DNA of 64,000 nucleotides from Agromyces sp. NDB4Y10 (GTDB taxonomy: Bacteria; Actinomycetota; Actinomycetes; Actinomycetales; Microbacteriaceae). Both the position numbers and the translations under genes were made by a program. The stretch spans positions 62,001 to 126,000 of the forward strand of contig NZ_LQGY01000028.1 in assembly GCF_001620055.1 (NCBI RefSeq), in the 5' to 3' direction. Shown here one piece after another: positions 1-64,000 of the stretch. The first letter of the stretch is position 1. The number at the start of each line of letters is the position of its first letter. The notes below the pieces were generated by a model that had not been told where the DNA came from, did not search any database, and saw only the letters and a list, made by a program, of their open reading frames with translations.

Positions 1-66
1 GTCCTGGTTGTTCGAGCGGACCCGTCCGACGTGCGAGACCGCAGCGCTCGCCTTGACGCTGGCCAT
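1..66 (-). CDS. pstP: PP2C-type Ser/Thr protein phosphatase, N-terminal fragment
   Basis: First 22 codons of a gene that runs off the left edge. The reading frame begins ATG at 64-66 and gives MASVKAS then SHVGRVRSNNQD, the conserved opening of bacterial PP2C (PstP/Stp) phosphatases, in which the final Asp belongs to the metal site. It starts 3 nt after the fhaB stop, as expected for the actinobacterial order fhaA-fhaB-pstP, where the phosphatase reverses phosphorylation by PknA/PknB-type kinases in cell-wall growth and division. Only the N-terminus is visible, so the assignment rests on the motif plus gene order. Confidence 0.85.
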   Translation of the reverse strand, partial: MASVKASAAVSHVGRVRSNNQD

Positions 67-69
67 GGG

Positions 70-600
70 CTACCGCCGCAGCTCGAACGTCGTCGCCCCC
101 ACCTTGACGGTGGCTCCGAGCGGGATGGGCTGCGGCACGGTGACCCGGGAGCCGTTGAGGAACGTGCCGTTGGTGGAGTCGAGGTCCTGGATCATCCAGC
201 GGCCGTTCCACAGCATGAGCCGGGCGTGGTGCGTCGAGGTGTAGTCGTCGCGGATGATGATCGCGGAGTCGCTGGACCGGCCGATCGTGATCTCATCGCG
301 ACCGAGGGGGAACTCGGCGCCGGCCTTGGCGCCGGAGGTGATCACGAGCCGGGTGGCGTTCTCGCTCGTGGCATCCGCACCGCCGCCCGAGGGCGGGGCC
401 GGTCGGTTGACCGCGGCGGTGGGGGCCGCGGGCCCGGCCGACGGGGCCGGTGCGGGTCCGGCTGCTGCGACATCCGGCTGCAGCTTTCGCACGCGCTGGC
501 CGAAGAGGTCGCTGCGGAGCGCGTACACGATCGCGAAGACGAACACCCACAGCAGAACGAGGAAGCCGAGCTGGAGGACGAGGAGGGTCAGTTCACTCAT
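70..600 (-). CDS. fhaB: FHA-domain membrane protein FhaB/FipA
   Basis: A 176-residue protein with one N-terminal membrane segment (about residues 5-28), a Pro/Ala-rich linker (about 45-75) and a C-terminal forkhead-associated domain. FHA hallmarks are GRSS (107-110), STHHAR (122-127) and STNG (142-145), the phosphothreonine-binding loops. In mycobacteria the equivalent protein (FipA) links kinase signalling to the divisome; that role is transferred by family. The ATG at 598-600 overlaps the fhaA stop in an ATGA (597-600), so the two are translationally coupled. The gene is followed 3 nt later by the PP2C phosphatase. Confidence 0.93.
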   Translation of the reverse strand: MSELTLLVLQLGFLVLLWVFVFAIVYALRSDLFGQRVRKLQPDVAAAGPAPAPSAGPAAPTAAVNRPAPPSGGGADATSENATRLVITSGAKAGAEFPLGRDEITIGRSSDSAIIIRDDYTSTHHARLMLWNGRWMIQDLDSTNGTFLNGSRVTVPQPIPLGATVKVGATTFELRR

Positions 601-1343
601 TCGGCCGGCCCCCAGAAACCGCCCGCATCGCGGCGCTGACCGGGGTCGACTCGTCGCCCGACGGCGGTGTCGGACGGATCGGCTTGGGCGAGCACCCGGA
701 ACACGATACGCGAGCGCCCGATGCTGATGACGGAGTCGGGCTCGAGCACCGCCTCCTTCACGGGGGCGCCGTTCAGCTGCGTGCCGTTCGTCGATCCGAG
801 GTCGCGCAGGCGCGCGCGCTGGCCGTCCCACTGCACCTCGACGTGGCGGCGCGAGGCGCCGGCGTCATCGAGCGTGACATCCGCTTCGCTGCCGCGGCCG
901 ATCACGGTGCGGCCCTTGAGGAGCGGGTACCGCCGGCCGTCGACGTCGAGCACCGGGGTCCACGCGACGCGGCCCTTCACGTTCTGCGAGTCGACCTGGA
1001 CCATGCCCTCGGCCAGGCTCGTGTCGGCCTGCAGCTCGATGCGGATGCCGCCGGCGAACTGGAAGCGCTGGCTCGCCGCGTGCTTCTGCACGAGGTCGAC
1101 GAGCTCGTCGATGAGCGCCGGTCCGAGCGACGACATGCGCTCGTAGTCGGCGGGAGACATGCGAACCGCGAACCGGTTCGGCACGAGGACGCGGTCGCGC
1201 GAGACGACCGCCGCCTTCGTGTCGATCTCGCGCTTGAGCGCCGCGGTGATCTCGACGGGCTGCAGCCCCGAGCGGAAGGTCTTCGCGAAGGCGCCGTTGA
1301 CGGCGCGCTCGAGACCCTTCTCGAAGTTGTCCAGTAGGCCCAC
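597..1343 (-). CDS. fhaA: FhaA-like protein (DUF3662 plus FHA domain)
   Basis: 248 residues. The N-terminal half (about 1-125) is the DUF3662 domain found in actinobacterial FhaA, beginning MGLLDNFEKGLERAVNG. The C-terminal half is an FHA domain with GRGSE (149-153), SRRHVEV (from 164) and STNGT (from 184). FhaA binds phosphorylated partners of PknB, including the MurJ pseudokinase domain, in mycobacteria; here that is inferred from family. The start is GTG at 1341-1343, with GGGAG about 6 nt upstream. It is first in the visible fhaA-fhaB-pstP operon. Confidence 0.93.
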   Translation of the reverse strand: MGLLDNFEKGLERAVNGAFAKTFRSGLQPVEITAALKREIDTKAAVVSRDRVLVPNRFAVRMSPADYERMSSLGPALIDELVDLVQKHAASQRFQFAGGIRIELQADTSLAEGMVQVDSQNVKGRVAWTPVLDVDGRRYPLLKGRTVIGRGSEADVTLDDAGASRRHVEVQWDGQRARLRDLGSTNGTQLNGAPVKEAVLEPDSVISIGRSRIVFRVLAQADPSDTAVGRRVDPGQRRDAGGFWGPAE

Positions 1344-1412
1344 AGGTCTCCCGTCCGGTCCGTGACTCGACTGACATGCTAGCCCCAGCCCGTGCGAACG
1401 CGCCGGGGACGG

Positions 1413-1434
1413 CCCGGAACGATGCGGTTCCGGG
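1413..1434. terminator. Hairpin downstream of GH65 gene
   Basis: Perfect 8-bp stem CCCGGAAC / GTTCCGGG (1413-1420 with 1427-1434) around a 6-nt loop, 8 nt beyond the GH65 stop codon on the minus strand and upstream of fhaA. There is no U-run, so it is a candidate intrinsic terminator or mRNA 3' stabiliser only. Confidence 0.55.
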
Positions 1435-1442
1435 ATGCGGCG

Positions 1443-3962
1443 TCAGTCGAAGACGGCGGCCGCCTCCTCTTCATCGACGTCGAGCGACAGCGTCGGGATC
1501 GACGCGGTCAGCAGGGTGCCGTCGGCGCGGCGGGTGCCGCGCACGTTCTGCATGGTCGGCGCACCCACGCGGCGCGCGCCGTGGCCGTCGAGCGCGACCA
1601 CGAGCGGGGCGCCGGGGCTGACGACGAGACGCTCGCCGCGCACCTCGAGCGGCACTGTGGCATCCGCTTCGCCGTCTTCGATCGTGAACCGGATCGCCTC
1701 GGCCGTCAGGTCGACGCGGATCCGCGTGCCGCGCAGCGTGAGGCGGAACGACAGGCGGTCCCAGCCGTCGGGCAGGCGCGGGTCGAACGTGAACCGGCCG
1801 TTGTGGTCGCGGAAGCCCCCGAAGCCGGAGACCAGCCCCGCCCAGACGCCGCCCGTCGACGCGACGTGCACGCCGTCGGCCGCGTTGTGGTGCAGGTCGG
1901 CGAGGTCGACGAACAGCGCCGAGCGGAAGTACCGCAGCGCCAGCTCGTGGTAGCCCACCTCGGCCGCGATGATCGACTGCACGACCGCCGACAGCGTCGA
2001 GTCGCCCGTGGTCAGCGGGTCGTAGTACTCGAAGTCGGCGAGCTTCTCCTCGGTCGTGAAGCGGTCGCCCTGCAGGTAGAGGGCGAGCACGACGTCGGCC
2101 TGCTTCAGCACCTGGAAGCGGTAGATCACCAGCGGGTGGTAGTGCAGCAGCAGCGGCAGGTGGTTGTCGGGGGTGTGCTCGAGGTCCCACAGCTCCTTCT
2201 CGAGGAAGGCCGAGTCCTGCGGGTGCACGCCGAGCTGCGGGTCGAACGGGATGTGCATGTGCGCCGCCGCGCGCCGCCAGCTCGCCACCTCGGCCGGCGT
2301 CACGCCGAGCCGCTCGACGAGGCGCTTGTGGGCGTCGGGGTGGTTCACCTGCAGGTTGTCGACAGCGGATGCCGCGGCCGCGAGGTTCGCCCGCGCCATG
2401 ACGTTCGTGTAGAGGTTGTCGTTCACGACCGTCGTGTACTCGTCGGGGCCCGTGACGCCGTGGATGTGGAAGACGTCGTCGGTGTTGGTGCGCCAGAAGC
2501 CGAGGTCCTCCCACATGCGGGCGGTCTCGACGAGGATGTCGATCGCACCCCGCGCGAGGAAGTCCTCGTCGCCCGTGGCCGCCACGTACTGGCACAGGGC
2601 GTAGGCGATGTCGGCGTCGATGTGGTACTGCGCCGTGCCGGCGGCGTAGTACGCGCTCGACTCGAGCCCATTGATCGTGCGCCACGGGAACAGGGCCCCG
2701 CGCTGGTTCAGCTCGAGCGCGCGGGCGCGGGCGGCGTCCAGCATCCGCTGCCGGAACCGCAGCACGTTGCGGGCCACGATCGGCGCCGTGTAGCTGAGGA
2801 ACGGCATCACGTAGATCTCGGAGTCCCAGAAGTAGTGGCCGCCGTAGCCCGAGCCCGACACGCCCTTCGCCGCGACGCCGCCGCCGTCGGTGCGGGCGGT
2901 CGCCTGCGCGAGCTGGAACAGGTTCCAGCGCGTCGCCTGCTGCAGCTCCGGCTGACCGGCGATCTCGACGTCGGACCGCGCCCAGTAGTCGTCGAGCCAG
3001 GCGTGCTGCTGCTCGAACAGCTCGGCCACGCCGACCTCGGCGCCGCGGTCGAGCGTGCGGTCGCAGCGGTCGACGAGTTCGCGCGCCGGCACCTTGCGGG
3101 CGGTGTGGTAGCTGATCAGCTTGGTGATGCGGATCGGCACGCCCTGCCGCGCGCGCACCCGGTAGGTGTGCTTCGCGAGGTCGTCGCCGATGTAGCCGGT
3201 CTCGGTGAACTCGTTGTCGGTCGCGATCGAGTGCCGCGCGCCGACCGAGATGGTCATGCCCGAGTTCGTGCACTGGTAGCCGAGGATGTAGTGCCCGCCG
3301 TCGCCGCGCTGCACGCGCGGCTGGAGCACCCGCTCGGTGAAGGTCTCGGCCTTGCGCGGGTCGAAGGCGCCCGGCGCCTCGGTCACGCCGGCGCGGTACT
3401 CGTCGCGGCCGTCCTGCCGGTTGAGGATCTGGCTGGAGATCGTCACCGCGGCGTCGGCGTCGAGCAGCTCGACCTCGTAGTCGATGACGCCCAGGTGGCG
3501 GTCGGTGAAGCTCGTCATGCGCCGGCTGGTGATGAGCACGCGCTTGCCCGACGGCGTGCGCCACTCGATGCGGCGGCTGAGGAAGCCCAGGCGGAAGTCG
3601 AGGCGGCGCTCGTACGACATGATCTCGGCCTCGGTGATGACGAGCGGCTCGTCGTCGACGTAGAGGCGGATCGTCTTGGCATCCGGCGCGTTCACGATGG
3701 TCTGACCGACCCGCGCGAAGCCGAACGCCTCCTCGGCGTGGCGGATGGGCCAGGTCTCGTGGAAGCCGTTGATGAAGGTGCCGTGCATGTGGCCGTCACG
3801 GCCCTCCTCGACATTGCCGCGCAGGCCGAGGTAGCCGTTGCCCACGGCGAACAGCGTCTCGGTGCGGCCCATGTCGTCGGCGCCGAACTCGGTCTCGACG
3901 AGCGCCCACTCGTCGACGGGGAAGATCGAGCGGTTCAGGGGGTCGGTGTCGGCGAACCTCAT
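1443..3962 (-). CDS. Glycoside hydrolase family 65 disaccharide phosphorylase
   Basis: 839 residues, the usual size for GH65 maltose, trehalose or kojibiose phosphorylases. Visible family marks are VGNGYLGLRGN near the N-terminus, GYGGHYFWDSEIY in the (alpha/alpha)6 barrel and GPDEYT, whose Glu508 matches the general acid of the family. The enzyme splits an alpha-glucoside with phosphate to beta-glucose 1-phosphate plus glucose or sugar. The coupled beta-phosphoglucomutase gene upstream (ATGA overlap at 3959-3962) supports an inverting phosphorylase making beta-G1P. No signal peptide is present, so it is cytoplasmic. The exact disaccharide cannot be read from sequence; no sugar transporter lies in the operon. 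Confidence 0.93.
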   Translation of the reverse strand: MRFADTDPLNRSIFPVDEWALVETEFGADDMGRTETLFAVGNGYLGLRGNVEEGRDGHMHGTFINGFHETWPIRHAEEAFGFARVGQTIVNAPDAKTIRLYVDDEPLVITEAEIMSYERRLDFRLGFLSRRIEWRTPSGKRVLITSRRMTSFTDRHLGVIDYEVELLDADAAVTISSQILNRQDGRDEYRAGVTEAPGAFDPRKAETFTERVLQPRVQRGDGGHYILGYQCTNSGMTISVGARHSIATDNEFTETGYIGDDLAKHTYRVRARQGVPIRITKLISYHTARKVPARELVDRCDRTLDRGAEVGVAELFEQQHAWLDDYWARSDVEIAGQPELQQATRWNLFQLAQATARTDGGGVAAKGVSGSGYGGHYFWDSEIYVMPFLSYTAPIVARNVLRFRQRMLDAARARALELNQRGALFPWRTINGLESSAYYAAGTAQYHIDADIAYALCQYVAATGDEDFLARGAIDILVETARMWEDLGFWRTNTDDVFHIHGVTGPDEYTTVVNDNLYTNVMARANLAAAASAVDNLQVNHPDAHKRLVERLGVTPAEVASWRRAAAHMHIPFDPQLGVHPQDSAFLEKELWDLEHTPDNHLPLLLHYHPLVIYRFQVLKQADVVLALYLQGDRFTTEEKLADFEYYDPLTTGDSTLSAVVQSIIAAEVGYHELALRYFRSALFVDLADLHHNAADGVHVASTGGVWAGLVSGFGGFRDHNGRFTFDPRLPDGWDRLSFRLTLRGTRIRVDLTAEAIRFTIEDGEADATVPLEVRGERLVVSPGAPLVVALDGHGARRVGAPTMQNVRGTRRADGTLLTASIPTLSLDVDEEEAAAVFD

Positions 3963-4822
3963 GCGCGGTCCTCTTCGGTGGTGGTGCGTGCGGGGGTCGT
4001 GGGGTCGCCGTCGTTGCGAACGGCGGATGCCTCGCCGGCGCGCTCGAGCGCCGGGATGAGCTCGTCGAGTTCGTCGACGATCACGTCGGCGCCGAGTTCG
4101 ATCAGCGCATCGCGGCCCACGCCGCGGTCGACGCCGACGACGAGGGCGAACGGACCGGACGCGCCGGCCTTCACGCCGGACTCCGCGTCCTCGATGACGG
4201 CGCACTCCTCGGGCGGCAGCCCGAGCAGCTCGGCCGCGCGCAGGAACATGTCGGGTGCGGGCTTGCCGGGGACGCCCTCGCGCGCGGCGACCGCGCCGTC
4301 GACGACGACCTCGAACCGGTCGGCGATGCCCGCCGCCTCGAGCACCGCGGGCGCGTTCTTCGAGCTGGAGACCACGGCGACCTCGCCGCCGGCGCGCTCG
4401 ATCGCGTCGAGCAGGGCGACGCTCGCCGGGTACGGCCGCACGCCCTCCTCGGCGAGGGTCTGGTTGAACGCGTCGTTCTTGCGGTTGCCGAGCCCGTGCA
4501 CGGTGTCGAGCGTCGCGGCATCCGTCACCTCGCCCTCGGGCAGGGTGATGCCCCGGCTGGCCAGCAGCGAGCGGACCCCGTCGTAGCGCGGCTTGCCGTC
4601 GATGTACGCGTAGTAGTCGGCGTCGCGGTAGGGCTCGGCGCCGTGCGCCTCGAGGAACGGCGCGAACAGCCGAGCCCACGCGTGCATGTGCACCACGGCC
4701 GTCGGCGTGAGCACCCCGTCGAGGTCGAAGAGCCAGCCGCGGATGCCGCCGAGCTCGACCTCGGACGGGTCGACGGGCGCGCTGATGCGCAGGCTCGCGC
4801 GATCGTCGCGGGGGTGGGTCAC
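3959..4822 (-). CDS. pgmB: Beta-phosphoglucomutase, HAD family
   Basis: 287 residues. HAD motif I is FDLDGVLT with nucleophile Asp33 and acid/base Asp35; GNRKND in the cap, VVSSSKN (motif II/III) and VIEDAESGVKAG (motif IV) follow, a pattern typical of beta-PGM. It converts the beta-glucose 1-phosphate released by the GH65 partner into glucose 6-phosphate. The start is GTG (4820-4822) with AAAGGA 7 nt upstream. The N-terminal about 25 residues and the Thr-rich tail (about 265-287) extend beyond the usual HAD core. It is first gene of a two-gene operon. Confidence 0.93.
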   Translation of the reverse strand: MTHPRDDRASLRISAPVDPSEVELGGIRGWLFDLDGVLTPTAVVHMHAWARLFAPFLEAHGAEPYRDADYYAYIDGKPRYDGVRSLLASRGITLPEGEVTDAATLDTVHGLGNRKNDAFNQTLAEEGVRPYPASVALLDAIERAGGEVAVVSSSKNAPAVLEAAGIADRFEVVVDGAVAAREGVPGKPAPDMFLRAAELLGLPPEECAVIEDAESGVKAGASGPFALVVGVDRGVGRDALIELGADVIVDELDELIPALERAGEASAVRNDGDPTTPARTTTEEDRA

Positions 4823-5027
4823 GGGCGATCCTTTCGATCGGGGGAACTGGTCGGGGCGCCGGTGCCGGTAGTCAAGGCTATGCCCGCGTCGAGGGGCGGC
4901 GCGAGGGGTTGCAGCGACTCCGAGCGGATGCCGAGGTCGGGCGGTTGGGGGAGGGGGAGTGGGCGGATGCCACGCGCAGGTATGTTAGTCTCGGTTGGCT
5001 GGTTCGCACCTGTGTGGGAGCTGGTAT

Positions 5028-5111
5028 GCGCAAGTGGCGGAATAGGCAGACGCGCACGGTTCAGGTCCGTGTGCCCGTGAGGGCGTGGGGGTTCAACTCC
5101 CCCCTTGCGCA
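5028..5111 (+). tRNA. tRNA-Leu (anticodon CAG)
   Basis: 84-nt class II tRNA. Acceptor stem GCGCAAG (5028-5034) pairs with CTTGCGC (5104-5110). The anticodon stem CACGG/CCGTG (5055-5059/5067-5071) encloses loop TTCAGGT, with anticodon CAG at 5062-5064. The long variable arm and the T-loop GTTCAACTC fit leucine. The discriminator is A at 5111; the genomic sequence continues CCG, so the complete CCA end is not encoded. Decodes CUG, a major Leu codon in this GC-rich genome. Confidence 0.96.
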
Positions 5112-5119
5112 CCGAAGCA

Positions 5120-5156
5120 AACGGCCCGGGTCATCGACCCGGGCCGTTCTTCGTTT
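5120..5156 (+). terminator. Intrinsic terminator of tRNA-Leu
   Basis: 13-bp perfect stem (5120-5132 with 5136-5148, core ACGGCCCGGGTC) with a 3-nt loop, followed by the T-rich tail TCTTCGTTT. It begins 9 nt after the tRNA. Confidence 0.92.
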
Positions 5157-5180
5157 CCGGGCGGCCGGCGCCCGGGTGGC

Positions 5181-5186
5181 TAGGCT
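5181..5186 (+). promoter_or_regulatory. -10 element for leaderless PAP2 mRNA
   Basis: TAGGCT sits 7 nt before the ATG at 5194 and no Shine-Dalgarno precedes it, the arrangement of a leaderless transcript. Confidence 0.5.
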
Positions 5187-5193
5187 GCCGGGC

Positions 5194-5859
5194 ATGCACG
5201 CGTTCCTGCGCTCCTTCGTCCTCCCGGCGCTCGGGGCGATCGCGGTGCTCGCCGGCGCTGGCCGGATCATCCGGGTCGTGGGCGGCGACGACCCGCGCGA
5301 GGACCGGGCGGTCCGCGCGCTCCAGTCCGCGTTCGGGCACGGACCCGACGCCGCGCCCGTCGAGCCGGCCGAGCGTCGCGAGGTGCTCGATCGGGTCACC
5401 GGTCCGCTCTCGTGGTACTCGGGCGTGCCGCAGACGATCGGGAACGGGGCGTTCTGGTGCGGCTGGATCTCGGTGCTCACGCGCGACTGGCGCTCCGCCG
5501 CAGCGCCCGGCGCGGCGCTCGCGCTCGAGACCGCGTGCTTCGTCGGATCCGCGGCCCTCGTGGGTCGACCGCGACCGCATGGCGTGTGGCGGCCCGAGCA
5601 GCCGCACGCGACCTCGTCGTTCCCCTCCGGGCACACGGCTGCGGCCGTCGCGCTCCACACCACGCTGGCCGACCTCGTCGACCGGTACGGGCTGCGCGGG
5701 TCCCGCGTCCTCGGGCCGCTGCTGCGGTACGTGATCCCGGGCGGGATCGCGTTCTCGCGGATCTATCGCGGGCAGCACCACGTCTCGGACACGGTCGCGG
5801 GGGTCCTGCTCGGGAGATGGAGCGCCCGAGTGGTCCGGCGGGCGCTGCTGTCGCGGTAG
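5194..5859 (+). CDS. PAP2-superfamily membrane phosphatase
   Basis: 221 residues with about five membrane segments. The tripartite acid-phosphatase signature is present: VGRPRPHG (motif 1, about residue 125), FPSGHTAAA (motif 2) and SRIYRGQHHVSD (motif 3, with the catalytic His and Asp). It probably dephosphorylates lipid phosphates or undecaprenyl pyrophosphate at the outer membrane face; substrate is not determinable. The chosen ATG follows a TAGGCT -10 element by 7 nt with no Shine-Dalgarno, suggesting a leaderless mRNA. The gene stands alone after the tRNA terminator. Confidence 0.88.
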   Translation: MHAFLRSFVLPALGAIAVLAGAGRIIRVVGGDDPREDRAVRALQSAFGHGPDAAPVEPAERREVLDRVTGPLSWYSGVPQTIGNGAFWCGWISVLTRDWRSAAAPGAALALETACFVGSAALVGRPRPHGVWRPEQPHATSSFPSGHTAAAVALHTTLADLVDRYGLRGSRVLGPLLRYVIPGGIAFSRIYRGQHHVSDTVAGVLLGRWSARVVRRALLSR

Positions 5860-5910
5860 GCGGGGCGTCGTCTCGTCACACGTCGCGACGATGCGCGGCG
5901 GGCGGGCTGC

Positions 5911-6633
5911 TCAGAGGAGCGTCGGCTCGTCGCCCAAGGGCTCGATGAGGCCCGGGTCGTGGGGGTCGATGCGGCGGTGGTTGTTCACGCGCGGGTCGAC
6001 CTCGTACTCGGTGATCGTCGGCGCGACCCGGTCGGACTGCGCGAGGAGGAAGTCGACCATGGCCTGCGCGTCGCCGGGGGAGAGCTTGGCGGGGTCGAGG
6101 TAGTGGTCGACCGCGTCGAGGGGGAGGTACACCGGCATCCGGTCGTGGATCTCGCCGGACGCATCGCGCGCCTCGCGCGTGATGATCGAGGTCGAGACCT
6201 CCCAGGTGTCGTCGTCGAGCTTGCGCGCGGTGGAGATCGCGGCGGCGGCGAGGAGGTCGTCGGGCCCGTGCAGGTAGTGGGCGCGCTTCTTGCCCGGCTC
6301 GCCCGTCCATTCGTAGTAGCCGCGCATCGGCACGATGCAGCGGCCGGACGCGAAGGCCCCCTTCCACAGCCCGTTCGTCGCGACGGTCTCGATGCGACTG
6401 TTGAACTGCGGCCGCTTCGACTCCTTCATGAATGCGGGATGGAAGTCCCAGCGGGCCGGCTCGAGCCGCCGGACGAACTCGCCCGTGTCGGACTTCGCCC
6501 GTTCGCGCACGATCGGGATCGTGTCGGTGGGGGCGAGGCTGTACGAGGGCCGCCAATCGGCGAAGTCGTTCTCGGCGTCGAAGACCGCGGTCAGGTCGTC
6601 GACCTCCTGCGAGACCACGAAACGTCCGCACAT
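5911..6633 (-). CDS. HMCES/YedK SOS-response-associated protein
   Basis: 240 residues of the SRAP family. The start is MCGRFV, so Cys2 becomes N-terminal after Met removal, as required for the thiazolidine DNA-protein crosslink with abasic sites. Other family residues are visible in FNSRIET, CIVPMRGYYEW and the late VNNHRRI, which fit the active-site Asn, Glu and His. The protein shields abasic sites in single-stranded DNA. No Shine-Dalgarno is visible; a TAGGCT lies 9 nt upstream of the ATG. It is convergent with the PAP2 gene and divergent from the LVIVD gene. Confidence 0.92.
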   Translation of the reverse strand: MCGRFVVSQEVDDLTAVFDAENDFADWRPSYSLAPTDTIPIVRERAKSDTGEFVRRLEPARWDFHPAFMKESKRPQFNSRIETVATNGLWKGAFASGRCIVPMRGYYEWTGEPGKKRAHYLHGPDDLLAAAAISTARKLDDDTWEVSTSIITREARDASGEIHDRMPVYLPLDAVDHYLDPAKLSPGDAQAMVDFLLAQSDRVAPTITEYEVDPRVNNHRRIDPHDPGLIEPLGDEPTLL

Positions 6634-6642
6634 GATGACGCG

Positions 6643-6648
6643 AGCCTA
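6643..6648 (-). promoter_or_regulatory. -10 element for the HMCES/YedK gene
   Basis: TAGGCT read on the minus strand, 9 nt from the ATG, with no ribosome-binding site between: probably a leaderless or near-leaderless mRNA. Confidence 0.42.
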
Positions 6649-6700
6649 CGCCCCGCGACCGACAGATCGGGCGGTAATGTGAGGAAAGCTCGGAAAGCGG

Positions 6701-6786
6701 TTGCTGACATTCGGCCGATTCATAGCTATGTTGGGGCCAGAGATGGCCCCAGGAGGGCTCGAGCCGCACGACGAGGTGCGGCTCGA
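6701..6786 (+). promoter_or_regulatory. Promoter and double-hairpin 5' leader of LVIVD gene
   Basis: TTGCTG (6701-6706) and TAGCTA (6723-6728), 16 nt apart, resemble a sigma-A promoter in an AT-rich patch. The transcript would then carry two perfect hairpins: GGGGCCA/TGGCCCC (6733-6739/6744-6750, GAGA loop) and an 11-bp stem (6759-6769/6776-6786). They resemble no riboswitch class that I recognise; mRNA stabilisation or attenuation is possible. Confidence 0.5.
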
Positions 6787-6837
6787 CTGCATCCCGAAGG
6801 GCTCGATCGCTACCGCGAAAGAGAGGGCACCACTTCC

Positions 6838-8610
6838 ATGAGAAACACGACTGAACCCGTGCGACGGCGCAGGCGCGCCATCGCCGCGGCCGGAGCCTTC
6901 GTGCTCGGCGCGTCGCTGATGACCGCCACGGCCGCCGCCGCCGAGGACGACCCCCGCGTCGGCATGCCCGGCGGCTACCTCGACGCCCCCGTCGCCACGA
7001 GCGGCGTCGAGCTGCTCGAGAGCATCCCGCGCCAGGGCGCGTTCGACGCCGCCCCGGGCAACTTCAGCTACGTGAACTCCGACCTGGCCTTCACGGGCGA
7101 CCACGCCATCGTGGGCAACTACAACGGCTTCCAGGTCTACGACGTCTCCGACCCGGCCGCTCCGACGCTGAAGTCGCAGTTCGTCTGCCCCGGCGGCCAG
7201 GGTGACGTCTCGGTCTACGGCGACCTGCTGTTCATGTCGGTCGAGGAGGCGCGCGGTCGCATCGACTGCGGCACGACGGCGATGCCCTCGGTGAGCGCGG
7301 AGCGCTTCCGCGGCATCCGGATCTTCGACATCAGCGACATCGACAACCCCGTGCAGCTGCCCGGCGTGCAGACCTGCCGTGGTTCGCACACCCACACGGT
7401 CGTCACCGACCCGGATGACCCGAACAACGTGTACCTCTACAACTCGGGCACGTCGAGCATCCGCTCGGCCCTCGAGCTGGCGGGTTGCAGCACCGGCAAT
7501 GCGACGAGCGAGAACCCGACGCAGTGGCGCATCGACGTCATCAAGGTGCCGCTCGCGGCCCCTGAGACGGCGTCGATCGTGAGCCAGCCGCGCATCTTCC
7601 AGAACTACGAGACCGGCGCGGTCAACGGCCTGCAGAACGGCCCGACCCAGCCGCGTCACCCGTCGGGCGGCACCTACTCGCCGAGCCCGAACACCAACAC
7701 CTGCCACGACATCACGGCCTTCCCGGAGATCGGGCTCGCCGCCGGCGCGTGCCAGGGCAACGGCATCCTCCTCGACATCTCCGACCCGGTGAACCCGGTG
7801 CGCACCGATGCCGTGGCGGACGTCAACTTCGCGTACTGGCACTCGGCGACCTTCAACAACGACGGCACGAAGGTGGTCTTCACCGACGAGTGGGGCGGCG
7901 GCACCGGAGCACGATGCCTGCCCGACCAGCCGGCGTGGGGCGCCAACGCGCTCTTCGACATCGTCGACGGCAAGCTGCAGTTCGCCAGCTACTACAAGCT
8001 GCCCGCACCGCAGACCGCCCAGGAGAACTGCGTCGCCCACAACGGCACGCTGATCCCGGTGCCGGGCCGCGACATCATGGTGCAGGCGTGGTACCAGGGC
8101 GGCATGTCGATCTTCGACTTCACCGACACGGCGAACCCGACGGAGATCGCCTTCCTCGACCGCGGTCCGCTCAACCCCAACGCGCTCACCCTGAGCGGGT
8201 ACTGGTCGACCTACTGGTACAACGGCAACATCCTCGGCAGCGAGATCGCTCGAGGATTCGACTCGATGGCCCTCACCCCGACCGGGCAGCTCTCGGCCAA
8301 CGAGATCGCCGCCGCCGGTGAGATCGAGTGGGACGAGCTCAACGCGCAGCTCCAGGGCAAGTACGAGCACGCGCCGAGCCTCGCCGTCGCCGGGTCGTAC
8401 GTCGACCAGGCCGAGCGCGCCGGCACCCTGACGGGCAAGGCCCTGACCGAGGTGCGCAAGCACCTGGCCGAGGCCGGCGTGCTCGTCGCCGACGGCTCGA
8501 GCAAGCGCGCGATCATCGCGCAGCTCGACAACGCCATCCGCAAGGCCGGCCCCGGTGCCGACGCCAGCGTGATCCAGGCGCTCACCGAGTTGAAGGCCTC
8601 CTTCAGCTGA
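6838..8610 (+). CDS. Secreted LVIVD-repeat protein
   Basis: 590 residues. The N-terminus has an Arg-rich stretch (VRRRRRA), a hydrophobic core and an Ala-X-Ala site (about 26-31), so it is exported, possibly by Tat. The body carries repeats of the form (F/L)DISDP.NP (for example VYDVSDPAAP, IFDISDIDNP, LLDISDPVNP, IFDFTDTANP), the LVIVD beta-propeller repeat. Many His, Asp and Cys residues (CHDITAF, CVAHNGT) could bind metal or make disulfides. The C-terminal 110 residues form a separate Ala/Lys-rich helical region resembling FIMAH-type tails. The molecular role is unknown; it is abundant in secreted actinobacterial proteomes by family. Confidence 0.82.
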   Translation: MRNTTEPVRRRRRAIAAAGAFVLGASLMTATAAAAEDDPRVGMPGGYLDAPVATSGVELLESIPRQGAFDAAPGNFSYVNSDLAFTGDHAIVGNYNGFQVYDVSDPAAPTLKSQFVCPGGQGDVSVYGDLLFMSVEEARGRIDCGTTAMPSVSAERFRGIRIFDISDIDNPVQLPGVQTCRGSHTHTVVTDPDDPNNVYLYNSGTSSIRSALELAGCSTGNATSENPTQWRIDVIKVPLAAPETASIVSQPRIFQNYETGAVNGLQNGPTQPRHPSGGTYSPSPNTNTCHDITAFPEIGLAAGACQGNGILLDISDPVNPVRTDAVADVNFAYWHSATFNNDGTKVVFTDEWGGGTGARCLPDQPAWGANALFDIVDGKLQFASYYKLPAPQTAQENCVAHNGTLIPVPGRDIMVQAWYQGGMSIFDFTDTANPTEIAFLDRGPLNPNALTLSGYWSTYWYNGNILGSEIARGFDSMALTPTGQLSANEIAAAGEIEWDELNAQLQGKYEHAPSLAVAGSYVDQAERAGTLTGKALTEVRKHLAEAGVLVADGSSKRAIIAQLDNAIRKAGPGADASVIQALTELKASFS

Positions 8611-8617
8611 CGCCTCG

Positions 8618-8644
8618 GCGGGGAGGCCGCCGCGGCCTCCCCGC
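8618..8644 (+). terminator. Terminator hairpin of LVIVD gene
   Basis: 11-bp perfect GC stem (8618-8628 with 8634-8644, GCGGGGAGGCC) and 5-nt loop, beginning 7 nt after the stop codon. Confidence 0.75.
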
Positions 8645-8654
8645 CCGACACGAC

Positions 8655-8685
8655 GATGCCCGGCGCTCCTCGAGCGCCGGGCATC
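8655..8685. terminator. Second, bidirectional terminator hairpin
   Basis: 13-bp perfect stem GATGCCCGGCGCT / AGCGCCGGGCATC (8655-8667 with 8673-8685) in the gap between two convergent genes; it can serve the DUF305 gene on the minus strand. Confidence 0.72.
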
Positions 8686-8725
8686 GGTGCGTCCGGGGCT
8701 CGGTACCGCCGAGCCCGCGGGACGA

Positions 8726-9382
8726 TCAGGTGCGGTCGGCGAGCATCTGCTGCATGCGCGTGATCTCGATCCCCTGGTCGCTCTCGACGTGGCGAGCGAA
8801 CTGGCCGATCGACGCCTCCTGCCCGCCGCCGGCGGCCCACAGGTCGGCGGTCATCTCCATCGCGCCCTGGTGGTGCTGGATCATGTACTCGAGGAACAGC
8901 CGGTCGAACTCGGCGCCCTTCGCCGCCTCGAGCTCGGCGAGCTGCTCGTCGGTGAGCATGCCGGGCATGTCGTGGCCGCCGCCGTGACCGCCGTGCTCGT
9001 CGCGGAGCGGCGTGCCGCGCTCCTGCAGCCACGCGGCCATCTGGTCCATCTCGCCGTCCTGGCTGAGCCGCATCCGCTCGGCGAGCAGGCGGATGTCGCG
9101 GTCGCGCGTGCGATCCTCGACGTACCCGGTCATGGTCAGCGCCTGCTCGTGGTGCAGGATCATCATCTGCATGTACTCGATGTCGGCCTCGGTGTGGCCG
9201 GCCTGCTCGAGCGAGGCCGCCTCCTCGGGCGACATGGTGCGGTTCGGCTCTCCCGGTGCACCGAGCTGCACGATCGGACCGGTCGGCTCCGGGACCTCCG
9301 GCGCACCGGGCGTGCAGGCGGTCAGGCCCAAGCCGAGCGCGACCGTCGTGCCGAACACCAGGGATCGCCGGAGCACCGTCAT
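8726..9382 (-). CDS. DUF305 lipoprotein
   Basis: 218 residues. Lipobox LTAC gives a lipidated Cys after about 22 residues, so the protein is anchored outside the membrane. DUF305 has two four-helix ferritin-like repeats marked by MQMMILHHEQALTM and LEYMIQHHQGAMEM, with a His/Met-rich insert (GGHGGGHDMPGM) between them. These His-His-X-X-Ala/Gly-Met motifs suggest copper or other metal binding; the family often sits near copper genes. The ATG at 9382 has GAGG 8 nt upstream. Nearby genes give no metal context, so the role is inferred from motifs only. Confidence 0.86.
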   Translation of the reverse strand: MTVLRRSLVFGTTVALGLGLTACTPGAPEVPEPTGPIVQLGAPGEPNRTMSPEEAASLEQAGHTEADIEYMQMMILHHEQALTMTGYVEDRTRDRDIRLLAERMRLSQDGEMDQMAAWLQERGTPLRDEHGGHGGGHDMPGMLTDEQLAELEAAKGAEFDRLFLEYMIQHHQGAMEMTADLWAAGGGQEASIGQFARHVESDQGIEITRMQQMLADRT

Positions 9383-9513
9383 CCTGAGTACCTCATCTTC
9401 GTCGAAGAGCATCGGACGACCGGCGATGGGTGCCACCGCCGGTCGGATGCGTTCCATTCAACTCGAAACCGGCGGGATGCGCGAATGGCGCCGAGCGGAC
9501 GTTCAGGCGGCGG

Positions 9514-9687
9514 TCAGCGACCGCCGAACTCCTCCTGGTCGTCCTCCGGGTCGGCCACGTCCTCCATGACGACCTCGGTGTCGTCCTCGCCGACGCCCTC
9601 GCTCTCGAGCTCCAGCTCGTACTCGACCTCCGCCTCGCGGCCCTTGTCGTAGCCCCGGCCCAGCGGGTTGTCGAAGTTGATGGTCAT
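9514..9687 (-). CDS. Small acidic protein (57 residues)
   Basis: Starts MTINFDNPLGRGYDKGREAE and ends in an Asp/Glu-rich tail (DPEDDQEEFGGR). About a third of the residues are acidic. The ATG at 9685-9687 is preceded by AAGGGGA at good spacing, and codon third positions are GC-rich as in neighbours, so it is likely translated. No family is recognised. It lies 130 bp downstream of the DUF305 gene's start region and just beyond the end of the convergently unrelated epimerase gene, on the same strand. Confidence 0.6.
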   Translation of the reverse strand: MTINFDNPLGRGYDKGREAEVEYELELESEGVGEDDTEVVMEDVADPEDDQEEFGGR

Positions 9688-9790
9688 GGGGTTCCCCTTC
9701 CCTCATCGCGGGCACCGCTCGGTCGTCGGGCGGGTCGCGTGCAGTCAGGCTAGTCCGGCGGGCGGTGCCGGTGGAACGGGTTGACGCGGA

Positions 9791-10801
9791 TCAGCGGCGC
9801 GGCAGCGCGAGGATGCGCTCGAACGCGGCATCCGCCACCGGGTCGACCTGCTGCAGCTCGGGGTGCGCGTCGTGGAACTCGATGATGCGCCGCGCGCCCT
9901 CGTCGAAGGTCACGGTGGTGCGGAACTCGGGCACGAGCGCCTTCACCTTCGCGTTGTCGAACACCATCGAGTGCGCCTTGTCGCCGAGCAGTCCCGGCCC
10001 CCACTCCGGGTGCACGGCGGCGATGGTCTCGGATGCCACGTGCACGAACTCGGGATCGGCGACGCCCGCCGCCTCCGCCAGCCAGCCGTAGATCTGGTTC
10101 CAGGTGGGCGCGTGGTCGCCCGTGATGTGGAACGTGTCGCCGACGGCCATCGGGTTGCCGAGGATGCCGACGAAGGCGACGGCGAAGTCCGAGTGGTGGG
10201 TGATGGTCCACAGGCTCGTGCCGTCTCCGTGCACGACGACGGGCCGGGCGGCGCGCATCCGGGCGACGTCGGTCCAGTGCCCCAGCGTCGGCAGCAGCGT
10301 CGCGTCGTAGGTGTGGGAGGGGCGCACGATCGTCGCCGGGAACCCGCGCTCGCGCATGGCCGCGACGAGCAGGTCCTCGCAGGCGATCTTGTCGCGCGAG
10401 TAGTCCCAGACGGGGTTCACGAGCGGCGTCGACTCGGTGACCGGCAGCCGGCTCGGCGGCGTCTGGTACGCCGAGGCCGAGCTGATGAAGACGTACTGGC
10501 CGATGCGCCCCTCGAACAGCTCGAGGTCGACCCGCACGTGGTCGGGCGTGAACGCGGTGAACTCGCACACGACGTCGAACTCGAGCGGGTCGCCGCCCTG
10601 CCGGCCGAGGGCCTCGCGCACCGAGTCGGGGTCGCGGATGTCGCCGACGACCTGCCGCACCTCCGGTGGCAGCGGCCTGAGGCTCGACGATCCGCCGCGG
10701 TTCAGCACCGTCACGTCGTGTCCGACGGCCACCGCGCGGGCGACGCACGCCGAGCTGATGATGCCGCTGCCGCCGATGAAGAGGATCCGCTTCGAGCTCA
10801 T
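9791..10801 (-). CDS. NAD-dependent epimerase/dehydratase (extended SDR)
   Basis: 336 residues. An N-terminal Rossmann nucleotide site, ILFIGGSGIISSA (GxxGxxS variant), is followed by VLNRGG, which favours NADP through its Arg. The catalytic region reads FISSASAYQ then WDYSRDK, giving Ser, Tyr and Lys of the YxxxK motif. Similar proteins are annotated as nucleoside-diphosphate-sugar epimerases or chloroplast RNA-binding-like SDRs; substrate is unknown. The ATG at 10799-10801 has no clear Shine-Dalgarno. It is monocistronic. Confidence 0.85.
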   Translation of the reverse strand: MSSKRILFIGGSGIISSACVARAVAVGHDVTVLNRGGSSSLRPLPPEVRQVVGDIRDPDSVREALGRQGGDPLEFDVVCEFTAFTPDHVRVDLELFEGRIGQYVFISSASAYQTPPSRLPVTESTPLVNPVWDYSRDKIACEDLLVAAMRERGFPATIVRPSHTYDATLLPTLGHWTDVARMRAARPVVVHGDGTSLWTITHHSDFAVAFVGILGNPMAVGDTFHITGDHAPTWNQIYGWLAEAAGVADPEFVHVASETIAAVHPEWGPGLLGDKAHSMVFDNAKVKALVPEFRTTVTFDEGARRIIEFHDAHPELQQVDPVADAAFERILALPRR

Positions 10802-10878
10802 CGGACCATGCTGTCATCTTCGGGGGGCGGTGGGGGTCTCGGTACGGGTGCTTCGCGTCCTACTCGACCACCGGGTGG

Positions 10879-12114
10879 TCAGCCGGTGCGGCCCGCCCAG
10901 GGGTCGTAGTCGACGAGGAGCGGTTCCTGCTCGGGCCGCTCGCCCTCGGGCACGTGCTGCAGGTTGATGCGCACGCGGTACCAGAGCGAGCTCGATCCCC
11001 GCATGCCGTCGAGCATGACGTCGGCGGGCGACAGGTGCGCCACCACGTCGGCGTGCGCCGACTTCCAGCGTTCGAGCGCGTCGAGCGCCTCGGGCTTGGT
11101 CTCGGTGCGGGCGACCTCGATGAGCGGCATCCGCGACTCGCGGCGACCGGTGCCGCCCGACGCGTTCGACCCGCGCGGCGCCTTCTCGGCCGGGCCGAGC
11201 TCCTCTGCCAGGCGGAGCAGCCCCTCGAGCCCGCCGGCGGCATCGTCGATGCCTGCGTGCGGGTCGCCCAGCTCGGCGAAGCGCTCGAGCACGGTGGCCA
11301 CGGTGAACTCCTCCGGTCGACGCGTGCGCACCTCGGCCCAGTCGAGCGGCGTCGAGACCCGAGCGTCGGGCAGCGGGCGCACCGAGTAGGCGGATGCGAC
11401 GGTGCGGTCCTTCGCGTTCTGGTTGAAGTCGACGAAGACGCTCTCGCCGCGTTCCTCCTTCCACCAGCGCGCGGTGGCGAGCCCCGGTGCACGGCGCTCG
11501 ACCTCGCGCGCCAGGGTCTCGGCGGCGAGGCGCACCTCGCGGTAGTCCCACTCGGGGCGGATGCGGACGAGCAGGTGCATGCCCCGCGAGCCCGAGGTCT
11601 TCGGCCAGCCCACGAGCCCGTGGTCGTCGAGCACGTCGCGCGCGATCATCGCGACGTCGACGATCTGCGACCAGTCGACGCCCGGCATCGGGTCGAGGTC
11701 CACGCGCAGCTCGTCCGGGTGGTCGAGGTCCTCCGCTCGCACGGGATGCGGGTTGAGGTCGAGGCAGCCGAGGTTCACGACCCAGGCCAGGCCCGCGGCA
11801 TCCCGCACCACCGCCTCTTCGGCCGACGTGCCCGACGCGTACCGGAGCGTCGCGGTGTCGATGAAGTCCGGATGGTTCTCCGGGACGCGCTTCTGGAAGA
11901 ACGGCTCCTGGCCGATGCCCTTCACGAAGCGCTTCAGCACCATGGGCCTGCCGCCCGCGCCCCGCAGCGCGCCGTCGGCGACGGCGACGTAGTAGTTCAC
12001 GAGGTCGAGCTTGGTGAGGCCGGCGTCGGGGAAGACGACCTTGCCGGGATGGCTCACGCGGACGTCGTGGCCCCCGACGTCGAGGACCACCGCGTCATCC
12101 TTCGCGGCCGCCAC
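10879..12114 (-). CDS. LigD-type polymerase/primase domain protein (PolDom)
   Basis: 411 residues of the archaeo-eukaryotic primase superfamily as in DNA ligase D. Visible motifs are FPDAGLTKLDLVNYY, the metal-binding LRVDLDP, KTSGSRGMHLLV and FVDFNQNAKDRTVASAYSVR. PolDom adds ribonucleotides at breaks during non-homologous end joining or excision repair. Here it is a stand-alone domain with an extra 110-residue C-terminal part (about 300-411) and neither Ku nor ligase genes beside it. The GTG start (12112-12114) is 6 nt from a TAGTGT -10 element, implying a leaderless mRNA. Confidence 0.92.
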   Translation of the reverse strand: MAAAKDDAVVLDVGGHDVRVSHPGKVVFPDAGLTKLDLVNYYVAVADGALRGAGGRPMVLKRFVKGIGQEPFFQKRVPENHPDFIDTATLRYASGTSAEEAVVRDAAGLAWVVNLGCLDLNPHPVRAEDLDHPDELRVDLDPMPGVDWSQIVDVAMIARDVLDDHGLVGWPKTSGSRGMHLLVRIRPEWDYREVRLAAETLAREVERRAPGLATARWWKEERGESVFVDFNQNAKDRTVASAYSVRPLPDARVSTPLDWAEVRTRRPEEFTVATVLERFAELGDPHAGIDDAAGGLEGLLRLAEELGPAEKAPRGSNASGGTGRRESRMPLIEVARTETKPEALDALERWKSAHADVVAHLSPADVMLDGMRGSSSLWYRVRINLQHVPEGERPEQEPLLVDYDPWAGRTG

Positions 12115-12120
12115 GACACC

Positions 12121-12126
12121 ACACTA
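12121..12126 (-). promoter_or_regulatory. -10 element for leaderless PolDom mRNA
   Basis: TAGTGT on the minus strand, exactly 6 nt before the GTG start, without a ribosome-binding site. Confidence 0.48.
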
Positions 12127-13119
12127 TGGGGTGACGGATGCCGGCGCGACGGGCACGCCGTGCCCGTCGCCGGAGGCGGACGGGCCGTCCTCCTCGCCGC
12201 CCCAGTCCTGTTCGGCGGCGTCGGCCTCGTCGTCGACGGCCGGCGCGGCCGGGAGCAGCTGCATGAGGATCGCCCCGGCCAGGCAGGCCGCGCCGACCAG
12301 CGCGAGCAGCGACGCGACGGGTGAGGCGTCGCCGATCGGCCCGCCGAAGGTCGAGGCGAGCTGTTCGCCGAGCCCGATGCCCGCGCCCCACAGGAAGAAG
12401 CTCGTCGCGTGGAGGAGCAACAGTCCGCAGGTGACCACGAGGTGGGTGTTCACGAGCCCGCGCGCCGCACCGACGAGGGCGGCGACGGCTGCGGCGATCG
12501 TGACGAACGCGGCGCCGAACGCCCACACGGCCGGCGTGGCGTCCACCCCGCCGGGGCCGGCCCCGAGCACGAGGTAGATCTGACCCATGTCGAGCGCGGG
12601 CACCCGCGCGAGCGGATTCCACAGCAGCAGGTGCAGGGCGCCCAGCGCGATCACGAGGAGGTTCGCCGTCGCGAGCACGGCGACCGCGACCGGCACGCGC
12701 CCCGGCGGTGACGGATCACGGCGGTGCTCCGCGACCCCGAAGACGATGAGCGCGTACCCGATGACGGCCGCGGCGAGGGCGAGGAGGATGAGGAACGGCG
12801 AGCGCGCCGCGCCCGACAGCTGCACCACGATGGGCGTCGCCACCGCGGCCGCCACCGCGAGGGCGCGCCGCCAGGCGGCCGGTTCGCCCGCGGTCAGCAG
12901 GAGGGCCGTGCCCACCGGCAGCGCGACCCACACGCCGGCGAACTCCATGGCCTGCGAGGCCGCCGCGACGATGGCGCGCCACTGCTCGGAGGGGAACGTG
13001 AGCAGCGCGAGGTCGACCGAGACGCTCGTCGCCGCCAGGATCACCGCCGCCGCGAGGAACGAGACGCCCGCGCGAGCGTGCCGACCCGCGAAGGGGGAGC
13101 GTCGCGGCATCCGGGCCAT
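12124..13119 (-). CDS. Polytopic membrane protein, unknown function
   Basis: 331 residues with about eight hydrophobic segments (roughly 17-40, 57-78, 85-103, 106-128, 140-166, 193-217, 222-248, 265-290) and an acidic C-terminal tail (about 292-325). No catalytic or transport motif is recognised. The ATG has GAGG 5 nt upstream. The stop lies 9 bp before the PolDom start region on the same strand, so the PolDom promoter sits inside its 3' end. A second small membrane protein gene lies upstream on the same strand. Confidence 0.75.
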   Translation of the reverse strand: MARMPRRSPFAGRHARAGVSFLAAAVILAATSVSVDLALLTFPSEQWRAIVAAASQAMEFAGVWVALPVGTALLLTAGEPAAWRRALAVAAAVATPIVVQLSGAARSPFLILLALAAAVIGYALIVFGVAEHRRDPSPPGRVPVAVAVLATANLLVIALGALHLLLWNPLARVPALDMGQIYLVLGAGPGGVDATPAVWAFGAAFVTIAAAVAALVGAARGLVNTHLVVTCGLLLLHATSFFLWGAGIGLGEQLASTFGGPIGDASPVASLLALVGAACLAGAILMQLLPAAPAVDDEADAAEQDWGGEEDGPSASGDGHGVPVAPASVTP

Positions 13120-13182
13120 GGCGACCTCATCTCGTGCTCGGCAGCGCGTGCCGTTGCCACCAGATTGGCACGGATGCCGGTG

Positions 13183-13674
13183 TCAGGGAACCGGGTTGCG
13201 TTCCGTCGGCACCGGGTCCTGCCGCTCGCCCCGCGCGGAACGGGGAACGGCGGCGTGCGCCCACGGATGCAGCAGGTCGAGGAGGACGAGCACCGCGGCG
13301 AGCTCGACCACGCCCATCACGAAGTACAGCGCCTGCAGCGGGCTGAACGGGATGTAGATCATCTGGACGAAGATCCACACGAGGATGCCGAAGCCGGCCA
13401 CCGCGGCCGCGAGCATCGCCCAGCGCATGCGGCGTGCGACCATCACGAGCGCGACGGCCTGCGTGCCGCCCACCACGAGGCCGAGCGCGAGGCCCGGCAG
13501 GAGCGTCGACGCGAACGGCGAGCCGGCGAGGTACGAGTCCGGGATCGCGATCGGCGACCCGCCGAGGTCGACGACCGCACCGATCACGAGCATCACCCCG
13601 CCCAGCACCGACGTCACCGCCGTGAAGCCCAGCGCGGACAGCAGGACGATCCGCGCGACGCGCTGCAGCGACAT
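13183..13674 (-). CDS. Four-helix membrane protein, unknown function
   Basis: 163 residues with four predicted membrane helices (about 9-35, 57-80, 84-107, 112-137) and a short charged C-terminus. No family motif is recognised. It ends 63 bp before the larger membrane protein gene on the same strand, so the two may be co-transcribed. The ATG at 13674 is preceded by a G-rich run (GAGGGGGTG) as a possible ribosome-binding site. Confidence 0.72.
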   Translation of the reverse strand: MSLQRVARIVLLSALGFTAVTSVLGGVMLVIGAVVDLGGSPIAIPDSYLAGSPFASTLLPGLALGLVVGGTQAVALVMVARRMRWAMLAAAVAGFGILVWIFVQMIYIPFSPLQALYFVMGVVELAAVLVLLDLLHPWAHAAVPRSARGERQDPVPTERNPVP

Positions 13675-13750
13675 CCGTCACCACCCCCTCGATCGGACCT
13701 GTCCAGCATGGCGCCGCCGGGTCGTCGGCCAGGGGACCAAAGCCCCGGCG

Positions 13751-14995
13751 TCAGTCGCGCATCTGCACGCGAAGCCGGTCCATCGGCAGTGCGGGGATGT
13801 GCCGGAGGCTGATCCGCAGGTCCTGGTCGGGCACCGAGAACGGGCGCGTCGCGGCGAGCTGCGCGAACCGGGCGGTGAGCGCGATCGTCGCGGCTTCGCC
13901 CGGGCACCGGTGCCCGGTGGCGGCGTCCCCGCCGCCCTGCGGGACGAGGGTGTTCGGATCGCCGTCCCAGCCCTCGAACCGCTCGGGCAGGAACCGTCCC
14001 GGTTCCTCCCAGATGCGCTCGTCGTGGTTCGTCGCGTAGAGGTCGAGGATGACGCGGTCGCCGGGCTCGAAGTCGCGGCCGCGCCAGTCGAACGGGCGCT
14101 GCACCGTGCCGGAGATGACGGGGAAGAACGGGTAGAAGCGCCGCACCTCGTTGGCGACGCGGGTCGCCGCGTCGGCGTCGCGCTCGACCTTCGCATGCCA
14201 CTGCGGGTGGGTGTGCATGGCGTGCACGGTGAACACGAGGTACCGGCTGACCGCGACGATCGGACGCAGCAGGTTCAGCACCTCGACGGCGGCGACCTCC
14301 TCGGGCAGCGGTGCGCCGTGGTCGTCGGAGCCGTCGGCGATCGTGCGGATCGCCGAGTCGGGATCGGCCTGCACGCGGGCCGCCCGCACGTCGGCGACGA
14401 GCTCGGCGGCCCACTCCTCGGCACCGCGGCGCCGCACCCTGGCGACCCAGTTCACCGGGCCGATCGAGCTCGCCCGGTCGACCATCGCGGCGAGCCGGCC
14501 GGCGAGGTCGCGGTCGTCGACGCGGTCGGCCGGGATGCCCGCCCACGACAGCGCCGCGCGCGTCAGCACGAGGTTGCCGAGGTCGTACAGGGGCACCTCG
14601 TGGCCGGCGTGCTCGGCGCGCACGCGGGTCCACTCGCGTTCGAACGCCGCGACGAGCCGGGCGACGCTCGTGTCGTCGAGCATGCGCATGAACATGCTCT
14701 TGCGGTGCCGGTGGGGCGGGCCCTCGAGGGTCTGCACGCTGCCTTCGTCCTGCAGCAGGTGCTGCACCGACGACGGCATGGCGCGTTCGCGCGAGAACCG
14801 GTCGCCCTCGTAGAAGACGGATGCCGCCTCGCGCCCGTGCATCACGGTCGCGCGCATCCCGGCCAGCCGAGCCTCGAACGCGTCGCTGCCGAGCTTCCGG
14901 AACCGGCGGGTGCCGTAGAGGTAGCCGTTCTTGAGGAACGCCAGCGTGTCGTCGGGGGCGGGTGAGCGGGGGATCACGGTAGGGGTGTCGCTCAT
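13751..14995 (-). CDS. Cytochrome P450, CYP152 (fatty-acid peroxygenase) family
   Basis: 414 residues. The heme loop PQGGGDAATGHRCPGE with Cys364 has the long CYP152-type insertion seen in P450-BSbeta, SPalpha and OleT. The distal helix reads NLLRPIV, so Arg244-Pro245 stand where CYP152 enzymes bind the substrate carboxylate instead of the usual Thr. These enzymes use hydrogen peroxide directly to hydroxylate or decarboxylate fatty acids and need no redox partner. The ATG at 14995 was preferred to an upstream one at 15058 because it matches the family N-terminus. The 66 bp beyond it separate it from the CDGSH/diiron-oxidase pair. Confidence 0.92.
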   Translation of the reverse strand: MSDTPTVIPRSPAPDDTLAFLKNGYLYGTRRFRKLGSDAFEARLAGMRATVMHGREAASVFYEGDRFSRERAMPSSVQHLLQDEGSVQTLEGPPHRHRKSMFMRMLDDTSVARLVAAFEREWTRVRAEHAGHEVPLYDLGNLVLTRAALSWAGIPADRVDDRDLAGRLAAMVDRASSIGPVNWVARVRRRGAEEWAAELVADVRAARVQADPDSAIRTIADGSDDHGAPLPEEVAAVEVLNLLRPIVAVSRYLVFTVHAMHTHPQWHAKVERDADAATRVANEVRRFYPFFPVISGTVQRPFDWRGRDFEPGDRVILDLYATNHDERIWEEPGRFLPERFEGWDGDPNTLVPQGGGDAATGHRCPGEAATIALTARFAQLAATRPFSVPDQDLRISLRHIPALPMDRLRVQMRD

Positions 14996-15061
14996 CGTTC
15001 CACGGTAGGCCGGATCGGCCGGGAGCGGGGACGGGGTTGACGATCGTCCGCCCTGCACCGC

Positions 15062-15406
15062 TCAGTCGGGACGATCGGATCCCGCCCCGACGGGAGCCTC
15101 GGTCCCATCCGTCCGCTCGACGAGCGCCGCGGCCTCCGCCGCGGTGAGCGGCTCGGCGAGGGTCACCGCGGGCGTGCGCGCCGGCGGCTCGGTGCGGAAC
15201 CCGATCGACTTGTGCGAGCCGTCGCAGAACGGGCGCGTCGCCGACGCGCCGCAGCGGCACAGCGCCATGGTGCGGCGCTGGCCGTCGAGCGGTCGGCCCT
15301 GTTCGTCGACGAGGTCGATGTCGCCGCGCACGATCAGCGGCCCGTTGGCGCAGGCGGTGACGGTGACCGGCCGGGCGGATGCCGCGTCGCGGGACGTGCG
15401 GCTCAT
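15062..15406 (-). CDS. CDGSH iron-sulfur domain protein
   Basis: 114 residues. The cluster motif is C-R-C-GASATRPF-C-DGS-H with ligands Cys50, Cys52, Cys61 and His65, which bind a redox-active, pH-labile [2Fe-2S] cluster as in mitoNEET. No membrane anchor is present. The start overlaps the stop of the upstream diiron oxidase gene by 4 bp (15403-15406), so the two are made together, suggesting that it is the electron donor or cluster partner of that enzyme (inference). Confidence 0.93.
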   Translation of the reverse strand: MSRTSRDAASARPVTVTACANGPLIVRGDIDLVDEQGRPLDGQRRTMALCRCGASATRPFCDGSHKSIGFRTEPPARTPAVTLAEPLTAAEAAALVERTDGTEAPVGAGSDRPD

Positions 15407-16503
15407 GGGAGCGGCATCCGCAGCGCCGACTCACCGCGCTCGAACGCCTCGCGGAGCCCGCCCCACAGGCGGCCGTCGATCGTGAGGCACGCCGACGCCC
15501 CGAAGAGGATGTCGTCGACGAGCGCGGGCTCGGTCTCCGCGAGCCCGCCGGCGAGGTCGTTCGCCGCGAGCTGCTCGTGCACCGCGTCGGCCTCGACGTG
15601 CTCGTCGAAGTACTCGACGACCTGCGGGTCGAAGCCGAGCCGGCGCAGGCCGCGCGCGTAGGCGCGGCACGGCAGCGACGAGGTCATCTCGTACGCGGCG
15701 AGGTGCCCGACGATGGCGCCGCGCCACCGCCGGTGCAGGCCGAAGAACGACATGAGGTTCATCGACGCGTAGACGCGCGCCGGGACGTGGTCGGCGTAGG
15801 CGCCGTACCGGTCGTCGAGCCCTGCCGCGCGGAGTGCCGCCCCGTAGAGCGCCGCGTGCTGGCGTTCCGGGCGACCGTCGCCGTACTCGTCGGCCTGGAT
15901 CTCGACGAGCGCCACCTTGGCACGGCCGTGCAGGCGCGGGATCGCCCACGTGTGCGGGTCGGCTTCCTTGAGCGTGTAGATCGACCGGCAGGCGAGCACC
16001 TCGCGCACCTGCTCCTCGGTCGCGTCGCGCTCGACCCACGCCGAGAGCCCCGGGGTGTCGTCGAGCGAGGTCAGTTCGAAGAGCGCCTCGGGCACGCCGC
16101 GCGTGGCGGTCGGCTGCGGCACCGTCCGGCGGAGCGCGAGCTCGAACGCGCGCTCGAGGTCGAGCCGCACCTGCAGGAGCCGCGGCTCCCACTCCCAGCT
16201 CTCGGGCACGCCCTCGATACCGCCGTAGTGCAGCTCGTAGAGGAGGAACAGCGCGAGCTGGATGTCGTCGTCGTCGAGCACGTCGCGCGTGCGGGCGAGC
16301 GCACCGGTCGCGCTCGCGTCGACGAGGTCGAGCCCCGCCAGGCGCTGGTGCGTCATGGTGCGCAGCAGCGCCGCGCTGAGCGGACCGCGCGGCGACGGCG
16401 GCGACATGGGCCGCATGGGATCGGATGTCCCGTGGCCGGTCGGCTCGCCGTCGGGTCCGTCGTGCCCCGGATCGATCGGGGTCGGGGCGTCGGTCAACGT
16501 CAC
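15403..16503 (-). CDS. Heme-oxygenase-like diiron oxidase (iron-containing redox enzyme family)
   Basis: 366 residues. The C-terminal 250 residues match the HDO fold, with candidate metal ligands in LYELHYGG, VEIQADEYGDG, HLAAYEMTSS and EYFDEHVEADAVHE (Glu and His spaced as in UndA/SznF-type enzymes). HDO members use a diiron centre and oxygen for N-oxygenation, decarboxylation or C-C cleavage; the substrate here is unknown. The N-terminal about 45 residues are Pro/Asp-rich and probably disordered. The GTG start (16501-16503) has GAGGAGG at 6 nt. It is coupled to the CDGSH gene by a 4-bp overlap. Confidence 0.85.
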   Translation of the reverse strand: MTLTDAPTPIDPGHDGPDGEPTGHGTSDPMRPMSPPSPRGPLSAALLRTMTHQRLAGLDLVDASATGALARTRDVLDDDDIQLALFLLYELHYGGIEGVPESWEWEPRLLQVRLDLERAFELALRRTVPQPTATRGVPEALFELTSLDDTPGLSAWVERDATEEQVREVLACRSIYTLKEADPHTWAIPRLHGRAKVALVEIQADEYGDGRPERQHAALYGAALRAAGLDDRYGAYADHVPARVYASMNLMSFFGLHRRWRGAIVGHLAAYEMTSSLPCRAYARGLRRLGFDPQVVEYFDEHVEADAVHEQLAANDLAGGLAETEPALVDDILFGASACLTIDGRLWGGLREAFERGESALRMPLP

Positions 16504-16610
16504 GTACCGCCTCCTCGCTTGTCGTGCTCGTCACGCTACGACGGTGCGACGCGGGCAGGCAGGGGGTTGACCGCCTCCACGGGCCGGACTACGGCCGACG
16601 GGCGCTCGGG

Positions 16611-17708
16611 TCAGTCGGTCGCGACCGGCGGCGCGGCCGCGTCGAGCGCGCGCTCGAGGTCGCGGACCAGGTCGTCGGGGTGCTCGAGTCCGACCGACAG
16701 GCGCACGAGTCCCTCGGGGATCGTCTCGGCCTCCGCGGGCCAGCGCCGACGCCGCTCGAGCGTCGACTCGACGCCGCCGAGGCTCGTGGCGTGCAGCCAC
16801 ACGCGCGTCGACTCGGCGACCCGCTCCGCGGCATCCGCCCCGCCCCGGACCACGATCGACACGATCGTGCCGAAGCCCGGGTACCGCACCTCCTCGAGCG
16901 CCGCATGCCCGTCGAGGCGCTCGGCGATCGCCCGCGCCGTCGACTGCATGCGCTCGAGCCGCACGGGCAGGGTGCGCAGGCCGCGCAGCGCGAGGAACGC
17001 CTCGAAGGCGCCCGGGATCGCGCCGTTGAGCCGACGGCGCTGCTCGATGCGGGCGAGCAGCTCCTCGTCGCGGCCGATCACGGCGCCCATGAGCACGTCG
17101 CTGTGGCCGGCGATCGACTTCGTCGCCGAGTGCACCGAGAGGTGCGCGCCCGCGTCGAGCGGATGCTGCAGCAGCGGGCCCGCGAAGGTGTTGTCGACCG
17201 CGAACAGGGCCCCGGCATCGCGCGCGGCCCGGCCGATCGCGTCGAGGTCGGCGACCTCGAGCGCGGGGTTGGTGGGCGACTCGATCCAGACCAGGTCGGC
17301 GCCGGCCGCGGCATCCGCGACTTGCGGCGCGTCGCGCACGTCGATGTAGCGCACCTCGACCTCGCGGGCGGCGGCGAGGTCGTCGAGCTGGCCGATCGTG
17401 CCCGTGTACGAGTGGCGGGGGGCGACGACGACGCCGCGCGTCGGCACGAGGTCGAACACGGCCGCGATCGCGGCGATGCCGGAGGCGAACGACACGCAGC
17501 GGCCGCCCTCGAGGGCGCCGAGGGCCTCCTCGAACGCGGTCCAGGAGGGATTGCCGTAGCGGCCGTAGGCGACGGGCCCGCCCGCCGAGTAGGTCGAGGT
17601 GAGGTGCACCGGCGTGTTGAGCGGCCCGTCGGGCACGCGCTCGGGCCGGCCGGCGTGGACGGCGAGCGTCTCGGGGTGCAGGTCGTGCAGGTCGTCGTGG
17701 TGGGTCAC
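16611..17708 (-). CDS. Cys/Met-metabolism PLP-dependent enzyme (cystathionine gamma-synthase-like)
   Basis: 365 residues of fold-type I. Family landmarks are TSTYSAGG, YGRYGNPSW, SFASGIAAI, PTNPALEV, VDNTFAGP and SATKSIAGHSD, with PLP Lys197. The sequence RLSVGLEHPDDL near the end is the conserved C-terminal motif. It could be cystathionine gamma-synthase, gamma- or beta-lyase; motif content does not settle which. The GTG start at 17708 has AGGAG about 6 nt upstream. It diverges from the DNA glycosylase gene across a large hairpin. Confidence 0.92.
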   Translation of the reverse strand: MTHHDDLHDLHPETLAVHAGRPERVPDGPLNTPVHLTSTYSAGGPVAYGRYGNPSWTAFEEALGALEGGRCVSFASGIAAIAAVFDLVPTRGVVVAPRHSYTGTIGQLDDLAAAREVEVRYIDVRDAPQVADAAAGADLVWIESPTNPALEVADLDAIGRAARDAGALFAVDNTFAGPLLQHPLDAGAHLSVHSATKSIAGHSDVLMGAVIGRDEELLARIEQRRRLNGAIPGAFEAFLALRGLRTLPVRLERMQSTARAIAERLDGHAALEEVRYPGFGTIVSIVVRGGADAAERVAESTRVWLHATSLGGVESTLERRRRWPAEAETIPEGLVRLSVGLEHPDDLVRDLERALDAAAPPVATD

Positions 17709-17795
17709 TGGGGCTCCTCGGGTCCGTGCGTCATCCGATCCTCCCGCACTCGACGCGGTGGCCGGGGTGGGGTTGCGGCGCGCGTTCCTTGACGC

Positions 17796-17861
17796 GAGCG
17801 CGCGGATCCGCGACGGGCGCGCGGCGAACGCACCGCGCGCTCGTCGCGGATCCGCGCGCTC
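17796..17861. repeat. Very long intergenic hairpin (near-perfect 29-bp stem)
   Basis: Left arm 17796-17824 pairs with 17833-17861 around an 8-nt loop (CGAACGCA). Twenty-eight Watson-Crick pairs are interrupted by one G.T wobble (17816/17841). The core arm word is CGCGGATCCGCGACG. It lies between two divergent genes, where a terminator is not expected. Confidence 0.9.
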
Positions 17862-17911
17862 AAGTGCCTCTGTCGAGGCTCCGCGTCAGCGGGAGGGCGC
17901 ACACTGGAGGG

Positions 17912-18829
17912 GTGACCCCCGACCTCGCCCTCGACTGGCGGGCGCCGCACGAGACCTCGGTCGTGCAGACGCTCGGCCCGCTGCGGCGCGGCCCGGGCGA
18001 TCCGGCGTTCGCGCTGGGGCCCGACGGGTCGGTGTGGCGCACGACGTCGACGGATGCCGGAGCGGCGACCCTGCGCGTCCGGCAGCTCGGTCCCGACCTG
18101 GTGCGGTGCGAGGCATGGGGTCCGGGGGCCGAGGCGGCCATCGCGCTCGCGCCGTCGATGCTGGGGGAGCGCGACGACACGTCGGCGTTCGCCCCCGACC
18201 TGCCCGTGCTCGCCGACGCGCACCGCCGCAATCCGGGCCTGCGCGTGCCGCGCACGGCGCGCGTGATGGAGGCGCTCGTGCCCGCGATCCTCGAGCAGAA
18301 GGTGATCTCGCTGCAGGCGCACGCCTCGTGGCGCCGGCTGCTCCAGCGCTTCGGGGCGGTCGCACCGGGGCCGACGCCCCGTCCCATGCGGGTCGTGCCG
18401 TCGGCGAGCGGATGGCGCGCCGTCCCGTCGTGGGAATGGCACCGTGCGGGCGTCGACCCGCGCCGTGCGGCGACCGTGCAGCGCGTCGCGGCGTACGCCG
18501 ACCGCCTCGAGGAGGCGGCGGACCTGCCGCCGGCGGAGGCGATCGCGCGACTCACGCACTTCTCGGGCGTCGGGATCTGGACCGCGGCCGAGGTCGCCCA
18601 GCGCGCGCTCGGCGACGCCGATGCGGTCTCGGTCGGCGATTACCACATCGCGAACTACGTGGGCCATGCGCTGTACGGGCGCGACATGACCGACGACGAG
18701 ATGCTCGAGGCGCTCGCGCCGTGGGCGGGCCACCGGTACCGCGTCATCCGCCTGCTCATGGCCGCGGGCGTGCCGGGCCGGCCGCGGCGCGGGCCGCGCA
18801 TGGCGTTCGTCGACCACCGGGCGTACTGA
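17912..18829 (+). CDS. AlkA/OGG-family DNA-3-methyladenine glycosylase
   Basis: 305 residues of the HhH-GPD superfamily. The helix-hairpin-helix reads LTHFSGVGIWTAAEVAQ and is followed 15 residues later by SVGDYHIAN, where the Asp is the catalytic residue. VPAILEQKVIS earlier is also typical of AlkA. It excises alkylated bases in base excision repair. The GTG at 17912 is preceded by GGAGG almost without spacer; an upstream in-frame GTG at 17726 would read through the large hairpin and is rejected. Convergent with arsR. Confidence 0.88.
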   Translation: MTPDLALDWRAPHETSVVQTLGPLRRGPGDPAFALGPDGSVWRTTSTDAGAATLRVRQLGPDLVRCEAWGPGAEAAIALAPSMLGERDDTSAFAPDLPVLADAHRRNPGLRVPRTARVMEALVPAILEQKVISLQAHASWRRLLQRFGAVAPGPTPRPMRVVPSASGWRAVPSWEWHRAGVDPRRAATVQRVAAYADRLEEAADLPPAEAIARLTHFSGVGIWTAAEVAQRALGDADAVSVGDYHIANYVGHALYGRDMTDDEMLEALAPWAGHRYRVIRLLMAAGVPGRPRRGPRMAFVDHRAY

Positions 18830-18842
18830 GGCGAGCGGATGC

Positions 18843-18892
18843 CGCGGCTCGAGCCGCGCCGTCCCCTCGAGGGTGAGTGACGGCGACCCTCG
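18843..18892. terminator. Paired hairpins between convergent genes
   Basis: A palindrome CGCGGCTCGAGCCGCG (18843-18858), then a 7-bp stem CGAGGGT/ACCCTCG (18868-18874/18886-18892), in the 65-bp gap between the glycosylase stop and the arsR stop. Probably a bidirectional terminator. Confidence 0.55.
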
Positions 18893-18894
18893 GC

Positions 18895-19263
18895 TCAGCG
18901 CGAGCCGGTGACGTCGAGCAGCTGCGAGAGCTCGCCGAGCGCGCCGGGGACGAGGCGGTAGTACGCCCAGGTGCCGCGCTTGCTCCGGGTCAGGAACCCG
19001 GCCTCCATCAGGATCTTCAGGTGGTGCGACACCGTCGGCTGGCTGAGGCCGACGGGCTCGATGAGGTCGCACACGCACGCCTCCTCGCCGTCGGAGGCGG
19101 CGACGATCGACACGAGGCGCAGGCGGGTCGGGTCGGCGAGCGCCTTGAGCTTGCGGGCCAAGAGGTCGGCCTGGTCGGGCGCGATCGCCTCGCGCGTCAA
19201 CGGCGCGCAGCAGACGGCGGCGGTCGGCTCGGCCATCGGGAGCAGCTGCGGGGTCGTGGTCAT
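18895..19263 (-). CDS. arsR: ArsR/SmtB arsenic-responsive repressor
   Basis: 122 residues. The winged helix reads LSQPTVSHHLKILMEAGFL. Four cysteines suit As(III) binding: Cys18-Cys19 near the N-terminus and Cys63/Cys65 in EACVCDL of the DNA-binding helix region, the combination known from corynebacterial ArsR. Binding of arsenite releases the repressor from its operator. It diverges from arsO, with a perfect palindrome TATCGA-N6-TCGATA in the shared 90-bp promoter region (19317-19334). Confidence 0.94.
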   Translation of the reverse strand: MTTTPQLLPMAEPTAAVCCAPLTREAIAPDQADLLARKLKALADPTRLRLVSIVAASDGEEACVCDLIEPVGLSQPTVSHHLKILMEAGFLTRSKRGTWAYYRLVPGALGELSQLLDVTGSR

Positions 19264-19277
19264 GCCGGCATCCTAGC

Positions 19278-19334
19278 TCGAATATTGACAAACTTCGATG
19301 GACTGGCCACACTCTGTATCGAAGTTCATCGATA
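19278..19334. promoter_or_regulatory. arsR/arsO divergent control region with ArsR operators
   Basis: AT-rich island in GC-rich surroundings. A perfect palindrome TATCGA-AGTTCA-TCGATA occupies 19317-19334. A weaker site TCGAA-N11-TTCGA (19278-19282/19294-19298) lies over a TTGACA (19285-19290) that fits a -35 element reading toward arsO. Binding by ArsR is inferred from position and symmetry. Confidence 0.75.
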
Positions 19335-19353
19335 TCTCGGAGGCGCGCCCACC

Positions 19354-20676
19354 ATGACCCTGATCGACCTCACCGCGCAGAGCCTGCAGGACCGCCGGCT
19401 CGCCACCCTCCCCGTGGCGATCATCGGCGCCGGCCCGGTCGGGCTGGCCGCCGCGGCCAACCTCGTCGAGCGCGGACTGGACTTCGTCGTCTACGAAGCC
19501 GGCGACGAGGTCGCCGCCAGCATCCGCACCTGGGGCCACACGCGGCTCTTCTCGCCCTGGAAGCACGTCGTCGACCCCGCCTCGCGTCGACTGCTCGAGG
19601 CCACGGGGTGGCTGGTGCCCGCACCCGACTCGCTGCCGTCCGGGGCCGAGCTCGTGGAGCGCTACCTCGAGCCCCTCGCGGCGCTCGAGCCGATCGCCTC
19701 CCGCATCCGGACCGGCGTGACGGTCGAGGCGGTCACCCGCCGCGGGATGGACCGCACGCGGACCGCGAACCGCGCGGCGACGCCCTTCCTGCTGCGCGTG
19801 CGCACCGCCGACGGCGTCGACGAGTTCACGGCGCGCGCCGTGATCGACGCCTCCGGCACGTACGACCAGCCCAACTCGCTCGCGTCGTCGGGCCTCGACC
19901 CGCTCGGGCTCGCCGAGGTCGCCGACCGCGTCACCCACGCGCTGCCCGACGTGCTCGGGCGCGAGCGCGCGCGCTTCGCCGGACGGCACACCACCGTCGT
20001 GGGGGCCGGCCACTCCGCGGCGAACACCCTGCTCGCGCTCGCCGAACTCGCGGAGGAGGAGCCGACGACCCGGATCACCTGGCTCATCCGCAACGCGAAC
20101 GCGGTGCGCGTCACCACGTCGGAGGACGACGAGCTCGTCGCCCGCGCCACCATCGGCCGCCGGGTCGACCGGCTGGTGGCATCCGGACGCATCGAGGTCG
20201 TCGACCGGTTCGAGACGGTGCGCCTCGGACGCACCGATGCGGGCGTGCGACTCCACGGCCTGCGCGGTGACGACCTCGTCGAGCACGAGACCGACCTCGT
20301 CGTGAACGCGACCGGGTTCCGCCCCAACCTCGACATGCTGCGCGAGATCCGCCTCGACCTCGACGAGATCGTGCAGGCGCCGCGCCGGCTCGCTCCGCTC
20401 ATCGACCCCAACCTGCACACGTGCGGCACGGTCGAACCGCACGGGTTCGCCGAGCTCGAGCACCCCGAGCCGGGGTTCTTCCTCGCGGGCATGAAGAGCT
20501 ACGGCCGCGCGCCGACGTTCCTGCTCGCGACGGGGTACGAGCAGGTCCGCTCGATCACGGCCTGGATCGCGGGCGACCAGGCGGCGGCCCGCAACGTCGA
20601 GCTCGTGCTGCCCGCGACGGGCGTGTGCTCGACGAGCCTGCCCGCCGCCGCGGGTTCCTCGGGCTGCTGCGGGTGA
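19354..20676 (+). CDS. arsO: ArsO-like FAD-dependent monooxygenase
   Basis: 440 residues. FAD site IIGAGPVGLAAAANL (about 20-35), a second nucleotide motif VVGAGHSAANTLL for NADPH, and VNATGFRPNLDML near the end make it a class B flavin monooxygenase. The Cys-bearing tail (GVCSTSLP and GCCG) is typical of ArsO proteins in ars operons. The role is presumed oxidation of an arsenic species; the true substrate in this family is not firmly settled. Divergent from arsR and under the same operators. The ATG at 19354 has GGAGG about 11 nt upstream. Confidence 0.88.
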   Translation: MTLIDLTAQSLQDRRLATLPVAIIGAGPVGLAAAANLVERGLDFVVYEAGDEVAASIRTWGHTRLFSPWKHVVDPASRRLLEATGWLVPAPDSLPSGAELVERYLEPLAALEPIASRIRTGVTVEAVTRRGMDRTRTANRAATPFLLRVRTADGVDEFTARAVIDASGTYDQPNSLASSGLDPLGLAEVADRVTHALPDVLGRERARFAGRHTTVVGAGHSAANTLLALAELAEEEPTTRITWLIRNANAVRVTTSEDDELVARATIGRRVDRLVASGRIEVVDRFETVRLGRTDAGVRLHGLRGDDLVEHETDLVVNATGFRPNLDMLREIRLDLDEIVQAPRRLAPLIDPNLHTCGTVEPHGFAELEHPEPGFFLAGMKSYGRAPTFLLATGYEQVRSITAWIAGDQAAARNVELVLPATGVCSTSLPAAAGSSGCCG

Positions 20677-20692
20677 CGCGGGCGGTCGCGGG

Positions 20693-21514
20693 CTAGCCGG
20701 AGTCCGCGGCGCGGTGCTTCTCGGCGAGGCGCTCGAGCTGCCACTCGTCGACGTCGGTCAGCCAGTCGAGGGGCGCGCCGGGCCCGACCCGGGGATCGGC
20801 CGGCCGGCGGCCGTCGCGAACGGCCTCCACGTAGGCGCGATCCAGTTCGAGGCGCGCGCGGAAGTCCGCGGCGTCGCCGACCGACCCGTGACCGGGGACG
20901 ACGACCGCGACGCGGTCCGCCAGTCGCTCGAACCGCTCCAGCGCGGCGAGGTGGTCGCCGACCGGGTCGTCGGCCGCCAGGTCGAGGAACGGCATCAGGA
21001 TGTCGGAGAGCATGTCGCCGGCGACGAGCACGCCCTGCGGCTCGATCAGCACCGCCGCGTGGCCCGGGGCGTGCGCGCGATGCTCGATGATGCGGGCCGT
21101 GGGTCCGCGCCAGGGCACGGTCGCGGCGTCGGCCGGCAGTGCGGTGATCAGGCCGAGCAGCTCCATCGGGATGTCATCGGCGTGCTCGGGCGGCAGGCCC
21201 TCCGCGACCTGGTCGATCCAGTCCGGCTGCGAGAGCAGGTCGCGCATGGCCTCGGCGTTCCGAGCCGTGCCGTAGCGCGGCGCGTCGCCGAGGCCCGCGT
21301 GCCACAGCACGTGGTCCCAGTCCGGATGCGTGGAGAACGCCGCGACGACCGGCCGGCCCGTGTCCCGCAGTTGCCGGGCGAGCCCCGCCAGCTCGGCACG
21401 GGTGATGCCGGGGTCGATGAGGAGCACCCCGTCATGGCCCTCGACGACCACGGCGTTGCTCTGGAGGAACTCGCTCTCGTGCACGTGCACGCCCTCGGCG
21501 ACCTGCTTCAGCAT
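20693..21514 (-). CDS. Metallo-beta-lactamase-fold hydrolase
   Basis: 273 residues. The metal-binding motif is STHPDWDHVLW (HxDxDH), with further His/Asp ligands in HAPGHAAVLI, VLVAGDMLSD and VVPGHGSVGD. This pattern resembles glyoxalase II-like and quinoprotein-relay MBL enzymes; the substrate is unknown. The ATG has GGAGG at 4 nt. It sits convergent to arsO inside the arsenic region, but nothing shows that it acts on arsenic. Confidence 0.85.
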   Translation of the reverse strand: MLKQVAEGVHVHESEFLQSNAVVVEGHDGVLLIDPGITRAELAGLARQLRDTGRPVVAAFSTHPDWDHVLWHAGLGDAPRYGTARNAEAMRDLLSQPDWIDQVAEGLPPEHADDIPMELLGLITALPADAATVPWRGPTARIIEHRAHAPGHAAVLIEPQGVLVAGDMLSDILMPFLDLAADDPVGDHLAALERFERLADRVAVVVPGHGSVGDAADFRARLELDRAYVEAVRDGRRPADPRVGPGAPLDWLTDVDEWQLERLAEKHRAADSG

Positions 21515-21580
21515 GGTTCCTCCGCTCGCGGTCCGGACCCGTTGCTGCCGAACGGTACACCCGACCTCCGAGATCGCGCC

Positions 21581-22051
21581 TCAGTCGTCGAGCGCGAGGG
21601 TCATGAAGACGCTGTTCGGGTCCGGGCGGTAGTCGCCGAACGGGTCGCACTCGACGAAGCCGTACTTCGCGTAGAGGGTGCGCGCCGGGCGGAAGAACTC
21701 CTGCGACCCGGTCTCGAGACTGAGGCGGCGGTAGCCGCGACGGGTGGCCTCGGCGAGGACGTGCTCGAGCAGGCGTGCACCGAGGCCGCGACCGCGGGCC
21801 GCAGCATCCGTTCGCATCGACTTGAGTTCGCCGTGCGCCTCGTCGAGCTGCTTCAGCGCGACGCAGCCCACGAGGTCGTCGCCCTCGGCGATGGTCCAGA
21901 ACGTGACCTCGGGCACGGCGAGACCCGAGACGTCGAGCGCGTGCACGCTCTCGGCGGGCGAGGTCGCGAACATGTCGGCCAGGTGGTCCTCGAGCAGGCG
22001 CGTCACGCGCGGGTCGCGGAGGTCGCCGAGGTCGATGGAGAGCGTCGTCAC
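21581..22051 (-). CDS. GNAT-family N-acetyltransferase
   Basis: 156 residues. The acetyl-CoA loop is RGRGLGARLLEHV, preceded by ELKSMRTD and followed by LETGSQEFFRPARTLYAKYGFVE, standard GNAT motifs A and B. The substrate is unknown. I chose GTG at 22051 (VTTLSIDL) because the GNAT core starts there; an in-frame GTG at 22084 would add 11 residues. It lies 58 bp downstream of arsC on the same strand and could be read with it; arsenic operons sometimes carry acetyltransferases (ArsN), but this one lacks a recognisable ArsN signature. Confidence 0.8.
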   Translation of the reverse strand: MTTLSIDLGDLRDPRVTRLLEDHLADMFATSPAESVHALDVSGLAVPEVTFWTIAEGDDLVGCVALKQLDEAHGELKSMRTDAAARGRGLGARLLEHVLAEATRRGYRRLSLETGSQEFFRPARTLYAKYGFVECDPFGDYRPDPNSVFMTLALDD

Positions 22052-22109
22052 CCGACCATGGTCGCCGACCGGTGTTTCGGGCACGTGTCGGCGTCGCGCC
22101 GGCGGGCGC

Positions 22110-22526
22110 TCAGGCGGACGCGCGCTCGGGCAGGATCTCGGCGATGAGGGCCTCGACGCGACGGCGGATGTCGTCGCGGATCGGCCGCACGGCCTCGATG
22201 CCCTGGCCGGCCGGGTCGTCGAGCTCCCAGTCCTCGTAGCGCTTGCCCGGGAAGATCGGGCACGCGTCGCCGCAGCCCATGGTGATGACGACGTCGGACT
22301 CCTTCACGGCCTCGGTGGTGAGCACCTTGGGCGTGTTGCCGGCGATGTCGATGCCCTCCTCGGCCATCGCCTCGACCGCGACCGGGTTGATCTGGTCCTT
22401 CGGGGCGGAGCCGGCCGAGAGCACCTCGACGCGGTCGCCGCCGAGCTCGCGCAGGTAGCCGGCGGCCATCTGGGAGCGGCCGGCGTTGTGGACGCACACG
22501 AACAGGACGGTGGGCTTCTCGGTCAT
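22110..22526 (-). CDS. arsC: Arsenate reductase, low-molecular-weight phosphatase type
   Basis: 138 residues. P-loop VCVHNAGRSQMA holds the nucleophilic Cys and Arg; MGCGDACPIFPG supplies the second and third cysteines of the redox relay. It reduces arsenate to arsenite using thioredoxin or mycothiol-type donors. I chose ATG at 22526 (MTEKPTVLFV) because a perfect operator palindrome (22535-22552) lies just upstream, so it probably has its own promoter; an ATG at 22547 falls inside that operator. It is a tandem paralogue of the C-terminal domain of the next upstream gene. Confidence 0.92.
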   Translation of the reverse strand: MTEKPTVLFVCVHNAGRSQMAAGYLRELGGDRVEVLSAGSAPKDQINPVAVEAMAEEGIDIAGNTPKVLTTEAVKESDVVITMGCGDACPIFPGKRYEDWELDDPAGQGIEAVRPIRDDIRRRVEALIAEILPERASA

Positions 22527-22534
22527 GGCAAAAG

Positions 22535-22552
22535 CATAGACCAGCATCTATG
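22535..22552. promoter_or_regulatory. Operator upstream of arsC (CATAGA-N6-TCTATG)
   Basis: Perfect inverted repeat CATAGA-CCAGCA-TCTATG, extendable by one more pair to 22534-22553. It spans the stop codon of the ArsR-ArsC fusion and lies 8 nt before the arsC start. It is identical in both half-sites and in spacing to the one at 23472-23489. Confidence 0.82.
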
Positions 22553-23474
22553 CGATGTCGAGCGAGGCGAGCAGGTCCCGCACGTGCGCCTCGATGCGAT
22601 CCCGGATGTCGCGGACCCGCTCGAGCGGCAGGCCCAGCGGGTCGTCGAGCTCCCAGTCGAGGTAGCGGCGCCCGGGATAGATCGGACACGCGTCGCCGCA
22701 GCCCATCGTCACGACGACATCGGCCGCGCGGACCACCTCGTCGGTCAACGGCTTCGGGAACTCGCCGCCGACCGGGACGCCGATCTCGTCCAGCGCCGAG
22801 ACGACCGCTGGCCGGAGCGCATCCGCGGGCGCCGAGCCGGCCGTGCGCACGTGCACGCGATCCCCGGCCAGGTGCCGCAGGATCGCGGCGGCCATCTGCG
22901 AGCGGCCCGCGTTCTGCACGCACACGAACAGCACCTCGGGCACCGCACGACCCCCATCGGCGCGCGGGCGCTGCGGCTCCGCCGTCGCCAACGCGCTCAG
23001 CCGCTCCGCCGCGAACTGCGCCGTGAGCGACGGCAGCCGCCGCGTGATCCCCGACCGCTCCGCGAGCAGCTCGTGGCTCTCGCGCACGTACCTCGCCACG
23101 GTCTCCCGACCGAAGACGCCGGCGAAGCGATCGGCGAGGTCGCTCGCGATGCGGTCCAGCACCGCGGCATCCGTCGTGGGATCGGGCGCGGACGCCGGCG
23201 CGCCCAGGAGGTCGCCGACCCGCTCGGCCTGGTCGGGCGCGACCGAGTACCACGCGCGCCGTCCCTCCGGCGTGCGCACGAGGACGCCCTCGTCGTGCAG
23301 CGCCTTCGCGTGGTGCGACACCGTCGGCTGCCGCAGCCCCAGCTCGGCGGCGAGCTCGGTGACCGTGGCGCGACCGTCGGGCCGCGCGAGGATCAGCGAG
23401 AGCATGCGCGCGCGCGTCGGATCGGCGATCAGCGCGAGGCCGCTCGCCGCGGCATCCGCTCGCCCCGAGACCAT
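22548..23474 (-). CDS. ArsR-ArsC fusion: winged-helix repressor joined to arsenate-reductase-type phosphatase
   Basis: 308 residues in three parts. Residues 1-95 are an ArsR-type winged helix (LGLRQPTVSHHAKALHDEGVL), about 100-165 a helical bundle of the kind that precedes phosphatase-like ArsC domains, and about 178-308 an LMWP/ArsC domain with VCVQNAGRSQMA and MGCGDACPIYPG. Notably the first 95 residues contain no cysteine, so the classical arsenite site is missing from the repressor part. The ATG (23472-23474) lies inside a palindrome CATAGA-N6-TCTATG, implying autoregulation. Its ArsC half closely resembles the separate arsC downstream. Confidence 0.92.
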   Translation of the reverse strand: MVSGRADAAASGLALIADPTRARMLSLILARPDGRATVTELAAELGLRQPTVSHHAKALHDEGVLVRTPEGRRAWYSVAPDQAERVGDLLGAPASAPDPTTDAAVLDRIASDLADRFAGVFGRETVARYVRESHELLAERSGITRRLPSLTAQFAAERLSALATAEPQRPRADGGRAVPEVLFVCVQNAGRSQMAAAILRHLAGDRVHVRTAGSAPADALRPAVVSALDEIGVPVGGEFPKPLTDEVVRAADVVVTMGCGDACPIYPGRRYLDWELDDPLGLPLERVRDIRDRIEAHVRDLLASLDIA

Positions 23475-23489
23475 AGATCACAGTCTATG
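23472..23489. promoter_or_regulatory. Autoregulatory operator of the ArsR-ArsC fusion
   Basis: Perfect palindrome CATAGA-TCACAG-TCTATG overlapping the start codon of the fusion gene. Same half-sites and spacer length as the site before arsC, and different from the TATCGA-N6-TCGATA site of arsR1. Confidence 0.84.
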
Positions 23490-23599
23490 CAAGTGACGGA
23501 TGCCGCGGCCGAGTGACCTTCGGCCCTCACCGCCGACCCGGCTCCCGGGAGGCTGGACGCAGGCCGCACCCGCCGCGGTCGACGAAGGGGTTGGTGCAG

Positions 23600-24436
23600 G
23601 TGTTCACGAAGACCGTGGTCGCATGGGACGGCTCGCCGCACGCCGAGGCCGCGCTCCGCTGGGCCGCCGGGCGGGGCAGCGACGAGGTGCTCGAACTCGT
23701 GCACGTCATTCCCGGCGAGGACCAGGCCAGCGAGTACCTGCGGGCGACCGGCGAGCTCTCGGAGCAGCGCGTCGCCCTCATGGATCGCGCCGAGGCCCTG
23801 CGCGCCGAGCACCCCGGCCGCACCGTCACCACGCACACCGTGCACGGCCGACCCGAGAAGGAGCTCGGCGGACGCATGGGCCACGACGTGCTCGTCGTCG
23901 TCGGCACCTCGTCGCACGGCCGCGAGACCGCATGGACCCTCGGCGCCCGGCTCGCCGCGCACCGTTCGCGCGGCTCCGTCGCCGTCATCCCGGCCGACTG
24001 GGAGGCGACCGCGCGGCGCAACATCGTCGTCGGCGTCGACGGCTCCGTCGAATCGATGGCCGCGGTGCGCGTCGGCGTGGAGGAGGCCCGGCGCACGGGC
24101 GACGAACTCGAACTCGTGCACTCCTGGGTCGTGCCGACCAGCTGGAACTCCGCCTACGTCGAGTACCTCGGCGACGTGCAGCTCATGGAGGACATGCGCC
24201 GCGACGTGCTCGACGAGGCGCTCGACTACGCGCGCTCGCTCGGCGGCGCGCCCGCCGGACGCCTCGAGCAGGGCGGCGCCGCGCCCATCCTCGCCGAACG
24301 CAGCCGCACCGCGAACCTCGTCATCGTCGGCAGCCACGCGACGGGCGGCATGGCCAGGTTCCTCCTCGGCTCGGTCAGCCACGACCTGCTCCTCGAAGCC
24401 GTCGGTCCCGTCATCGTCGTCAGCGACAACGAGTAG
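23600..24436 (+). CDS. Tandem-domain universal stress protein
   Basis: 278 residues with two UspA domains. The first (about 1-135) ends in VGTSSHGRETAWTLGARLA; the second (about 140-278) has IVVGVDGS and VGSHATGGMARFLLGSVSHDLL, matching the ATP-binding G-x2-G-x9-G-S/T motif. The role is stress or dormancy survival, by family. Start is GTG at 23600 with AAGGGG 9 nt upstream; GTG at 23594 is the alternative. It is followed 2 bp later by the MBL/beta-CASP gene, forming a co-transcribed set. Confidence 0.9.
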   Translation: MFTKTVVAWDGSPHAEAALRWAAGRGSDEVLELVHVIPGEDQASEYLRATGELSEQRVALMDRAEALRAEHPGRTVTTHTVHGRPEKELGGRMGHDVLVVVGTSSHGRETAWTLGARLAAHRSRGSVAVIPADWEATARRNIVVGVDGSVESMAAVRVGVEEARRTGDELELVHSWVVPTSWNSAYVEYLGDVQLMEDMRRDVLDEALDYARSLGGAPAGRLEQGGAAPILAERSRTANLVIVGSHATGGMARFLLGSVSHDLLLEAVGPVIVVSDNE

Positions 24437-24438
24437 CC

Positions 24439-25887
24439 ATGTCCGTCTCCCTCCGGTTCCTCGGCGGCGCCGACTCCGTCACCGGCTCCCGGTACCTCGT
24501 CGAGACGGATGCCGCGCGCGTGCTCGTCGACTGCGGGCTGTTCCAGGGCTACAAGGTGCTGCGGGAGCGGAACCGGCATCCGTTCCCGGTCCCGCCGGAG
24601 TCGATCGACGCGGTCGTGCTCACCCACGCGCACCTCGACCACTCCGGATACCTTCCCGCCCTCGTCCGCGACGGATTCGCGGGACCCATCGTCGCGACGC
24701 CCGGGACGATCGAGCTCTGCCGGGTCATGCTCGCCGACAGCGCCTACCTCATGGAGGAGGAGGCGCGGCACGCCGCTCGGCGCGGCTGGTCGCGGCACGC
24801 CGACCCCCGCCCCGTCTACACGTCCGACGACGTGAAGGCGGCGCTCGGGCGGTTCCGCGAACTCGACTTCGGCGAGCCCCGGTCGATCGCCGACGGCGTG
24901 GACGTGCGCCTCGCGCCCGCCGGGCACATCCTCGGCGCCGCGCAGGTGCGCCTCCGCGCCGAGGGACGCACGCTGCACTTCACCGGCGACCTCGGCCGCC
25001 ACGACGACCCGCTCATGCGCGCGCCCGCCGACCTCGAGCCGTGCGACGTGCTCGTCACCGAGGGCACCTACGGCGACCGCGCCCACACCGACGAGGACCC
25101 CGCCGACCGCCTCGGCGAGGTCGTCACCCGCGTGACCCGGCGCGGCGGCGTGGTGCTCATCCCCGCCTTCGCCGTCGGTCGCACCGAGACCGTGCTGCTG
25201 CACCTCGCGCGACTCGCGGACCGCGGCGAGCTGCCCGACGTGCCCATCTACCTGAACAGCCCCATGGCCGTCGACGTCGCCTCCATCTACGAGCGGTACC
25301 CCGAGGAGCACCGTCTCGACCACGACCGGCTCACGCGCATGTACCGCCTCGCGACCCGCATCAGCACGGTCGACGACTCCAAGCTGCTCAACCTGCGCGG
25401 CGGGCCGATGATCATCATCTCCGCCAGCGGCATGCTCACCGGCGGCCGTGTCCTGCACCACATCCAGGCCTACGGCCCCGACCGGCGCAACGCGATCGTG
25501 CTCACGGGCTTCCAGGCGGGCGGCACGCGCGGCGCCGCACTCGCCGCGGGGGAGCGGACGCTCCGCATCTTCGGCGAGGACGTCCCAATCCGCGCCGACG
25601 TCGTGATGATCGACAGCATGTCGGCCCACCCCGACGCCGACGAGATCCTCGACTGGCTCCGCGGCGCGGCATCCGCCCCCGGCATGACCTACGTGACCCA
25701 CGGCGAGGCGCACGCCGCCGACGCCCTGCGAGCCCGCATCAAGCACGAGCTCGGCTGGCCGGTGCGCGTGCCCGAGCACGGCGAACGCGTCGCGGTCGAA
25801 CCGGCGCCCGACCCGGTGGGGGCGCCCGCGGGCGTCGAACGCATCGAGGACGTCGGACCCGTCGAGGCGTTCGACGCCGCCATCTGA
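24439..25887 (+). CDS. MBL-fold beta-CASP (CPSF/RNA-metallohydrolase-like) nuclease
   Basis: 482 residues. The metallo-beta-lactamase core has THAHLDHSG (HxHxDH), PAGHILGAAQV, HFTGDLGRHDD and the beta-CASP part has YLNSPMAVDV, IIISASGMLTGGR, VLTGFQAGGTRG and SMSAHPDADE, the set found in CPSF-73-like and bacterial RNA-processing exonucleases. It probably acts on RNA using two zinc ions. It follows the USP gene by 2 bp, and the next gene is 26 bp away, a pairing seen in dormancy or energy-stress regulons of actinobacteria (inference). Confidence 0.92.
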   Translation: MSVSLRFLGGADSVTGSRYLVETDAARVLVDCGLFQGYKVLRERNRHPFPVPPESIDAVVLTHAHLDHSGYLPALVRDGFAGPIVATPGTIELCRVMLADSAYLMEEEARHAARRGWSRHADPRPVYTSDDVKAALGRFRELDFGEPRSIADGVDVRLAPAGHILGAAQVRLRAEGRTLHFTGDLGRHDDPLMRAPADLEPCDVLVTEGTYGDRAHTDEDPADRLGEVVTRVTRRGGVVLIPAFAVGRTETVLLHLARLADRGELPDVPIYLNSPMAVDVASIYERYPEEHRLDHDRLTRMYRLATRISTVDDSKLLNLRGGPMIIISASGMLTGGRVLHHIQAYGPDRRNAIVLTGFQAGGTRGAALAAGERTLRIFGEDVPIRADVVMIDSMSAHPDADEILDWLRGAASAPGMTYVTHGEAHAADALRARIKHELGWPVRVPEHGERVAVEPAPDPVGAPAGVERIEDVGPVEAFDAAI

Positions 25888-25913
25888 CCGGATCCACGAC
25901 CCGAGGAGGAGAC

Positions 25914-26351
25914 ATGGACGAGCAGGACGACCGGCCACCCACCCGCCACCTGGAGGAGGACGAGTGCTGGCAGCTCATCGAGGCCGCCCCCTACGGCCGC
26001 GTCGCGGCGGCCGCCGCCGGTGAGGTCGACATCTTCCCGGTGAACCACCGCGTCGACAACGAGGGCGTCGACGGTCGGGCGATCGTGTTCCGCACCGCTC
26101 CCGGCACGAAGCTCCTCGAACTCACCATCCACTCGAACGTCGCGTTCGAGGTCGACGGCTTCACCGACGACGAGGCGTACAGCGTCATCGTCAAGGGCGA
26201 GGCGCGCGAACTCGAGCGCTCGAGCGAGATCGAGCACGCGGAGGGGCTCGGGGTCACGCCGTGGGCACCCGAGACCAAGGACCGCTGGGTCCGCATCCAG
26301 CCGAGCGACGTGCACGGCCGGGCCTTCCAGCGCCGCCGCGTCGAGGGGTAG
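25914..26351 (+). CDS. PNPOx-like flavin/F420-binding protein
   Basis: 145 residues of the split beta-barrel family (pyridoxamine 5'-phosphate oxidase-like). Family marks are the LEEDECWQLI helix, YGRVAAAAAGEVDIFPVNHRVD and IVFRTAPGTKL. Such proteins bind FMN, F420 or heme, and the precise cofactor is not evident. Very good ribosome-binding site (GAGGAGGA) before the ATG at 25914. Third gene of the USP/nuclease operon. Confidence 0.87.
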   Translation: MDEQDDRPPTRHLEEDECWQLIEAAPYGRVAAAAAGEVDIFPVNHRVDNEGVDGRAIVFRTAPGTKLLELTIHSNVAFEVDGFTDDEAYSVIVKGEARELERSSEIEHAEGLGVTPWAPETKDRWVRIQPSDVHGRAFQRRRVEG

Positions 26352-26365
26352 CCCCGGAACGCGCC

Positions 26366-27247
26366 TCAGTCGTCGATGAGCGCGTCGAGCGACGAGTGCA
26401 GGTGCCGGGTCACGAGAGCGGATGACGCGTGCCGGGCACCCGCCTCGAGCGCCTGGTCGACGTCGGCGCCGTCGAGCCGCGCATGCAGCACGGCCGACAT
26501 GAACGCGTCGCCCGCGCCGTTCGTGTCGACGACCTCGACGGGCACGGCGTCGACGCGGTGCTCGGTGACGGGGCCGCCCGCCGACTCGCGTGCCACCGCG
26601 ACCGCGCCCTCGGCGCCGAGCGTGCACACCACGAGCTGCGCCCCGCCGTCGACCACCTCGCGCATGAACGGCAGGGGGTCGGGGCCGATGCGGTCGCCGT
26701 TCATGAACACGGCTTGCGCGGCGTCGATGAAGGCCCGGTGGAACTCGGCCGTGCCGTCGTAGTCGTGGATGTCGGTCCAGATGGGCCGCCCGGACGCCCG
26801 CGCGTCGGGGATCATGCGCCGCGATCGCTCCGAGAGGTCGAGCACGATCGCGGCGGCGTCCTCCATCGCGGTCGTGAGGCGGTGGTCCTCGGGGCTCGGG
26901 TGGTCGTCGGGCGTCGAGAGGTAGATGGAGACGCGCTCGCCGAGGGGCGTCATGAGGTTCAGGTGCCGCTCGGTGCGGGCGCCGTCGACGACGTGCAGGT
27001 CGAGGCCCGGCACGCGCCCGAGGATGTCGCGCAGGCGCTCGCCGTCGGCATCCGGACCGATGAGCGTGTGCAGCTCGACCGGCCGGCCGAACGCCGCGAG
27101 CCCGAGCGCCTTGCCGGCCCCCGTGCCGCCGACGGTCTCGTGGTCGTCGAGCGCGAACTGCATGTGCGGCCGCGGCTCGGGCAGCCGCTCGAGCAGGACG
27201 ATCTCGTTCCATGACGCCGGTCCCGAGATGATCACCCTGTCGCCCAC
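26366..27247 (-). CDS. PfkB-family carbohydrate kinase
   Basis: 293 residues of the ribokinase fold. GGTGAGKALGLAAFG is the N-terminal glycine motif, and VEVVDTNGAGDAFMSA is the C-terminal motif with the catalytic Asp in the anion hole (GAGD). It phosphorylates a sugar or related alcohol; which one is unknown. The GTG at 27247 was chosen because GGGAG precedes it by 6 nt; an upstream ATG at 27292 lacks such a site. Convergent with the PNPOx-like gene, with only 14 bp between the stop codons. Confidence 0.88.
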   Translation of the reverse strand: MGDRVIISGPASWNEIVLLERLPEPRPHMQFALDDHETVGGTGAGKALGLAAFGRPVELHTLIGPDADGERLRDILGRVPGLDLHVVDGARTERHLNLMTPLGERVSIYLSTPDDHPSPEDHRLTTAMEDAAAIVLDLSERSRRMIPDARASGRPIWTDIHDYDGTAEFHRAFIDAAQAVFMNGDRIGPDPLPFMREVVDGGAQLVVCTLGAEGAVAVARESAGGPVTEHRVDAVPVEVVDTNGAGDAFMSAVLHARLDGADVDQALEAGARHASSALVTRHLHSSLDALIDD

Positions 27248-27390
27248 GCGCTGCTCCCATCCGCGCCGCGACGGTCGCGGCACCCGGTCCATCCTGCCGT
27301 GACGGATGCCGCGGCGCGACCGTGGTCGGACGATGTGGGCGGACCCGACTACGCTGTCGGCACCCCGGCAGTCCCCCGAAGGAGTTCCCC

Positions 27391-28383
27391 ATGCCCCGGT
27401 TCGACCTGCCCGTCGACGAGCTCCGCACGTATCGCCCCGACGTGCCCGAGCCCGACGACTTCGACGCGTTCTGGGCCGACACCCTCGCGGCGTCCCGCGC
27501 GGTCGCCGAGCCGCCGCGGGTCACCCGGGTCGACTCGCCGCTCGCGCTCGTCGACGTGATCGACGTCGAGTTCTCGGGGTACGCGGGTGACCCCGTGAAG
27601 GGGTGGCTCCTCGTGCCGGCGGGCGCCTCCGGCCCCCTCCCGGCGGTCGTCGAGTACGTCGGCTACGGCGGCGGTCGGGGCCTCCCGCACGAGCGACTCG
27701 GCTGGGCGGCCTCCGGGTACGCCCACTTCCTCATGGACACCCGCGGGCAGGGCAGCTCGTGGGGCACGGGCGGCGGCACGCCCGACCCGCACGGCACCGG
27801 CCCGTCGCACCCCGGATTCATGACGCGCGGCATCCACGACCCCGCCGAGTACTACTACCGGCGCGTGATGACCGACGCCGTGCTCGCGGTGGATGCGATC
27901 CGCTCGCTCGACGTCGTCGACGCGTCGCGCGTCGCGGTGGCGGGGATGTCGCAGGGCGGCGGGCTCGCGCTCGCCGCGGCGGGGCTCGTCGAGGGGCTCG
28001 TCGGCGCGATGCCCGACGTGCCGTTCCTCTGCCACTTCGAGCGGGCGGTCGGCATGACCGACAAGGATCCCTACAGCGAGATCGTCCGGTTCCTGTCGGT
28101 GCACCGCGACGCCGGACCCACGGTGTTCCGCACCCTGTCGTACTTCGACGGCGTGCACTTCGCCCGCCGCGCGACGGCGCCGGCGTTCGTGTCGGTCGCG
28201 CTCATGGACACGATCTGCCCGCCGTCCACCGTGTACGCGGCGGTGAACCACCACGCCGTCGGCGCCGAGGTCGTCGAGTACGCGTTCAACGACCACGAGG
28301 GCGGACTCGGCGTGCACTGGCAGCGCCAGGCGGTGTGGCTCGCCGAGCGGCTCGACGCCCTCGCCGACGAGACCGCCGCCTGA
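27391..28383 (+). CDS. Acetyl xylan esterase / cephalosporin-C deacetylase-type esterase (AXE1, CE7)
   Basis: 330 residues of alpha/beta-hydrolase fold. MPRFDLPVDELRTYRP and FWADTL open as in CE7 enzymes. The nucleophile elbow is GMSQGG, preceded by the conserved RGQGSSWG, and the late MDTICPPSTV and FNDHEGG carry the catalytic Asp and His. Members deacetylate xylo-oligosaccharides or cephalosporin C in the cytoplasm; no signal peptide is seen. GAAGGAG precedes the ATG at 27391. Together with the neighbouring kinase it suggests plant-sugar use. Confidence 0.93.
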   Translation: MPRFDLPVDELRTYRPDVPEPDDFDAFWADTLAASRAVAEPPRVTRVDSPLALVDVIDVEFSGYAGDPVKGWLLVPAGASGPLPAVVEYVGYGGGRGLPHERLGWAASGYAHFLMDTRGQGSSWGTGGGTPDPHGTGPSHPGFMTRGIHDPAEYYYRRVMTDAVLAVDAIRSLDVVDASRVAVAGMSQGGGLALAAAGLVEGLVGAMPDVPFLCHFERAVGMTDKDPYSEIVRFLSVHRDAGPTVFRTLSYFDGVHFARRATAPAFVSVALMDTICPPSTVYAAVNHHAVGAEVVEYAFNDHEGGLGVHWQRQAVWLAERLDALADETAA

Positions 28384-28387
28384 CGCG

Positions 28388-28419
28388 CGCGACGGGCCGC
28401 TGCGTGGCGGCCCGTCGCG
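28388..28419. terminator. Bidirectional terminator hairpin
   Basis: 13-bp perfect stem CGCGACGGGCCGC / GCGGCCCGTCGCG (28388-28400 with 28407-28419), loop TGCGTG, between two convergent genes. Confidence 0.8.
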
Positions 28420-28426
28420 ATCGGAG

Positions 28427-28642
28427 TCACTCGTGCGAGATGTACCGCTCGATCTCGTCGTCCGAGACGGCGATGCCCGCCTCCTCGAGGCGCTGACGGA
28501 GCAGGGCCTGCTCGTCGTGCGCGTGGCCCATCCTCATGTCCTCGCGAACCTGCACGAGGATGCCGCGGATCTGCTCGCTGCGGCTCGCCTCGGTGGCACC
28601 GTCCTCGATGGGGGCGTTCTGGAAGCCGGGCTGCTCGGCCAT
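28427..28642 (-). CDS. Small hydrophilic protein (71 residues)
   Basis: Starts MAEQPGFQNAPIEDG and is rich in Glu, Gln and Arg, with a predicted helical middle (SEQIRGILVQVREDMRMG) and a C-terminal helix LEEAGIAVSDDEIERYI. No domain is recognised. GGAGG lies 6 nt before the ATG (28640-28642). The second half resembles the small helical domains of many uncharacterised actinobacterial proteins. It is separated from the SRPBCC gene upstream by a 16-bp hairpin, so it probably has its own promoter. Confidence 0.68.
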   Translation of the reverse strand: MAEQPGFQNAPIEDGATEASRSEQIRGILVQVREDMRMGHAHDEQALLRQRLEEAGIAVSDDEIERYISHE

Positions 28643-28723
28643 GGGGTCCTCCCTTCGGGCGGCCCGTGCGGGCCGTCACGATCGATCGTGCCCCACGGCG
28701 CGGCATCCGTCGAGGCGTTGACA

Positions 28724-28766
28724 GGCGAGCGGATGCCGCAGCGCGCGGCCGCGGCATCCGCTCGCC
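28724..28766. terminator. Hairpin built from GGATGCC/GGCATCC words
   Basis: Perfect 16-bp stem GGCGAGCGGATGCCGC / GCGGCATCCGCTCGCC (28724-28739 with 28751-28766), 11-nt loop, 15 bp after the SRPBCC stop codon on the minus strand. Likely terminator of the ArsR-SRPBCC operon. Confidence 0.72.
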
Positions 28767-28781
28767 GTCTGCCGTGCCGCG

Positions 28782-29264
28782 TCAGCGACGCGCGAGGTAC
28801 GTCTCGATGCGGTCGAACGCGCCGACCCAGGCCTGCGAGGCGAAGAAGTCGCGGATCTCGGGCGTCGGGAAGCCCGACTGCACGACGCTCATGAGCGTGC
28901 CGCCGTCGACGGGCTCGAACGTGACCACGATGCGGGTGGTCATCGTCTGGCCGCTCGGGTCGCTGCCGGTGGATTCGGTGACGAGCCGGCGGGGACGGTC
29001 GATCTCGAGGAACACCTGCTCCTCGCGGAAGAGGGTGTCGCGATCGGGTCCCCAGACGGCGACCTGGCGACCGCCGACCCGGAGGTCGACCTCGATCTCG
29101 ACCACGCCGGGCTCCTCGTCGAGGATCGAGAACCAGATCTTCTGCTGCTCGGCGTCGGTGTAGGCGTCGAAGACCTCCTCGGGCGTGGCGGGGAGCGTGC
29201 GTTCGGCGCGCAGCTCGATGGCCTCGGTGGTGTCGGCGGTGGCGCCGCCGATCTGCTCGGTCAT
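28782..29264 (-). CDS. SRPBCC/AHSA1-domain protein
   Basis: 160 residues of the START-like hot-dog-helix fold: RTLPATPEEVFDAYTDAEQ at the N-terminal strand-helix, LRVGGRQVAVWGPD in the middle, and GGTLMSVVQSGFPT followed by the C-terminal helix WVGAFDRIETYL. The family binds hydrophobic ligands. The start at 29264 overlaps the stop of the ArsR-type gene by ATGA. The ArsR-SRPBCC pair is a common two-gene unit in actinobacteria; the ligand is unknown. Confidence 0.88.
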   Translation of the reverse strand: MTEQIGGATADTTEAIELRAERTLPATPEEVFDAYTDAEQQKIWFSILDEEPGVVEIEVDLRVGGRQVAVWGPDRDTLFREEQVFLEIDRPRRLVTESTGSDPSGQTMTTRIVVTFEPVDGGTLMSVVQSGFPTPEIRDFFASQAWVGAFDRIETYLARR

Positions 29265-29617
29265 GATGGTTCCTTTCCGGTGTCGTTCGGTGTGGCGTTG
29301 CGCAGGGTGAAGTAGGCCTCGAGACCGTCGAGACGGCGCTCCCAGAGGCGCTGGTAGAAGGAGATCCACGCCATGGCGTCGTCCAATCGCTCGGCGCCCA
29401 GGCGGCACTGCCGGGTGCGCCCGACCTTCTCGGTGGTGGCGAGGCCCGCCTCGACGAGGACGTCGACGTGCTTGCGGATGCCCGTGAGGGTCATGCCGGC
29501 GGTCTCGGCCAGCTCGCTGATCGTGGCGGGCCCGTCGCCGAGCCGCACCAGGATGTCGCGTCGGGTGGTGTCGGCGAGGGCGGCGAACGCCCGGTCGAGC
29601 ACCTCATGTTGAACCAT
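29261..29617 (-). CDS. ArsR-family repressor paired with SRPBCC gene
   Basis: 118 residues. The winged helix reads ISELAETAGMTLTGIRKHVDVLVEAGLATTEKVGRTRQC; only one Cys is present, so a metal-sensing role is unlikely. It starts at ATG 29615-29617, inside a set of TGAAC/GTTCA half-sites (29610-29652) that probably form its autoregulatory operator. It is coupled to the SRPBCC gene by a 4-bp overlap. Confidence 0.9.
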   Translation of the reverse strand: MVQHEVLDRAFAALADTTRRDILVRLGDGPATISELAETAGMTLTGIRKHVDVLVEAGLATTEKVGRTRQCRLGAERLDDAMAWISFYQRLWERRLDGLEAYFTLRNATPNDTGKEPS

Positions 29618-29652
29618 GTGGTTCAGTGTAGGTCACTGAACCGAAATGTTCA
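29610..29652. promoter_or_regulatory. Multi-half-site operator of the ArsR-SRPBCC pair
   Basis: Four TGAAC/GTTCA half-sites in alternating orientation. GGTTCAGTG-TAGGT-CACTGAACC (29620-29628/29634-29642) is a perfect 9-bp inverted repeat; TGAACC-ATGT-GGTTCA (29610-29625) and TGAAC-N6-GTTCA (29637-29652) overlap it. The start codon of the repressor gene lies within the cluster. Confidence 0.8.
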
Positions 29653-29670
29653 ATATGCGCATCTCCATCT

Positions 29671-29732
29671 CGCGAGGGGACGCAACACGCCGTGCCCGCC
29701 CGCGGAGCCGCGGCGTGTTGCGTCCCCTCGCG
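29671..29732. repeat. Long hairpin element, copy 1 (GAGGGGACGC family)
   Basis: 22-bp perfect arms (29671-29692 with 29711-29732) around an 18-nt loop; arm word GAGGGGACGCAACACGCCG. It lies between the divergent ArsR-type and GAP genes. Same family as 30521-30578. Confidence 0.9.
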
Positions 29733-29822
29733 GGGCGGGGCGGGGATGGGGATGGGGACGGAGGCGGGGCGGCCGGGCGGCCGGGCGGGCGCGTGCCTCG
29801 GCCGGGCGCCAGCCCGCGGCGC

Positions 29823-29828
29823 TAGGCT
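29823..29828 (+). promoter_or_regulatory. -10 element for leaderless GAP-gene mRNA
   Basis: TAGGCT exactly 6 nt before the ATG at 29835, with no Shine-Dalgarno. Confidence 0.48.
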
Positions 29829-29834
29829 CGCGCC

Positions 29835-30503
29835 ATGGCCGAGGTCATCGGGGACGTCGTCCCCTTCGCGGTCGGGGTCGCGCTCAGTCCGCTGCCGATC
29901 ATCGCCGTGCTGCTCCTGCTGCTCGCGCCCGTCGGGGCTCGGGGCGGCGCAGCCTTCCTCGCGGCGAGGGTGCTCGCGTTCGGGGCGCTCGTCGCGGCCT
30001 TCGCGTGGGCGGCCCACCTCGTCGACGACGCGGCGGGCTCGTCGACGCCCGCGGCCGTCCTGCGGCTCCTCGTCGGCGTCGGGCTCGTCGTCGGCGCCGT
30101 CGTGAAGTGGCACCGACGACCCCACGGTGACGCCGAACCGAAGCTCCCCGGGTGGATGCGCGCGATCGACGGCATGGGGGCGGGCGGGGCGTTCCGGCTC
30201 GGGCTCGTGCTCACGGTCGCGAACCCGAAGGAGCTCGCCTTCGCCGCGGGCGCCGGCTTCACGGTCGGGGGCGCCTTCCTCGGCGCGAGCGAGGTGCTCG
30301 TCGCCGGCGCGGTGTTCGTCGTGCTCGCGTGCGCGAGCGTCGGCATCCCGGTCGTGGCGGTCCTGGTGGGTGGCGAGCGGATGTCGCCCGTGCTCGCCGA
30401 ACTCGGTGACTGGCTCCGCCGCAACAACGCGATCGTGATGGCGCTCGTGCTGCTCGTCGTCGGCGCGATGCTCGTCGGCAGCGGGCTCTCGGGCCTCGGG
30501 TAG
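29835..30503 (+). CDS. GAP/LysE-fold membrane transporter
   Basis: 222 residues with six membrane segments (about 7-30, 37-60, 72-90, 117-140, 150-175, 198-218). VGVALSPLPIIAVLLLL and TVANPKELAFAAG are typical of the GAP (Sap/peptidoglycolipid addressing) family related to LysE exporters. The cargo is unknown. A TAGGCT -10 element 6 nt from the ATG and absence of Shine-Dalgarno suggest a leaderless mRNA. Two copies of one hairpin element flank the gene. Confidence 0.82.
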   Translation: MAEVIGDVVPFAVGVALSPLPIIAVLLLLLAPVGARGGAAFLAARVLAFGALVAAFAWAAHLVDDAAGSSTPAAVLRLLVGVGLVVGAVVKWHRRPHGDAEPKLPGWMRAIDGMGAGGAFRLGLVLTVANPKELAFAAGAGFTVGGAFLGASEVLVAGAVFVVLACASVGIPVVAVLVGGERMSPVLAELGDWLRRNNAIVMALVLLVVGAMLVGSGLSGLG

Positions 30504-30520
30504 CGCGCCGACCCCTGCAC

Positions 30521-30578
30521 CGAGGGGACGCGACACGCCGTGCCGGCTCGGAGGCCGACGGCATGTCGCGTCCCCTCG
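30521..30578. repeat. Long hairpin element, copy 2 (GAGGGGACGC family)
   Basis: 20-bp arms with one mismatch (30521-30540 with 30559-30578), 18-nt loop; arm word GAGGGGACGCGACACGCCG. It lies between the convergent GAP and molybdoenzyme genes. Relative to copy 1 an A-T pair is replaced by G-C. Confidence 0.88.
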
Positions 30579-30588
30579 AGGGGGCGGG

Positions 30589-32247
30589 TCAGGTCACGGT
30601 GACGAGCACGCGCTGCCACCCGGTGGAACCGTCGGGCGCGATCGGGGCGCGCTCCTCGACCTGCAGTTCGCCGTCGCGGTTCACGGCCCGCGCCGTGACG
30701 TAGTGCGTGCCCGGCGTCGCCTCCCACTCCAGGTACCACTGCACCCAGGTGTCGACGTTGACGGGCGCCGAGAGCGTCGCCGGCTGCCAGTCGCCGTCGT
30801 CGATGCGCACCTCGACGCGTTCGATGCCCACCGTCTGCGCCCACGCCACGCCCGCGATCACCGCCGAGCCCGCCGCGACCGGCGTCCCCGAGCGCGGGGT
30901 GTCGATGCGCGACGAGAACTTGATCGGCGCCTCGGCGCTGTAGCCGCGAGGCGTCCAGTACGCCTCGTCGGCCGCGAACGTGGTGACCTTCAACTCGGTG
31001 AGCCACTTCGTGGCGGACACGTACCCGTACAGCCCGGGCACCACCATCCGCACGGGGAAGCCGTGCTCGAGGGGGAGCGGCTCGCCGTTCATGCCGACCG
31101 CGAGGATCGCGTCGCGGCCCGGATCGGTGAGCGCGTCGAGCGGCGTCGACGCCGTGAAGCCGTCGACGCTGCGGGAGAGCACCATGTCGGCGCCCGACTG
31201 CGGCCCGGCGAGGGCGAGCACGTCGCGGATCGGCACGCCGACCCACTTCGCGGTGCCGAGCAGGTCGCCGCCGACCTCGTTCGACACGCACGTGAGCGTG
31301 ATCGAGTACTCGTCGAGCCCCATCCCGACGAGCTGGTCGAACGTGAGCTCGACGCGCCGCCCGACGAGGCCGTCGATGACGAGCCGCCACGTCGCCGGGT
31401 CGACCTCGGGCACCGTGAGCGCGGTGTCGACGCGGTAGAAGTCGGCGTTCGGCGTGTAGAGCGGCGTGAGGCCCGGCAGGTCGAGTTCCGCGCCGGTCGG
31501 CACGGTCACGGTCGACCGCGGGGCGGGCAGCCGCAGCGCCTCGCGAATCGCGTCGATCGACGAGGTCGCGGCGGCGACCACGCGCGACCCGACGCCCACC
31601 ACGAACGCGGATGCCGCGGCGATCCCGGCCAGCGCGAAGAACCCGCGACGGTCGACACCGGCTCGTGCGGTTGCCTGGTCGGGTGCGACACCGTCCGGTG
31701 CGGTGTCGGCGACGGATGCCGCGGCATCCGCTGTTCGGACGTCGCCCGCCCACGCCCGCAGCCGCCGTACGAGCAGTTCGAGGATGACGATGCCGGCCGC
31801 CGCACCCACCACCGGGGGGACCCAGGCGAGCGGGGTCGCGCCGGCCCGCGTGACGATCGCCGCGAGCGACAGCGCGCCCGCGATGCCGAGCGCCACCGAC
31901 CCGAGCGGCGGGCGGGCGAACTGCAGCACGCCCGCGATCGCGCTCGCGACGAGGACCGCGATGCCGAGGCTGCCGAGGAGCACGACCTTGTCGTACGCGC
32001 CGAACGCGGCGATCGCGAACTCCTTCACGGGCTGCGGCACGATGTCGATGACGAACGCGCCGACCGCGAGGATGGGGCTGCCGTCGCGCGCCACGAGGAG
32101 CGCTGCGAGCTCGGCGGCGGCGAGGAACACGCCCGCGGCGACGATCCCGGAGACGGCCGCCCAGATCCGGAAGCGCCGCCGGGACGCGCCGGCAGCCGTC
32201 GCGTCGCCGGCCTGCTCCCGCGCGTGCGGTCGTGCGCTGCGCGCCAT
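30589..32247 (-). CDS. Membrane-anchored sulfite-oxidase-like molybdopterin oxidoreductase
   Basis: 552 residues. The N-terminal 222 residues hold about five membrane helices (about 27-52, 85-108, 113-133, 140-160, 204-222); the catalytic domain lies outside the cell. The Mo ligand is Cys320 in ITLTCVSNEVGG, followed by the SUOX-fold core and a C-terminal dimerisation-type Ig domain (about 445-552). DRRGFF (199-204) before the last helix resembles a Tat motif used internally. The physiological substrate is unknown. The ATG at 32247 has GGGAGG about 7 nt upstream. Confidence 0.9.
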   Translation of the reverse strand: MARSARPHAREQAGDATAAGASRRRFRIWAAVSGIVAAGVFLAAAELAALLVARDGSPILAVGAFVIDIVPQPVKEFAIAAFGAYDKVVLLGSLGIAVLVASAIAGVLQFARPPLGSVALGIAGALSLAAIVTRAGATPLAWVPPVVGAAAGIVILELLVRRLRAWAGDVRTADAAASVADTAPDGVAPDQATARAGVDRRGFFALAGIAAASAFVVGVGSRVVAAATSSIDAIREALRLPAPRSTVTVPTGAELDLPGLTPLYTPNADFYRVDTALTVPEVDPATWRLVIDGLVGRRVELTFDQLVGMGLDEYSITLTCVSNEVGGDLLGTAKWVGVPIRDVLALAGPQSGADMVLSRSVDGFTASTPLDALTDPGRDAILAVGMNGEPLPLEHGFPVRMVVPGLYGYVSATKWLTELKVTTFAADEAYWTPRGYSAEAPIKFSSRIDTPRSGTPVAAGSAVIAGVAWAQTVGIERVEVRIDDGDWQPATLSAPVNVDTWVQWYLEWEATPGTHYVTARAVNRDGELQVEERAPIAPDGSTGWQRVLVTVT

Positions 32248-32381
32248 GCGACTGCCTCCCTCGGCGGGCCGCGATCGGGCCCGCACGAGAGTGGTTCGCG
32301 GCGGGCGCGGCTTCGGATTGCGGCGCCCGGCGTCCGGCGTGGCCGCGCGCCGCTGTCGGCGGCTCGTGATCGGGTGGGCGC

Positions 32382-33224
32382 ATGGGGTTCGACGCGCGGT
32401 TCCTGGGGCTCGAGGCGGCGCTGCCCGCCGTGCCCGAGACGGATGCCGCGGCATCCGTCGCCCTCGACTACCTGCACTTCACCGTGGTGCTCGACACCGG
32501 GCGCAGGTTCGCCCGCGTGACCGGCGTGAACATCGACGGCGCGCAGCTCGTCGACGTGCCGCGCGGCGACGACTGGCGGTTCGACGAGCGCATCCCCGAG
32601 GCGTGGCAGGCCGGACCCGACGTCTACGCGCGCAATGACCTCGACCGCGGGCACCTCGTGCGACGCCGCGACCCGGTGTGGGGGCCGCCGGATGTCGCGG
32701 CCCGCGCGAACGCCGACACGTTCCGGTATCCGAACGCGGCGCCGCAGCAGGCCGCGTTCAACCAGTCGCTCGAGCTCTGGAACGGGCTGGAGGACCACGT
32801 GCTCGCGTACGCGACGGTGCACGCGCAGCGCCTCAGCGTGTTCACGGCGCCGGTGCTCGACCCGGGCGACCCCGAGTACCGCGGCATCCGCGTGCCCCTG
32901 CGGTTCTTCAAGGTCGTCGCGTGGCGGTCGGGCGACGAGGTCGCGACCGCGGGCTTCGTGCTCGACCAGTCGCCGCTGCTCGACCTCGACGAGGCGGCGC
33001 GGGCCGCGCGGGCCGAGCGCGAGCGGGCGCGGCTCGCCGGGGGCGCGGTCGCCGTGCCCGACCTGGGGCCCTTCCGCACGTTCCAGGTTCCCGTCGCCGA
33101 CGTGGCCGAACTCGCCCGGCTCGAGATGGGCGCGCTGGCGGGCGCCGACCGGATGCCGCGTGCCGTCGCCGCCGCCGACTGGCGTCCGATCACGACGCCC
33201 GACGAGCTGCTGCTCGGTCCCTGA
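32382..33224 (+). CDS. DNA/RNA non-specific endonuclease (NUC1/EndoG family)
   Basis: 280 residues. The beta-beta-alpha-metal motif is NDLDRGHLVRR, with DRGH at 88-91 (catalytic His91), and the metal-binding Asn follows in TFRYPNAAPQQAAFN. The family cuts single- and double-stranded nucleic acids using Mg2+. No signal peptide is visible, unusual for a nuclease of this family, so it may act inside the cell or be exported by another route. No immunity-type neighbour is evident. It is monocistronic. Confidence 0.9.
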   Translation: MGFDARFLGLEAALPAVPETDAAASVALDYLHFTVVLDTGRRFARVTGVNIDGAQLVDVPRGDDWRFDERIPEAWQAGPDVYARNDLDRGHLVRRRDPVWGPPDVAARANADTFRYPNAAPQQAAFNQSLELWNGLEDHVLAYATVHAQRLSVFTAPVLDPGDPEYRGIRVPLRFFKVVAWRSGDEVATAGFVLDQSPLLDLDEAARAARAERERARLAGGAVAVPDLGPFRTFQVPVADVAELARLEMGALAGADRMPRAVAAADWRPITTPDELLLGP

Positions 33225-33270
33225 GCGACGGGATGCGCCCCCGGCCCTCCCGCGCGGGCCCTGGTGGTGA

Positions 33271-33276
33271 CAGGCT
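33271..33276 (+). promoter_or_regulatory. -10 element for leaderless FAD-monooxygenase mRNA
   Basis: CAGGCT followed by GGGCGC and then ATG at 33283 (6-nt spacing); no Shine-Dalgarno. Confidence 0.42.
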
Positions 33277-33282
33277 GGGCGC

Positions 33283-34866
33283 ATGGCGGAGTCCGAGACG
33301 CTGCGGACCGACGTGCTCGTCGTCGGGGCGGGCCCGAGCGGGCTCATGGCGGCCAACGTGCTCGCGAAGCTCGGCGTCGACGCGATCATCGCCGACGGCA
33401 AGCACGGCCCGACCCGGGAGTCGCGGGCGCTCGTCGTGCAGGCGCGCTCCATGGAGCTCTACGACCAGCTCGGCCTCGCCGACCGCGTGGTGGCCGAGCG
33501 CGCCGAGGCGGTCGGGGCGGTGCTCGCGTTCCGCCACCGCGTGCTCGGGCGGGTGCCGCTGCGCGAGTTCGGGCGCGGCACCACGCCGTTCCCCGAGGTC
33601 ACGGTGCTCGAGCAGAGCCGCAACGAGCGGATCCTCGTCGACGGGCTCACCGCGCGCGGCCGCGCCGTGCAGTGGGGGCTCCGCCTGGTCGCGATCGAGC
33701 GGGGCACGGCATCCGTCACCGCGGTGTTCGAGCGGGTGACGGATGACGCGGGGTCGCCCGGTGCCGGCGACGGGCCCGCGACCGTGCGCATCGAGGCGCG
33801 GTACCTCATCGGCGCCGACGGCGCGCACTCCGCGGTGCGCGAGTTCAGCGGCATCCGCTTCGAGGGCGTCACGAACGAGCACACGTTCTTCGTCGCCGAC
33901 GCGCTCGGCGCGACCGGACTCGTCGACGGGCACGTGAACATCCGGATGGCGCCCGACGACCTCCTGCTGTCGTTCCCGATGGGCGGGCCCGGGCACGCGC
34001 GCATCCTCGGGGTGGTGCGCGACGCCGACCTCGCCGAGGGCGGGCAGCTGCCCGAGCGGCTCGTGCGGTCGCGCATCGCGCGCGGGTTCACGGTCGGATA
34101 CCGGTCGTCGACGTGGTTCGCGACGTACCGGCTGCACCACCGGGTCGCCGAGCGCTTCCGCGAGGGGCGGTGCTTCCTCGTCGGTGACGCCGCGCACATC
34201 CACTCGCCCGTCGGCGGGCAGGGCATGAACACGGGGCTGCAGGACGCCCACAACCTCGCGTGCGCGCTCGCCGACGTGCTGGTCTCGCGCATGCCCGATC
34301 GACGGCTCGACCGGTACGAGGCCGAGCGGCGGCCCGTCGCGCGGCGGCTCGTCGCGACGACCGACCGGCTGTTCGGACTCGTCACCGCCGACTCGGCACT
34401 GACGCGGTTCATCCGCGGGCGTGCCGTCCCCGCACTCGGTCCCGCCGCCGTGCGCGTGCTGCCGCGGGTCATCGGGGGCCGACGGCTGTTCGGGTTCCTG
34501 TCGCAGACGCGCATCAGGTACCGGATGTCACCCGAGCCGCTAACCCGCTCCCAAGCGCGTGACGACGTCGTCGGCAAGCGGCTGCCGTACACGGGCGCCG
34601 ACCCGTCGAACTTCGACGCGCTGCGGTCGATGCGCTGGCAGGTGCACGGGTACGGCGCCCCCGCCGACCTGGTGCACCGCGTCGCCGAGCGGCTCGGGAC
34701 GGAGGCGCACGTGTTCCCGCCCGACGCCGGCGGACGCCTGCGGTCGGATCGGCTCTACCTGGTGCGCCCCGACGGGTTCGTCGCGGCCGAGGCGAGCGTC
34801 GCCGCCGGACGCCGGGCCGGACGGGACGCCGTGCCGGCGCGGTTCCGCGAGCAGCTCGACGGATGA
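33283..34866 (+). CDS. FAD-dependent aromatic-ring-hydroxylase-type monooxygenase
   Basis: 527 residues of class A flavin monooxygenases (PHBH fold). FAD dinucleotide motif VVGAGPSGLMAANVLA (about 13-28), DG motif YLIGADGAHSAVRE and the GD motif CFLVGDAAHIHSPVGGQGMNTG are complete. A thioredoxin-like C-terminal part (about 420-527) resembles phenol hydroxylase or PgaE/MhpA relatives. It hydroxylates an aromatic or polyketide substrate, not determinable here. A CAGGCT -10 element lies 6 nt before the ATG. Confidence 0.92.
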   Translation: MAESETLRTDVLVVGAGPSGLMAANVLAKLGVDAIIADGKHGPTRESRALVVQARSMELYDQLGLADRVVAERAEAVGAVLAFRHRVLGRVPLREFGRGTTPFPEVTVLEQSRNERILVDGLTARGRAVQWGLRLVAIERGTASVTAVFERVTDDAGSPGAGDGPATVRIEARYLIGADGAHSAVREFSGIRFEGVTNEHTFFVADALGATGLVDGHVNIRMAPDDLLLSFPMGGPGHARILGVVRDADLAEGGQLPERLVRSRIARGFTVGYRSSTWFATYRLHHRVAERFREGRCFLVGDAAHIHSPVGGQGMNTGLQDAHNLACALADVLVSRMPDRRLDRYEAERRPVARRLVATTDRLFGLVTADSALTRFIRGRAVPALGPAAVRVLPRVIGGRRLFGFLSQTRIRYRMSPEPLTRSQARDDVVGKRLPYTGADPSNFDALRSMRWQVHGYGAPADLVHRVAERLGTEAHVFPPDAGGRLRSDRLYLVRPDGFVAAEASVAAGRRAGRDAVPARFREQLDG

Positions 34867-34875
34867 CGCCGCTCA

Positions 34876-34917
34876 GCCGGCGCGCTCACGCCGGCGCGCT
34901 GACGCCGGCGCGCTCAG
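34876..34917. repeat. 14-bp tandem repeat, three copies
   Basis: gccggcgcgctcac, gccggcgcgctgac, gccggcgcgctcag in direct succession (units at 34876, 34890, 34904), between the convergent monooxygenase and hypothetical genes; the last copy includes the stop codon of the latter (34914-34916). Confidence 0.93.
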
Positions 34918-35291
34918 CCCGCGGTCGGCGCGCCCGGGCTCTCCGCGGCATCCGCCCCCGCGCCCCCGGCGGCGGCCGCCGGCACGACCGCGACCCGCGC
35001 CGACCAGCTCGACGCGTCCCGCGACATCGTCCACGGTTCGATGCGGCGCAGCCCGTGGCATCCGAGCACGACCTTCGCCACCCCGTCGGCGAGGTCGCGC
35101 GACGACGGCGGGTTGGTCCGGGTGAGCTCGTCGAGGCTGAACGCGTCGACCGCGATCGGCTCGAGACCGCCCGCCGGGTACAGCAGCAGGTCCCACGACT
35201 CGACGTCGTCGGTCACGACGACCCGGCGCAACTCCACGCGCCCCGCGAGCTGCACCTCGTCGTCGGTCAGGCTTCCGAATGGCTTCGTCAT
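34914..35291 (-). CDS. Uncharacterised protein (125 residues)
   Basis: Starts MTKPFGSLTDDEVQLAG and contains an even spread of charged and beta-prone residues (VELRRVVVTDDVESWDLLLYP) that suggests a small alpha/beta domain, followed by an Ala/Pro-rich tail that includes the tandem-repeat codons. No family is recognised. ATG at 35289-35291 has no strong ribosome-binding site. Convergent with the FAD monooxygenase gene and divergent from the EamA gene. Confidence 0.62.
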   Translation of the reverse strand: MTKPFGSLTDDEVQLAGRVELRRVVVTDDVESWDLLLYPAGGLEPIAVDAFSLDELTRTNPPSSRDLADGVAKVVLGCHGLRRIEPWTMSRDASSWSARVAVVPAAAAGGAGADAAESPGAPTAG

Positions 35292-35372
35292 GCGCGCACC
35301 CCTGATCACAGCCGACCACAGCGGCGACCGCGGGTGGCGCAGGCGCGGGGGCGAGTCGCGCCGCGCAGGTCG

Positions 35373-35378
35373 TATCGT
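35373..35378 (+). promoter_or_regulatory. -10 element for leaderless EamA mRNA
   Basis: TATCGT 6 nt before the GTG at 35385; no ribosome-binding site. Confidence 0.42.
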
Positions 35379-35384
35379 CGAGTG

Positions 35385-36353
35385 GTGCCCCACGAGACCA
35401 CGCCCGCTCCGGCGGCCGCGATGACGGATGCCACGCTCCGCCGCCGCCGCTTCGCCGGTGCGTCGACGCAGCTGGGCACCGAGGTGTCGATCAACTTCGG
35501 CTCGTCGCTCGCGGGGCTCGTGATCCCCGTCGTCGGCTCGTTCGTGGTCGTCGCGGTGCGCCAGCTCGTCATGGCGATCGCGGTGCTCCCGTTCTACCGG
35601 CCCAAGCGTGCCGAGCTCACCTGGCGGCGGCTCCGGCCGGCGCTCGCGCTCGGCGTGGTGCTCGCGGTGATGAACGTGACCTTCTACGAGTCCGTCGACC
35701 GGCTCGGGCTCGGCATCGCGGCGACGATCGAGTTCCTCGGTCCGCTCGCGATCGCGCTGTTCACCTCCCGGCGGCTGCTCGACCTCGCGTGCGCGCTCGC
35801 GGCGGGGGCGGGCGTGCTGCTCCTCATCGGCCCGTGGGCCGGCGGTTCGGGCGAGACGGATGCCGCGGCATCCGCTTCGGGCGTCGACCCGATCGGCGTG
35901 GTGCTCGCGCTCACCGCGGCGGCGAGTTGGGCGGCGTACATCCTGCTGACGCGTCGCGTGGCGACCCGGCTGCCCGGACTTGAGGGGCTCACGGTCGCGA
36001 GCCTCGTCTCGCTCGCGCTGCTCGTGCCGTTCGCGGTGGCGACCCTCGACGTGGGCGCGCTCGACTGGCGCATCGTCGGGCTGCTGCTGGGAGTGGGCGT
36101 GCTGTCGTCGGCGCTGCCGTACAGCCTCGACACGTACATCCTGCGGCGCATCACGCCCCGGCTCTACGCGATCATCACGAGCTTCGGGCCGGTGATCGCC
36201 GCGATCTTCGGCGCGCTGGTGCTCGGCGAGCGGTTCACGTTCGTCGAGGCGATCGCGATCGTCGTGGTGTGCGGCGCCGCCGGGCTCGCCCTCGCCACGC
36301 AGCGCGACCGCCCGGTCACCCCGCTCGAGGCGACGGCCCAGGCGATTCCCTGA
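35385..36353 (+). CDS. EamA/DMT-superfamily metabolite exporter
   Basis: 322 residues with about ten membrane helices in two EamA repeats (about 35-150 and 175-305), each ending in the usual small-residue-rich helices (GPLAIALFTSRRLLD; VIAAIFGALVLGERFTFVEA). It resembles RhtA/YdcZ-type amino-acid or drug exporters. The linker between repeats contains GETDAAASASG, encoded by a perfect CGGATGCCGCGGCATCCG palindrome. The GTG at 35385 lies 6 nt from a TATCGT -10 element (leaderless); an internal ATG at 35421 is the alternative start. Confidence 0.85.
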   Translation: MPHETTPAPAAAMTDATLRRRRFAGASTQLGTEVSINFGSSLAGLVIPVVGSFVVVAVRQLVMAIAVLPFYRPKRAELTWRRLRPALALGVVLAVMNVTFYESVDRLGLGIAATIEFLGPLAIALFTSRRLLDLACALAAGAGVLLLIGPWAGGSGETDAAASASGVDPIGVVLALTAAASWAAYILLTRRVATRLPGLEGLTVASLVSLALLVPFAVATLDVGALDWRIVGLLLGVGVLSSALPYSLDTYILRRITPRLYAIITSFGPVIAAIFGALVLGERFTFVEAIAIVVVCGAAGLALATQRDRPVTPLEATAQAIP

Positions 36354-36390
36354 CGCGTCGCGGCCCGCGCGGGCGTCGGGCCGGCGCCTC

Positions 36391-36440
36391 GGGCCGACGC
36401 CGCGTCGGACGCCGCGGGCCGACGCCGCGTCGGACGCGAA
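36391..36440. repeat. 25-bp direct tandem repeat, two copies
   Basis: Units at 36391-36415 and 36416-36440; the first 22 bases (starting GGGCCGACGCC) are identical, each containing the palindrome CCGACGCCGCGTCGG. Directly followed by a long hairpin. Confidence 0.88.
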
Positions 36441-36484
36441 TCGTCGCACCGGCGCGGCCACTCCGACGATCCGCGTCCGCGGCG
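36431..36484. repeat. Long hairpin element, CGACGATCCGCG family, copy 1
   Basis: 16-bp arms with one A.C mismatch (36431-36446 with 36464-36479), 17-nt loop. The right arm plus 5 nt, 36464-36484, is a 21-mer that recurs exactly at 44392-44412. Confidence 0.85.
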
Positions 36485-36586
36485 CACTCGACGCGCGGGG
36501 GGTGGGGCCGCACGTCGCCGCGGGCGTAGCGTGGAGACGATCGCACGGCTCGGGCGCCGCGCGACACGACGTCGAGGAGGACGCGG

Positions 36587-37513
36587 ATGGCGGTCATCGG
36601 GTGGATCGGGCTCGGACACATGGGCGGGCCCATGGCCACCCACCTCGCCCGGGCCGGGCACGAGGTCGTCGGGTTCGACGTCGACGCGCGCATGGCCGAG
36701 CAGGCGCGGGCCGGCGGCATCCGCACGGTGACGGATGCCGCGACCGCCGTGCGCGACGCCGACGCCGTCTTCACGTCGCTGCCCCGGTCCGAGCACTCGC
36801 GCCAAGTCTTGATCGGCGACGCCGGGCAGCCGGGCGTCTTCGACCGCGTGCGTGCGGGCACGCTCGTCCTCGACACGTCGACGGTCGACGTCGAGACGTC
36901 GCGCGCGTGCCACGAGGCGGCGGCGGCCCGCGGCATCCGCTTCGTCGACGCACCCGTCTCGGGCGGCATCGCGGGCGCGCACGCCGGCACGCTCACGTTC
37001 ATGCTCGGCGGTGAAGCGGATGCCACCGCCGAGGCGGCGACCCTCGTCGACCCGATGGCCGGGCACGTCTTCACCGTCGGCGGACCGACCTCGGGCATCG
37101 CGGCGAAGCTCGCGAACAACCTCATGCTGTTCATCACCCTGCAGGCCTCGTCGGAGGGGGCGCGGCTCGCGGAGGCGCTCGGGCTCGACCCGGCGGTGTT
37201 CCACGACATCGCGACCGTGTCATCCGGCGATTCGTGGCCGCTGCGCACCTGGTACCCGGTGCCCGGCGTCGTCGAGACGAGCCCCGCGAACCGCAACTTC
37301 GACGCGACGTTCACGACCGGGCTCGCGGCGAAGGACCTGTCGTATGCGCTCGCCGCGGGCGACGCCGCCGGGCTGGACCTCGCGGCGGGGCGCCTCGCGA
37401 TGGAGCGCTTCGAGCGCCTCATCGACGAGGGCTACGTCGACAAGGACTGCAGCCTCGTCGTGAAGTACGTCGGCCTCGACGGTCGCACCCCCGGCTTCGA
37501 CCCCGCCGCCTGA
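36587..37513 (+). CDS. 3-Hydroxyisobutyrate dehydrogenase-like NAD(P)-dependent oxidoreductase
   Basis: 308 residues of the beta-hydroxyacid dehydrogenase family. GLGHMGGPMA (8-17) is the nucleotide motif, DAPVSGG (121-127) the substrate-binding loop, and Lys174 in GIAAKLANN the catalytic lysine. SSGDSWPLRTW and the C-terminal helix follow as in HIBADH or tartronate semialdehyde reductase. The specific substrate, such as 3-hydroxyisobutyrate in valine breakdown, is not shown by neighbours. The upstream 230 bp hold hairpins and a tandem repeat. Confidence 0.92.
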   Translation: MAVIGWIGLGHMGGPMATHLARAGHEVVGFDVDARMAEQARAGGIRTVTDAATAVRDADAVFTSLPRSEHSRQVLIGDAGQPGVFDRVRAGTLVLDTSTVDVETSRACHEAAAARGIRFVDAPVSGGIAGAHAGTLTFMLGGEADATAEAATLVDPMAGHVFTVGGPTSGIAAKLANNLMLFITLQASSEGARLAEALGLDPAVFHDIATVSSGDSWPLRTWYPVPGVVETSPANRNFDATFTTGLAAKDLSYALAAGDAAGLDLAAGRLAMERFERLIDEGYVDKDCSLVVKYVGLDGRTPGFDPAA

Positions 37514-37549
37514 CCGCCTGTCTCTCCTGCCCCTCCCGCCCCTCTGGGG

Positions 37550-37611
37550 CCGCGAAATGACGGAAACGGTTCCGGCGCGCGGCCGGAAGCGCAGGTTGCG
37601 TCATTCCGCGG
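37550..37611. repeat. Nested hairpin between genes
   Basis: Outer 13-bp stem CCGCGAAATGACG / CGTCATTCCGCGG (37550-37562 with 37599-37611, one mismatch) enclosing an inner stem TTCCGGC/GCCGGAA (37570-37576/37582-37588). Downstream of the dehydrogenase gene. Confidence 0.75.
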
Positions 37612-37722
37612 AACGTCGGGGGCGGGGCGGGGCGGGGAGGGTACGGGGAGGGGAGGGGGAGGGGCGACATCCGTTCACCGAGGATCGGTACGGTGGAACG
37701 GGTGCGATTCGAGGAGGTGCGC

Positions 37723-38373
37723 ATGGCCCGGTTCCGACTGCCGTGGCAGCGGCGCGAACCACGCCGCAAGATGGCGCCGTTCGACCGGTCGCGCCTGCCG
37801 GAGGTCACCCCCGCCACCTTCGACGACATGCTCGAGGAAGGCCTGCTCATGGCCGAGTCGGCGGCACGGATGGCGCTGAAGAACCGCCTCCTCGTCGACG
37901 CGCTCCGCAGCGACGAGCCGTATTCCGACGAGCGTGCCGCGGACCGCGCCCGCTCGGTCCTCTACGAGCTCGTGCAGGAGGCCGACGAGGCGGCCGAGCA
38001 CGTGGCCGAGGAACGCGAGGTCGCCGCGAAGCGCGAGGGCCGGTCGCAGCATCAGCACGACTACCACCGCGACGACCTGCTGAACCTGCGGCGACGCGAG
38101 AAGGTGCACGCCGCCATCGCGAAGGAGCTGTGGACGCGCCGATCCGACGACGAGTACGTCGCCGGGCTCATCGAGCGCGCCCGCGACGACGCGTGGCACG
38201 AGCTCGGCACCGCCATCGAGCAGGAGCTCGACCGCCGCTGGCCGCGCTACGACGAGGAGCCCGACTACGCGGAGCACCGCTCCGAGCGGATGGCGGACGT
38301 CGGCGACGACCTCCTGCGCGACCTCGCACGACTCGAGGCGCAGCGCGCCGTCGAGGCGATCCCCGAGTACTGA
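37723..38373 (+). CDS. Uncharacterised charged helical protein
   Basis: 216 residues, starts MARFRLPWQRREPRRK and is very rich in Glu, Arg and Asp (for example DEAAEHVAEEREVAAKREGR), so mostly long amphipathic helices, possibly coiled coil. No family is recognised. GAGGAGG precedes the ATG at 37723 by 5 nt, which decides it over a GTG at 37693. Followed 32 bp later by a small membrane protein and a DUF1349 protein on the same strand, so it may lead a three-gene set. Confidence 0.74.
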   Translation: MARFRLPWQRREPRRKMAPFDRSRLPEVTPATFDDMLEEGLLMAESAARMALKNRLLVDALRSDEPYSDERAADRARSVLYELVQEADEAAEHVAEEREVAAKREGRSQHQHDYHRDDLLNLRRREKVHAAIAKELWTRRSDDEYVAGLIERARDDAWHELGTAIEQELDRRWPRYDEEPDYAEHRSERMADVGDDLLRDLARLEAQRAVEAIPEY

Positions 38374-38405
38374 CGGTCGGGTGCGGCATCCGCCACACTG
38401 AACGG

Positions 38406-38759
38406 ATGACGCGCAACTGGACCCCGCTCGCCGTCGTGTACCTCGTGGTCGCCGTCGCCGGCCTCGTCGGCACCTGGACCTACAACGCCATCGCGATCGC
38501 GCAGGGGAACGACTTCATCGGCGACCTCGTCTCGAGCGGACCGGCGGTGTCGTCGATCACCACCGACCTGCTCGTCGTCGCGGTCGCGGGCAGCATCCTC
38601 ATCGTGGTCGAGTCGCGGCGCCTCGGGATGCGCTTCGCGTGGGCGTACATCCTCGGGTCGGCGCTCACCGCGTTCGCGTTCACGTTCCCGCTGTGGCTCG
38701 CGATGCGCGAGCGCCGGCTGGCGGCGCGCCGGGCCGAGGCCGATAGCGTGGGCGCATGA
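38406..38759 (+). CDS. DUF2834 membrane protein
   Basis: 117 residues with three membrane helices (about 7-27, 57-77, 84-104). LAVVYLVVAVAGLVGTWTYN at the start and the FIGDLVSSGPAVSSITTDLLVVAVAG motif are typical of DUF2834, a small membrane family of unknown function. The stop overlaps the ATG of the following DUF1349 gene (ATGA, 38756-38759). Confidence 0.85.
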   Translation: MTRNWTPLAVVYLVVAVAGLVGTWTYNAIAIAQGNDFIGDLVSSGPAVSSITTDLLVVAVAGSILIVVESRRLGMRFAWAYILGSALTAFAFTFPLWLAMRERRLAARRAEADSVGA

Positions 38760-39379
38760 GCGACGCCGACCGCGCCCCCGCCGCCCCCTGGAACGCCGGA
38801 CGCTGGAGCCGCGATCCTGTCGCGGTGCACGTCGACGGCGATGCGATCGTCGTCGAGGCCGCCGAGGGCAGCGACTATTGGCGCACCACCCACTACGGCT
38901 TCGTGCACGACGACGGGCACGCCCTGCTCGCCCCATGGCCGACGGATGCCGCGGTCGAGGTGTCGTTCGACACGTCGACGCTCACGGGCCTGTACGACCA
39001 GGCGGGCCTGTTCCTGCACCTCGACGGCGAGAACTGGGTCAAGGCGGGGATCGAGATGAGCGACGGCGTGCCGCACCTCGGCGCGGTCGTGACGAACCGG
39101 ATGTCGGACTGGTCGCTCGCGCCCGTGCCCGACTGGGCGGGGCAGGTCGTGACGATCCGGGCGAGCCGCTCGGGCGTCGAGGCCGACGCGATCACGCTGC
39201 GCGCCCGCGCCGGCGAGGGGGAGTGGCGCACCATCCGGGTGGCCCCCTTCGACGCGAACGCGGCGACCGCCGGGCCCATGGTCTGCGCTCCGACGCGGGC
39301 GGGCCTCGAGGTGCGCTTCACCGGATGGGCGTTCGTTCCCTCCGACGTCGACCTGCACGAGGACCCGCCCGCCGCCTGA
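38756..39379 (+). CDS. DUF1349 (LamG/concanavalin-like beta-sandwich) protein
   Basis: 207 residues matching the DUF1349 regulation-of-enolase-like jelly roll: DYWRTTHYGF, STLTGLYDQAGLFLHLDGENWVKAGIE and MVCAPTRAGLEVRF. It probably binds a carbohydrate or related ligand; no catalytic role is known. The ATG overlaps the stop of the DUF2834 gene, and a TAGCGT 6 nt upstream could also give a leaderless mRNA of its own. Confidence 0.88.
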   Translation: MSDADRAPAAPWNAGRWSRDPVAVHVDGDAIVVEAAEGSDYWRTTHYGFVHDDGHALLAPWPTDAAVEVSFDTSTLTGLYDQAGLFLHLDGENWVKAGIEMSDGVPHLGAVVTNRMSDWSLAPVPDWAGQVVTIRASRSGVEADAITLRARAGEGEWRTIRVAPFDANAATAGPMVCAPTRAGLEVRFTGWAFVPSDVDLHEDPPAA

Positions 39380-39382
39380 CGG

Positions 39383-40699
39383 CTAGGGCGCGATGTGGTG
39401 GCTCGCCCGGAACACGTCGCCCGGGTCGATCTCGCGCTTCACCGCGCGGAGGCGGTCGAGCGTGGCGGGCGGGTAGATCGCGGTCACGTCGTCACCGAAC
39501 TCCGGCGAGAAGTTGGAGTACGCGCCGCTCGTGAACGCGATCGCCTCATCCACGCCCGCGCGCGCCGCCGCGACCTGATCGTCGGTCGCGTCGGCCGGGA
39601 GGATGCCGTTGACGGCGACGAGCGCGCGGCCGTCGCGATGGGCGACCGCCGTGGCATCCGTCGGCACGCGGGAGAACGCACCGCCGAGCGCGCGCAGCAG
39701 CAGCATCGTCGGCACCTCGCGGTCGAGCGCGCGCACGAAGGCGTCGAGCGCCGCGTCGGAGAGGTCGGGGACGAAGCCGTTGCCGCCGACGAACCGGAAC
39801 GGCGGTTCGCCGGGCGGCGCGGCCTCGAGGAGGTCGGGGTACGCGACGGAACCGAGCGACACGTCGGCGACCGAGGGCAGTGACAGCAGCGGCTCGAGGA
39901 GGCGTCGGAGGTCGTCCTCCGAACCGACGAGCGCGACCGACATCTGGGGGCCGGCGGGCATCTCGGGCATGAGCGGCGGCATCACGAGCAGCGTGGAGTT
40001 CAGCTCGTCGGGCCCGTCGCGGAACACGTCCCTCCAGGCGCCGACCACCGCGCGCACGTCGGACTGGTCGAAGCGCACGTGCCCGCCGACGAGCCCGTCG
40101 ACCGGCTGGGCCTCGAAGGTGAACCTCGTGACCACGCCGAAGTTGCCGCCGCCGCCGCGGAGGGCCCAGAACAGCTCGGGGTGCGAGTCGGCGCTCACCT
40201 GGAGCACGTCGCCCGCGGCCGTCACCAGCTCGACCTCGCGGAGGAGGTCGACCGTGAGCCCGTGCGTGCGCGCGAACCAGCCGAGGCCCCCGCCGAGCGC
40301 GAGCCCGCCCACGCCGACATCCGTCGTGTCGCCCGAGGTGACGACGAGCCCGTGCGGGGTCAGCGCGGCGGCCACGTCGCCCCAGTGGGCGCCGCCGCCG
40401 ACGTGCACCAGACGCGAGCCGTCGTCGGCGAGCTCGACGGCGTTCAGTGCGGAGAGGTCGATGACCAGCCCGGCGGGGGCGGGGGCCGATCCGTGGCCGC
40501 CGCTCTTCACGGCGATCGGCGCGCCGGCCGCGACGGCGGCCCGCACGGCCTCGGCGACCTCGGCGGCGGAGGCGGGGCGCACGACGACGTCGGGCGTTCC
40601 GGCGCCGGCGAACACCGCGGCGCCGGCCTCGTACTCGGGGGTGCCGGGCGCGTGCACGCGCTGCGGCATCCGTTCACTCAGTTCGGCGATGAACGACAT
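39383..40699 (-). CDS. FAD-linked oxidase (BBE-like, vanillyl-alcohol-oxidase fold)
   Basis: 438 residues. The FAD-binding domain has VKSGGHG, whose His usually makes an 8-alpha-histidyl bond to FAD, and GVGGLALGGGLGWFARTHGLT. The second covalent Cys of bicovalent berberine-bridge enzymes is not present at the expected loop (SGDTTDVGVGG has Asp instead), so FAD is probably single-linked. The C-terminal BBE motif is RLRAVKREIDPGDVFRASHHI. It oxidises an alcohol, sugar or alkaloid-like molecule, unknown here. Start at ATG 40699 follows a CAGACT -10 element by 7 nt. Confidence 0.9.
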   Translation of the reverse strand: MSFIAELSERMPQRVHAPGTPEYEAGAAVFAGAGTPDVVVRPASAAEVAEAVRAAVAAGAPIAVKSGGHGSAPAPAGLVIDLSALNAVELADDGSRLVHVGGGAHWGDVAAALTPHGLVVTSGDTTDVGVGGLALGGGLGWFARTHGLTVDLLREVELVTAAGDVLQVSADSHPELFWALRGGGGNFGVVTRFTFEAQPVDGLVGGHVRFDQSDVRAVVGAWRDVFRDGPDELNSTLLVMPPLMPEMPAGPQMSVALVGSEDDLRRLLEPLLSLPSVADVSLGSVAYPDLLEAAPPGEPPFRFVGGNGFVPDLSDAALDAFVRALDREVPTMLLLRALGGAFSRVPTDATAVAHRDGRALVAVNGILPADATDDQVAAARAGVDEAIAFTSGAYSNFSPEFGDDVTAIYPPATLDRLRAVKREIDPGDVFRASHHIAP

Positions 40700-40706
40700 G
40701 GGGGTC

Positions 40707-40712
40707 AGTCTG
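40707..40712 (-). promoter_or_regulatory. -10 element for BBE-type oxidase gene
   Basis: CAGACT on the minus strand, 7 nt before the ATG at 40699, supporting that start as a leaderless one. Confidence 0.42.
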
Positions 40713-40817
40713 GACCCGGCCCCCGACATCCTGCGAGCCCCGATCAGGGCACGAATCGTGCAGATCCCGCCAGAGGATCCCGGTGCGGGCCTCCGGCCTT
40801 CCTCGACCGCCGGAGGG

Positions 40818-42956
40818 TCACTCGCCGCTCGGGTGCGCCCCCGCCGCGTCGATGATCCACGCGTTCGCGAACGCGCGCTCGCGCCAGGCCGCGTACCGGC
40901 CGGAGACGCCGCCGTGCCCGGCCGCCATCTCGACCTTCAGCAGCGGGTCGGCGCCGACCTCGCGCAGGCGCGCGACCCACTTCGCGGGCTCGACGTAGAG
41001 CACGCGCGTGTCGTTCAGCGACGTGATCGCGAGGATCCGCGGGTAGGTGACGGGGTGCACGTTCTCGTACGGCGAGTACGAGCGCATGTAGGCGTACACC
41101 TCGGGATCGTCGAGCGGGTTGCCCCACTCGTCCCACTCGATGACGGTCAGCGGCAGCGACGGGTCGAGGATCGACGTCAGCGGGTCGACGAACGGCACCT
41201 CCGCGACGATGCCCGCGAAGAGCCGCGGCGCGAGGTTCGCGACGGCGCCCATCAGCAGGCCCCCGGCCGAGCCGCCCTGCGCCACCAGGTGATCGGGCGT
41301 CGTGATGTCGTTGTCGACCAGGTGCTCGGCGGCCGCGATGAAGTCGGTGAACGTGTGCTTCTTGTGCAGCTTCTTGCCGTGCTCGTACCAGAGGCGGCCC
41401 ATCTCGCCGCCGCCGCGCACGTGCGCGACCGCGAAGACCATGCCGCGGTCGAGCAGCGACAGCCGCGGGATGCCGAAGCCCGGGTCGATCGCGTGCTCGT
41501 ACGAGCCGTAGCCGTACAGCAGCGTCGGAGCGGGCTCGCCGAGGGTCACCAGGTCGTGCCGGTAGACGAGCGAGATCGGCACCTTCGTGCCATCCGGAGC
41601 CGTCGCCCATTCGCGCTTCTGCGCGTACCGCTCGGGGTGGTAGTCGCCGAGCACCGCCTGCTGCTTGCGCACGGTCCGGGTGCCGGATGCCACGTCGACG
41701 TCGATCACGGTCGACGGCGTCACGAACGAGCCGTACCCGATGCGCAGCGACGGCTGCTCCCACGCCGGGTTGCCGCTGACGCCCGCCGAGCACAGCTCCT
41801 CGTCGAAGACGAGCTCGTGGAGCGTGTCGTCGGGGGTGGCGTCGGCGGGGAGTCCCTGCGGCGGCACCCTGGCGATGGCCACCCGCGGCAGGCCGTCGCG
41901 CCGGTACTCGAGCGCCACGAAGTCGCGGAACGCGTGCGCCGCCTCGATGCGCATGCGCGGGTCGTGGGGGAGCAGCATCCGCCTCGGCCCCTGCGGGTCG
42001 TCGGCGGCGACGCTCACGAGCTCGAAGTTCACGGCGTCGCCCTCGTTGTGCACGATGAGCAGCCGGTCGCGGCCGCCGGCGACGACGTGCTCGACGTCGT
42101 ACTCGACGCCGTCGCGACGCGGCCACACGACCCGGAACTCGCCCGCCGGGTCGTCGGCGTCGAGCAGCCAGGTCTCGCTCGTCACGTGCGACCCGGCCTC
42201 GAGCACGAGGTACTTGCGGCTGCGCGTGAGGCCGACGCCGAGCCAGAAGCGCTCGTCGGGTTCGTGGAACACCTGCACGTCGGATGACGCGGGCGTGCCG
42301 ACCTCGTGCCGCCAGATGGTGTCGGGCCGCCAGGCGTCGTCGACGGTCGCGTAGAACAGGTACCGCCCCGACGGCTCGAACACGGCGCCCGCGGCGGTGC
42401 CGGGGATCTCGTCGTCGAGCACGCGCCCCGACCCGTCGAGTGCGCGCAGCCGGATCGTGTACCGCTCGTCGCCCTCGACGTCGACCGCGTAGAGCAGGGT
42501 CGACCCGTCGGCGGTGAGGTCGAAGCTGCCGAGCGAGAAGAACTCGTGGCCCTTCGCCTCGTCGTTGTCGTCGAGCAGCACCTGCTCGCCGGGCAGGGGC
42601 GAGCCGTCCTCGGGGATGGCGGGCGGCTCCCAGTCGTCGGCGCCGCGCACGGGCACGCGGCAGTGGATGCCGTACTGCAGCCCCTCGACGGTGCGCGAGT
42701 AGTACCACCAGTCGCCCTCGCGCGTGGGCACGCTGAGGTCGGTCTCCTTCGTGCGGCGCTTGATCTCCTCGAACACCTGCTCCTGCAGGATCGCGAGATG
42801 CCGCGTCTTCGCCTTCGTGTAGGCGTTCTCCTGCTCGAGGTGGGCGATCACCGCCGGGTCGTCCTTGTCGCGCAGCCACTCGTAGTGGTCGACCACGACG
42901 TCGCCGTGGTGGGTGCGTTCGGTCGGTCGCTTCTCGGTCACCGGAGGAGTCAGCAC
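40818..42956 (-). CDS. ptrB: Oligopeptidase B / prolyl oligopeptidase, S9A
   Basis: 712 residues, the normal oligopeptidase B length. An N-terminal seven-bladed propeller (about 70-420) is followed by an alpha/beta-hydrolase domain with the nucleophile motif AQGGSAGGLL and the later LVKVEMAAGHGG (catalytic His in GHGG). FVDPLTSILD and the Glu-rich S1 pocket are consistent with cleavage after Arg or Lys. No signal peptide, so cytoplasmic. ATG at 42956 lies in a 240-bp gap from the next gene; divergent from nothing, as the gap holds a hairpin. Confidence 0.94.
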   Translation of the reverse strand: MLTPPVTEKRPTERTHHGDVVVDHYEWLRDKDDPAVIAHLEQENAYTKAKTRHLAILQEQVFEEIKRRTKETDLSVPTREGDWWYYSRTVEGLQYGIHCRVPVRGADDWEPPAIPEDGSPLPGEQVLLDDNDEAKGHEFFSLGSFDLTADGSTLLYAVDVEGDERYTIRLRALDGSGRVLDDEIPGTAAGAVFEPSGRYLFYATVDDAWRPDTIWRHEVGTPASSDVQVFHEPDERFWLGVGLTRSRKYLVLEAGSHVTSETWLLDADDPAGEFRVVWPRRDGVEYDVEHVVAGGRDRLLIVHNEGDAVNFELVSVAADDPQGPRRMLLPHDPRMRIEAAHAFRDFVALEYRRDGLPRVAIARVPPQGLPADATPDDTLHELVFDEELCSAGVSGNPAWEQPSLRIGYGSFVTPSTVIDVDVASGTRTVRKQQAVLGDYHPERYAQKREWATAPDGTKVPISLVYRHDLVTLGEPAPTLLYGYGSYEHAIDPGFGIPRLSLLDRGMVFAVAHVRGGGEMGRLWYEHGKKLHKKHTFTDFIAAAEHLVDNDITTPDHLVAQGGSAGGLLMGAVANLAPRLFAGIVAEVPFVDPLTSILDPSLPLTVIEWDEWGNPLDDPEVYAYMRSYSPYENVHPVTYPRILAITSLNDTRVLYVEPAKWVARLREVGADPLLKVEMAAGHGGVSGRYAAWRERAFANAWIIDAAGAHPSGE

Positions 42957-43097
42957 GACCCCACGCTACGCGGCCCGCCCGCTTCGCGGCATCCGTTCAC
43001 AGCGTTCATGGGGCGAGCGGATGTCGCGTCGGCAGGCCGTGCGGCCCGTCACCGTTCGCGCGCCCACCCCCGGCGGTCGCCCCGCTCTTCGGTGCCG

Positions 43098-43154
43098 CGA
43101 GTGTCCAACGGATGCCGCTCCCCGGTGCCCCGCCCCGCATCCGTTGGACACTCG
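43098..43154. repeat. Long perfect hairpin (18-bp arms) between same-strand genes
   Basis: CGAGTGTCCAACGGATGC at 43098-43115 pairs perfectly with 43137-43154, loop 21 nt of C/G only. It lies downstream of the MocR gene (minus strand, stop at 43199) and is a plausible terminator, but the arms are longer than needed and no U-run follows. Confidence 0.85.
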
Positions 43155-43198
43155 ACCCGCCGGGGGGCGCGCGGAGCGGTCGCGACGGCGGGGGCGAG

Positions 43199-44695
43199 TC
43201 AGGCGACGGATGCCGCGAGCTCGACCTCCACCGCGGCGCGCACGCGCGCGAGGGCCTCGGCGAGCTGGGTGTCGGTGGGGGAGCCGTAGCCGAGCACCAG
43301 GCCGGCGGGTCCCTCGCCGGGCACGGCCGAGTAGTCGGCGAGCGGCGAGACGGCGACGCCGTCGACGGCGAGTCGGGCGACCACCCGGGCCGCCACCTCG
43401 TGCGACGGCAGTCGGAGCACCGCGTGGAGTCCGCCGTCGAGCCCGGTGAGGCTCGCGCCCGCGATGCGCGACAGCCCGTCGAGCACCATCCGGCGGCGGT
43501 GCGCGTAGTCGCGACGGGCCGCGGCGATGTGTCGGCGGACCGCGCCACTGGCGAGCAGCTCGGCCATCGCCTCCTGGGCGATGCCCGGCACGGGGCACGT
43601 CTCGTCGTCGCGGACGCTCGCGACGGCCTCGCGGAGCGGGGCGTCGCCGGGCAGCACCAGGTAGCCGAGTCGCAGCCACGGCGTGAGCACCTTGGAGAAG
43701 CTGCCCACCAGCACCGTGCGGCCGCCCCGGTCGAGCGAGGCGAGCGCCGGCAGCGGGGCGCCGACATGACGGAACTCGCTGTCGTAGTCGTCCTCGATGA
43801 CGACGACACCGGATGCCGCGGCCCAGTCGAGCAGTTCGAGCCGAGCGGCGACCGGGAGCCGCCCGCCGAGCGGATACTGGTGGTGCGGCGTCACCATGAC
43901 CGCGTGCGGGGCGGGGCGGATGCTGCGGAGTGCCGCCACGTCGATGCCGTCGGCGTCGACGGGCACGGGCACGGTGCGGAGCGCCCCGCGGCGTCCGATG
44001 ACCCGCCGCGCCGACGGATACCCGGGGTGCTCGACCGCGACGCGCGGCGTGCCGTCGACGAGCACGCGCAGTGCCGACGCGAGGAGGGCCACCGCGTCGC
44101 TCGTGCCCGCGGTCACGACGACGTCGTCCGGCGAGCAGGCGAGCCCGCGCGCGTGGCGGAGGTGGTCGGCGATCTCCCGCCGCAGGCGCGGCGAGCCGAA
44201 GTCGGGCGGGATGTCGCCCGGGACCGACATCCGCGACGCGTGCCGCCAGGCCGCGCGCCAGGCCCGCTCGTCGAGCCGCGCGGTCGATGGGAGCCCGGGA
44301 CGCAGCTCGAGCATCCCCGGGGTGCTCGCGGTGGACGTGACATCCGTCACGCGCGCGCGCCGGTCGCGATTCGTCGCTTCGGCACCCGCGAAGCGACGAT
44401 CCGCGTCCGCGGCGACGGGGCCAGTCGCGACGGCGGGGTCGGGCGCGACGAGCGGCGCGACGCGCGTGGGTGCACCCTGGCGCAGCTCGAGGTAGCCCTC
44501 GCCGGCGAGCTGGTCGTACGCGGCGACGACCGAGCTGCGTGCGACCCCGAGCTCGCTCGAGAGCGCGCGCGTCGAGGGCACCGGGTCGCCCGGGCGGAGC
44601 CGCCCGTCGAGGATGCCGCGGCGCAGGCCCTCCACGAGCTGCTGGCCGAGCGGCCGGGCGTCGTCGCGGTCGATGACGAGCAGCGGTCCGTCCAT
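43199..44695 (-). CDS. MocR/GabR-type regulator (GntR winged helix plus aminotransferase fold)
   Basis: 498 residues. Residues 10-75 form a GntR winged helix (LGQQLVEGLRRGILDGRLRPGDPVPSTRALS and VARSSVVAAYDQLAGEGYLE). About 125-498 is an aminotransferase-I fold with HQYPLGGRLP, EDDYDSEFRH and SFSKVLTPWLRLGY, where the Lys binds PLP. The linker (about 95-115) is encoded by a long hairpin. MocR proteins use PLP to regulate neighbouring genes; the divergent PNPOx-like gene is the likely target (compare PdxR). ATG at 44695 has AGGAGGT at about 5 nt. Confidence 0.93.
   Translation of the reverse strand: MDGPLLVIDRDDARPLGQQLVEGLRRGILDGRLRPGDPVPSTRALSSELGVARSSVVAAYDQLAGEGYLELRQGAPTRVAPLVAPDPAVATGPVAADADRRFAGAEATNRDRRARVTDVTSTASTPGMLELRPGLPSTARLDERAWRAAWRHASRMSVPGDIPPDFGSPRLRREIADHLRHARGLACSPDDVVVTAGTSDAVALLASALRVLVDGTPRVAVEHPGYPSARRVIGRRGALRTVPVPVDADGIDVAALRSIRPAPHAVMVTPHHQYPLGGRLPVAARLELLDWAAASGVVVIEDDYDSEFRHVGAPLPALASLDRGGRTVLVGSFSKVLTPWLRLGYLVLPGDAPLREAVASVRDDETCPVPGIAQEAMAELLASGAVRRHIAAARRDYAHRRRMVLDGLSRIAGASLTGLDGGLHAVLRLPSHEVAARVVARLAVDGVAVSPLADYSAVPGEGPAGLVLGYGSPTDTQLAEALARVRAAVEVELAASVA
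44359..44412. repeat. Hairpin element inside the MocR gene, CGACGATCCGCG family, copy 2
   Basis: 21-bp arms with three mismatches (44359-44379 with 44387-44407), 7-nt loop. The 21-mer at 44392-44412 equals 36464-36484. It encodes the linker between the winged helix and aminotransferase domain without breaking the frame. Confidence 0.85.
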
Positions 44696-44720
44696 CGGGA
44701 CCTCCTTCGCGGCGCACTGG

Positions 44721-44761
44721 ACTGGTCGAGCGCGCGGGAACTGGTCTGCCAACCATACCAG
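44721..44761. promoter_or_regulatory. Putative MocR binding sites between divergent genes
   Basis: Direct repeat ACTGGTC at 44721-44727 and 44740-44746 (19-bp period), followed by ACCAG (44757-44761) as the inverted partner. This two-direct-plus-one-inverted layout fits PdxR/MocR operators. It lies between the MocR start (44695) and the PNPOx-like ATG (44783). Confidence 0.68.
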
Positions 44762-44782
44762 CCGCGCTCGCATGCTGGACGC

Positions 44783-45460
44783 ATGACCACCGCCACCACC
44801 CCCGCCCGTCGCATCCGTCGCCTGCCCGACCGGCAGACCACCGACCGCTTCGCCCTCCACGACCTGCTCGACAGCGAACTCGTCGGCCACCTCGCGGTCG
44901 CCGTCGACGGCGTCCCGGTCATCGTGCCCATGGGCTACGCGCGGGTGGGCGAGCACGTGCTGCTGCACGGCTCGACCGGCGGCGGATTCGCCCTGCGCGC
45001 GGCATCCGCGCGTCGGCCCGTCGCCTTCTCGGTGACGGCGCTCGACGGCCTGGTCTACGCGCGCAGCCTGTTCGACAGCTCGATGAACTACCGCAGCGCG
45101 ACCGTGCAGGGCGTGCTCGAGGCCGTGCCGGCCGATGAGACGGATGCCGCGCTGCTGGCGCTCTCCGAACGGCTCATGCCCGGCCGTCCGGCCGAGGTGC
45201 GCGGCATGCATCGCAAGGAGGTCGCCGCCACCCGCGTGCTGCGCCTGGCCCTCGACGACGTCGTGATGAAGCAGCGCTCGGGCGGCCCGTCGGAGGAGCC
45301 CGACGACGGCGAGGACCACTCGACGTGGGCCGGCGTCGTCCCCCTCGAGCGGCGCTGGGGCGCGCCGATCGCCTCAGGGCTCACCCCTGCTGGGACGCCC
45401 GTTCCGGATTCGGTGATCGCCCTGTCGACCGGCAACGGGGCCGACGCCACGCTGAGGTAG
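44783..45460 (+). CDS. PNPOx-like flavin-binding protein, MocR target
   Basis: 225 residues of the split-barrel FMN-binding family. DRFALHDLLDSELVGHLAVAVDGVPVIVPMGYARVGEHVLLHGSTGGGF and SMNYRSATVQG fit pyridoxamine-5'-phosphate-oxidase-related proteins. An acidic patch (EEPDDGEDH) sits near residue 180. It may oxidise a B6 vitamer or bind flavin only; catalytic residues are not certain. Divergently transcribed from the MocR regulator with shared direct-repeat operators. Confidence 0.86.
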   Translation: MTTATTPARRIRRLPDRQTTDRFALHDLLDSELVGHLAVAVDGVPVIVPMGYARVGEHVLLHGSTGGGFALRAASARRPVAFSVTALDGLVYARSLFDSSMNYRSATVQGVLEAVPADETDAALLALSERLMPGRPAEVRGMHRKEVAATRVLRLALDDVVMKQRSGGPSEEPDDGEDHSTWAGVVPLERRWGAPIASGLTPAGTPVPDSVIALSTGNGADATLR

Positions 45461-45483
45461 GCGAATACGCCGATCGCCCGATG

Positions 45484-45502
45484 TCCTGAGGGTGCCTCAG
45501 GA
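45484..45502. promoter_or_regulatory. CTGAGG/CCTCAG palindrome upstream of small ORFs
   Basis: TCCTGAGG-GTG-CCTCAGGA is a perfect 8-bp inverted repeat 65 bp before the 36-residue ORF. Related boxes are at 45713-45718, 45776-45781 and 45806-45811. It may be a regulator site or a short terminator for the PNPOx-like gene that stops at 45460. Confidence 0.55.
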
Positions 45503-45566
45503 ACGAGGCTCGAGACGTCCCGGGGCACCGCCCGGGCGACCTGGAATCAATGGAAGGAGGTGCGTG

Positions 45567-45677
45567 ATGTTCGCAGCGATGCTCGTGCTCGCCCTCATCT
45601 CGGTGTGGGCCGTGTCCGCCGCCGTGGTCGAGTTCCGCAACGACGGATACCGCCGCACGCCCACCCTCGCGCACTGA
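45567..45677 (+). CDS. Tiny single-helix membrane protein (36 residues)
   Basis: Starts MFAAMLVLALISVWAVSAAV, one membrane helix covering about residues 3-21, then a short basic tail (VEFRNDGYRRTPTLAH). Its ribosome-binding site (GGAAGGAGG, 6 nt from the ATG) is among the strongest in the window, which is the main evidence for translation. No family is recognised. The neighbours, another small ORF and a large LAL regulator, suggest a co-regulated group. Confidence 0.68.
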   Translation: MFAAMLVLALISVWAVSAAVVEFRNDGYRRTPTLAH

Positions 45678-45820
45678 GGACGGAGCGACCCGAACATCCG
45701 CATCAGTCCCGTCTGAGGCCCCCTCACCGCCCGGACCGGTACGAAATAGGCACATCTCCCGATGAGCCGCCCCCACCTCAGAGCGCAGGCTCGGATCATC
45801 GCCCACCTCAGGAGGAGATC

Positions 45821-46027
45821 ATGGACTACACCGCAGGCTTCGTGGCCATGCAGGTTCACACCGCCGACGTGCGCCGGGCGGAGGAGCGGATCGCTATGCA
45901 GCGCGCCGCCGCCGAGCGGGCCGCGGGCGCGGGCGCCGACCCGACCGGGTTCGCGCCGCGGGGCTCGTGGCTCCGCGTCGCCCGCCGGCGTCACGCCCGC
46001 CGTCAGGCCCCGCTGCTCGCGCGGTGA
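45821..46027 (+). CDS. Small basic protein (68 residues)
   Basis: Starts MDYTAGFVAMQVHTADVRR; residues 18-45 form a likely amphipathic helix and the C-terminus is Arg-rich (RVARRRHARRQAPLLAR), which suggests nucleic-acid or membrane-surface binding. AGGAGGAG precedes the ATG closely. A CCTCAG box overlaps this ribosome-binding site. No family is recognised. The stop is 64 bp before a 15-bp hairpin in front of the LAL regulator. Confidence 0.66.
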   Translation: MDYTAGFVAMQVHTADVRRAEERIAMQRAAAERAAGAGADPTGFAPRGSWLRVARRRHARRQAPLLAR

Positions 46028-46090
46028 CCGGCACCGGAGACGGGGTCGCGGCCGCGGCCGCCCACGGCGCGACCGACCCCCCGCGCGATG

Positions 46091-46122
46091 ATCGGCACCG
46101 GGTCCACGGACCCGGTGCCGAT
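46091..46122. terminator. 15-bp hairpin before the LAL regulator gene
   Basis: ATCGGCACCGGGTCC (46091-46105) and GGACCCGGTGCCGAT (46108-46122) are perfectly complementary, separated by only AC. It lies 25 nt before the LAL start, so it may end transcription of the small ORFs or attenuate the regulator gene. Confidence 0.68.
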
Positions 46123-46146
46123 GTCGTCGGTCGGTGGGACCATGGG

Positions 46147-49107
46147 ATGGTGTCCAGCTCTTCGACGAGCCCCGCCATGGTCGGCCGCGACGGCGACCTC
46201 GACTGGCTCCGCAGCCTCATCGAGACGGTCCGCGCCGGCACGCCGGCGACCGCCGTGATCGGCGGCGAGGCGGGCATCGGCAAGAGCCGGCTCGTGGCCG
46301 AGTTCACCGCCGGCCTGGGGCCCGACGTGCGGCTCGTGCGCGGCCAGTGCGTCGACCTCGGCGACGTGGCCGCGCCCTACGCACCGGTCAAGGGCGCGCT
46401 GCGGCAGCTCGTCGCGCAGGTCGGCGCCGACCGGGCGCTCGACGCGGTCGGGCCCGGCCGGGCGGCCCTCGTCGCGCTGCTGCCCGAGCTCGCGGCATCC
46501 GTCGCCGACGGCACCGGCGAGATCGTCATCACCCCCGGCGGCGCCGGCAGCGGCCAGCTGCACGAGGCGGTCGCCGTGCTGCTCGAGACCCTCTCGAGAG
46601 ACGAGCCCATCGTGCTCGTCATCGAAGACCTGCACTGGGTCGACGCCGCGAGCCTCGCGCTGCTGCGGTTCCTGCTCCGCTCGCTGGGGTCCAGCCGCCT
46701 GCTCGTGCTGCTCACCTACCGCACCGACGACGTCCCGCGCGGTCACCCGCTCCGCGGCTTCCTGACCGAGGCCGAGCGCGACCGGTGGGTCGAGCGCCGC
46801 GAGCTCACCCGGCTCTCGCAGGCGCAGGTGCACGAGCTCGTCCGCTCGCTCATCGTCGACGAGGCCCCGAGCGAACGGGTGCTCGACACGGTGTTCCTGC
46901 GCAGCGACGGCGTCCCCTTCTTCGTCGAGGAGCTCGTGGGCATCGACGGATGCCGCGACGAGGGCTTCGTGCCCGACACCCTGCGCGACCTCCTGCTCGC
47001 CCGGTACGAGCGACTGCCCGACGAGGCGCAGGAGTTCCTCCGGCTGCTGTCCACCGGCGGCGTCCGCGTCTCGCACGCGCTCCTGTCCTCCGTGCACCGC
47101 GGCGACGAGGCCGCACTCGATGCGGCCGCGCGCGAGAGCGTCCGCTACGGCGTCATCGAGATCGACGGCGACGACTACGCGTTCCGGCACGCGCTCGTGC
47201 GCGAGGCGATCCTCGCCGACCTGCTGCCGGGCGAGCGCGCGCGGTACCACGCCCGGTACGCCGAGGCCTACGAGGCGCAGGCCGCGGCGGGCGGGCGTCG
47301 CCTCGCCGCCGAGATCTCGTACCACTGGCTCGGGGCGCGTGACCCCGGGCGGGCGTTCCCCGCCACCATCCAAGCCATGCGCGAGGCGCGATCGGCGGTC
47401 GCCTACGCCTCGGCGGCGCAGCTCGGCGAACGTGCGCTCGAGCTCTGGAGCCTCGTGCCCGAGCCCGAGCGGGTCTCCGGCATGACCCGGCTGGAGCTCA
47501 TGGGTCGCACGGCCTCCCACCTGCGTCACGCCGGCGAGGGCGAACGCGGCCTCGCCCTCGTCAAGGCGGCGCTCGCCGAGTGCCCGCGCGACGATCCGCA
47601 GTTCCCGCGGCTGCTGCGCGACAAGGCGCTCTACCTCGCGACGGTCGGCCGCGGCGGCTCGATCCCGCTGCTCGAGGAGGCGCTCGCCGCCCTCCCCGCA
47701 GAGGGCTCCGACGAACTCCGGGTCACCGTGCTGACCGGGCTCGCGGGCCGGCTCATGATCGAGGGGCGCATCGACGACGGGGTCCGCGTCGCCGACGAGG
47801 CCTTCGAGCTCGCGCAGGAGATCGGCTACCCGCGGTACGCCTCCATCGCCATGAACATCGCCTCGGTGTGCCGTGCGGCTCGCGGCGAGGTCGAGCGAGC
47901 GCTCGCCGACCTCGAGCGCGCCCGCGAACTGGCGGCGGGCGACGGTGCGGCGCTGCTGCGGTACTGGGTCAACGCGTCCGACATGTACCACCTCGTGGGC
48001 GACCACCGCGAGGCGGTGCGCCTCGCGGAGGAGGGGCTCGAGCGAGCGCGACGTCAGGGCGTCGAGCGCAGCTCGGGCGTCATCCTCGCGTCGAACGCCG
48101 TCGACCCGCTCTTCGCGCTCGGCGAATGGGAGCGGGCCGGCGCCCTCATCGACCGCGCGCTCGCCCTCGAGCCGTCGGCGCCGTTCCGCGTGTACCTGCA
48201 GCGCGCCAAGATCTGGGGTCTCGTCTGGCGTGGCGAGCCGGAGCGCGCGGCCGAGCTGCTGCGCACCTTCCGGGCGAACATGGCGCCCATCATGGAGGTC
48301 GAGATGCAGACGCGGCTCGGCGTCGCGAGGGTCGCGACCGAGGTGGGCCTCGCGGTGGGCGACCTGTCGCAGGCGTGGCGCGACGGCCGCGGCGTCCTGC
48401 ACGAGCGGCAACTGCCGCTCGCGGGGTACGCCGAGCCGCTGCTCTGGGCGCTGGCCCGGGTCATCGCCGCGGTCCGCGCCGATCCCACGCGGGTGCCCGA
48501 GGCCGAGGCCGCCGAGATCCTCGAGGCCGAGCCGACGCTGCGCTCGGCCATGGAGCGGTTGCACTTCTGGCCGACGCATCCGCTCTGGTCGGCGTTCGTC
48601 GACGCCGAGCTGCGGCCCACCGAGGCGGCGTGGCGGGCGGCGGTCGACGCCGCGACGCCGGAGACCGCGCCCGGCTTCCTCCGCCCGTACGCCCTGCTCC
48701 GCCTCGGTGAGGCGCAGCTCGACGCCGGCGATCGCCTCGCCGCGCGCGACACGCTGCAGGAGGCGTACGACGCCGCGGTCGCCCGCGGCGTCACCGCCGT
48801 GCAGTCGCGTGTCGCCCACGTGGCGATGCAGGCGGGCGTCGCGCTCGAGCGGGCGACGCACGGCGAGGCGACGCGGGGCTCGGCCGGCGTCGCGGGAGCG
48901 GACGACCCGGGCGACGCCGTGGCCGAGCTCACGTCGCGCGAGCGGCAGGTGCTCGAGCTCATCGCCGAGGGGCTCAGCAACCGCCAGATCGGCGAGCGGC
49001 TCTACATCAGCGGCAAGACCGCGAGCGTCCACGTGTCGGCGATCCTCCGCAAGCTGGGCGCGTCGAGTCGCACCGAGGCCGTGTACCGGGCCAAGGCGCT
49101 GCACTGA
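46147..49107 (+). CDS. LAL-family AAA-ATPase/LuxR transcriptional regulator
   Basis: 986 residues. An N-terminal AAA/STAND ATPase has Walker A GGEAGIGKS (39-47) and Walker B VLVIEDLHWVD (about 157-167); the middle (about 400-900) is a TPR-like helical repeat region; the C-terminus is a LuxR helix-turn-helix (LTSRERQVLELIAEGLSNRQIGERL). LAL regulators act on ATP and ligand binding. The ATG at 46147 starts the AAA domain directly; longer upstream starts cross the 15-bp hairpin and are rejected. Targets are unknown; CCTCAG boxes nearby are candidates. Confidence 0.92.
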   Translation: MVSSSSTSPAMVGRDGDLDWLRSLIETVRAGTPATAVIGGEAGIGKSRLVAEFTAGLGPDVRLVRGQCVDLGDVAAPYAPVKGALRQLVAQVGADRALDAVGPGRAALVALLPELAASVADGTGEIVITPGGAGSGQLHEAVAVLLETLSRDEPIVLVIEDLHWVDAASLALLRFLLRSLGSSRLLVLLTYRTDDVPRGHPLRGFLTEAERDRWVERRELTRLSQAQVHELVRSLIVDEAPSERVLDTVFLRSDGVPFFVEELVGIDGCRDEGFVPDTLRDLLLARYERLPDEAQEFLRLLSTGGVRVSHALLSSVHRGDEAALDAAARESVRYGVIEIDGDDYAFRHALVREAILADLLPGERARYHARYAEAYEAQAAAGGRRLAAEISYHWLGARDPGRAFPATIQAMREARSAVAYASAAQLGERALELWSLVPEPERVSGMTRLELMGRTASHLRHAGEGERGLALVKAALAECPRDDPQFPRLLRDKALYLATVGRGGSIPLLEEALAALPAEGSDELRVTVLTGLAGRLMIEGRIDDGVRVADEAFELAQEIGYPRYASIAMNIASVCRAARGEVERALADLERARELAAGDGAALLRYWVNASDMYHLVGDHREAVRLAEEGLERARRQGVERSSGVILASNAVDPLFALGEWERAGALIDRALALEPSAPFRVYLQRAKIWGLVWRGEPERAAELLRTFRANMAPIMEVEMQTRLGVARVATEVGLAVGDLSQAWRDGRGVLHERQLPLAGYAEPLLWALARVIAAVRADPTRVPEAEAAEILEAEPTLRSAMERLHFWPTHPLWSAFVDAELRPTEAAWRAAVDAATPETAPGFLRPYALLRLGEAQLDAGDRLAARDTLQEAYDAAVARGVTAVQSRVAHVAMQAGVALERATHGEATRGSAGVAGADDPGDAVAELTSRERQVLELIAEGLSNRQIGERLYISGKTASVHVSAILRKLGASSRTEAVYRAKALH

Positions 49108-49205
49108 GGCTCCTGCGCGCGCATCCGGAGCCGCTTCCCAGCCCGTCCGGCTACCGTGGCATCCGTTGCCGGGCCGACGATGGCTGACGAAGGAGACCGA
49201 CCGGT

Positions 49206-49736
49206 ATGACCTCGCTCGAGACGATCCCGTTCCAGACCATGACCGGTGAGACCCGCACCCTCGGCGACTGGCCGGGCCAGGTGCGTCTCGTCGTGAACGT
49301 CGCCTCGCGATGCGGACTCTCGCCCCAGTACGCCAAGCTCGAGGAGCTCCAGCGGCGCTACGCCGACCGGGGCTTCACGGTGCTCGGGTTCCCGAGCAAC
49401 CAGTTCTTCCAGGAGCTCTCGTCGAACGACGAGATCGCCGAGTACTGCTCGGCCACGTGGGGCGTGACGTTCCCCATCCTCGACCGCGTTCGGGTGAACG
49501 GCCGGCGCGCGCACCCGCTCTTCACCGAGCTCAAGCGATCGCGCGACTCGGCGGGGCTGGCCGGCCCGGTCGTCTGGAACTTCGAGAAGTTCCTCGTGCT
49601 GCCCTCCGGCGAGGTGCGGCGGTTCCGGCCGCCGGTCGAGCCCGACGACCCGGCGATCGTGCAGGCGATCGAGGCCGGGCTCGCCGAGTCGGGCCGAGCG
49701 GATGCCGCGGCGGGCGGCTCCGGCGCATCGGCCTGA
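49206..49736 (+). CDS. Glutathione peroxidase-family thiol peroxidase
   Basis: 176 residues. NVASRCGLSPQ holds the peroxidatic Cys36; FPSNQF contributes the Gln, and WNFEKFLV the Trp and Asn of the catalytic tetrad. In bacteria without glutathione it uses thioredoxin to reduce peroxides. The tail (SGRADAAAGGSGASA) is unusually Ala/Gly-rich. ATG at 49206. Monocistronic after the LAL gene. Confidence 0.93.
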   Translation: MTSLETIPFQTMTGETRTLGDWPGQVRLVVNVASRCGLSPQYAKLEELQRRYADRGFTVLGFPSNQFFQELSSNDEIAEYCSATWGVTFPILDRVRVNGRRAHPLFTELKRSRDSAGLAGPVVWNFEKFLVLPSGEVRRFRPPVEPDDPAIVQAIEAGLAESGRADAAAGGSGASA

Positions 49737-49840
49737 CCCGCTCCGCGGAGCCTCCGCGCCGCCCTGCCGGACGGCCATCGTCCGGCGAGTCCGCCGCGCC
49801 CACGTAGACTCGGGAGCCGTGCTTTCCTCGTTTGTCGCGA

Positions 49841-49869
49841 TTGTTACAAATTGGTGAAGCACTAGTAAT
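49841..49869 (+). promoter_or_regulatory. Promoter of the ABC transporter operon
   Basis: TTGTTA (49841-49846) and TAGTAA (49863-49868), 16 nt apart, in the most AT-rich patch of the window. TGTTAC recurs at 49881-49886, which may be an operator half-site. Confidence 0.6.
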
Positions 49870-49940
49870 CCTGAAACATCTGTTACATACTCGTGCGCAG
49901 ACGTCGCTCACCGACGAGCGACCCGCACGAAGGGCTCGAC

Positions 49941-50918
49941 ATGACTGCACTCCCCCCGCGTACCCCCGCCCGCCGCGCGATCGCCGCCTCCGCGCTCGCC
50001 GCCGGCTCGCTCCTCGTCCTCGCCGGCTGTGCCACGGCGTCCGACGCCGACTCCGGCGAGTCCGCGTCCGGCGCCGTAGAGGTCGCGGGCATCGAGATCG
50101 CCGTCGACGACGCGGCCGCCGAGCTGCTGCCCGCCGACATCGCCGAGGCCGGCAAGGTCAAGGTCGCGACCGACGCGCCCTACGCGCCGTTCGAGATGTT
50201 CAAGGAGGAGGGTTCGAAGGAGCTCACCGGCGTCGACGTCGACCTGGGCCACGCGATCGGGGCGAAGCTCGGCATCGACTTCGCGTTCGAGCAGCAGGCG
50301 TTCGACGGCATCATCCCCGCCCTGCAGGCCGGCAACTTCGACGTGACCATCACCGCGATGACCTCGAGCGTCGAGCGCATGGAGGTGCTCACCTTCGTCG
50401 ACTACTCCGCATCGGGCACCGGCATCCTCACCTCCGCGGGCAACCCCGAGGACATCGAGAGCTACCTCGACCTGTGCGGCAAGTCGGTCGCGGTGCAGGC
50501 GGCCACGAGCCAGGTCGACCTCGTCAACGGCACCTGGCAGGCCGAGTGCGAGGCCGAGGGCCTCGACCCGATCAAGCTCTCCGAGTTCCCGTCCGACGCC
50601 GACGCGCAGCTCGCCATCACGAGCGGCAAGGTCGTCGCCTCGCTGCTGACCAAGCCGAGCGCCGGCTACGTCGCCAAGACCACGAACGACGGCAAGACCT
50701 TCGAGGTCATCGAGGACCCGAAGGCCCCCAACGGCTACGACGCCACGCTGAACGGCATCGGCGTCCTCAAGGCGAACGAGGACCTCGCGAAGGCGATCCA
50801 GGCCGCGCTGCAGTCCCTCATGGACGACGGCACCTACGAGGCCATCCTCGACCAGTACGGCGTGACCGGCATCGGCATCGACGAGGCCACGATCAACGGC
50901 GCCGCCGAGGCCAAGTAG
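49941..50918 (+). CDS. Polar amino-acid ABC transporter, substrate-binding lipoprotein
   Basis: 325 residues. Signal peptide with lipobox LAGC (about residues 27-30), then an SBP family 3 domain: [57 protein letters not shown] and the late [14 protein letters not shown]. It delivers a polar amino acid or related compound to the following permease. AAGGG precedes the ATG at 49941. The first gene of an operon reading into the permease, ATPase, an M20 peptidase and an RpiR regulator. Confidence 0.93.
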
Positions 50919-50953
50919 TCCGCCTCGACCCGATCGGAACGGAAGCACCACCC

Positions 50954-51949
50954 ATGACCGCAACGCAGCCGTCGGCCACGGCGGCGCCCGCGGGGCCCAC
51001 CGGCCCCTCGGGCGCCGCCCGCCCCGGACCCATCGAAGCCGTACCCGTGCGCCACCCGGGGCGGTGGATCGCCGCCGTCCTCGTCCTGGTCCTCGGGATC
51101 GGCGCCTTCGCGTCGATCCTCCAGAACCCGAACCTCGACCTCCCGACGGTCGGCGAGTACCTCTTCAAGCCGCTGACCATCAACGGCGTCCTCATCACGC
51201 TGTGGCTCACCGCCGCCTCGATGGTGATGGGCGTCATCGGCGGCATCGTCGTCGCGGTCATGCGACTCTCGGCGAATCCGGTGCTGTCGGTCGCCGCGAT
51301 GCTGTTCATCTGGGTCTTCCGCGGCACGCCGCTGCTGCTGCAGCTCATCTTCTGGGGCTTCATCGGGGCGTTCATCCCGAAGATCGTCATCGGCGTGCCG
51401 TTCACCTCGATCGAGTTCTGGTCGTTCACGACCAGCGACCTGATCCCGGCGACGGTCGCCGCCCTGCTCGCGCTCGGCCTGAACGAGATGGCGTACGCCG
51501 CCGAGATCGTGCGGGCCGGAATCCAGTCGGTCGACCCCGGCCAGACCGAAGCCGCGCACTCGCTCGGCATGTCGCCCGCCAAGACGCTGCGGCGGGTCGT
51601 GCTGCCGCAGGCCATGCGCGTGATCATCCCGCCGATGGGCAACGAGACGATCACGATGCTGAAGAGCACCTCGCTCGTCGCCATCGTCGCGGGCGACGAC
51701 CTCATGTCGAACATCCGCGAGGCGTACACGCAGAACTACAAGATCATCCCGCTGCTCATCGTCGCGGCGATCTGGTACCTCGCGCTCACCTCGATCCTGT
51801 CGATCCCGCAGATGTGGCTCGAGCGTCGCTACGGCCGCGGCTTCAACGGCGCCCGGCCCACGATCGGCTCGCGCGTGTCGACGTTCACGCAGAGCATCGC
51901 GCTGCCGGCCCGCACCGCCCGCGCGTCGAAGAAGGAGTCGGCCTCATGA
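50954..51949 (+). CDS. Polar amino-acid ABC transporter permease (HisM type)
   Basis: 331 residues; a Pro/Ala-rich N-terminal 35 residues, then five to six membrane helices. The coupling loop [25 protein letters not shown] is the conserved EAA motif. [10 protein letters not shown] is typical of amino-acid permeases. Its stop overlaps the ATG of the ATPase (51946-51949). With a single permease gene the transporter would be a homodimer. Confidence 0.93.
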
Positions 51950-52752
51950 CCGCCACCATTCCCCACGCCGCGCCGCTCGCGGCGACGTCGGAGCGACCCA
52001 TGGTCGAGGCCGTCGAGGTGCACAAGCGCTTCGGCAACCTCGAGGTGCTGAAGGGCATCACCATGTCGGTCGACCGCGGCCAGGTCGTGTGCCTCCTCGG
52101 CCCGTCCGGCTCGGGCAAGTCGACGTTCCTCCGCTGCATCAACCACCTCGAGCAGATCGACGCCGGCATGATCCGCGTCGACGGCGAGACGGTCGGCTAC
52201 CGCGAGCGGAACGGCAAGCTCTACGAGCTCCGCGAGCGGGAGGTCGCGACCCAGCGCCGCAAGGTCGGCATGGTGTTCCAGCGCTTCAACCTGTTCCCGC
52301 ACATGACCGCGCTCGAGAACGTCATCGAGGCGCCCGTCCAGGTCGCGCGTCGTTCGAAGGCGGATGCCAGGGAGCAGGCGCAGCGCCTGCTGGCCCAGGT
52401 CGGGCTCGCCGAGAAGGCCGACACCTACCCGGCGCAGCTCTCGGGCGGCCAGCAGCAGCGCGTCGCGATCGCGCGCGCGCTCGCCATGGAGCCCGAGGTC
52501 ATGCTGTTCGACGAGCCCACGTCGGCACTCGACCCGGAGCTCGTCGGCGACGTGCTCGACGTGATGCGCGGGCTCGCCGAGAGCGGCATGACGATGATCG
52601 TCGTCACGCACGAGATCGGCTTCGCGCGCGAGGTCGGCGACGTGGCCGTGTTCATGGACGGCGGCGTGGTCGTCGAGGCCGGCGACCCGGTCCAGGTCCT
52701 CGGCGACCCGACGGAGGAGCGCACGCGCTCGTTCCTGTCGAAGGTGCTCTGA
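51946..52752 (+). CDS. Polar amino-acid ABC transporter ATP-binding protein
   Basis: 268 residues. Walker [11 protein letters not shown]-loop [12 protein letters not shown], signature LSGGQQQR, Walker [13 protein letters not shown] and the switch His in VVTHEIGF are complete. It energises uptake by the neighbouring permease. The N-terminal 20 residues are an extra Thr/Ala-rich extension. Coupled to the permease by a 4-bp overlap and followed almost at once by the peptidase gene. Confidence 0.95.
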
Positions 52753-52753
52753 C

Positions 52754-54031
52754 GTGGCGGGGACGACCGTTCGACCCCCATCCGCCGCATCCGTCACCAT
52801 CGACCACCGCGCCGACGCGCGCCGCGCCCCGACCGCGGAAGAACTGCGCCACGCGGCCCACGCGGTCGACGGCCGGTACCGCGACGACCTCGCGCACCTC
52901 GTCGGGATCGACTCGGGGTCGCACGACGCCGAGGGCGTGACGCGGGTCGCGGAGTGGGCGGCGACGACGCTCGCCGCCGACGGCTTCGACGTCGAGACCG
53001 TGCCGACGCCCGAGCACGACGGCCGCCGCTTCGGCCCCGTGGTCGTCGCCCGGCGACGCGGCACCGGCACCGCGCGCGTAGTGCTGTTCGCGCACATGGA
53101 CACGGTGTTCCCCGCGGGGACGGCGGCGGAGCGCCCGTTCCGCATCGCGGACGGCATCGCGTACGGCCCCGGCGTGTGCGACGACGTCGCGGGCATCGCG
53201 GCGGGCATCGCGGCCGCGCGCGTGCTCGACCGGCTCGGCTACGCCGCCTACGGCGAGCTCGTCATCGCCCTCACGCCCGACGAGGAGATCGGTTCCCCTG
53301 CGAGCCGCGAGATCCTCGCCGAGGTGGCCCGGGGGGCGGATGCCGCGCTGTGCCTCGAGTGCGCGCGGGAGAACGGCGACCTGGTCGGCGCCCGCAAGGG
53401 CGTGGCCGACGTCCTCGTCTCGATCCACGGCCGTGCCGCGCACTCGGGCGTCGAGCCCGAGCGCGGCATCAACGCCGCGGTCGAGGCGGCCCGGCTGCTG
53501 CTCGACGTGCAGGCGCTGTCAGGCGCGGAGCCCGGGCTGACGGTGAACGTCGGCCGGGTCGCGTCGGGTTCGCGCGCGAACATCGTGCCCGAGCACGCCG
53601 AGCTCCACGTCGAGGTGCGGGCGACCGGGCTCGCCGAGCTGGTCGCCACGCTCGACGCGATCGACGAGCGGGGGCGGCATCCGTTCGTCGACGGCGCGCG
53701 CATCGACGTCACGCGGCTCGACGTGTGCCCGCCGCTCGAGCGGTCGGCGACCGACGACCTGGCCGTGCTCGCCCGCGAGGTGGGCGCCCGGCTGGGACTC
53801 GCGTTCGACGTCGCGGCGACGGGAGGCGCGTCCGACGCGAACTTCGTGGCCGCGCTCGGCGTGCCGACCCTCGACGGGCTCGGACCGGTCGGCGGCGGCG
53901 ACCACGGCGTCGACGAGTGGCTGGACCTCGCGACCGTGCCCGAACGGGTCGCGCTCCTCGCCGGGCTCGTCGTCGCCGTGGCCGAGGCGGACGCCGGGGC
54001 GCCGGCCGCCGGGGCGTCCGACGCGGCGTGA
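52754..54031 (+). CDS. M20-family metallopeptidase (carboxypeptidase/deacylase)
   Basis: 425 residues. Two-metal site residues are visible in FAHMDTVFP, GPGVCDDVAG, TPDEEIGSP and CLECARENGD, and the lid dimerisation domain has GRAAHSGVEPERGINA. It resembles glutamate carboxypeptidase and N-acyl amino-acid deacylases. GTG start (52754) lies 1 nt after the ATPase stop, so it is part of the transporter operon and probably hydrolyses the imported compound (inference). Confidence 0.92.
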   Translation: MAGTTVRPPSAASVTIDHRADARRAPTAEELRHAAHAVDGRYRDDLAHLVGIDSGSHDAEGVTRVAEWAATTLAADGFDVETVPTPEHDGRRFGPVVVARRRGTGTARVVLFAHMDTVFPAGTAAERPFRIADGIAYGPGVCDDVAGIAAGIAAARVLDRLGYAAYGELVIALTPDEEIGSPASREILAEVARGADAALCLECARENGDLVGARKGVADVLVSIHGRAAHSGVEPERGINAAVEAARLLLDVQALSGAEPGLTVNVGRVASGSRANIVPEHAELHVEVRATGLAELVATLDAIDERGRHPFVDGARIDVTRLDVCPPLERSATDDLAVLAREVGARLGLAFDVAATGGASDANFVAALGVPTLDGLGPVGGGDHGVDEWLDLATVPERVALLAGLVVAVAEADAGAPAAGASDAA

Positions 54032-54083
54032 CCCGCGAGCGCCGGGGGAGGGCAGTACGGTGAGACGCGGAAGGGGGTCGTCG

Positions 54084-54980
54084 ATGACGCTGGACGCAGG
54101 AACGGGCACGACCGGGCCGGAGGGCCGGACGTCGGTGGCCGAGGCGATCCGTCGCGGCATGGCCGACTGCTCGCCCGCGGAGCGCAAGGTGGCCCGCGTC
54201 CTGCTGTCGTCGTACCCGTCGGCGGGCTTCGAGACCGTCGCGAAGCTCGCGGCGCGCGCCGGGGTCAGCGGCCCCACGGTGCTGCGGTTCGCGAACCGCA
54301 TGGGCTACCGGGGCTTCCCCGAGTTCCAGCAGGCGCTCCGCGACGACCTCGACGAGCGCTCGGCGTCGCCGCTCGCGCTGTACGACCGGGGGCAGGGCAC
54401 CGCGCTCGGCGGCGAGGGCACGCGGCTCGAGCAGGCGGGCGCCATCATGCGCACCACGCTCGAGCGAACCTTCGCGAACCTCGCGCCCGACGAGTTCGAA
54501 CGCAGCGTCGAGGCGCTCACCTCGGCGAAGGGGCGGGTGCTCGTCTCGGGCGGGCGCTTCAGCGGGCTTCTCGCGCGATTCCTCGCGCAGCACCTGCAGC
54601 TCATGCGCCCCGGCGTGTCGATGCTGCCCGACGACGCCGGCGGCCGTGCCGAGGCGATCGCCGGCCTCGGGCGCGGTGACGTCGTCGTGCTCTTCGACTA
54701 CCGCCGGTACGAGGAGCCGACCCTGCAGGTCGCCGCGGCCGCGCGCGAGCGCCGCGCGCAGGTGGTGCTCTTCACCGATTCGTGGCTCTCGCCGATCGCG
54801 TCCGACGCCGACGTGGTGCTGCCGAGCGAGACGGGCTCGCCGTCGGCGTTCGACGCCATGACGCCCGTGCTCGCGCTGGTCGAGTCGGTCATCGCCGGTT
54901 GCCTCGAACGGCTCGGCGACGACGCGTCCGAGCGGATGCGGCGCATCGAGGCCGCCGGCGCGGAACTCGGGCTCTACTAG
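54084..54980 (+). CDS. MurR/RpiR-family regulator
   Basis: 298 residues. N-terminal HTH-6 (VAEAIRRGMADCSPAERKVARVLL and VSGPTVLRFANRMGYRGFPEFQ) followed by a SIS domain (about 125-270, with VLVSGGRFSGLLARFLAQHLQ) that usually binds a sugar phosphate. Ends the transporter/peptidase operon, which it probably regulates. ATG at 54084 has AAGGGGG at 6 nt; a GTG at 54060 is the alternative. Confidence 0.92.
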   Translation: MTLDAGTGTTGPEGRTSVAEAIRRGMADCSPAERKVARVLLSSYPSAGFETVAKLAARAGVSGPTVLRFANRMGYRGFPEFQQALRDDLDERSASPLALYDRGQGTALGGEGTRLEQAGAIMRTTLERTFANLAPDEFERSVEALTSAKGRVLVSGGRFSGLLARFLAQHLQLMRPGVSMLPDDAGGRAEAIAGLGRGDVVVLFDYRRYEEPTLQVAAAARERRAQVVLFTDSWLSPIASDADVVLPSETGSPSAFDAMTPVLALVESVIAGCLERLGDDASERMRRIEAAGAELGLY

Positions 54981-55032
54981 CCGAGGCCGGAGCCGACCCG
55001 GCCGCCGAGGGGGGCCGGGCCGTGGCATCCGC

Positions 55033-56568
55033 TCAGTCGACCGGAGTGAACCCCCGCGCCACCTCGGCGAGGATGCGCGCGCCGTACCCCGTCGCGCCCT
55101 TCGAGCGCCACGCGTCGTCGGCGTCGGCGCTCATCGTGCCCGCGATGTCGAGGTGCGCCCAGGGGGTGTCGCCGACGAACTCGGCGAGGAAGAGCGCCGC
55201 GGTCGTGGCTCCCGCGTTCGTACCGCCGAGGTTGGCGATGTCGGCGACGTCGGAGTCCATGAGCTTGCGGTACTTGCGCACGAGCGGGAACTGCCACGTG
55301 GGCTCGTCCACCGTCTCGGCGGCGTCGCGGACCCGGTCGACGAGGGGCTGGCTCGTGCCGAGCACGACCGAGTGCGTCTCCCCGAGCGCGCGCATCGCGG
55401 CGCCGGTGAGCGTCGCGATGTCGACGATCGCGTCGACGCCCTCCTCGGTCGCGAGCACGAGCGCGTCCATCATCACGAGCCGGCCCTCGGCGTCGGTGTT
55501 CTTCACCTCGACCGTCTTGCCCCCGCGGGCGGTCAGCACGTCGCCGAGCTTGTACGCCGAACCCGACGGCATGTTGTCGGTGCACATGAGCCAGCCGGTG
55601 ACCTTCGCGGTCGTGCCGAGGTCGCGCAGTGCGGTGAAGGCGCCGAGCACCGCCGCGGCGCCGCCCATGTCCATCTTCATGAGCAGGTGCATGGGGTCGC
55701 TGGGCTTCAGGCTGATGCCGCCCGAGTCGTACATGATGCCCTTGCCCACGAGCCCGAGGTGTCCGGTCGCATCGCCCGCGGGCTCGTACCGCAGCACCAC
55801 CATGCGCGGCTCCTCCGCGCTGCCCGCGTTCACGCCGAGCAGGCCGCCGCAGCCGAGCTCGATGAGCTGCTGCCGGTCGAAGACCTCGACGTGGAACCCG
55901 AACCGGCCGCCGAGGAGCTCGGCGACGTCGGCGAGGTCGGTCGCAGTGAGGTGGCTCGGCGGCGTGTTCGCGAGGTCGCGGGAGACGGCGGTGGCCCGTG
56001 CGGCGACGAGTCCCGTGGCGATGCCGGCGGATGCCGCCTCGCGGTCGGCGTCGTCGATGCGGAGTTCCACGCGCGTGAGCCGGGCCTCGCGCGGCTCGGC
56101 CTTCAGCGCGTCGTACCGGTACCGGGCGAGCGTGGCGCCTTCGGTGAGGGCTCGTCCGGCCGCCTCCGCGTCGATCCCGCCGAGGGCGGGCACGCGGAGG
56201 CCGACGGTCGCGGCCTTCGGCACCGCCCGCACGAAGGCGGCCGCCGCGTCGCGGAGCGTGGCCTCGGTGGCCTCGGCGGCGGACCCGCCGCCGACGACGA
56301 TGATGAGCGTCCGGGCGGCCTGCGGGATCAGCAGCGTCTGTCCGGGCTTGGCCTCGAACCCGGCGCGCTCCAGGGCGTCCCGGTCGAGCCCGACGCCCTC
56401 GGGCAGGGGACCCTCGTCGTGCACGATCACGCCGATGGCGTCGAGCCCGGCGCCGCCGGTGCCGCCGCCGAACTCGTCGACGGCCACGACCTCGACGGCG
56501 TCGAACGCGGCGAGCGACGGGACGGGCGAGAAGTCCTCGGCGATGAGCTTGTGCGGGCTGCGGGTCAC
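55033..56568 (-). CDS. pepA: Leucyl aminopeptidase (M17)
   Basis: 511 residues. The M17 C-terminal catalytic domain has GKGIMYDSGGISLKPSD (Lys and Asp), MKMDMGGAAAVLGA, and NTDAEGRLVMMDAL (metal-binding Asp/Glu and catalytic Arg), all complete for two-metal catalysis. It removes N-terminal residues from peptides as a hexamer in the cytoplasm. GTG at 56568 has GGAGG 7 nt upstream. Convergent with the RpiR gene (52 bp apart). Its position beside the peptide/amino-acid uptake operon fits peptide use. Confidence 0.95.
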   Translation of the reverse strand: MTRSPHKLIAEDFSPVPSLAAFDAVEVVAVDEFGGGTGGAGLDAIGVIVHDEGPLPEGVGLDRDALERAGFEAKPGQTLLIPQAARTLIIVVGGGSAAEATEATLRDAAAAFVRAVPKAATVGLRVPALGGIDAEAAGRALTEGATLARYRYDALKAEPREARLTRVELRIDDADREAASAGIATGLVAARATAVSRDLANTPPSHLTATDLADVAELLGGRFGFHVEVFDRQQLIELGCGGLLGVNAGSAEEPRMVVLRYEPAGDATGHLGLVGKGIMYDSGGISLKPSDPMHLLMKMDMGGAAAVLGAFTALRDLGTTAKVTGWLMCTDNMPSGSAYKLGDVLTARGGKTVEVKNTDAEGRLVMMDALVLATEEGVDAIVDIATLTGAAMRALGETHSVVLGTSQPLVDRVRDAAETVDEPTWQFPLVRKYRKLMDSDVADIANLGGTNAGATTAALFLAEFVGDTPWAHLDIAGTMSADADDAWRSKGATGYGARILAEVARGFTPVD

Positions 56569-56794
56569 GGGCGTGCCTCCAGGTGGTCGGGATCGGCGAC
56601 CTCGTCGATCGGATCGTCGTCGTCGGGCTCGTGCTGCTCGGGAAGCTCCCCTTCCAGGGGGGCCGGGCGTCGCTCCGACAGTAACCCGCCGCGCCGGGGA
56701 GCGGTAGAGCACCGAACGGGGGCCCCGAACGGATGCCGCGGCGCTACTCTGTGCGAATGGACCCCGTGGCGATGACGACGAGAGGGCCGCGTCG

Positions 56795-57739
56795 ATGACG
56801 ACAGGACCGGACACCGGCTCCATCCGGGCCGCGGCATCCGCCACCCGTGCGCTCGCCGAGGAGCGCGGCCTCAAGGCCTCGATGTGGTTGGCGATCGTGC
56901 TCTCGGTGACGGCCATCGGGCTGGGAATCTGGGCGGGTTCGCGCGTGCTCGTGCTCGTCGCCGCGGTCGGCGTCATCGGCGTCGCGATGTCGTGGCTCGC
57001 GCTGCGTGCCTCCCGCGCCGCCGACGCCGGCCCCACCGAGCGGTACCCGTACGGGCGCGACGGCCTGACGCCGCTCGTCGGCGCGGTGCAGGGGCTCGCG
57101 GTGGGGGCGACGATCGTGTTCGCCGCGAGCGACGCGGTCATCGTCATCCTGAACGGCGGGCAGCGCGTGTCGGCGCTCGCGGTGGCGGTGTACGCGCTCG
57201 TCGCGGCCGTGGCATCCGTCGTCTTCGCCGTGTGGCTCCGCAGGAACGCCGAGGGCAGCGAGCTCATCGTCGCCGAGGCGTCGCAGTGGAACGCGGCGGC
57301 CGTGCGCCGGTTCGTGATCGCCGCGGGCGCGGCGCTCGCGCTGGTGCTCGCGCTCGTCGGCATCGAGTGGCCGCTCGACTACATCGACCCCGTGCTCGTG
57401 CTCGTCGCGTGCGCGCTCATCGCGCCGATCCCGATCCGGATGCTGCGCCGGGGCGTCGCCGAGCTGCTCGAGGGGCAGCCCGACGGGCACACCCTGCTCG
57501 CGATCGAACGCGCGGTCGACGGCGTCGCGGGACGGTTCGACCTGCCCGGACCCGAGGTGCGCTCGACGAAGCTCGGTGCGAAGCTCTACGTCGACGTGGT
57601 GTTCGTGCTCGACCACGACACCGCCACCATCGGGCACGAGGACGAGGTGCGCCGGGCCGTCATCAGCGCCCTCGACCCGCTGCCGTTCGACGTGTGGGCG
57701 ACGGTCGAGCTCACCGCCGACCCGGCGCTCGCCGAGTAG
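56795..57739 (+). CDS. CDF-like cation-transporter-fold membrane protein
   Basis: 314 residues with six membrane helices (about 26-46, 48-68, 95-115, 123-146, 166-188, 192-212) and a C-terminal cytoplasmic alpha-beta domain (about 230-310), the layout of cation diffusion facilitators. However the usual HxxxD or DxxxD metal pairs of helices 2 and 5 are not evident (helix 2 reads VAMSWLALRASRAAD; helix 5 has only IDPVLVLV). It may transport something other than Zn2+/Mn2+, or be a degenerate family member. Divergent from pepA. Confidence 0.8.
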   Translation: MTTGPDTGSIRAAASATRALAEERGLKASMWLAIVLSVTAIGLGIWAGSRVLVLVAAVGVIGVAMSWLALRASRAADAGPTERYPYGRDGLTPLVGAVQGLAVGATIVFAASDAVIVILNGGQRVSALAVAVYALVAAVASVVFAVWLRRNAEGSELIVAEASQWNAAAVRRFVIAAGAALALVLALVGIEWPLDYIDPVLVLVACALIAPIPIRMLRRGVAELLEGQPDGHTLLAIERAVDGVAGRFDLPGPEVRSTKLGAKLYVDVVFVLDHDTATIGHEDEVRRAVISALDPLPFDVWATVELTADPALAE

Positions 57740-57859
57740 CGGCGCACCGGTCCGGCCGAGACCTTCGTCCCGGCCTTCTCCGAGGACGCGCGGCTAGACT
57801 GCGCTCGAACCCACGACCGCGACGTCCGGGCGCGCGAGGTCGGCCGCCCGCCGCGGTCG

Positions 57860-58414
57860 ATGACGGCGACAGGCGGTGACGTGGAGATCTTCGAGGGCTG
57901 GCCCCTTCCGGCGGCCATCGGCGTGCTGTTCGTGATCGTGCTGCTCCGTGCGGGCAGCACCTATGCGCTCGGTCGCGGGTCGCGCGCGGGCGTGAAGCGG
58001 CTGCTCGAGCGGCGCGGCCGGATGGCGCCGCAGCTCGCACGCGCGGAGACCGTGATCGAGCGCTTCGGCGCCCCGGTGGTCGCGCTGTCGTTCCTGACGG
58101 TCGGCTTCCAGACGGCGGTCAACCTCGCCGCGGGGGTGCTGCGGATGCCGCTGGTGAAGTACCTGCCCGCGCTCGTCGTCGGCGGGGCGATGTGGGCGAC
58201 GCTCTACGGCGTCCTCGGCCTGGCCACGGTGAACGCCGTCATCGCCGCCGCGCAGCGCGATCCCGTCGCGGCGATCCTCAGCGCGCTCGCCGTGGTCGCC
58301 CTCCTCGTGCTCATCGAGTTCGCCACCCGCCGGGCGCGATCGTTCGCGGCCGCGCATTCGCGAGCGGATGCCGCCGACCCGAGGCTGCCCGAGGACGCCG
58401 GTCAGACCGAGTAG
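57860..58414 (+). CDS. DedA/VTT-domain membrane protein
   Basis: 184 residues with about four membrane segments. GWPLPAAIGVLFVIVLLRAGSTYALGRGSRAG and FGAPVVALSFLTVGFQTAVNLAAGVLRMPLVKYL are characteristic of the VTT (DedA/SNARE-associated) fold, implicated in lipid scrambling. The ATG at 57860 or a GTG at 57881 may start it. Its stop overlaps that of the convergent DUF998 gene by 13 bp (58402-58414). Confidence 0.82.
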   Translation: MTATGGDVEIFEGWPLPAAIGVLFVIVLLRAGSTYALGRGSRAGVKRLLERRGRMAPQLARAETVIERFGAPVVALSFLTVGFQTAVNLAAGVLRMPLVKYLPALVVGGAMWATLYGVLGLATVNAVIAAAQRDPVAAILSALAVVALLVLIEFATRRARSFAAAHSRADAADPRLPEDAGQTE

Positions 58415-59562
58415 TCCTCGACGGCGGTGGCGACATCGCGCTCGCCGCGGTCGGCGAGGGCGTCGACGAACCGGATGAACACGGAGATCCATCCGAAGAT
58501 CGTCGCGAAGGCGAGCAGTTCGAAGGCGGTGAGGCTGTAGTAGCCGACGGGTTCGAACAGCAGCGCGCCGCCGAGCAGCAGCACGATGCCGCCCGCGCAG
58601 AGCCAGAAGAACCGCGACGGCATCCCCTTCAGGGTGAACGGCGCCGAGGCGAGCAGCCCGAGGAAGGTCAACGACATCCCGATCGCCGACAGGTTGTGGA
58701 GCAGCATGCTCACGTCGAGCGGGAACACGCCCACGCAGGCGAGGAGCGTGCCCATCACGACGAACACCGTCGACACGAACCGGGGGGTCCAGGCGTGCAC
58801 GAGCACGCCCTGCCGGACCAGCGCGGTGAGGTCGCGGTGGACGTAGAGCGCGAACGTCGTGACGAACGCACCGCCGAGGAGCACGGCGAGGTTGAACAGC
58901 GAGCTCGAGACGTCGTTGCTCGTGCCGAGCTGGCTGAAGTGGTACTCCCACCACGCCGGGTCCTGCGCGGTCGCCATGCTGGCGAGCACCGACGACGACA
59001 TGAAGATCACGAGCAGCGAGGCGAGGCGACCGGTGGTGACCGCGGATGCCGACAGCGCGACCCAGTAGGCGGCGAGGCCGGCGGATGCCGCGGTCGCGCC
59101 GGTCGCGGTGAACGCGTCGACGATGATGCCCTCGAAGGCGCGCTGCAGCGTCGTGAAGACGACCACGGTGACGATGCCGGCGATCACGGCGTGGACGGCC
59201 GAGACCGTCGCGACGTCGAGCGCGGTCTTCCAGGGTCGCAGTCGGCGGCGCCACTCCTGCCCCGGCAGGTCGCGCGAGCGCGCGTAGGCGACCGCCCCGA
59301 TCACGAGCGTCGTGACGAGGACGCTGATGGCGGCAACCGCGCCGACCGACCACCGCCCCCATAGCGGCCACACGAGCCCGCGGAAGAACAGCCACGCCAC
59401 CACGGCGCTCGTCGTCGCCGCGATGAGGCCGCCGACGAGGGCCTCGGTCTCGACGGCGAGGCGTCGGCGAGCGGATGCCGCGGCCCGACCTCGTCCCGGT
59501 CCGGGCGGTCGCGCCTCGGCGCTCGGTCGAGCCCGGTCCGCCGGCACCGTCGAGGAGGACAT
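58402..59562 (-). CDS. DUF998-like polytopic membrane protein
   Basis: 386 residues with about eight membrane helices after an Ala/Arg-rich N-terminus. TSNDVSSSLFNLAVLLGGAF and MLLHNLSAIGMSLTFLGLLA are typical of DUF998 membrane proteins, whose function is unknown. The ATG (59560-59562) has GAGGAG just inside the coding start region and no clear site upstream. Convergent with the DedA-like gene. Confidence 0.8.
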   Translation of the reverse strand: MSSSTVPADRARPSAEARPPGPGRGRAAASARRRLAVETEALVGGLIAATTSAVVAWLFFRGLVWPLWGRWSVGAVAAISVLVTTLVIGAVAYARSRDLPGQEWRRRLRPWKTALDVATVSAVHAVIAGIVTVVVFTTLQRAFEGIIVDAFTATGATAASAGLAAYWVALSASAVTTGRLASLLVIFMSSSVLASMATAQDPAWWEYHFSQLGTSNDVSSSLFNLAVLLGGAFVTTFALYVHRDLTALVRQGVLVHAWTPRFVSTVFVVMGTLLACVGVFPLDVSMLLHNLSAIGMSLTFLGLLASAPFTLKGMPSRFFWLCAGGIVLLLGGALLFEPVGYYSLTAFELLAFATIFGWISVFIRFVDALADRGERDVATAVEDYSV

Positions 59563-59663
59563 GCGCTCAGGGTAGGACCAACCGGCCCGTCCGGATCGGA
59601 CCAAGGTCCCCACGCGCTGAGCGGCCGGATGCGCTGCGATTCCACCGCGCCCGCAGCGCGGGG

Positions 59664-61355
59664 TCAGGGCGCGGGCGTCTCCGTGCTGCGAAGCGCTGCG
59701 TCGAGCGAGCCGATCAGCCCGTCGGTGAGGGCGTAGGCGGTGCCGCCCAGGACGCCGTACGCGAGCGTGAGCGAGTCGAGGCTGACGGTCCCGCGCACCT
59801 GGAGGGTGGCCGTGCCGCTCGCGTCGAGCACGCCCGAGAAGAGCACTTCGCCACCGCTCGAGACCGTGAACGGTGCGCCGGGCTCGCCGGTCACGGTCAG
59901 GGTGCGCCATCCGTTGGAGCCGGGTCGGCTGAGCTCGGCCGTGATGGGCGTGCTGCCGATCGGCGGTGCCGGCTCGGAGACCGGCGTCCGGCCACCACCG
60001 GTCGCGGGCGTCGTCCCGGCCGGGGGCGCGGCGGCCGGGTCGTCGTTCGGCGTGCTGCCGGAGGGTGCGCCCGAACTCCTGCCCTGCGGCGTCTCCGCCG
60101 CGTCGGGCGCGGGCGCGGCGTCGGCGGACGGCTGCGGGCCGGCGTCCGGCTCCGTCGGTGTCGGCGCGGTCGGGCTCGGTGCGTCGGGCAGTTCGCTCGA
60201 GACCACGACCGGCGGGAGCACGCGCGGCGCGGAGGCCGCGACGTCGTTCGTCGACCCGGGGTCGGCCAGGATCCGGGAGTCGTCCTCGCCGCCGCCGTTC
60301 CAGACGGACAGCCCGGCGACGAGTGCGGTGGTGGCCGCGATGCCGCCGAGGGTGGCGCCGATCGCGGCCGCGCGTCGGCGCGGGCTCGTGCGGAGCGCGG
60401 TGACCAGTGCCGCGGGCAGTGCGACGAGTCCGGCGACGCGGCCGATGCCCGGGGTCGTGTCGGCGTCGGCCGCGGCCTCCGTCTCGGCGGCCGTCTCGGC
60501 GAGGGTCGGCACCGGCTCCGTCGCTGCGGCGGAGGCGCCGCCGCGCACGGACTCCAGGAATGCGATGCCGCCGCCGGCACCAAGCAGGAGGATCGGCAGG
60601 GTTGTCACGGCGCGACGGGCGACGGCCTCGGGCGGTGCCGCGACGACCCGGCAGCGCGGACACTCGTCGAGGTGGGCGCGGGCGCGACGCCCCGACGCGG
60701 CCGCCGCGGTGCGGCACTCCGCGTCGTCGGGGAGCTCGGCCAGCCGGAGGGAGTTCCACTCCGCGCGAAGGGCCGCCTGCGCGTCGGCGACCATCGACTC
60801 GGCGTCGCCGGCCGTGAGGCCGAGTTCCGCGGCGAGCTCGGCGGTGGTCAGGCCGTCGACCTCGGTGAGCCAGAGGGCCTCCTGCCACCGGGTGGGCAGC
60901 GCGGCGAAGGCGGCGGCCGCAGCGGACCCGTCGCCCATGCCGTCGGGGAGTACGTCCTGGTAGGTCTCGACGGGCGCGAGCTCGAGCGGGGCGTGCGGCG
61001 CCGACGCGGCACCGGGGGGCGCGGCCGGCTCCGGCGGGGGCATCGCGCTCTCGTCCGCGATCGCCTGGCGGGTCAGGGCGAGCAGGTGCGGCCGGGTCGC
61101 GCCCGCCGGGCCTCCGCCGTCGCCGAGCTCGGCGACGAGGCGCTCCGCGGTGCGGACGACGACCGGCTCGGCGTCGGGCCGGCCGGTTGCGGCGCGGGCC
61201 GCGCGCCACGCCACCGAGAGATGGCGCTGCCAGAGCCGGGTGATGGCGAAGGAGTCGCCGGTATGGGCGGCGTCGACGAGTTCCGCGTCGGTCGGGGTCT
61301 CGATCACCGAGGGTGCGTCGAGGGGTGACGGTTCGCGGTTCGCCGCGTCCTCCAC
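59664..61355 (-). CDS. Sigma-70-like regulator fused to zinc finger, membrane helices and extracellular region
   Basis: 563 residues. About 15-60 resembles ECF sigma region 2 (ELVDAAHTGDSFAITRLWQRHL); about 145-195 is a clear region 4 (LPTRWQEALWLTEVDGLTTAELAAELGLT). A ZAS-type HxxxCxxC motif (HLDECPRCR) follows, then two membrane segments (about 245-265 and 308-330) and a long Pro/Ala/Thr-rich extracellular stretch ending in a beta-rich domain (about 465-560). Sigma-like and anti-sigma-like parts are thus on one chain. GTG at 61355 is chosen because GAGAGGAG precedes it suitably; GTG at 61361 overlaps that site. Confidence 0.84.
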   Translation of the reverse strand: MEDAANREPSPLDAPSVIETPTDAELVDAAHTGDSFAITRLWQRHLSVAWRAARAATGRPDAEPVVVRTAERLVAELGDGGGPAGATRPHLLALTRQAIADESAMPPPEPAAPPGAASAPHAPLELAPVETYQDVLPDGMGDGSAAAAAFAALPTRWQEALWLTEVDGLTTAELAAELGLTAGDAESMVADAQAALRAEWNSLRLAELPDDAECRTAAAASGRRARAHLDECPRCRVVAAPPEAVARRAVTTLPILLLGAGGGIAFLESVRGGASAAATEPVPTLAETAAETEAAADADTTPGIGRVAGLVALPAALVTALRTSPRRRAAAIGATLGGIAATTALVAGLSVWNGGGEDDSRILADPGSTNDVAASAPRVLPPVVVSSELPDAPSPTAPTPTEPDAGPQPSADAAPAPDAAETPQGRSSGAPSGSTPNDDPAAAPPAGTTPATGGGRTPVSEPAPPIGSTPITAELSRPGSNGWRTLTVTGEPGAPFTVSSGGEVLFSGVLDASGTATLQVRGTVSLDSLTLAYGVLGGTAYALTDGLIGSLDAALRSTETPAP

Positions 61356-61544
61356 GTCCACTCCTCTCCGCCCCTGGACGCACGGGAGGCGGTGGCTCGC
61401 TGCCCGTCCGGGGGATGCGCCGGGTCGCGGCGCGATCGGGGTTGCTGTCCGTCCGGCCCGATTCGGCGTGTGCGAGGGGGGCGCCTCTGGTCGGCGTCGC
61501 GCTCCTCGACGTGCATGCCGGGTGCGGCCCGACGGATGCGCCCG

Positions 61545-61571
61545 AGTCTACGACCCTCGACCGGGCGTTCC
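61545..61571 (-). promoter_or_regulatory. Candidate promoter of the sigma-like fusion gene
   Basis: On the minus strand GGAAC (61571-61567) is followed after 16 nt by TAGACT (61550-61545), resembling an ECF-type -35 with a sigma-A-like -10, in the 257-bp gap before the gene. Confidence 0.42.
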
Positions 61572-61612
61572 GCAAGACCCAGTTGTCGCGGTGCTCGGAT
61601 GAGCACGCGGGC

Positions 61613-62542
61613 TCAGCTGCCGATCTGGGGTGAGGCGACGCCCGTGCGCAGCAGCGCTCCCTCGTGCCGGACCGTGGCCGCGGCGATCTCCATCGCCTCG
61701 CCGAGGGCCCGCGACCACGCCTCGGCGTCCGCCGGCACGCCGTCGGTGGCGATGCGGTGCACGACGGCGGCGAGGGTCGCGTCGCCGGCGCCCATCGTGT
61801 CGACGACCGGGCCGTCGAGCTGCACGATGTCGGCGTGCACCTCGATGCCGCGGTGGTGCAGCGATGCGCCGTGGCGGCCCGCGGTCGCGAGGACGGCCGG
61901 CCCCGCGGCATCCGTCGACCCCCCGCCCCCGAGGCGCGCCACGAACTCGTCGAGCGGCGCCCCGAGCAGGAGGTCGGCGTCCTCGTCGCCGACCTTGACG
62001 AGCAGCGATCGGGCGGCGACGCGCTCGAAGTTCGCGAGGAACCGGTCGCGGTCGTGCAGCATGCCCGACCGCGGGTTGCCGTCGACGATCAGGCGGTGCT
62101 CGGGGCCCTCGATCGCGTCGAGCAGCAGGTCGACCTGCTCGTCGTCGTCGAACGGGTAGCAGCTGACGACCACGAGATCGGCGTCGGCGAGGGCGGCGCG
62201 CGTGTCGTCGTCGAAGTGCAGCTGCCGGTGCTGCGCCGCCTCGTTGAACTCGTATCGCGGCTCCCCGTCGGTGCGGATCGAGACCGCACGCGACGTGCCG
62301 TGCTGCGACGGGCTCGCGACGAGCCGCACGCCGTAGTCGTCGAGGAAGGCGTGGATGCGCTCGGCCGGCTCGTCGTCGCCAACCATGGCGATGAGGGTCG
62401 CGTCGTCGCCGAGGAGGGCGAGGCCCACCGCGACGTTCAGCGCGGCGCCGCCCACGAACTCCCGGGCGCCGGAGGGGTCGCGCAGTTCGTCGATGAGTGC
62501 GTCGCCGACGACGCTGATCCGGGCTCGAGACGTGGATGCCAT
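61613..62542 (-). CDS. PfkB-family carbohydrate kinase, second copy
   Basis: 309 residues of the ribokinase fold. GGAALNVAVGLALLG is the N-terminal glycine motif and VVDTMGAGDATLAA the C-terminal one with the catalytic Asp. ISVVGDALIDEL starts as in fructokinases and related sugar kinases. The substrate is unknown. GAGGCT 6 nt before the ATG (62542) suggests a leaderless mRNA. It is not closely similar in detail to the kinase at 26366-27247. Confidence 0.9.
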   Translation of the reverse strand: MASTSRARISVVGDALIDELRDPSGAREFVGGAALNVAVGLALLGDDATLIAMVGDDEPAERIHAFLDDYGVRLVASPSQHGTSRAVSIRTDGEPRYEFNEAAQHRQLHFDDDTRAALADADLVVVSCYPFDDDEQVDLLLDAIEGPEHRLIVDGNPRSGMLHDRDRFLANFERVAARSLLVKVGDEDADLLLGAPLDEFVARLGGGGSTDAAGPAVLATAGRHGASLHHRGIEVHADIVQLDGPVVDTMGAGDATLAAVVHRIATDGVPADAEAWSRALGEAMEIAAATVRHEGALLRTGVASPQIGS

Positions 62543-62548
62543 GTGCCC

Positions 62549-62554
62549 AGCCTC
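62549..62554 (-). promoter_or_regulatory. -10 element for second PfkB gene
   Basis: GAGGCT then GGGCAC then ATG on the minus strand; spacing 6 nt, no ribosome-binding site. Confidence 0.38.
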
Positions 62555-62688
62555 ACGCCGTGCGGCGCACCCGTCAACTGCGGCGGCGTCGCTGCCCGGT
62601 TCGTCGTCGACGGATGGCGCGGAGTGGCCCCGCGGCCCCCGGCGGCAATACAGTACGGTGTCACGCGTTCCCGCCCCAGAGGAGTCGA

Positions 62689-63414
62689 ATGAGACCCGGA
62701 CCCAGACGCAGCCTCACCCACCCCGAAATCCTCGACGCCGCGTTCGAGCTGCTCGAGACGAAGGGGTTCGACGCGGTGTCGGTGCGCGGTGTGGCGGGTG
62801 CCCTCGGCCTCACGCCGACCGCGATGTACACGTACTACCCCAACAAGCAGGCGCTGCTCGCGGGCATGGTCGAGCAGGTGCTCGGCCGCCTCCACGGCGT
62901 CGACCCCACGACGACGGATGCCGCCGACGCCGGCGCCCACGCGCCGACCCCCGAGCCGCGCGACCGCGTGCAGGCCCTCGCCTCGGCCCTGCGCGACCTG
63001 CTCGTCGAGCGCCCCGGCGCGGTCGGACTCCTGCTCGCGACGCCGCTCGACGGACCCAACGCCGCCCGCATGGATGAGGAACTGCTCACCGCCTTCACCG
63101 ATGCCGGGCTCGACCTCGCCTCCGCGGGACGGGCCGCGCACGCCGTTCGCGTGCACGTCCTCGGCGCGGTCGCCTTCGACGCCGCCGACGCGGTCCGCGA
63201 GGCCGACGCCGCGCGCGAAGCCGAGGTGGCGCCCGATCCGGCGGCCGGGTCCACGTCGGCCGCGGCATCCGACACGCTCTGGGACGACCTCGAGTCGTTC
63301 CCGCTCAGCGGCCGGTCGCGCGACCTCGACGACGATCCCGCCGGACGCTTCGCCTGGGGGCTCGACCGGCTGCTCGACGGGCTGCTCGCCGCCACCGGCC
63401 CCGCCGCCCGCTGA
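62689..63414 (+). CDS. TetR-family regulator
   Basis: 241 residues. N-terminal HTH SVRGVAGALGLTPTAMYTYYPNKQALLAGMVEQ is diagnostic. The C-terminal ligand part contains a TetR_C-like all-helix region but is interrupted by two Asp/Ala-rich low-complexity stretches (about 83-100 and 175-205), unusual for the family. The ATG at 62689 has AGAGGAG just upstream. Divergent from the PfkB gene, which it may control. Confidence 0.9.
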   Translation: MRPGPRRSLTHPEILDAAFELLETKGFDAVSVRGVAGALGLTPTAMYTYYPNKQALLAGMVEQVLGRLHGVDPTTTDAADAGAHAPTPEPRDRVQALASALRDLLVERPGAVGLLLATPLDGPNAARMDEELLTAFTDAGLDLASAGRAAHAVRVHVLGAVAFDAADAVREADAAREAEVAPDPAAGSTSAAASDTLWDDLESFPLSGRSRDLDDDPAGRFAWGLDRLLDGLLAATGPAAR

Positions 63415-63421
63415 CACGAGA

Positions 63422-63455
63422 CGAGGCGCCGACCCCCGAGGGGGCCGGCGCCTCG
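63422..63455. terminator. Bidirectional terminator
   Basis: 16-bp stem with one mismatch (63422-63437 with 63440-63455, arm CGAGGCGCCGACCCCC); an outer CTGACAC/GTGTCAG (63411-63417/63459-63465) can extend it. It lies between convergent genes. Confidence 0.82.
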
Positions 63456-63472
63456 CCGGTGTCAGTCCGCGA

Positions 63473-64000
63473 TCAGTCCGCGCGCGGCGGGGTGATCTCG
63501 ATCTGCGCCGAACGGTTGCCGTTCATCGCCTTCTTCACGGTGATCACCGTGCCGTAGCCGACGCCCGCGTCCTTCGGGTTGCCCGAACCCAGCACGGTCC
63601 AACCGAGGTCGGTGCCGTACAGGTCCGTCACGGGCTTGCCGTCCGCGTCGACGACCCGCGTCGAGTACGGCTGGTTGTCGACCGAGGGGACGACGACCGA
63701 GGCGTCGGAGTGACGCCAGAACAGGCTGCCGTTGCGGTACTCGATGCCGGGCGTCCAGCCCTGGTCGTCGGTGAACGTGCGCACCGCCGGCAGCGCCGGG
63801 ATCTCCGTGCAGTACTCGGTGAACGCCGCGTCCGTGATGCACTCCGTGAACGGGTACGTGTCCTGGAGGCCGAAGGCCGCGTTCGAGGACTGCGCCCGCG
63901 AGGGCAGGTTCTTCAGCGTCGACGGGTCCTTCGCCGCCGCCTCGCCGGTGCGGCGCAGCGGGTCGAAGTGGCTGTCGACGATCAGCAGGCCGCCCTTGGC
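63473..64000 (-). CDS. Immune-inhibitor-A / M6-type metalloprotease, C-terminal fragment
   Basis: The last 175 codons of a gene that enters from the right edge. GGLLIVDSHFDPLRRTG matches the segment following the catalytic domain in immune inhibitor A-like M6 peptidases, and TYPFTECITDAAFTE and the late beta-rich part (TVLGSGNPKDAGVGYGTVITVKKAMNG) fit its C-terminal domain. The HExxH zinc motif would lie outside the window, so activity cannot be judged. Probably a secreted protease. Confidence 0.68.
   Translation of the reverse strand, partial: AKGGLLIVDSHFDPLRRTGEAAAKDPSTLKNLPSRAQSSNAAFGLQDTYPFTECITDAAFTEYCTEIPALPAVRTFTDDQGWTPGIEYRNGSLFWRHSDASVVVPSVDNQPYSTRVVDADGKPVTDLYGTDLGWTVLGSGNPKDAGVGYGTVITVKKAMNGNRSAQIEITPPRAD

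Follow-up and report, generated by a model that had tools for sequence, protein, structure and literature searches.

A cysteine-free ArsR fused to an arsenate reductase in Agromyces: a candidate repressor lineage that may sense arsenic through its enzyme

We show that the window, a 64,000-nucleotide stretch of a contig of the soil actinobacterium Agromyces sp. NDB4Y10, carries a 308-residue open frame in which an ArsR winged helix, a three-helix bundle and an ArsC domain follow one another in a single chain (Table 1), as domain searches confirm for the ArsR-ArsC fusion described in the earlier note. Residues 18-64 form the winged helix (Pfam HTH_5, 39.5 bits, cut-off 22), and the score with NF033788 (63.3 bits, cut-off 55) places the protein among ArsR/SmtB-type regulators; the model of the Rv2640c family of ArsRs (NF041413) scored 44.9 bits, below its cut-off of 155. 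The C-terminal part is an ArsC of the LMW-phosphatase fold (PF01451, 72.2 bits, cut-off 23.2), with the LMWPc domain, a CX5R loop and two distal cysteines, so that both domains of an ArsRC lie within one open frame. Scores with the thioredoxin-type ArsC equivalogs fell below their cut-offs (56.6 of 215 bits for NF010053 and 51.9 of 174.3 for TIGR02691), and the plain arsC that follows the fusion likewise stays under both curated cut-offs. The best sequence match of the last two thirds of the fusion is the thioredoxin-dependent arsenate reductase Cg_ArsC1' (PDB 3t38; residues 99-307, E 4.2e-59), which is also the first Foldseek match. The two proteins share a three-helix bundle joined to an ArsC with three catalytic cysteines, and this part of the fusion therefore appears Cg_ArsC1'-like; only the fusion has a DNA-binding ArsR domain in front. 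The AlphaFold model (pLDDT 87.8, pTM 0.65) covers a single chain and thus does not inform on dimerization or on coupling between the domains.

Table 1. Features of the fusion locus and its neighbourhood (positions in the window; a dot marks features without strand)
Feature	Position	Strand	Basis or remark
ArsR - three-helix bundle - ArsC fusion gene	22548..23474	-	308 aa ORF and domain searches
Cys-free ArsR half, residues 1-95	23190..23474	-	domain search and Cys count
Three-helix bundle, residues 106-163	22986..23159	-	PF21234; NF046112
ArsC domain, residues 181-302, triad Cys185/Cys259/Cys263	22569..22934	-	ArsC/LMWPc match
Operator 1 (putative), CATAGA-N6-TCTATG	23472..23489	.	exact palindrome, ends in fusion ATG
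Operator 2 (putative), CATAGA-N6-TCTATG	22535..22552	.	exact palindrome ahead of arsC, spans fusion stop
Plain arsC, 138 aa, three triad Cys	22110..22526	-	ORF and domain search; ATG at 22526
Canonical ArsR (CVCDL motif), a second regulator nearby	18895..19263	-	ORF and domain search
ATTGA-N6-TCGAT site, canonical ArsR promoter region	19284..19299	.	pattern search
ATCGA-N6-TCGAT site, canonical ArsR promoter region	19318..19333	.	pattern search

Classical ArsRs sense arsenite through thiols within the DNA-binding protein. The whole fusion has three cysteines (185, 259 and 263), all of them in the ArsC triad. The earlier observation that its first 95 residues are free of cysteine is thus borne out and extends to residues 1-184, a stretch from which the CVC pair of As(III)-sensing ArsRs is accordingly absent. 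A CVC pair is found in the separate canonical ArsR of the neighbourhood, which resembles the fusion in its winged helix with a QPTVSHH-type recognition helix and differs from it both in having cysteines and in its operator code. Sites of the type AT[C/T]GA-N6-TC[G/A]AT lie upstream of 32 of 33 unfused CVC ArsRs, the window's included, and two or more of them upstream of 29, both as raw pattern counts. The code of the fusion, ATAGA, differs from the canonical ATCGA at the third base of each half-site.

Two palindromes of the fusion's code, both exact as the earlier note had reported them, have identical half-sites and different N6 spacers. Read on the minus strand, operator 1 closes with the three bases of the fusion's start codon; its left arm holds the sequence TAGACT, 7 bases upstream of the ATG, a candidate -10 element of a leaderless promoter. 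Operator 2 includes the TAG with which the fusion stops, and 8 bases separate its end from the arsC start. The 3.34-Mb assembly holds three exact palindromes, against 0.0018 expected (3.5e-5 per window) under an order-1 Markov model with the base composition of the window, which rules out chance. The third, at 59730-59747 of contig C39, ends in the ATG of a 242-residue gene for a three-helix bundle with ArsC. Since all three exact sites stand ahead of ArsC-domain genes, each precedes an arsenate-reductase gene.

Other genes that may relate to arsenic lie near the fusion or elsewhere in this genome. The canonical ArsR is divergent from an FAD-dependent oxidoreductase with a cysteine-rich C-terminus (18895-20676 for the pair) that matches ArsO weakly (60 of 425 bits), and a relative of this oxidoreductase is found near the fusion in 10 of 26 neighbourhoods, the window included. 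Directly after arsC lies a GNAT acetyltransferase (21581-22084) with a weak ArsN2 match (37.6 bits, cut-off 125), which is possibly co-transcribed with arsC. Family-model searches gave no match in this genome to ACR3 (a search of 20 genomes) or to ArsB, and an efflux pump is on these grounds rejected as a target of the repressor here. Two MIP channels are encoded on contigs C22 and C32.

The cysteine pattern and the operators recur in relatives. In a family set of 199 genomes we followed two main fusion types, clade I and clade II, the former with 30 loci including that of the window. No cysteine precedes the catalytic one in 28 of the 29 scored clade I loci, the exception being L033, with one in the ArsR half; L034, read separately from these 29, has none either. 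An ATAGA-type site with at most three mismatches lies within -150 to +30 of the start in 29 of the 30 loci, exactly at -15 in 23 and in frame with that position in six more, the starts having been chosen without reference to the site; at L034 the site is absent from that interval at the same threshold. A second site, with at most two mismatches, stands around or after the fusion stop in 23 of the 30. As a control, shuffles of each region averaged about six mismatches, with a best of 2 to 4 in 300 tries.

A second collection consists of 80 named loci, the best 80 of 372 confirmed among at least 593 stretches. They were found with patterns drawn from the cysteine-free type and therefore cannot tell how common that type is, and some of them are contigs that also belong to the family set. 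They come from Agromyces, which supplies the closest relatives by fusion protein among these best 80 of 372, and from Microbacterium, Cryobacterium, Salinibacterium, Rathayibacter, Naasia, Microcella, an Arthrobacter and others. Within the same best 80 of 372, the triad is exact in every fusion and the chain ahead of it is free of cysteine in 79, the exception (L154) having one in the three-helix part. A site with at most three mismatches and an in-frame start at its end was found in 76 of these 80, where an in-frame site itself fixed the start and chance would bring one third into frame; the other four have a fusion site that is absent, degenerate or off frame. The second site has at most two mismatches in 60 of the same 80 loci and more than two in 20. 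Of 25 neighbourhoods read over a larger span, 23 have a plain ArsC after the fusion and 15 have two sites by a loose pattern, although the genomes behind all of these counts are related and the counts are thus not independent events. The search for the same fusion and operator in other genomes, which the earlier note had proposed, thereby confirms its observation and shows that it reaches further than the note had stated. Its suggestion that the fusion may control itself and arsC also gains support, since relatives keep both sites.

Clade II offers the opposite combination. In its 17 fusions (41-46% identity) every ArsR half has CVC or CAC, and no ATAGA-type site with at most three mismatches was found in any of 20 loci, namely these 17 and three degenerate fusions. 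The clade II ArsC halves form a starred clade of their own (100/95), and their ArsR halves group with the cysteine-bearing set, so that a single origin of all fusions is not supported. Across the 199 genomes the strict palindrome is present in 39, namely in 24 of the 30 with an identified clade I fusion versus 15 of the other 169 (Fisher p 1.6e-15, without correction for kinship), where the set of 30 may miss members such as G006, counted among the 169; a reversed control pattern was found in 2 of 199. We examined 13 of these 15 other genomes, some at one site only. In three of them (G013, G065 and G152) the site stands beside an unfused CVC or CIC ArsR or arsC, and in the remaining ten no ArsR or ArsC match adjoins it. 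We therefore reject the idea that the operator is private to the fusion: because it also stands beside cysteine-bearing unfused ArsRs or their arsC, the site belongs to a wider ArsR repertoire. In the small genome G013 (L052:1130-2615), two ATAGA-type palindromes are flanked on one side by a CVC ArsR and on the other by a divergent MIP-like membrane protein, after which comes arsC.

The same type of ArsR also exists unfused. Eight unfused cysteine-free ArsRs whose recognition helix is intact, spread over four families of the order, are all followed on the same strand by a gene for a three-helix bundle with ArsC, versus none of 39 unfused cysteine-bearing ArsRs, one of which has a plain ArsC; here "downstream" covers the next 900 bases of that strand, and ArsRs without an intact recognition-helix motif or with less than 1.2 kb downstream were dropped. 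The triad motifs are present in all eight ArsC partners. Four of these partners scored for an ArsR-like N-terminal domain, two further ones align to the fusion from residue 9, and the last two have a similar N-terminal segment by eye. None of the five split cysteine-free ArsR genes examined has an ATAGA site, and the split form must therefore read other DNA. In an ArsR tree of 87 columns, which holds one mislabelled degenerate row (L238_ordfus_C), the cysteine-free rows, fused and unfused, require one change of state, counting L033 with its one cysteine as cysteine-free and leaving out five "other" unfused rows, of which three sit within clade I on long branches; an AU test returned p 0.25. 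We read the eight split pairs as one lineage keeping a rule rather than as eight events. Whether by peptide bond or as a neighbouring gene, a cysteine-free ArsR of this lineage was always found with ArsC. Another type of gene joins an ArsR to a weakly ArsC-like part in frames of 228-336 residues (L254:12471-13154, L257:7232-7933 and L258:6900-7907); no three-helix part was scored in it, and a three-helix ArsC adjoins. One of the ten genomes without an ArsR or ArsC match next to the palindrome, G086, has a split pair within an arsenic cluster about 5 kb away from it.

The clade I ArsC domains and those of the five split partners tested form one starred group (97/93), which stands apart from plain arsC, from the other three-helix ArsCs and from clade II. 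The plain arsC of the window had been taken for a tandem paralogue of the fused domain. In the sense of a close copy, this part of the earlier proposal is not supported: the two are identical at only 77 of 127 residues and fall into different starred groups, and we reject a close tandem copy.

Domain order, the distribution of cysteines, conserved operators with a code of their own and the constant company of ArsC, as read from sequence and comparison, are the basis of the model that we propose, in which we infer DNA binding, repression, a leaderless start, the ligand and allostery. A dimeric ArsR-type repressor would bind ATAGA-N6-TCTAT sites and block transcription of its own leaderless gene, where the site overlaps core promoter and start codon, of arsC, at its promoter, and of the third ArsC gene elsewhere in the genome, at its start. 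Its DNA-binding half has no thiols, and the signal would enter via the fused Cg_ArsC1'-like domain. In ArsCs of the Cg_ArsC1' type, the triad cycles via a disulfide that is reduced by thioredoxin. In one version of the model, arsenate turnover would produce the disulfide of the two distal cysteines, the redox helix would move and the grip on DNA would weaken; in another, arsenite held by the triad thiols would have the same effect. Either way, more arsenate reductase would be made while arsenic remains to be reduced. To this model as a whole, which makes the fusion a leaderless autorepressor of arsenate reductases with the ArsC triad as its only possible thiol sensor, we give roughly even chances.

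The earlier note had also suggested that the reductase half is the sensor. This proposed role now appears better grounded, by comparison with relatives, in that a cysteine-free ArsR half goes with an invariant triad, a fusion clade with CVC lacks the operator, and split pairs exist. The simplest reason for a cysteine-free ArsR always being found with ArsC is that ArsC supplies the signal. That the putative regulon holds nothing but reductases, with a separate canonical ArsR next to it, would favour arsenate as that signal. It is tempting to hypothesize, and we do so tentatively, with less than even confidence, that this is a repressor lineage with an enzyme as its arsenic sensor, in which a cysteine-free ArsR reads arsenate turnover in an attached ArsC, in one chain or as a two-gene pair. 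In the pair, the ArsC with its degenerate ArsR-like N-terminus would dock on the DNA-binding ArsR. Such a protein would sense the substrate, arsenate, and would control no genes but those of arsenate reductases, while a distinct arsenite sensor nearby would use a neighbouring operator code. Several observations count against the model to which we give even chances: the ATAGA site is not private to the fusion, the five split ArsRs examined do not have it, in four of the 80 named loci (best 80 of 372) it is absent, degenerate or off frame at the fusion, it is absent at L034, the second site exceeds two mismatches in 20 of those 80, single cysteines occur in L033 and L154, and the AlphaFold monomer shows no coupling.

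A different possibility is that the fusion holds a set point, repressing itself and arsC while sensing no arsenic; its ArsC half would then be simply a reductase, and induction would come from the canonical CVC ArsR, through binding to similar sites or through mixed dimers. The two operator codes are one base apart per half-site and cysteine-bearing ArsRs adjoin ATAGA sites in some genomes, so that cross-binding is conceivable, and the triad would be kept for catalysis alone. However, the company that cysteine-free ArsRs keep with one ArsC lineage, even when unfused, would be left unexplained, as would the separateness of the two operator codes in relatives, and we consider this account rather unlikely. 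It is also conceivable that the triad reports oxidation or the state of thioredoxin rather than arsenic. The disulfide cycle with thioredoxin in the type of ArsC that best matches this domain fits such a redox switch, yet the genes behind the three exact sites of the genome are those of arsenate reductases and not general redox genes, which makes it improbable. Least probable, and very doubtful, is a non-thiol site in the ArsR half for another ligand (an oxyanion, or a metal via His, Asp or Glu): ArsR/SmtB proteins have sensing sites at several positions and this half is intact as a fold, but by our reading the residues that are invariant across 13 clade I ArsR halves hold no new conserved His/Cys/Asp/Glu cluster beyond the fold and the recognition helix.

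The enzyme-sensing model bears on a protein architecture that is itself already known. ArsRC2 of Microbacterium sp. A33, the subject of Achour-Rokbani's study of 2010, is reported to be an ArsR-ArsC fusion that regulates its operon negatively. In the open literature, searches by word found no sensing mechanism for an ArsR-ArsC fusion, and no cysteine-free half, operator over the start codon or split pair, parts of which the A33 study may already discuss. One paper names ArsR-ArsC fusions in Leptospirillum ferriphilum, Microbacterium and Sinorhizobium that, if functional, would aid arsenite sensing and/or detoxification (PMC6205960), and another describes two actinobacterial ArsC-ArsR clusters, C4 and C7 (PMC6514093). 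The fusions of these two clusters and A33 ArsRC2 resemble ours in having ArsR and ArsC in one chain and in their occurrence in actinobacteria. A repressor and an arsenic enzyme are also joined in one chain in ArsRM of Brevundimonas, an ArsR-methyltransferase fusion which is reported to bind its own promoter region; its enzyme is an arsenite methyltransferase and not ArsC (PMC10190100). What is new here is the cysteine-free and split lineage with its operator. One bacterial order offers matched sets, namely fusions with a CVC site, fusions without it and the split form, and whether an enzyme domain can drive a repressor therefore becomes directly testable. The lineage could also yield a regulator or biosensor that distinguishes arsenate from arsenite.
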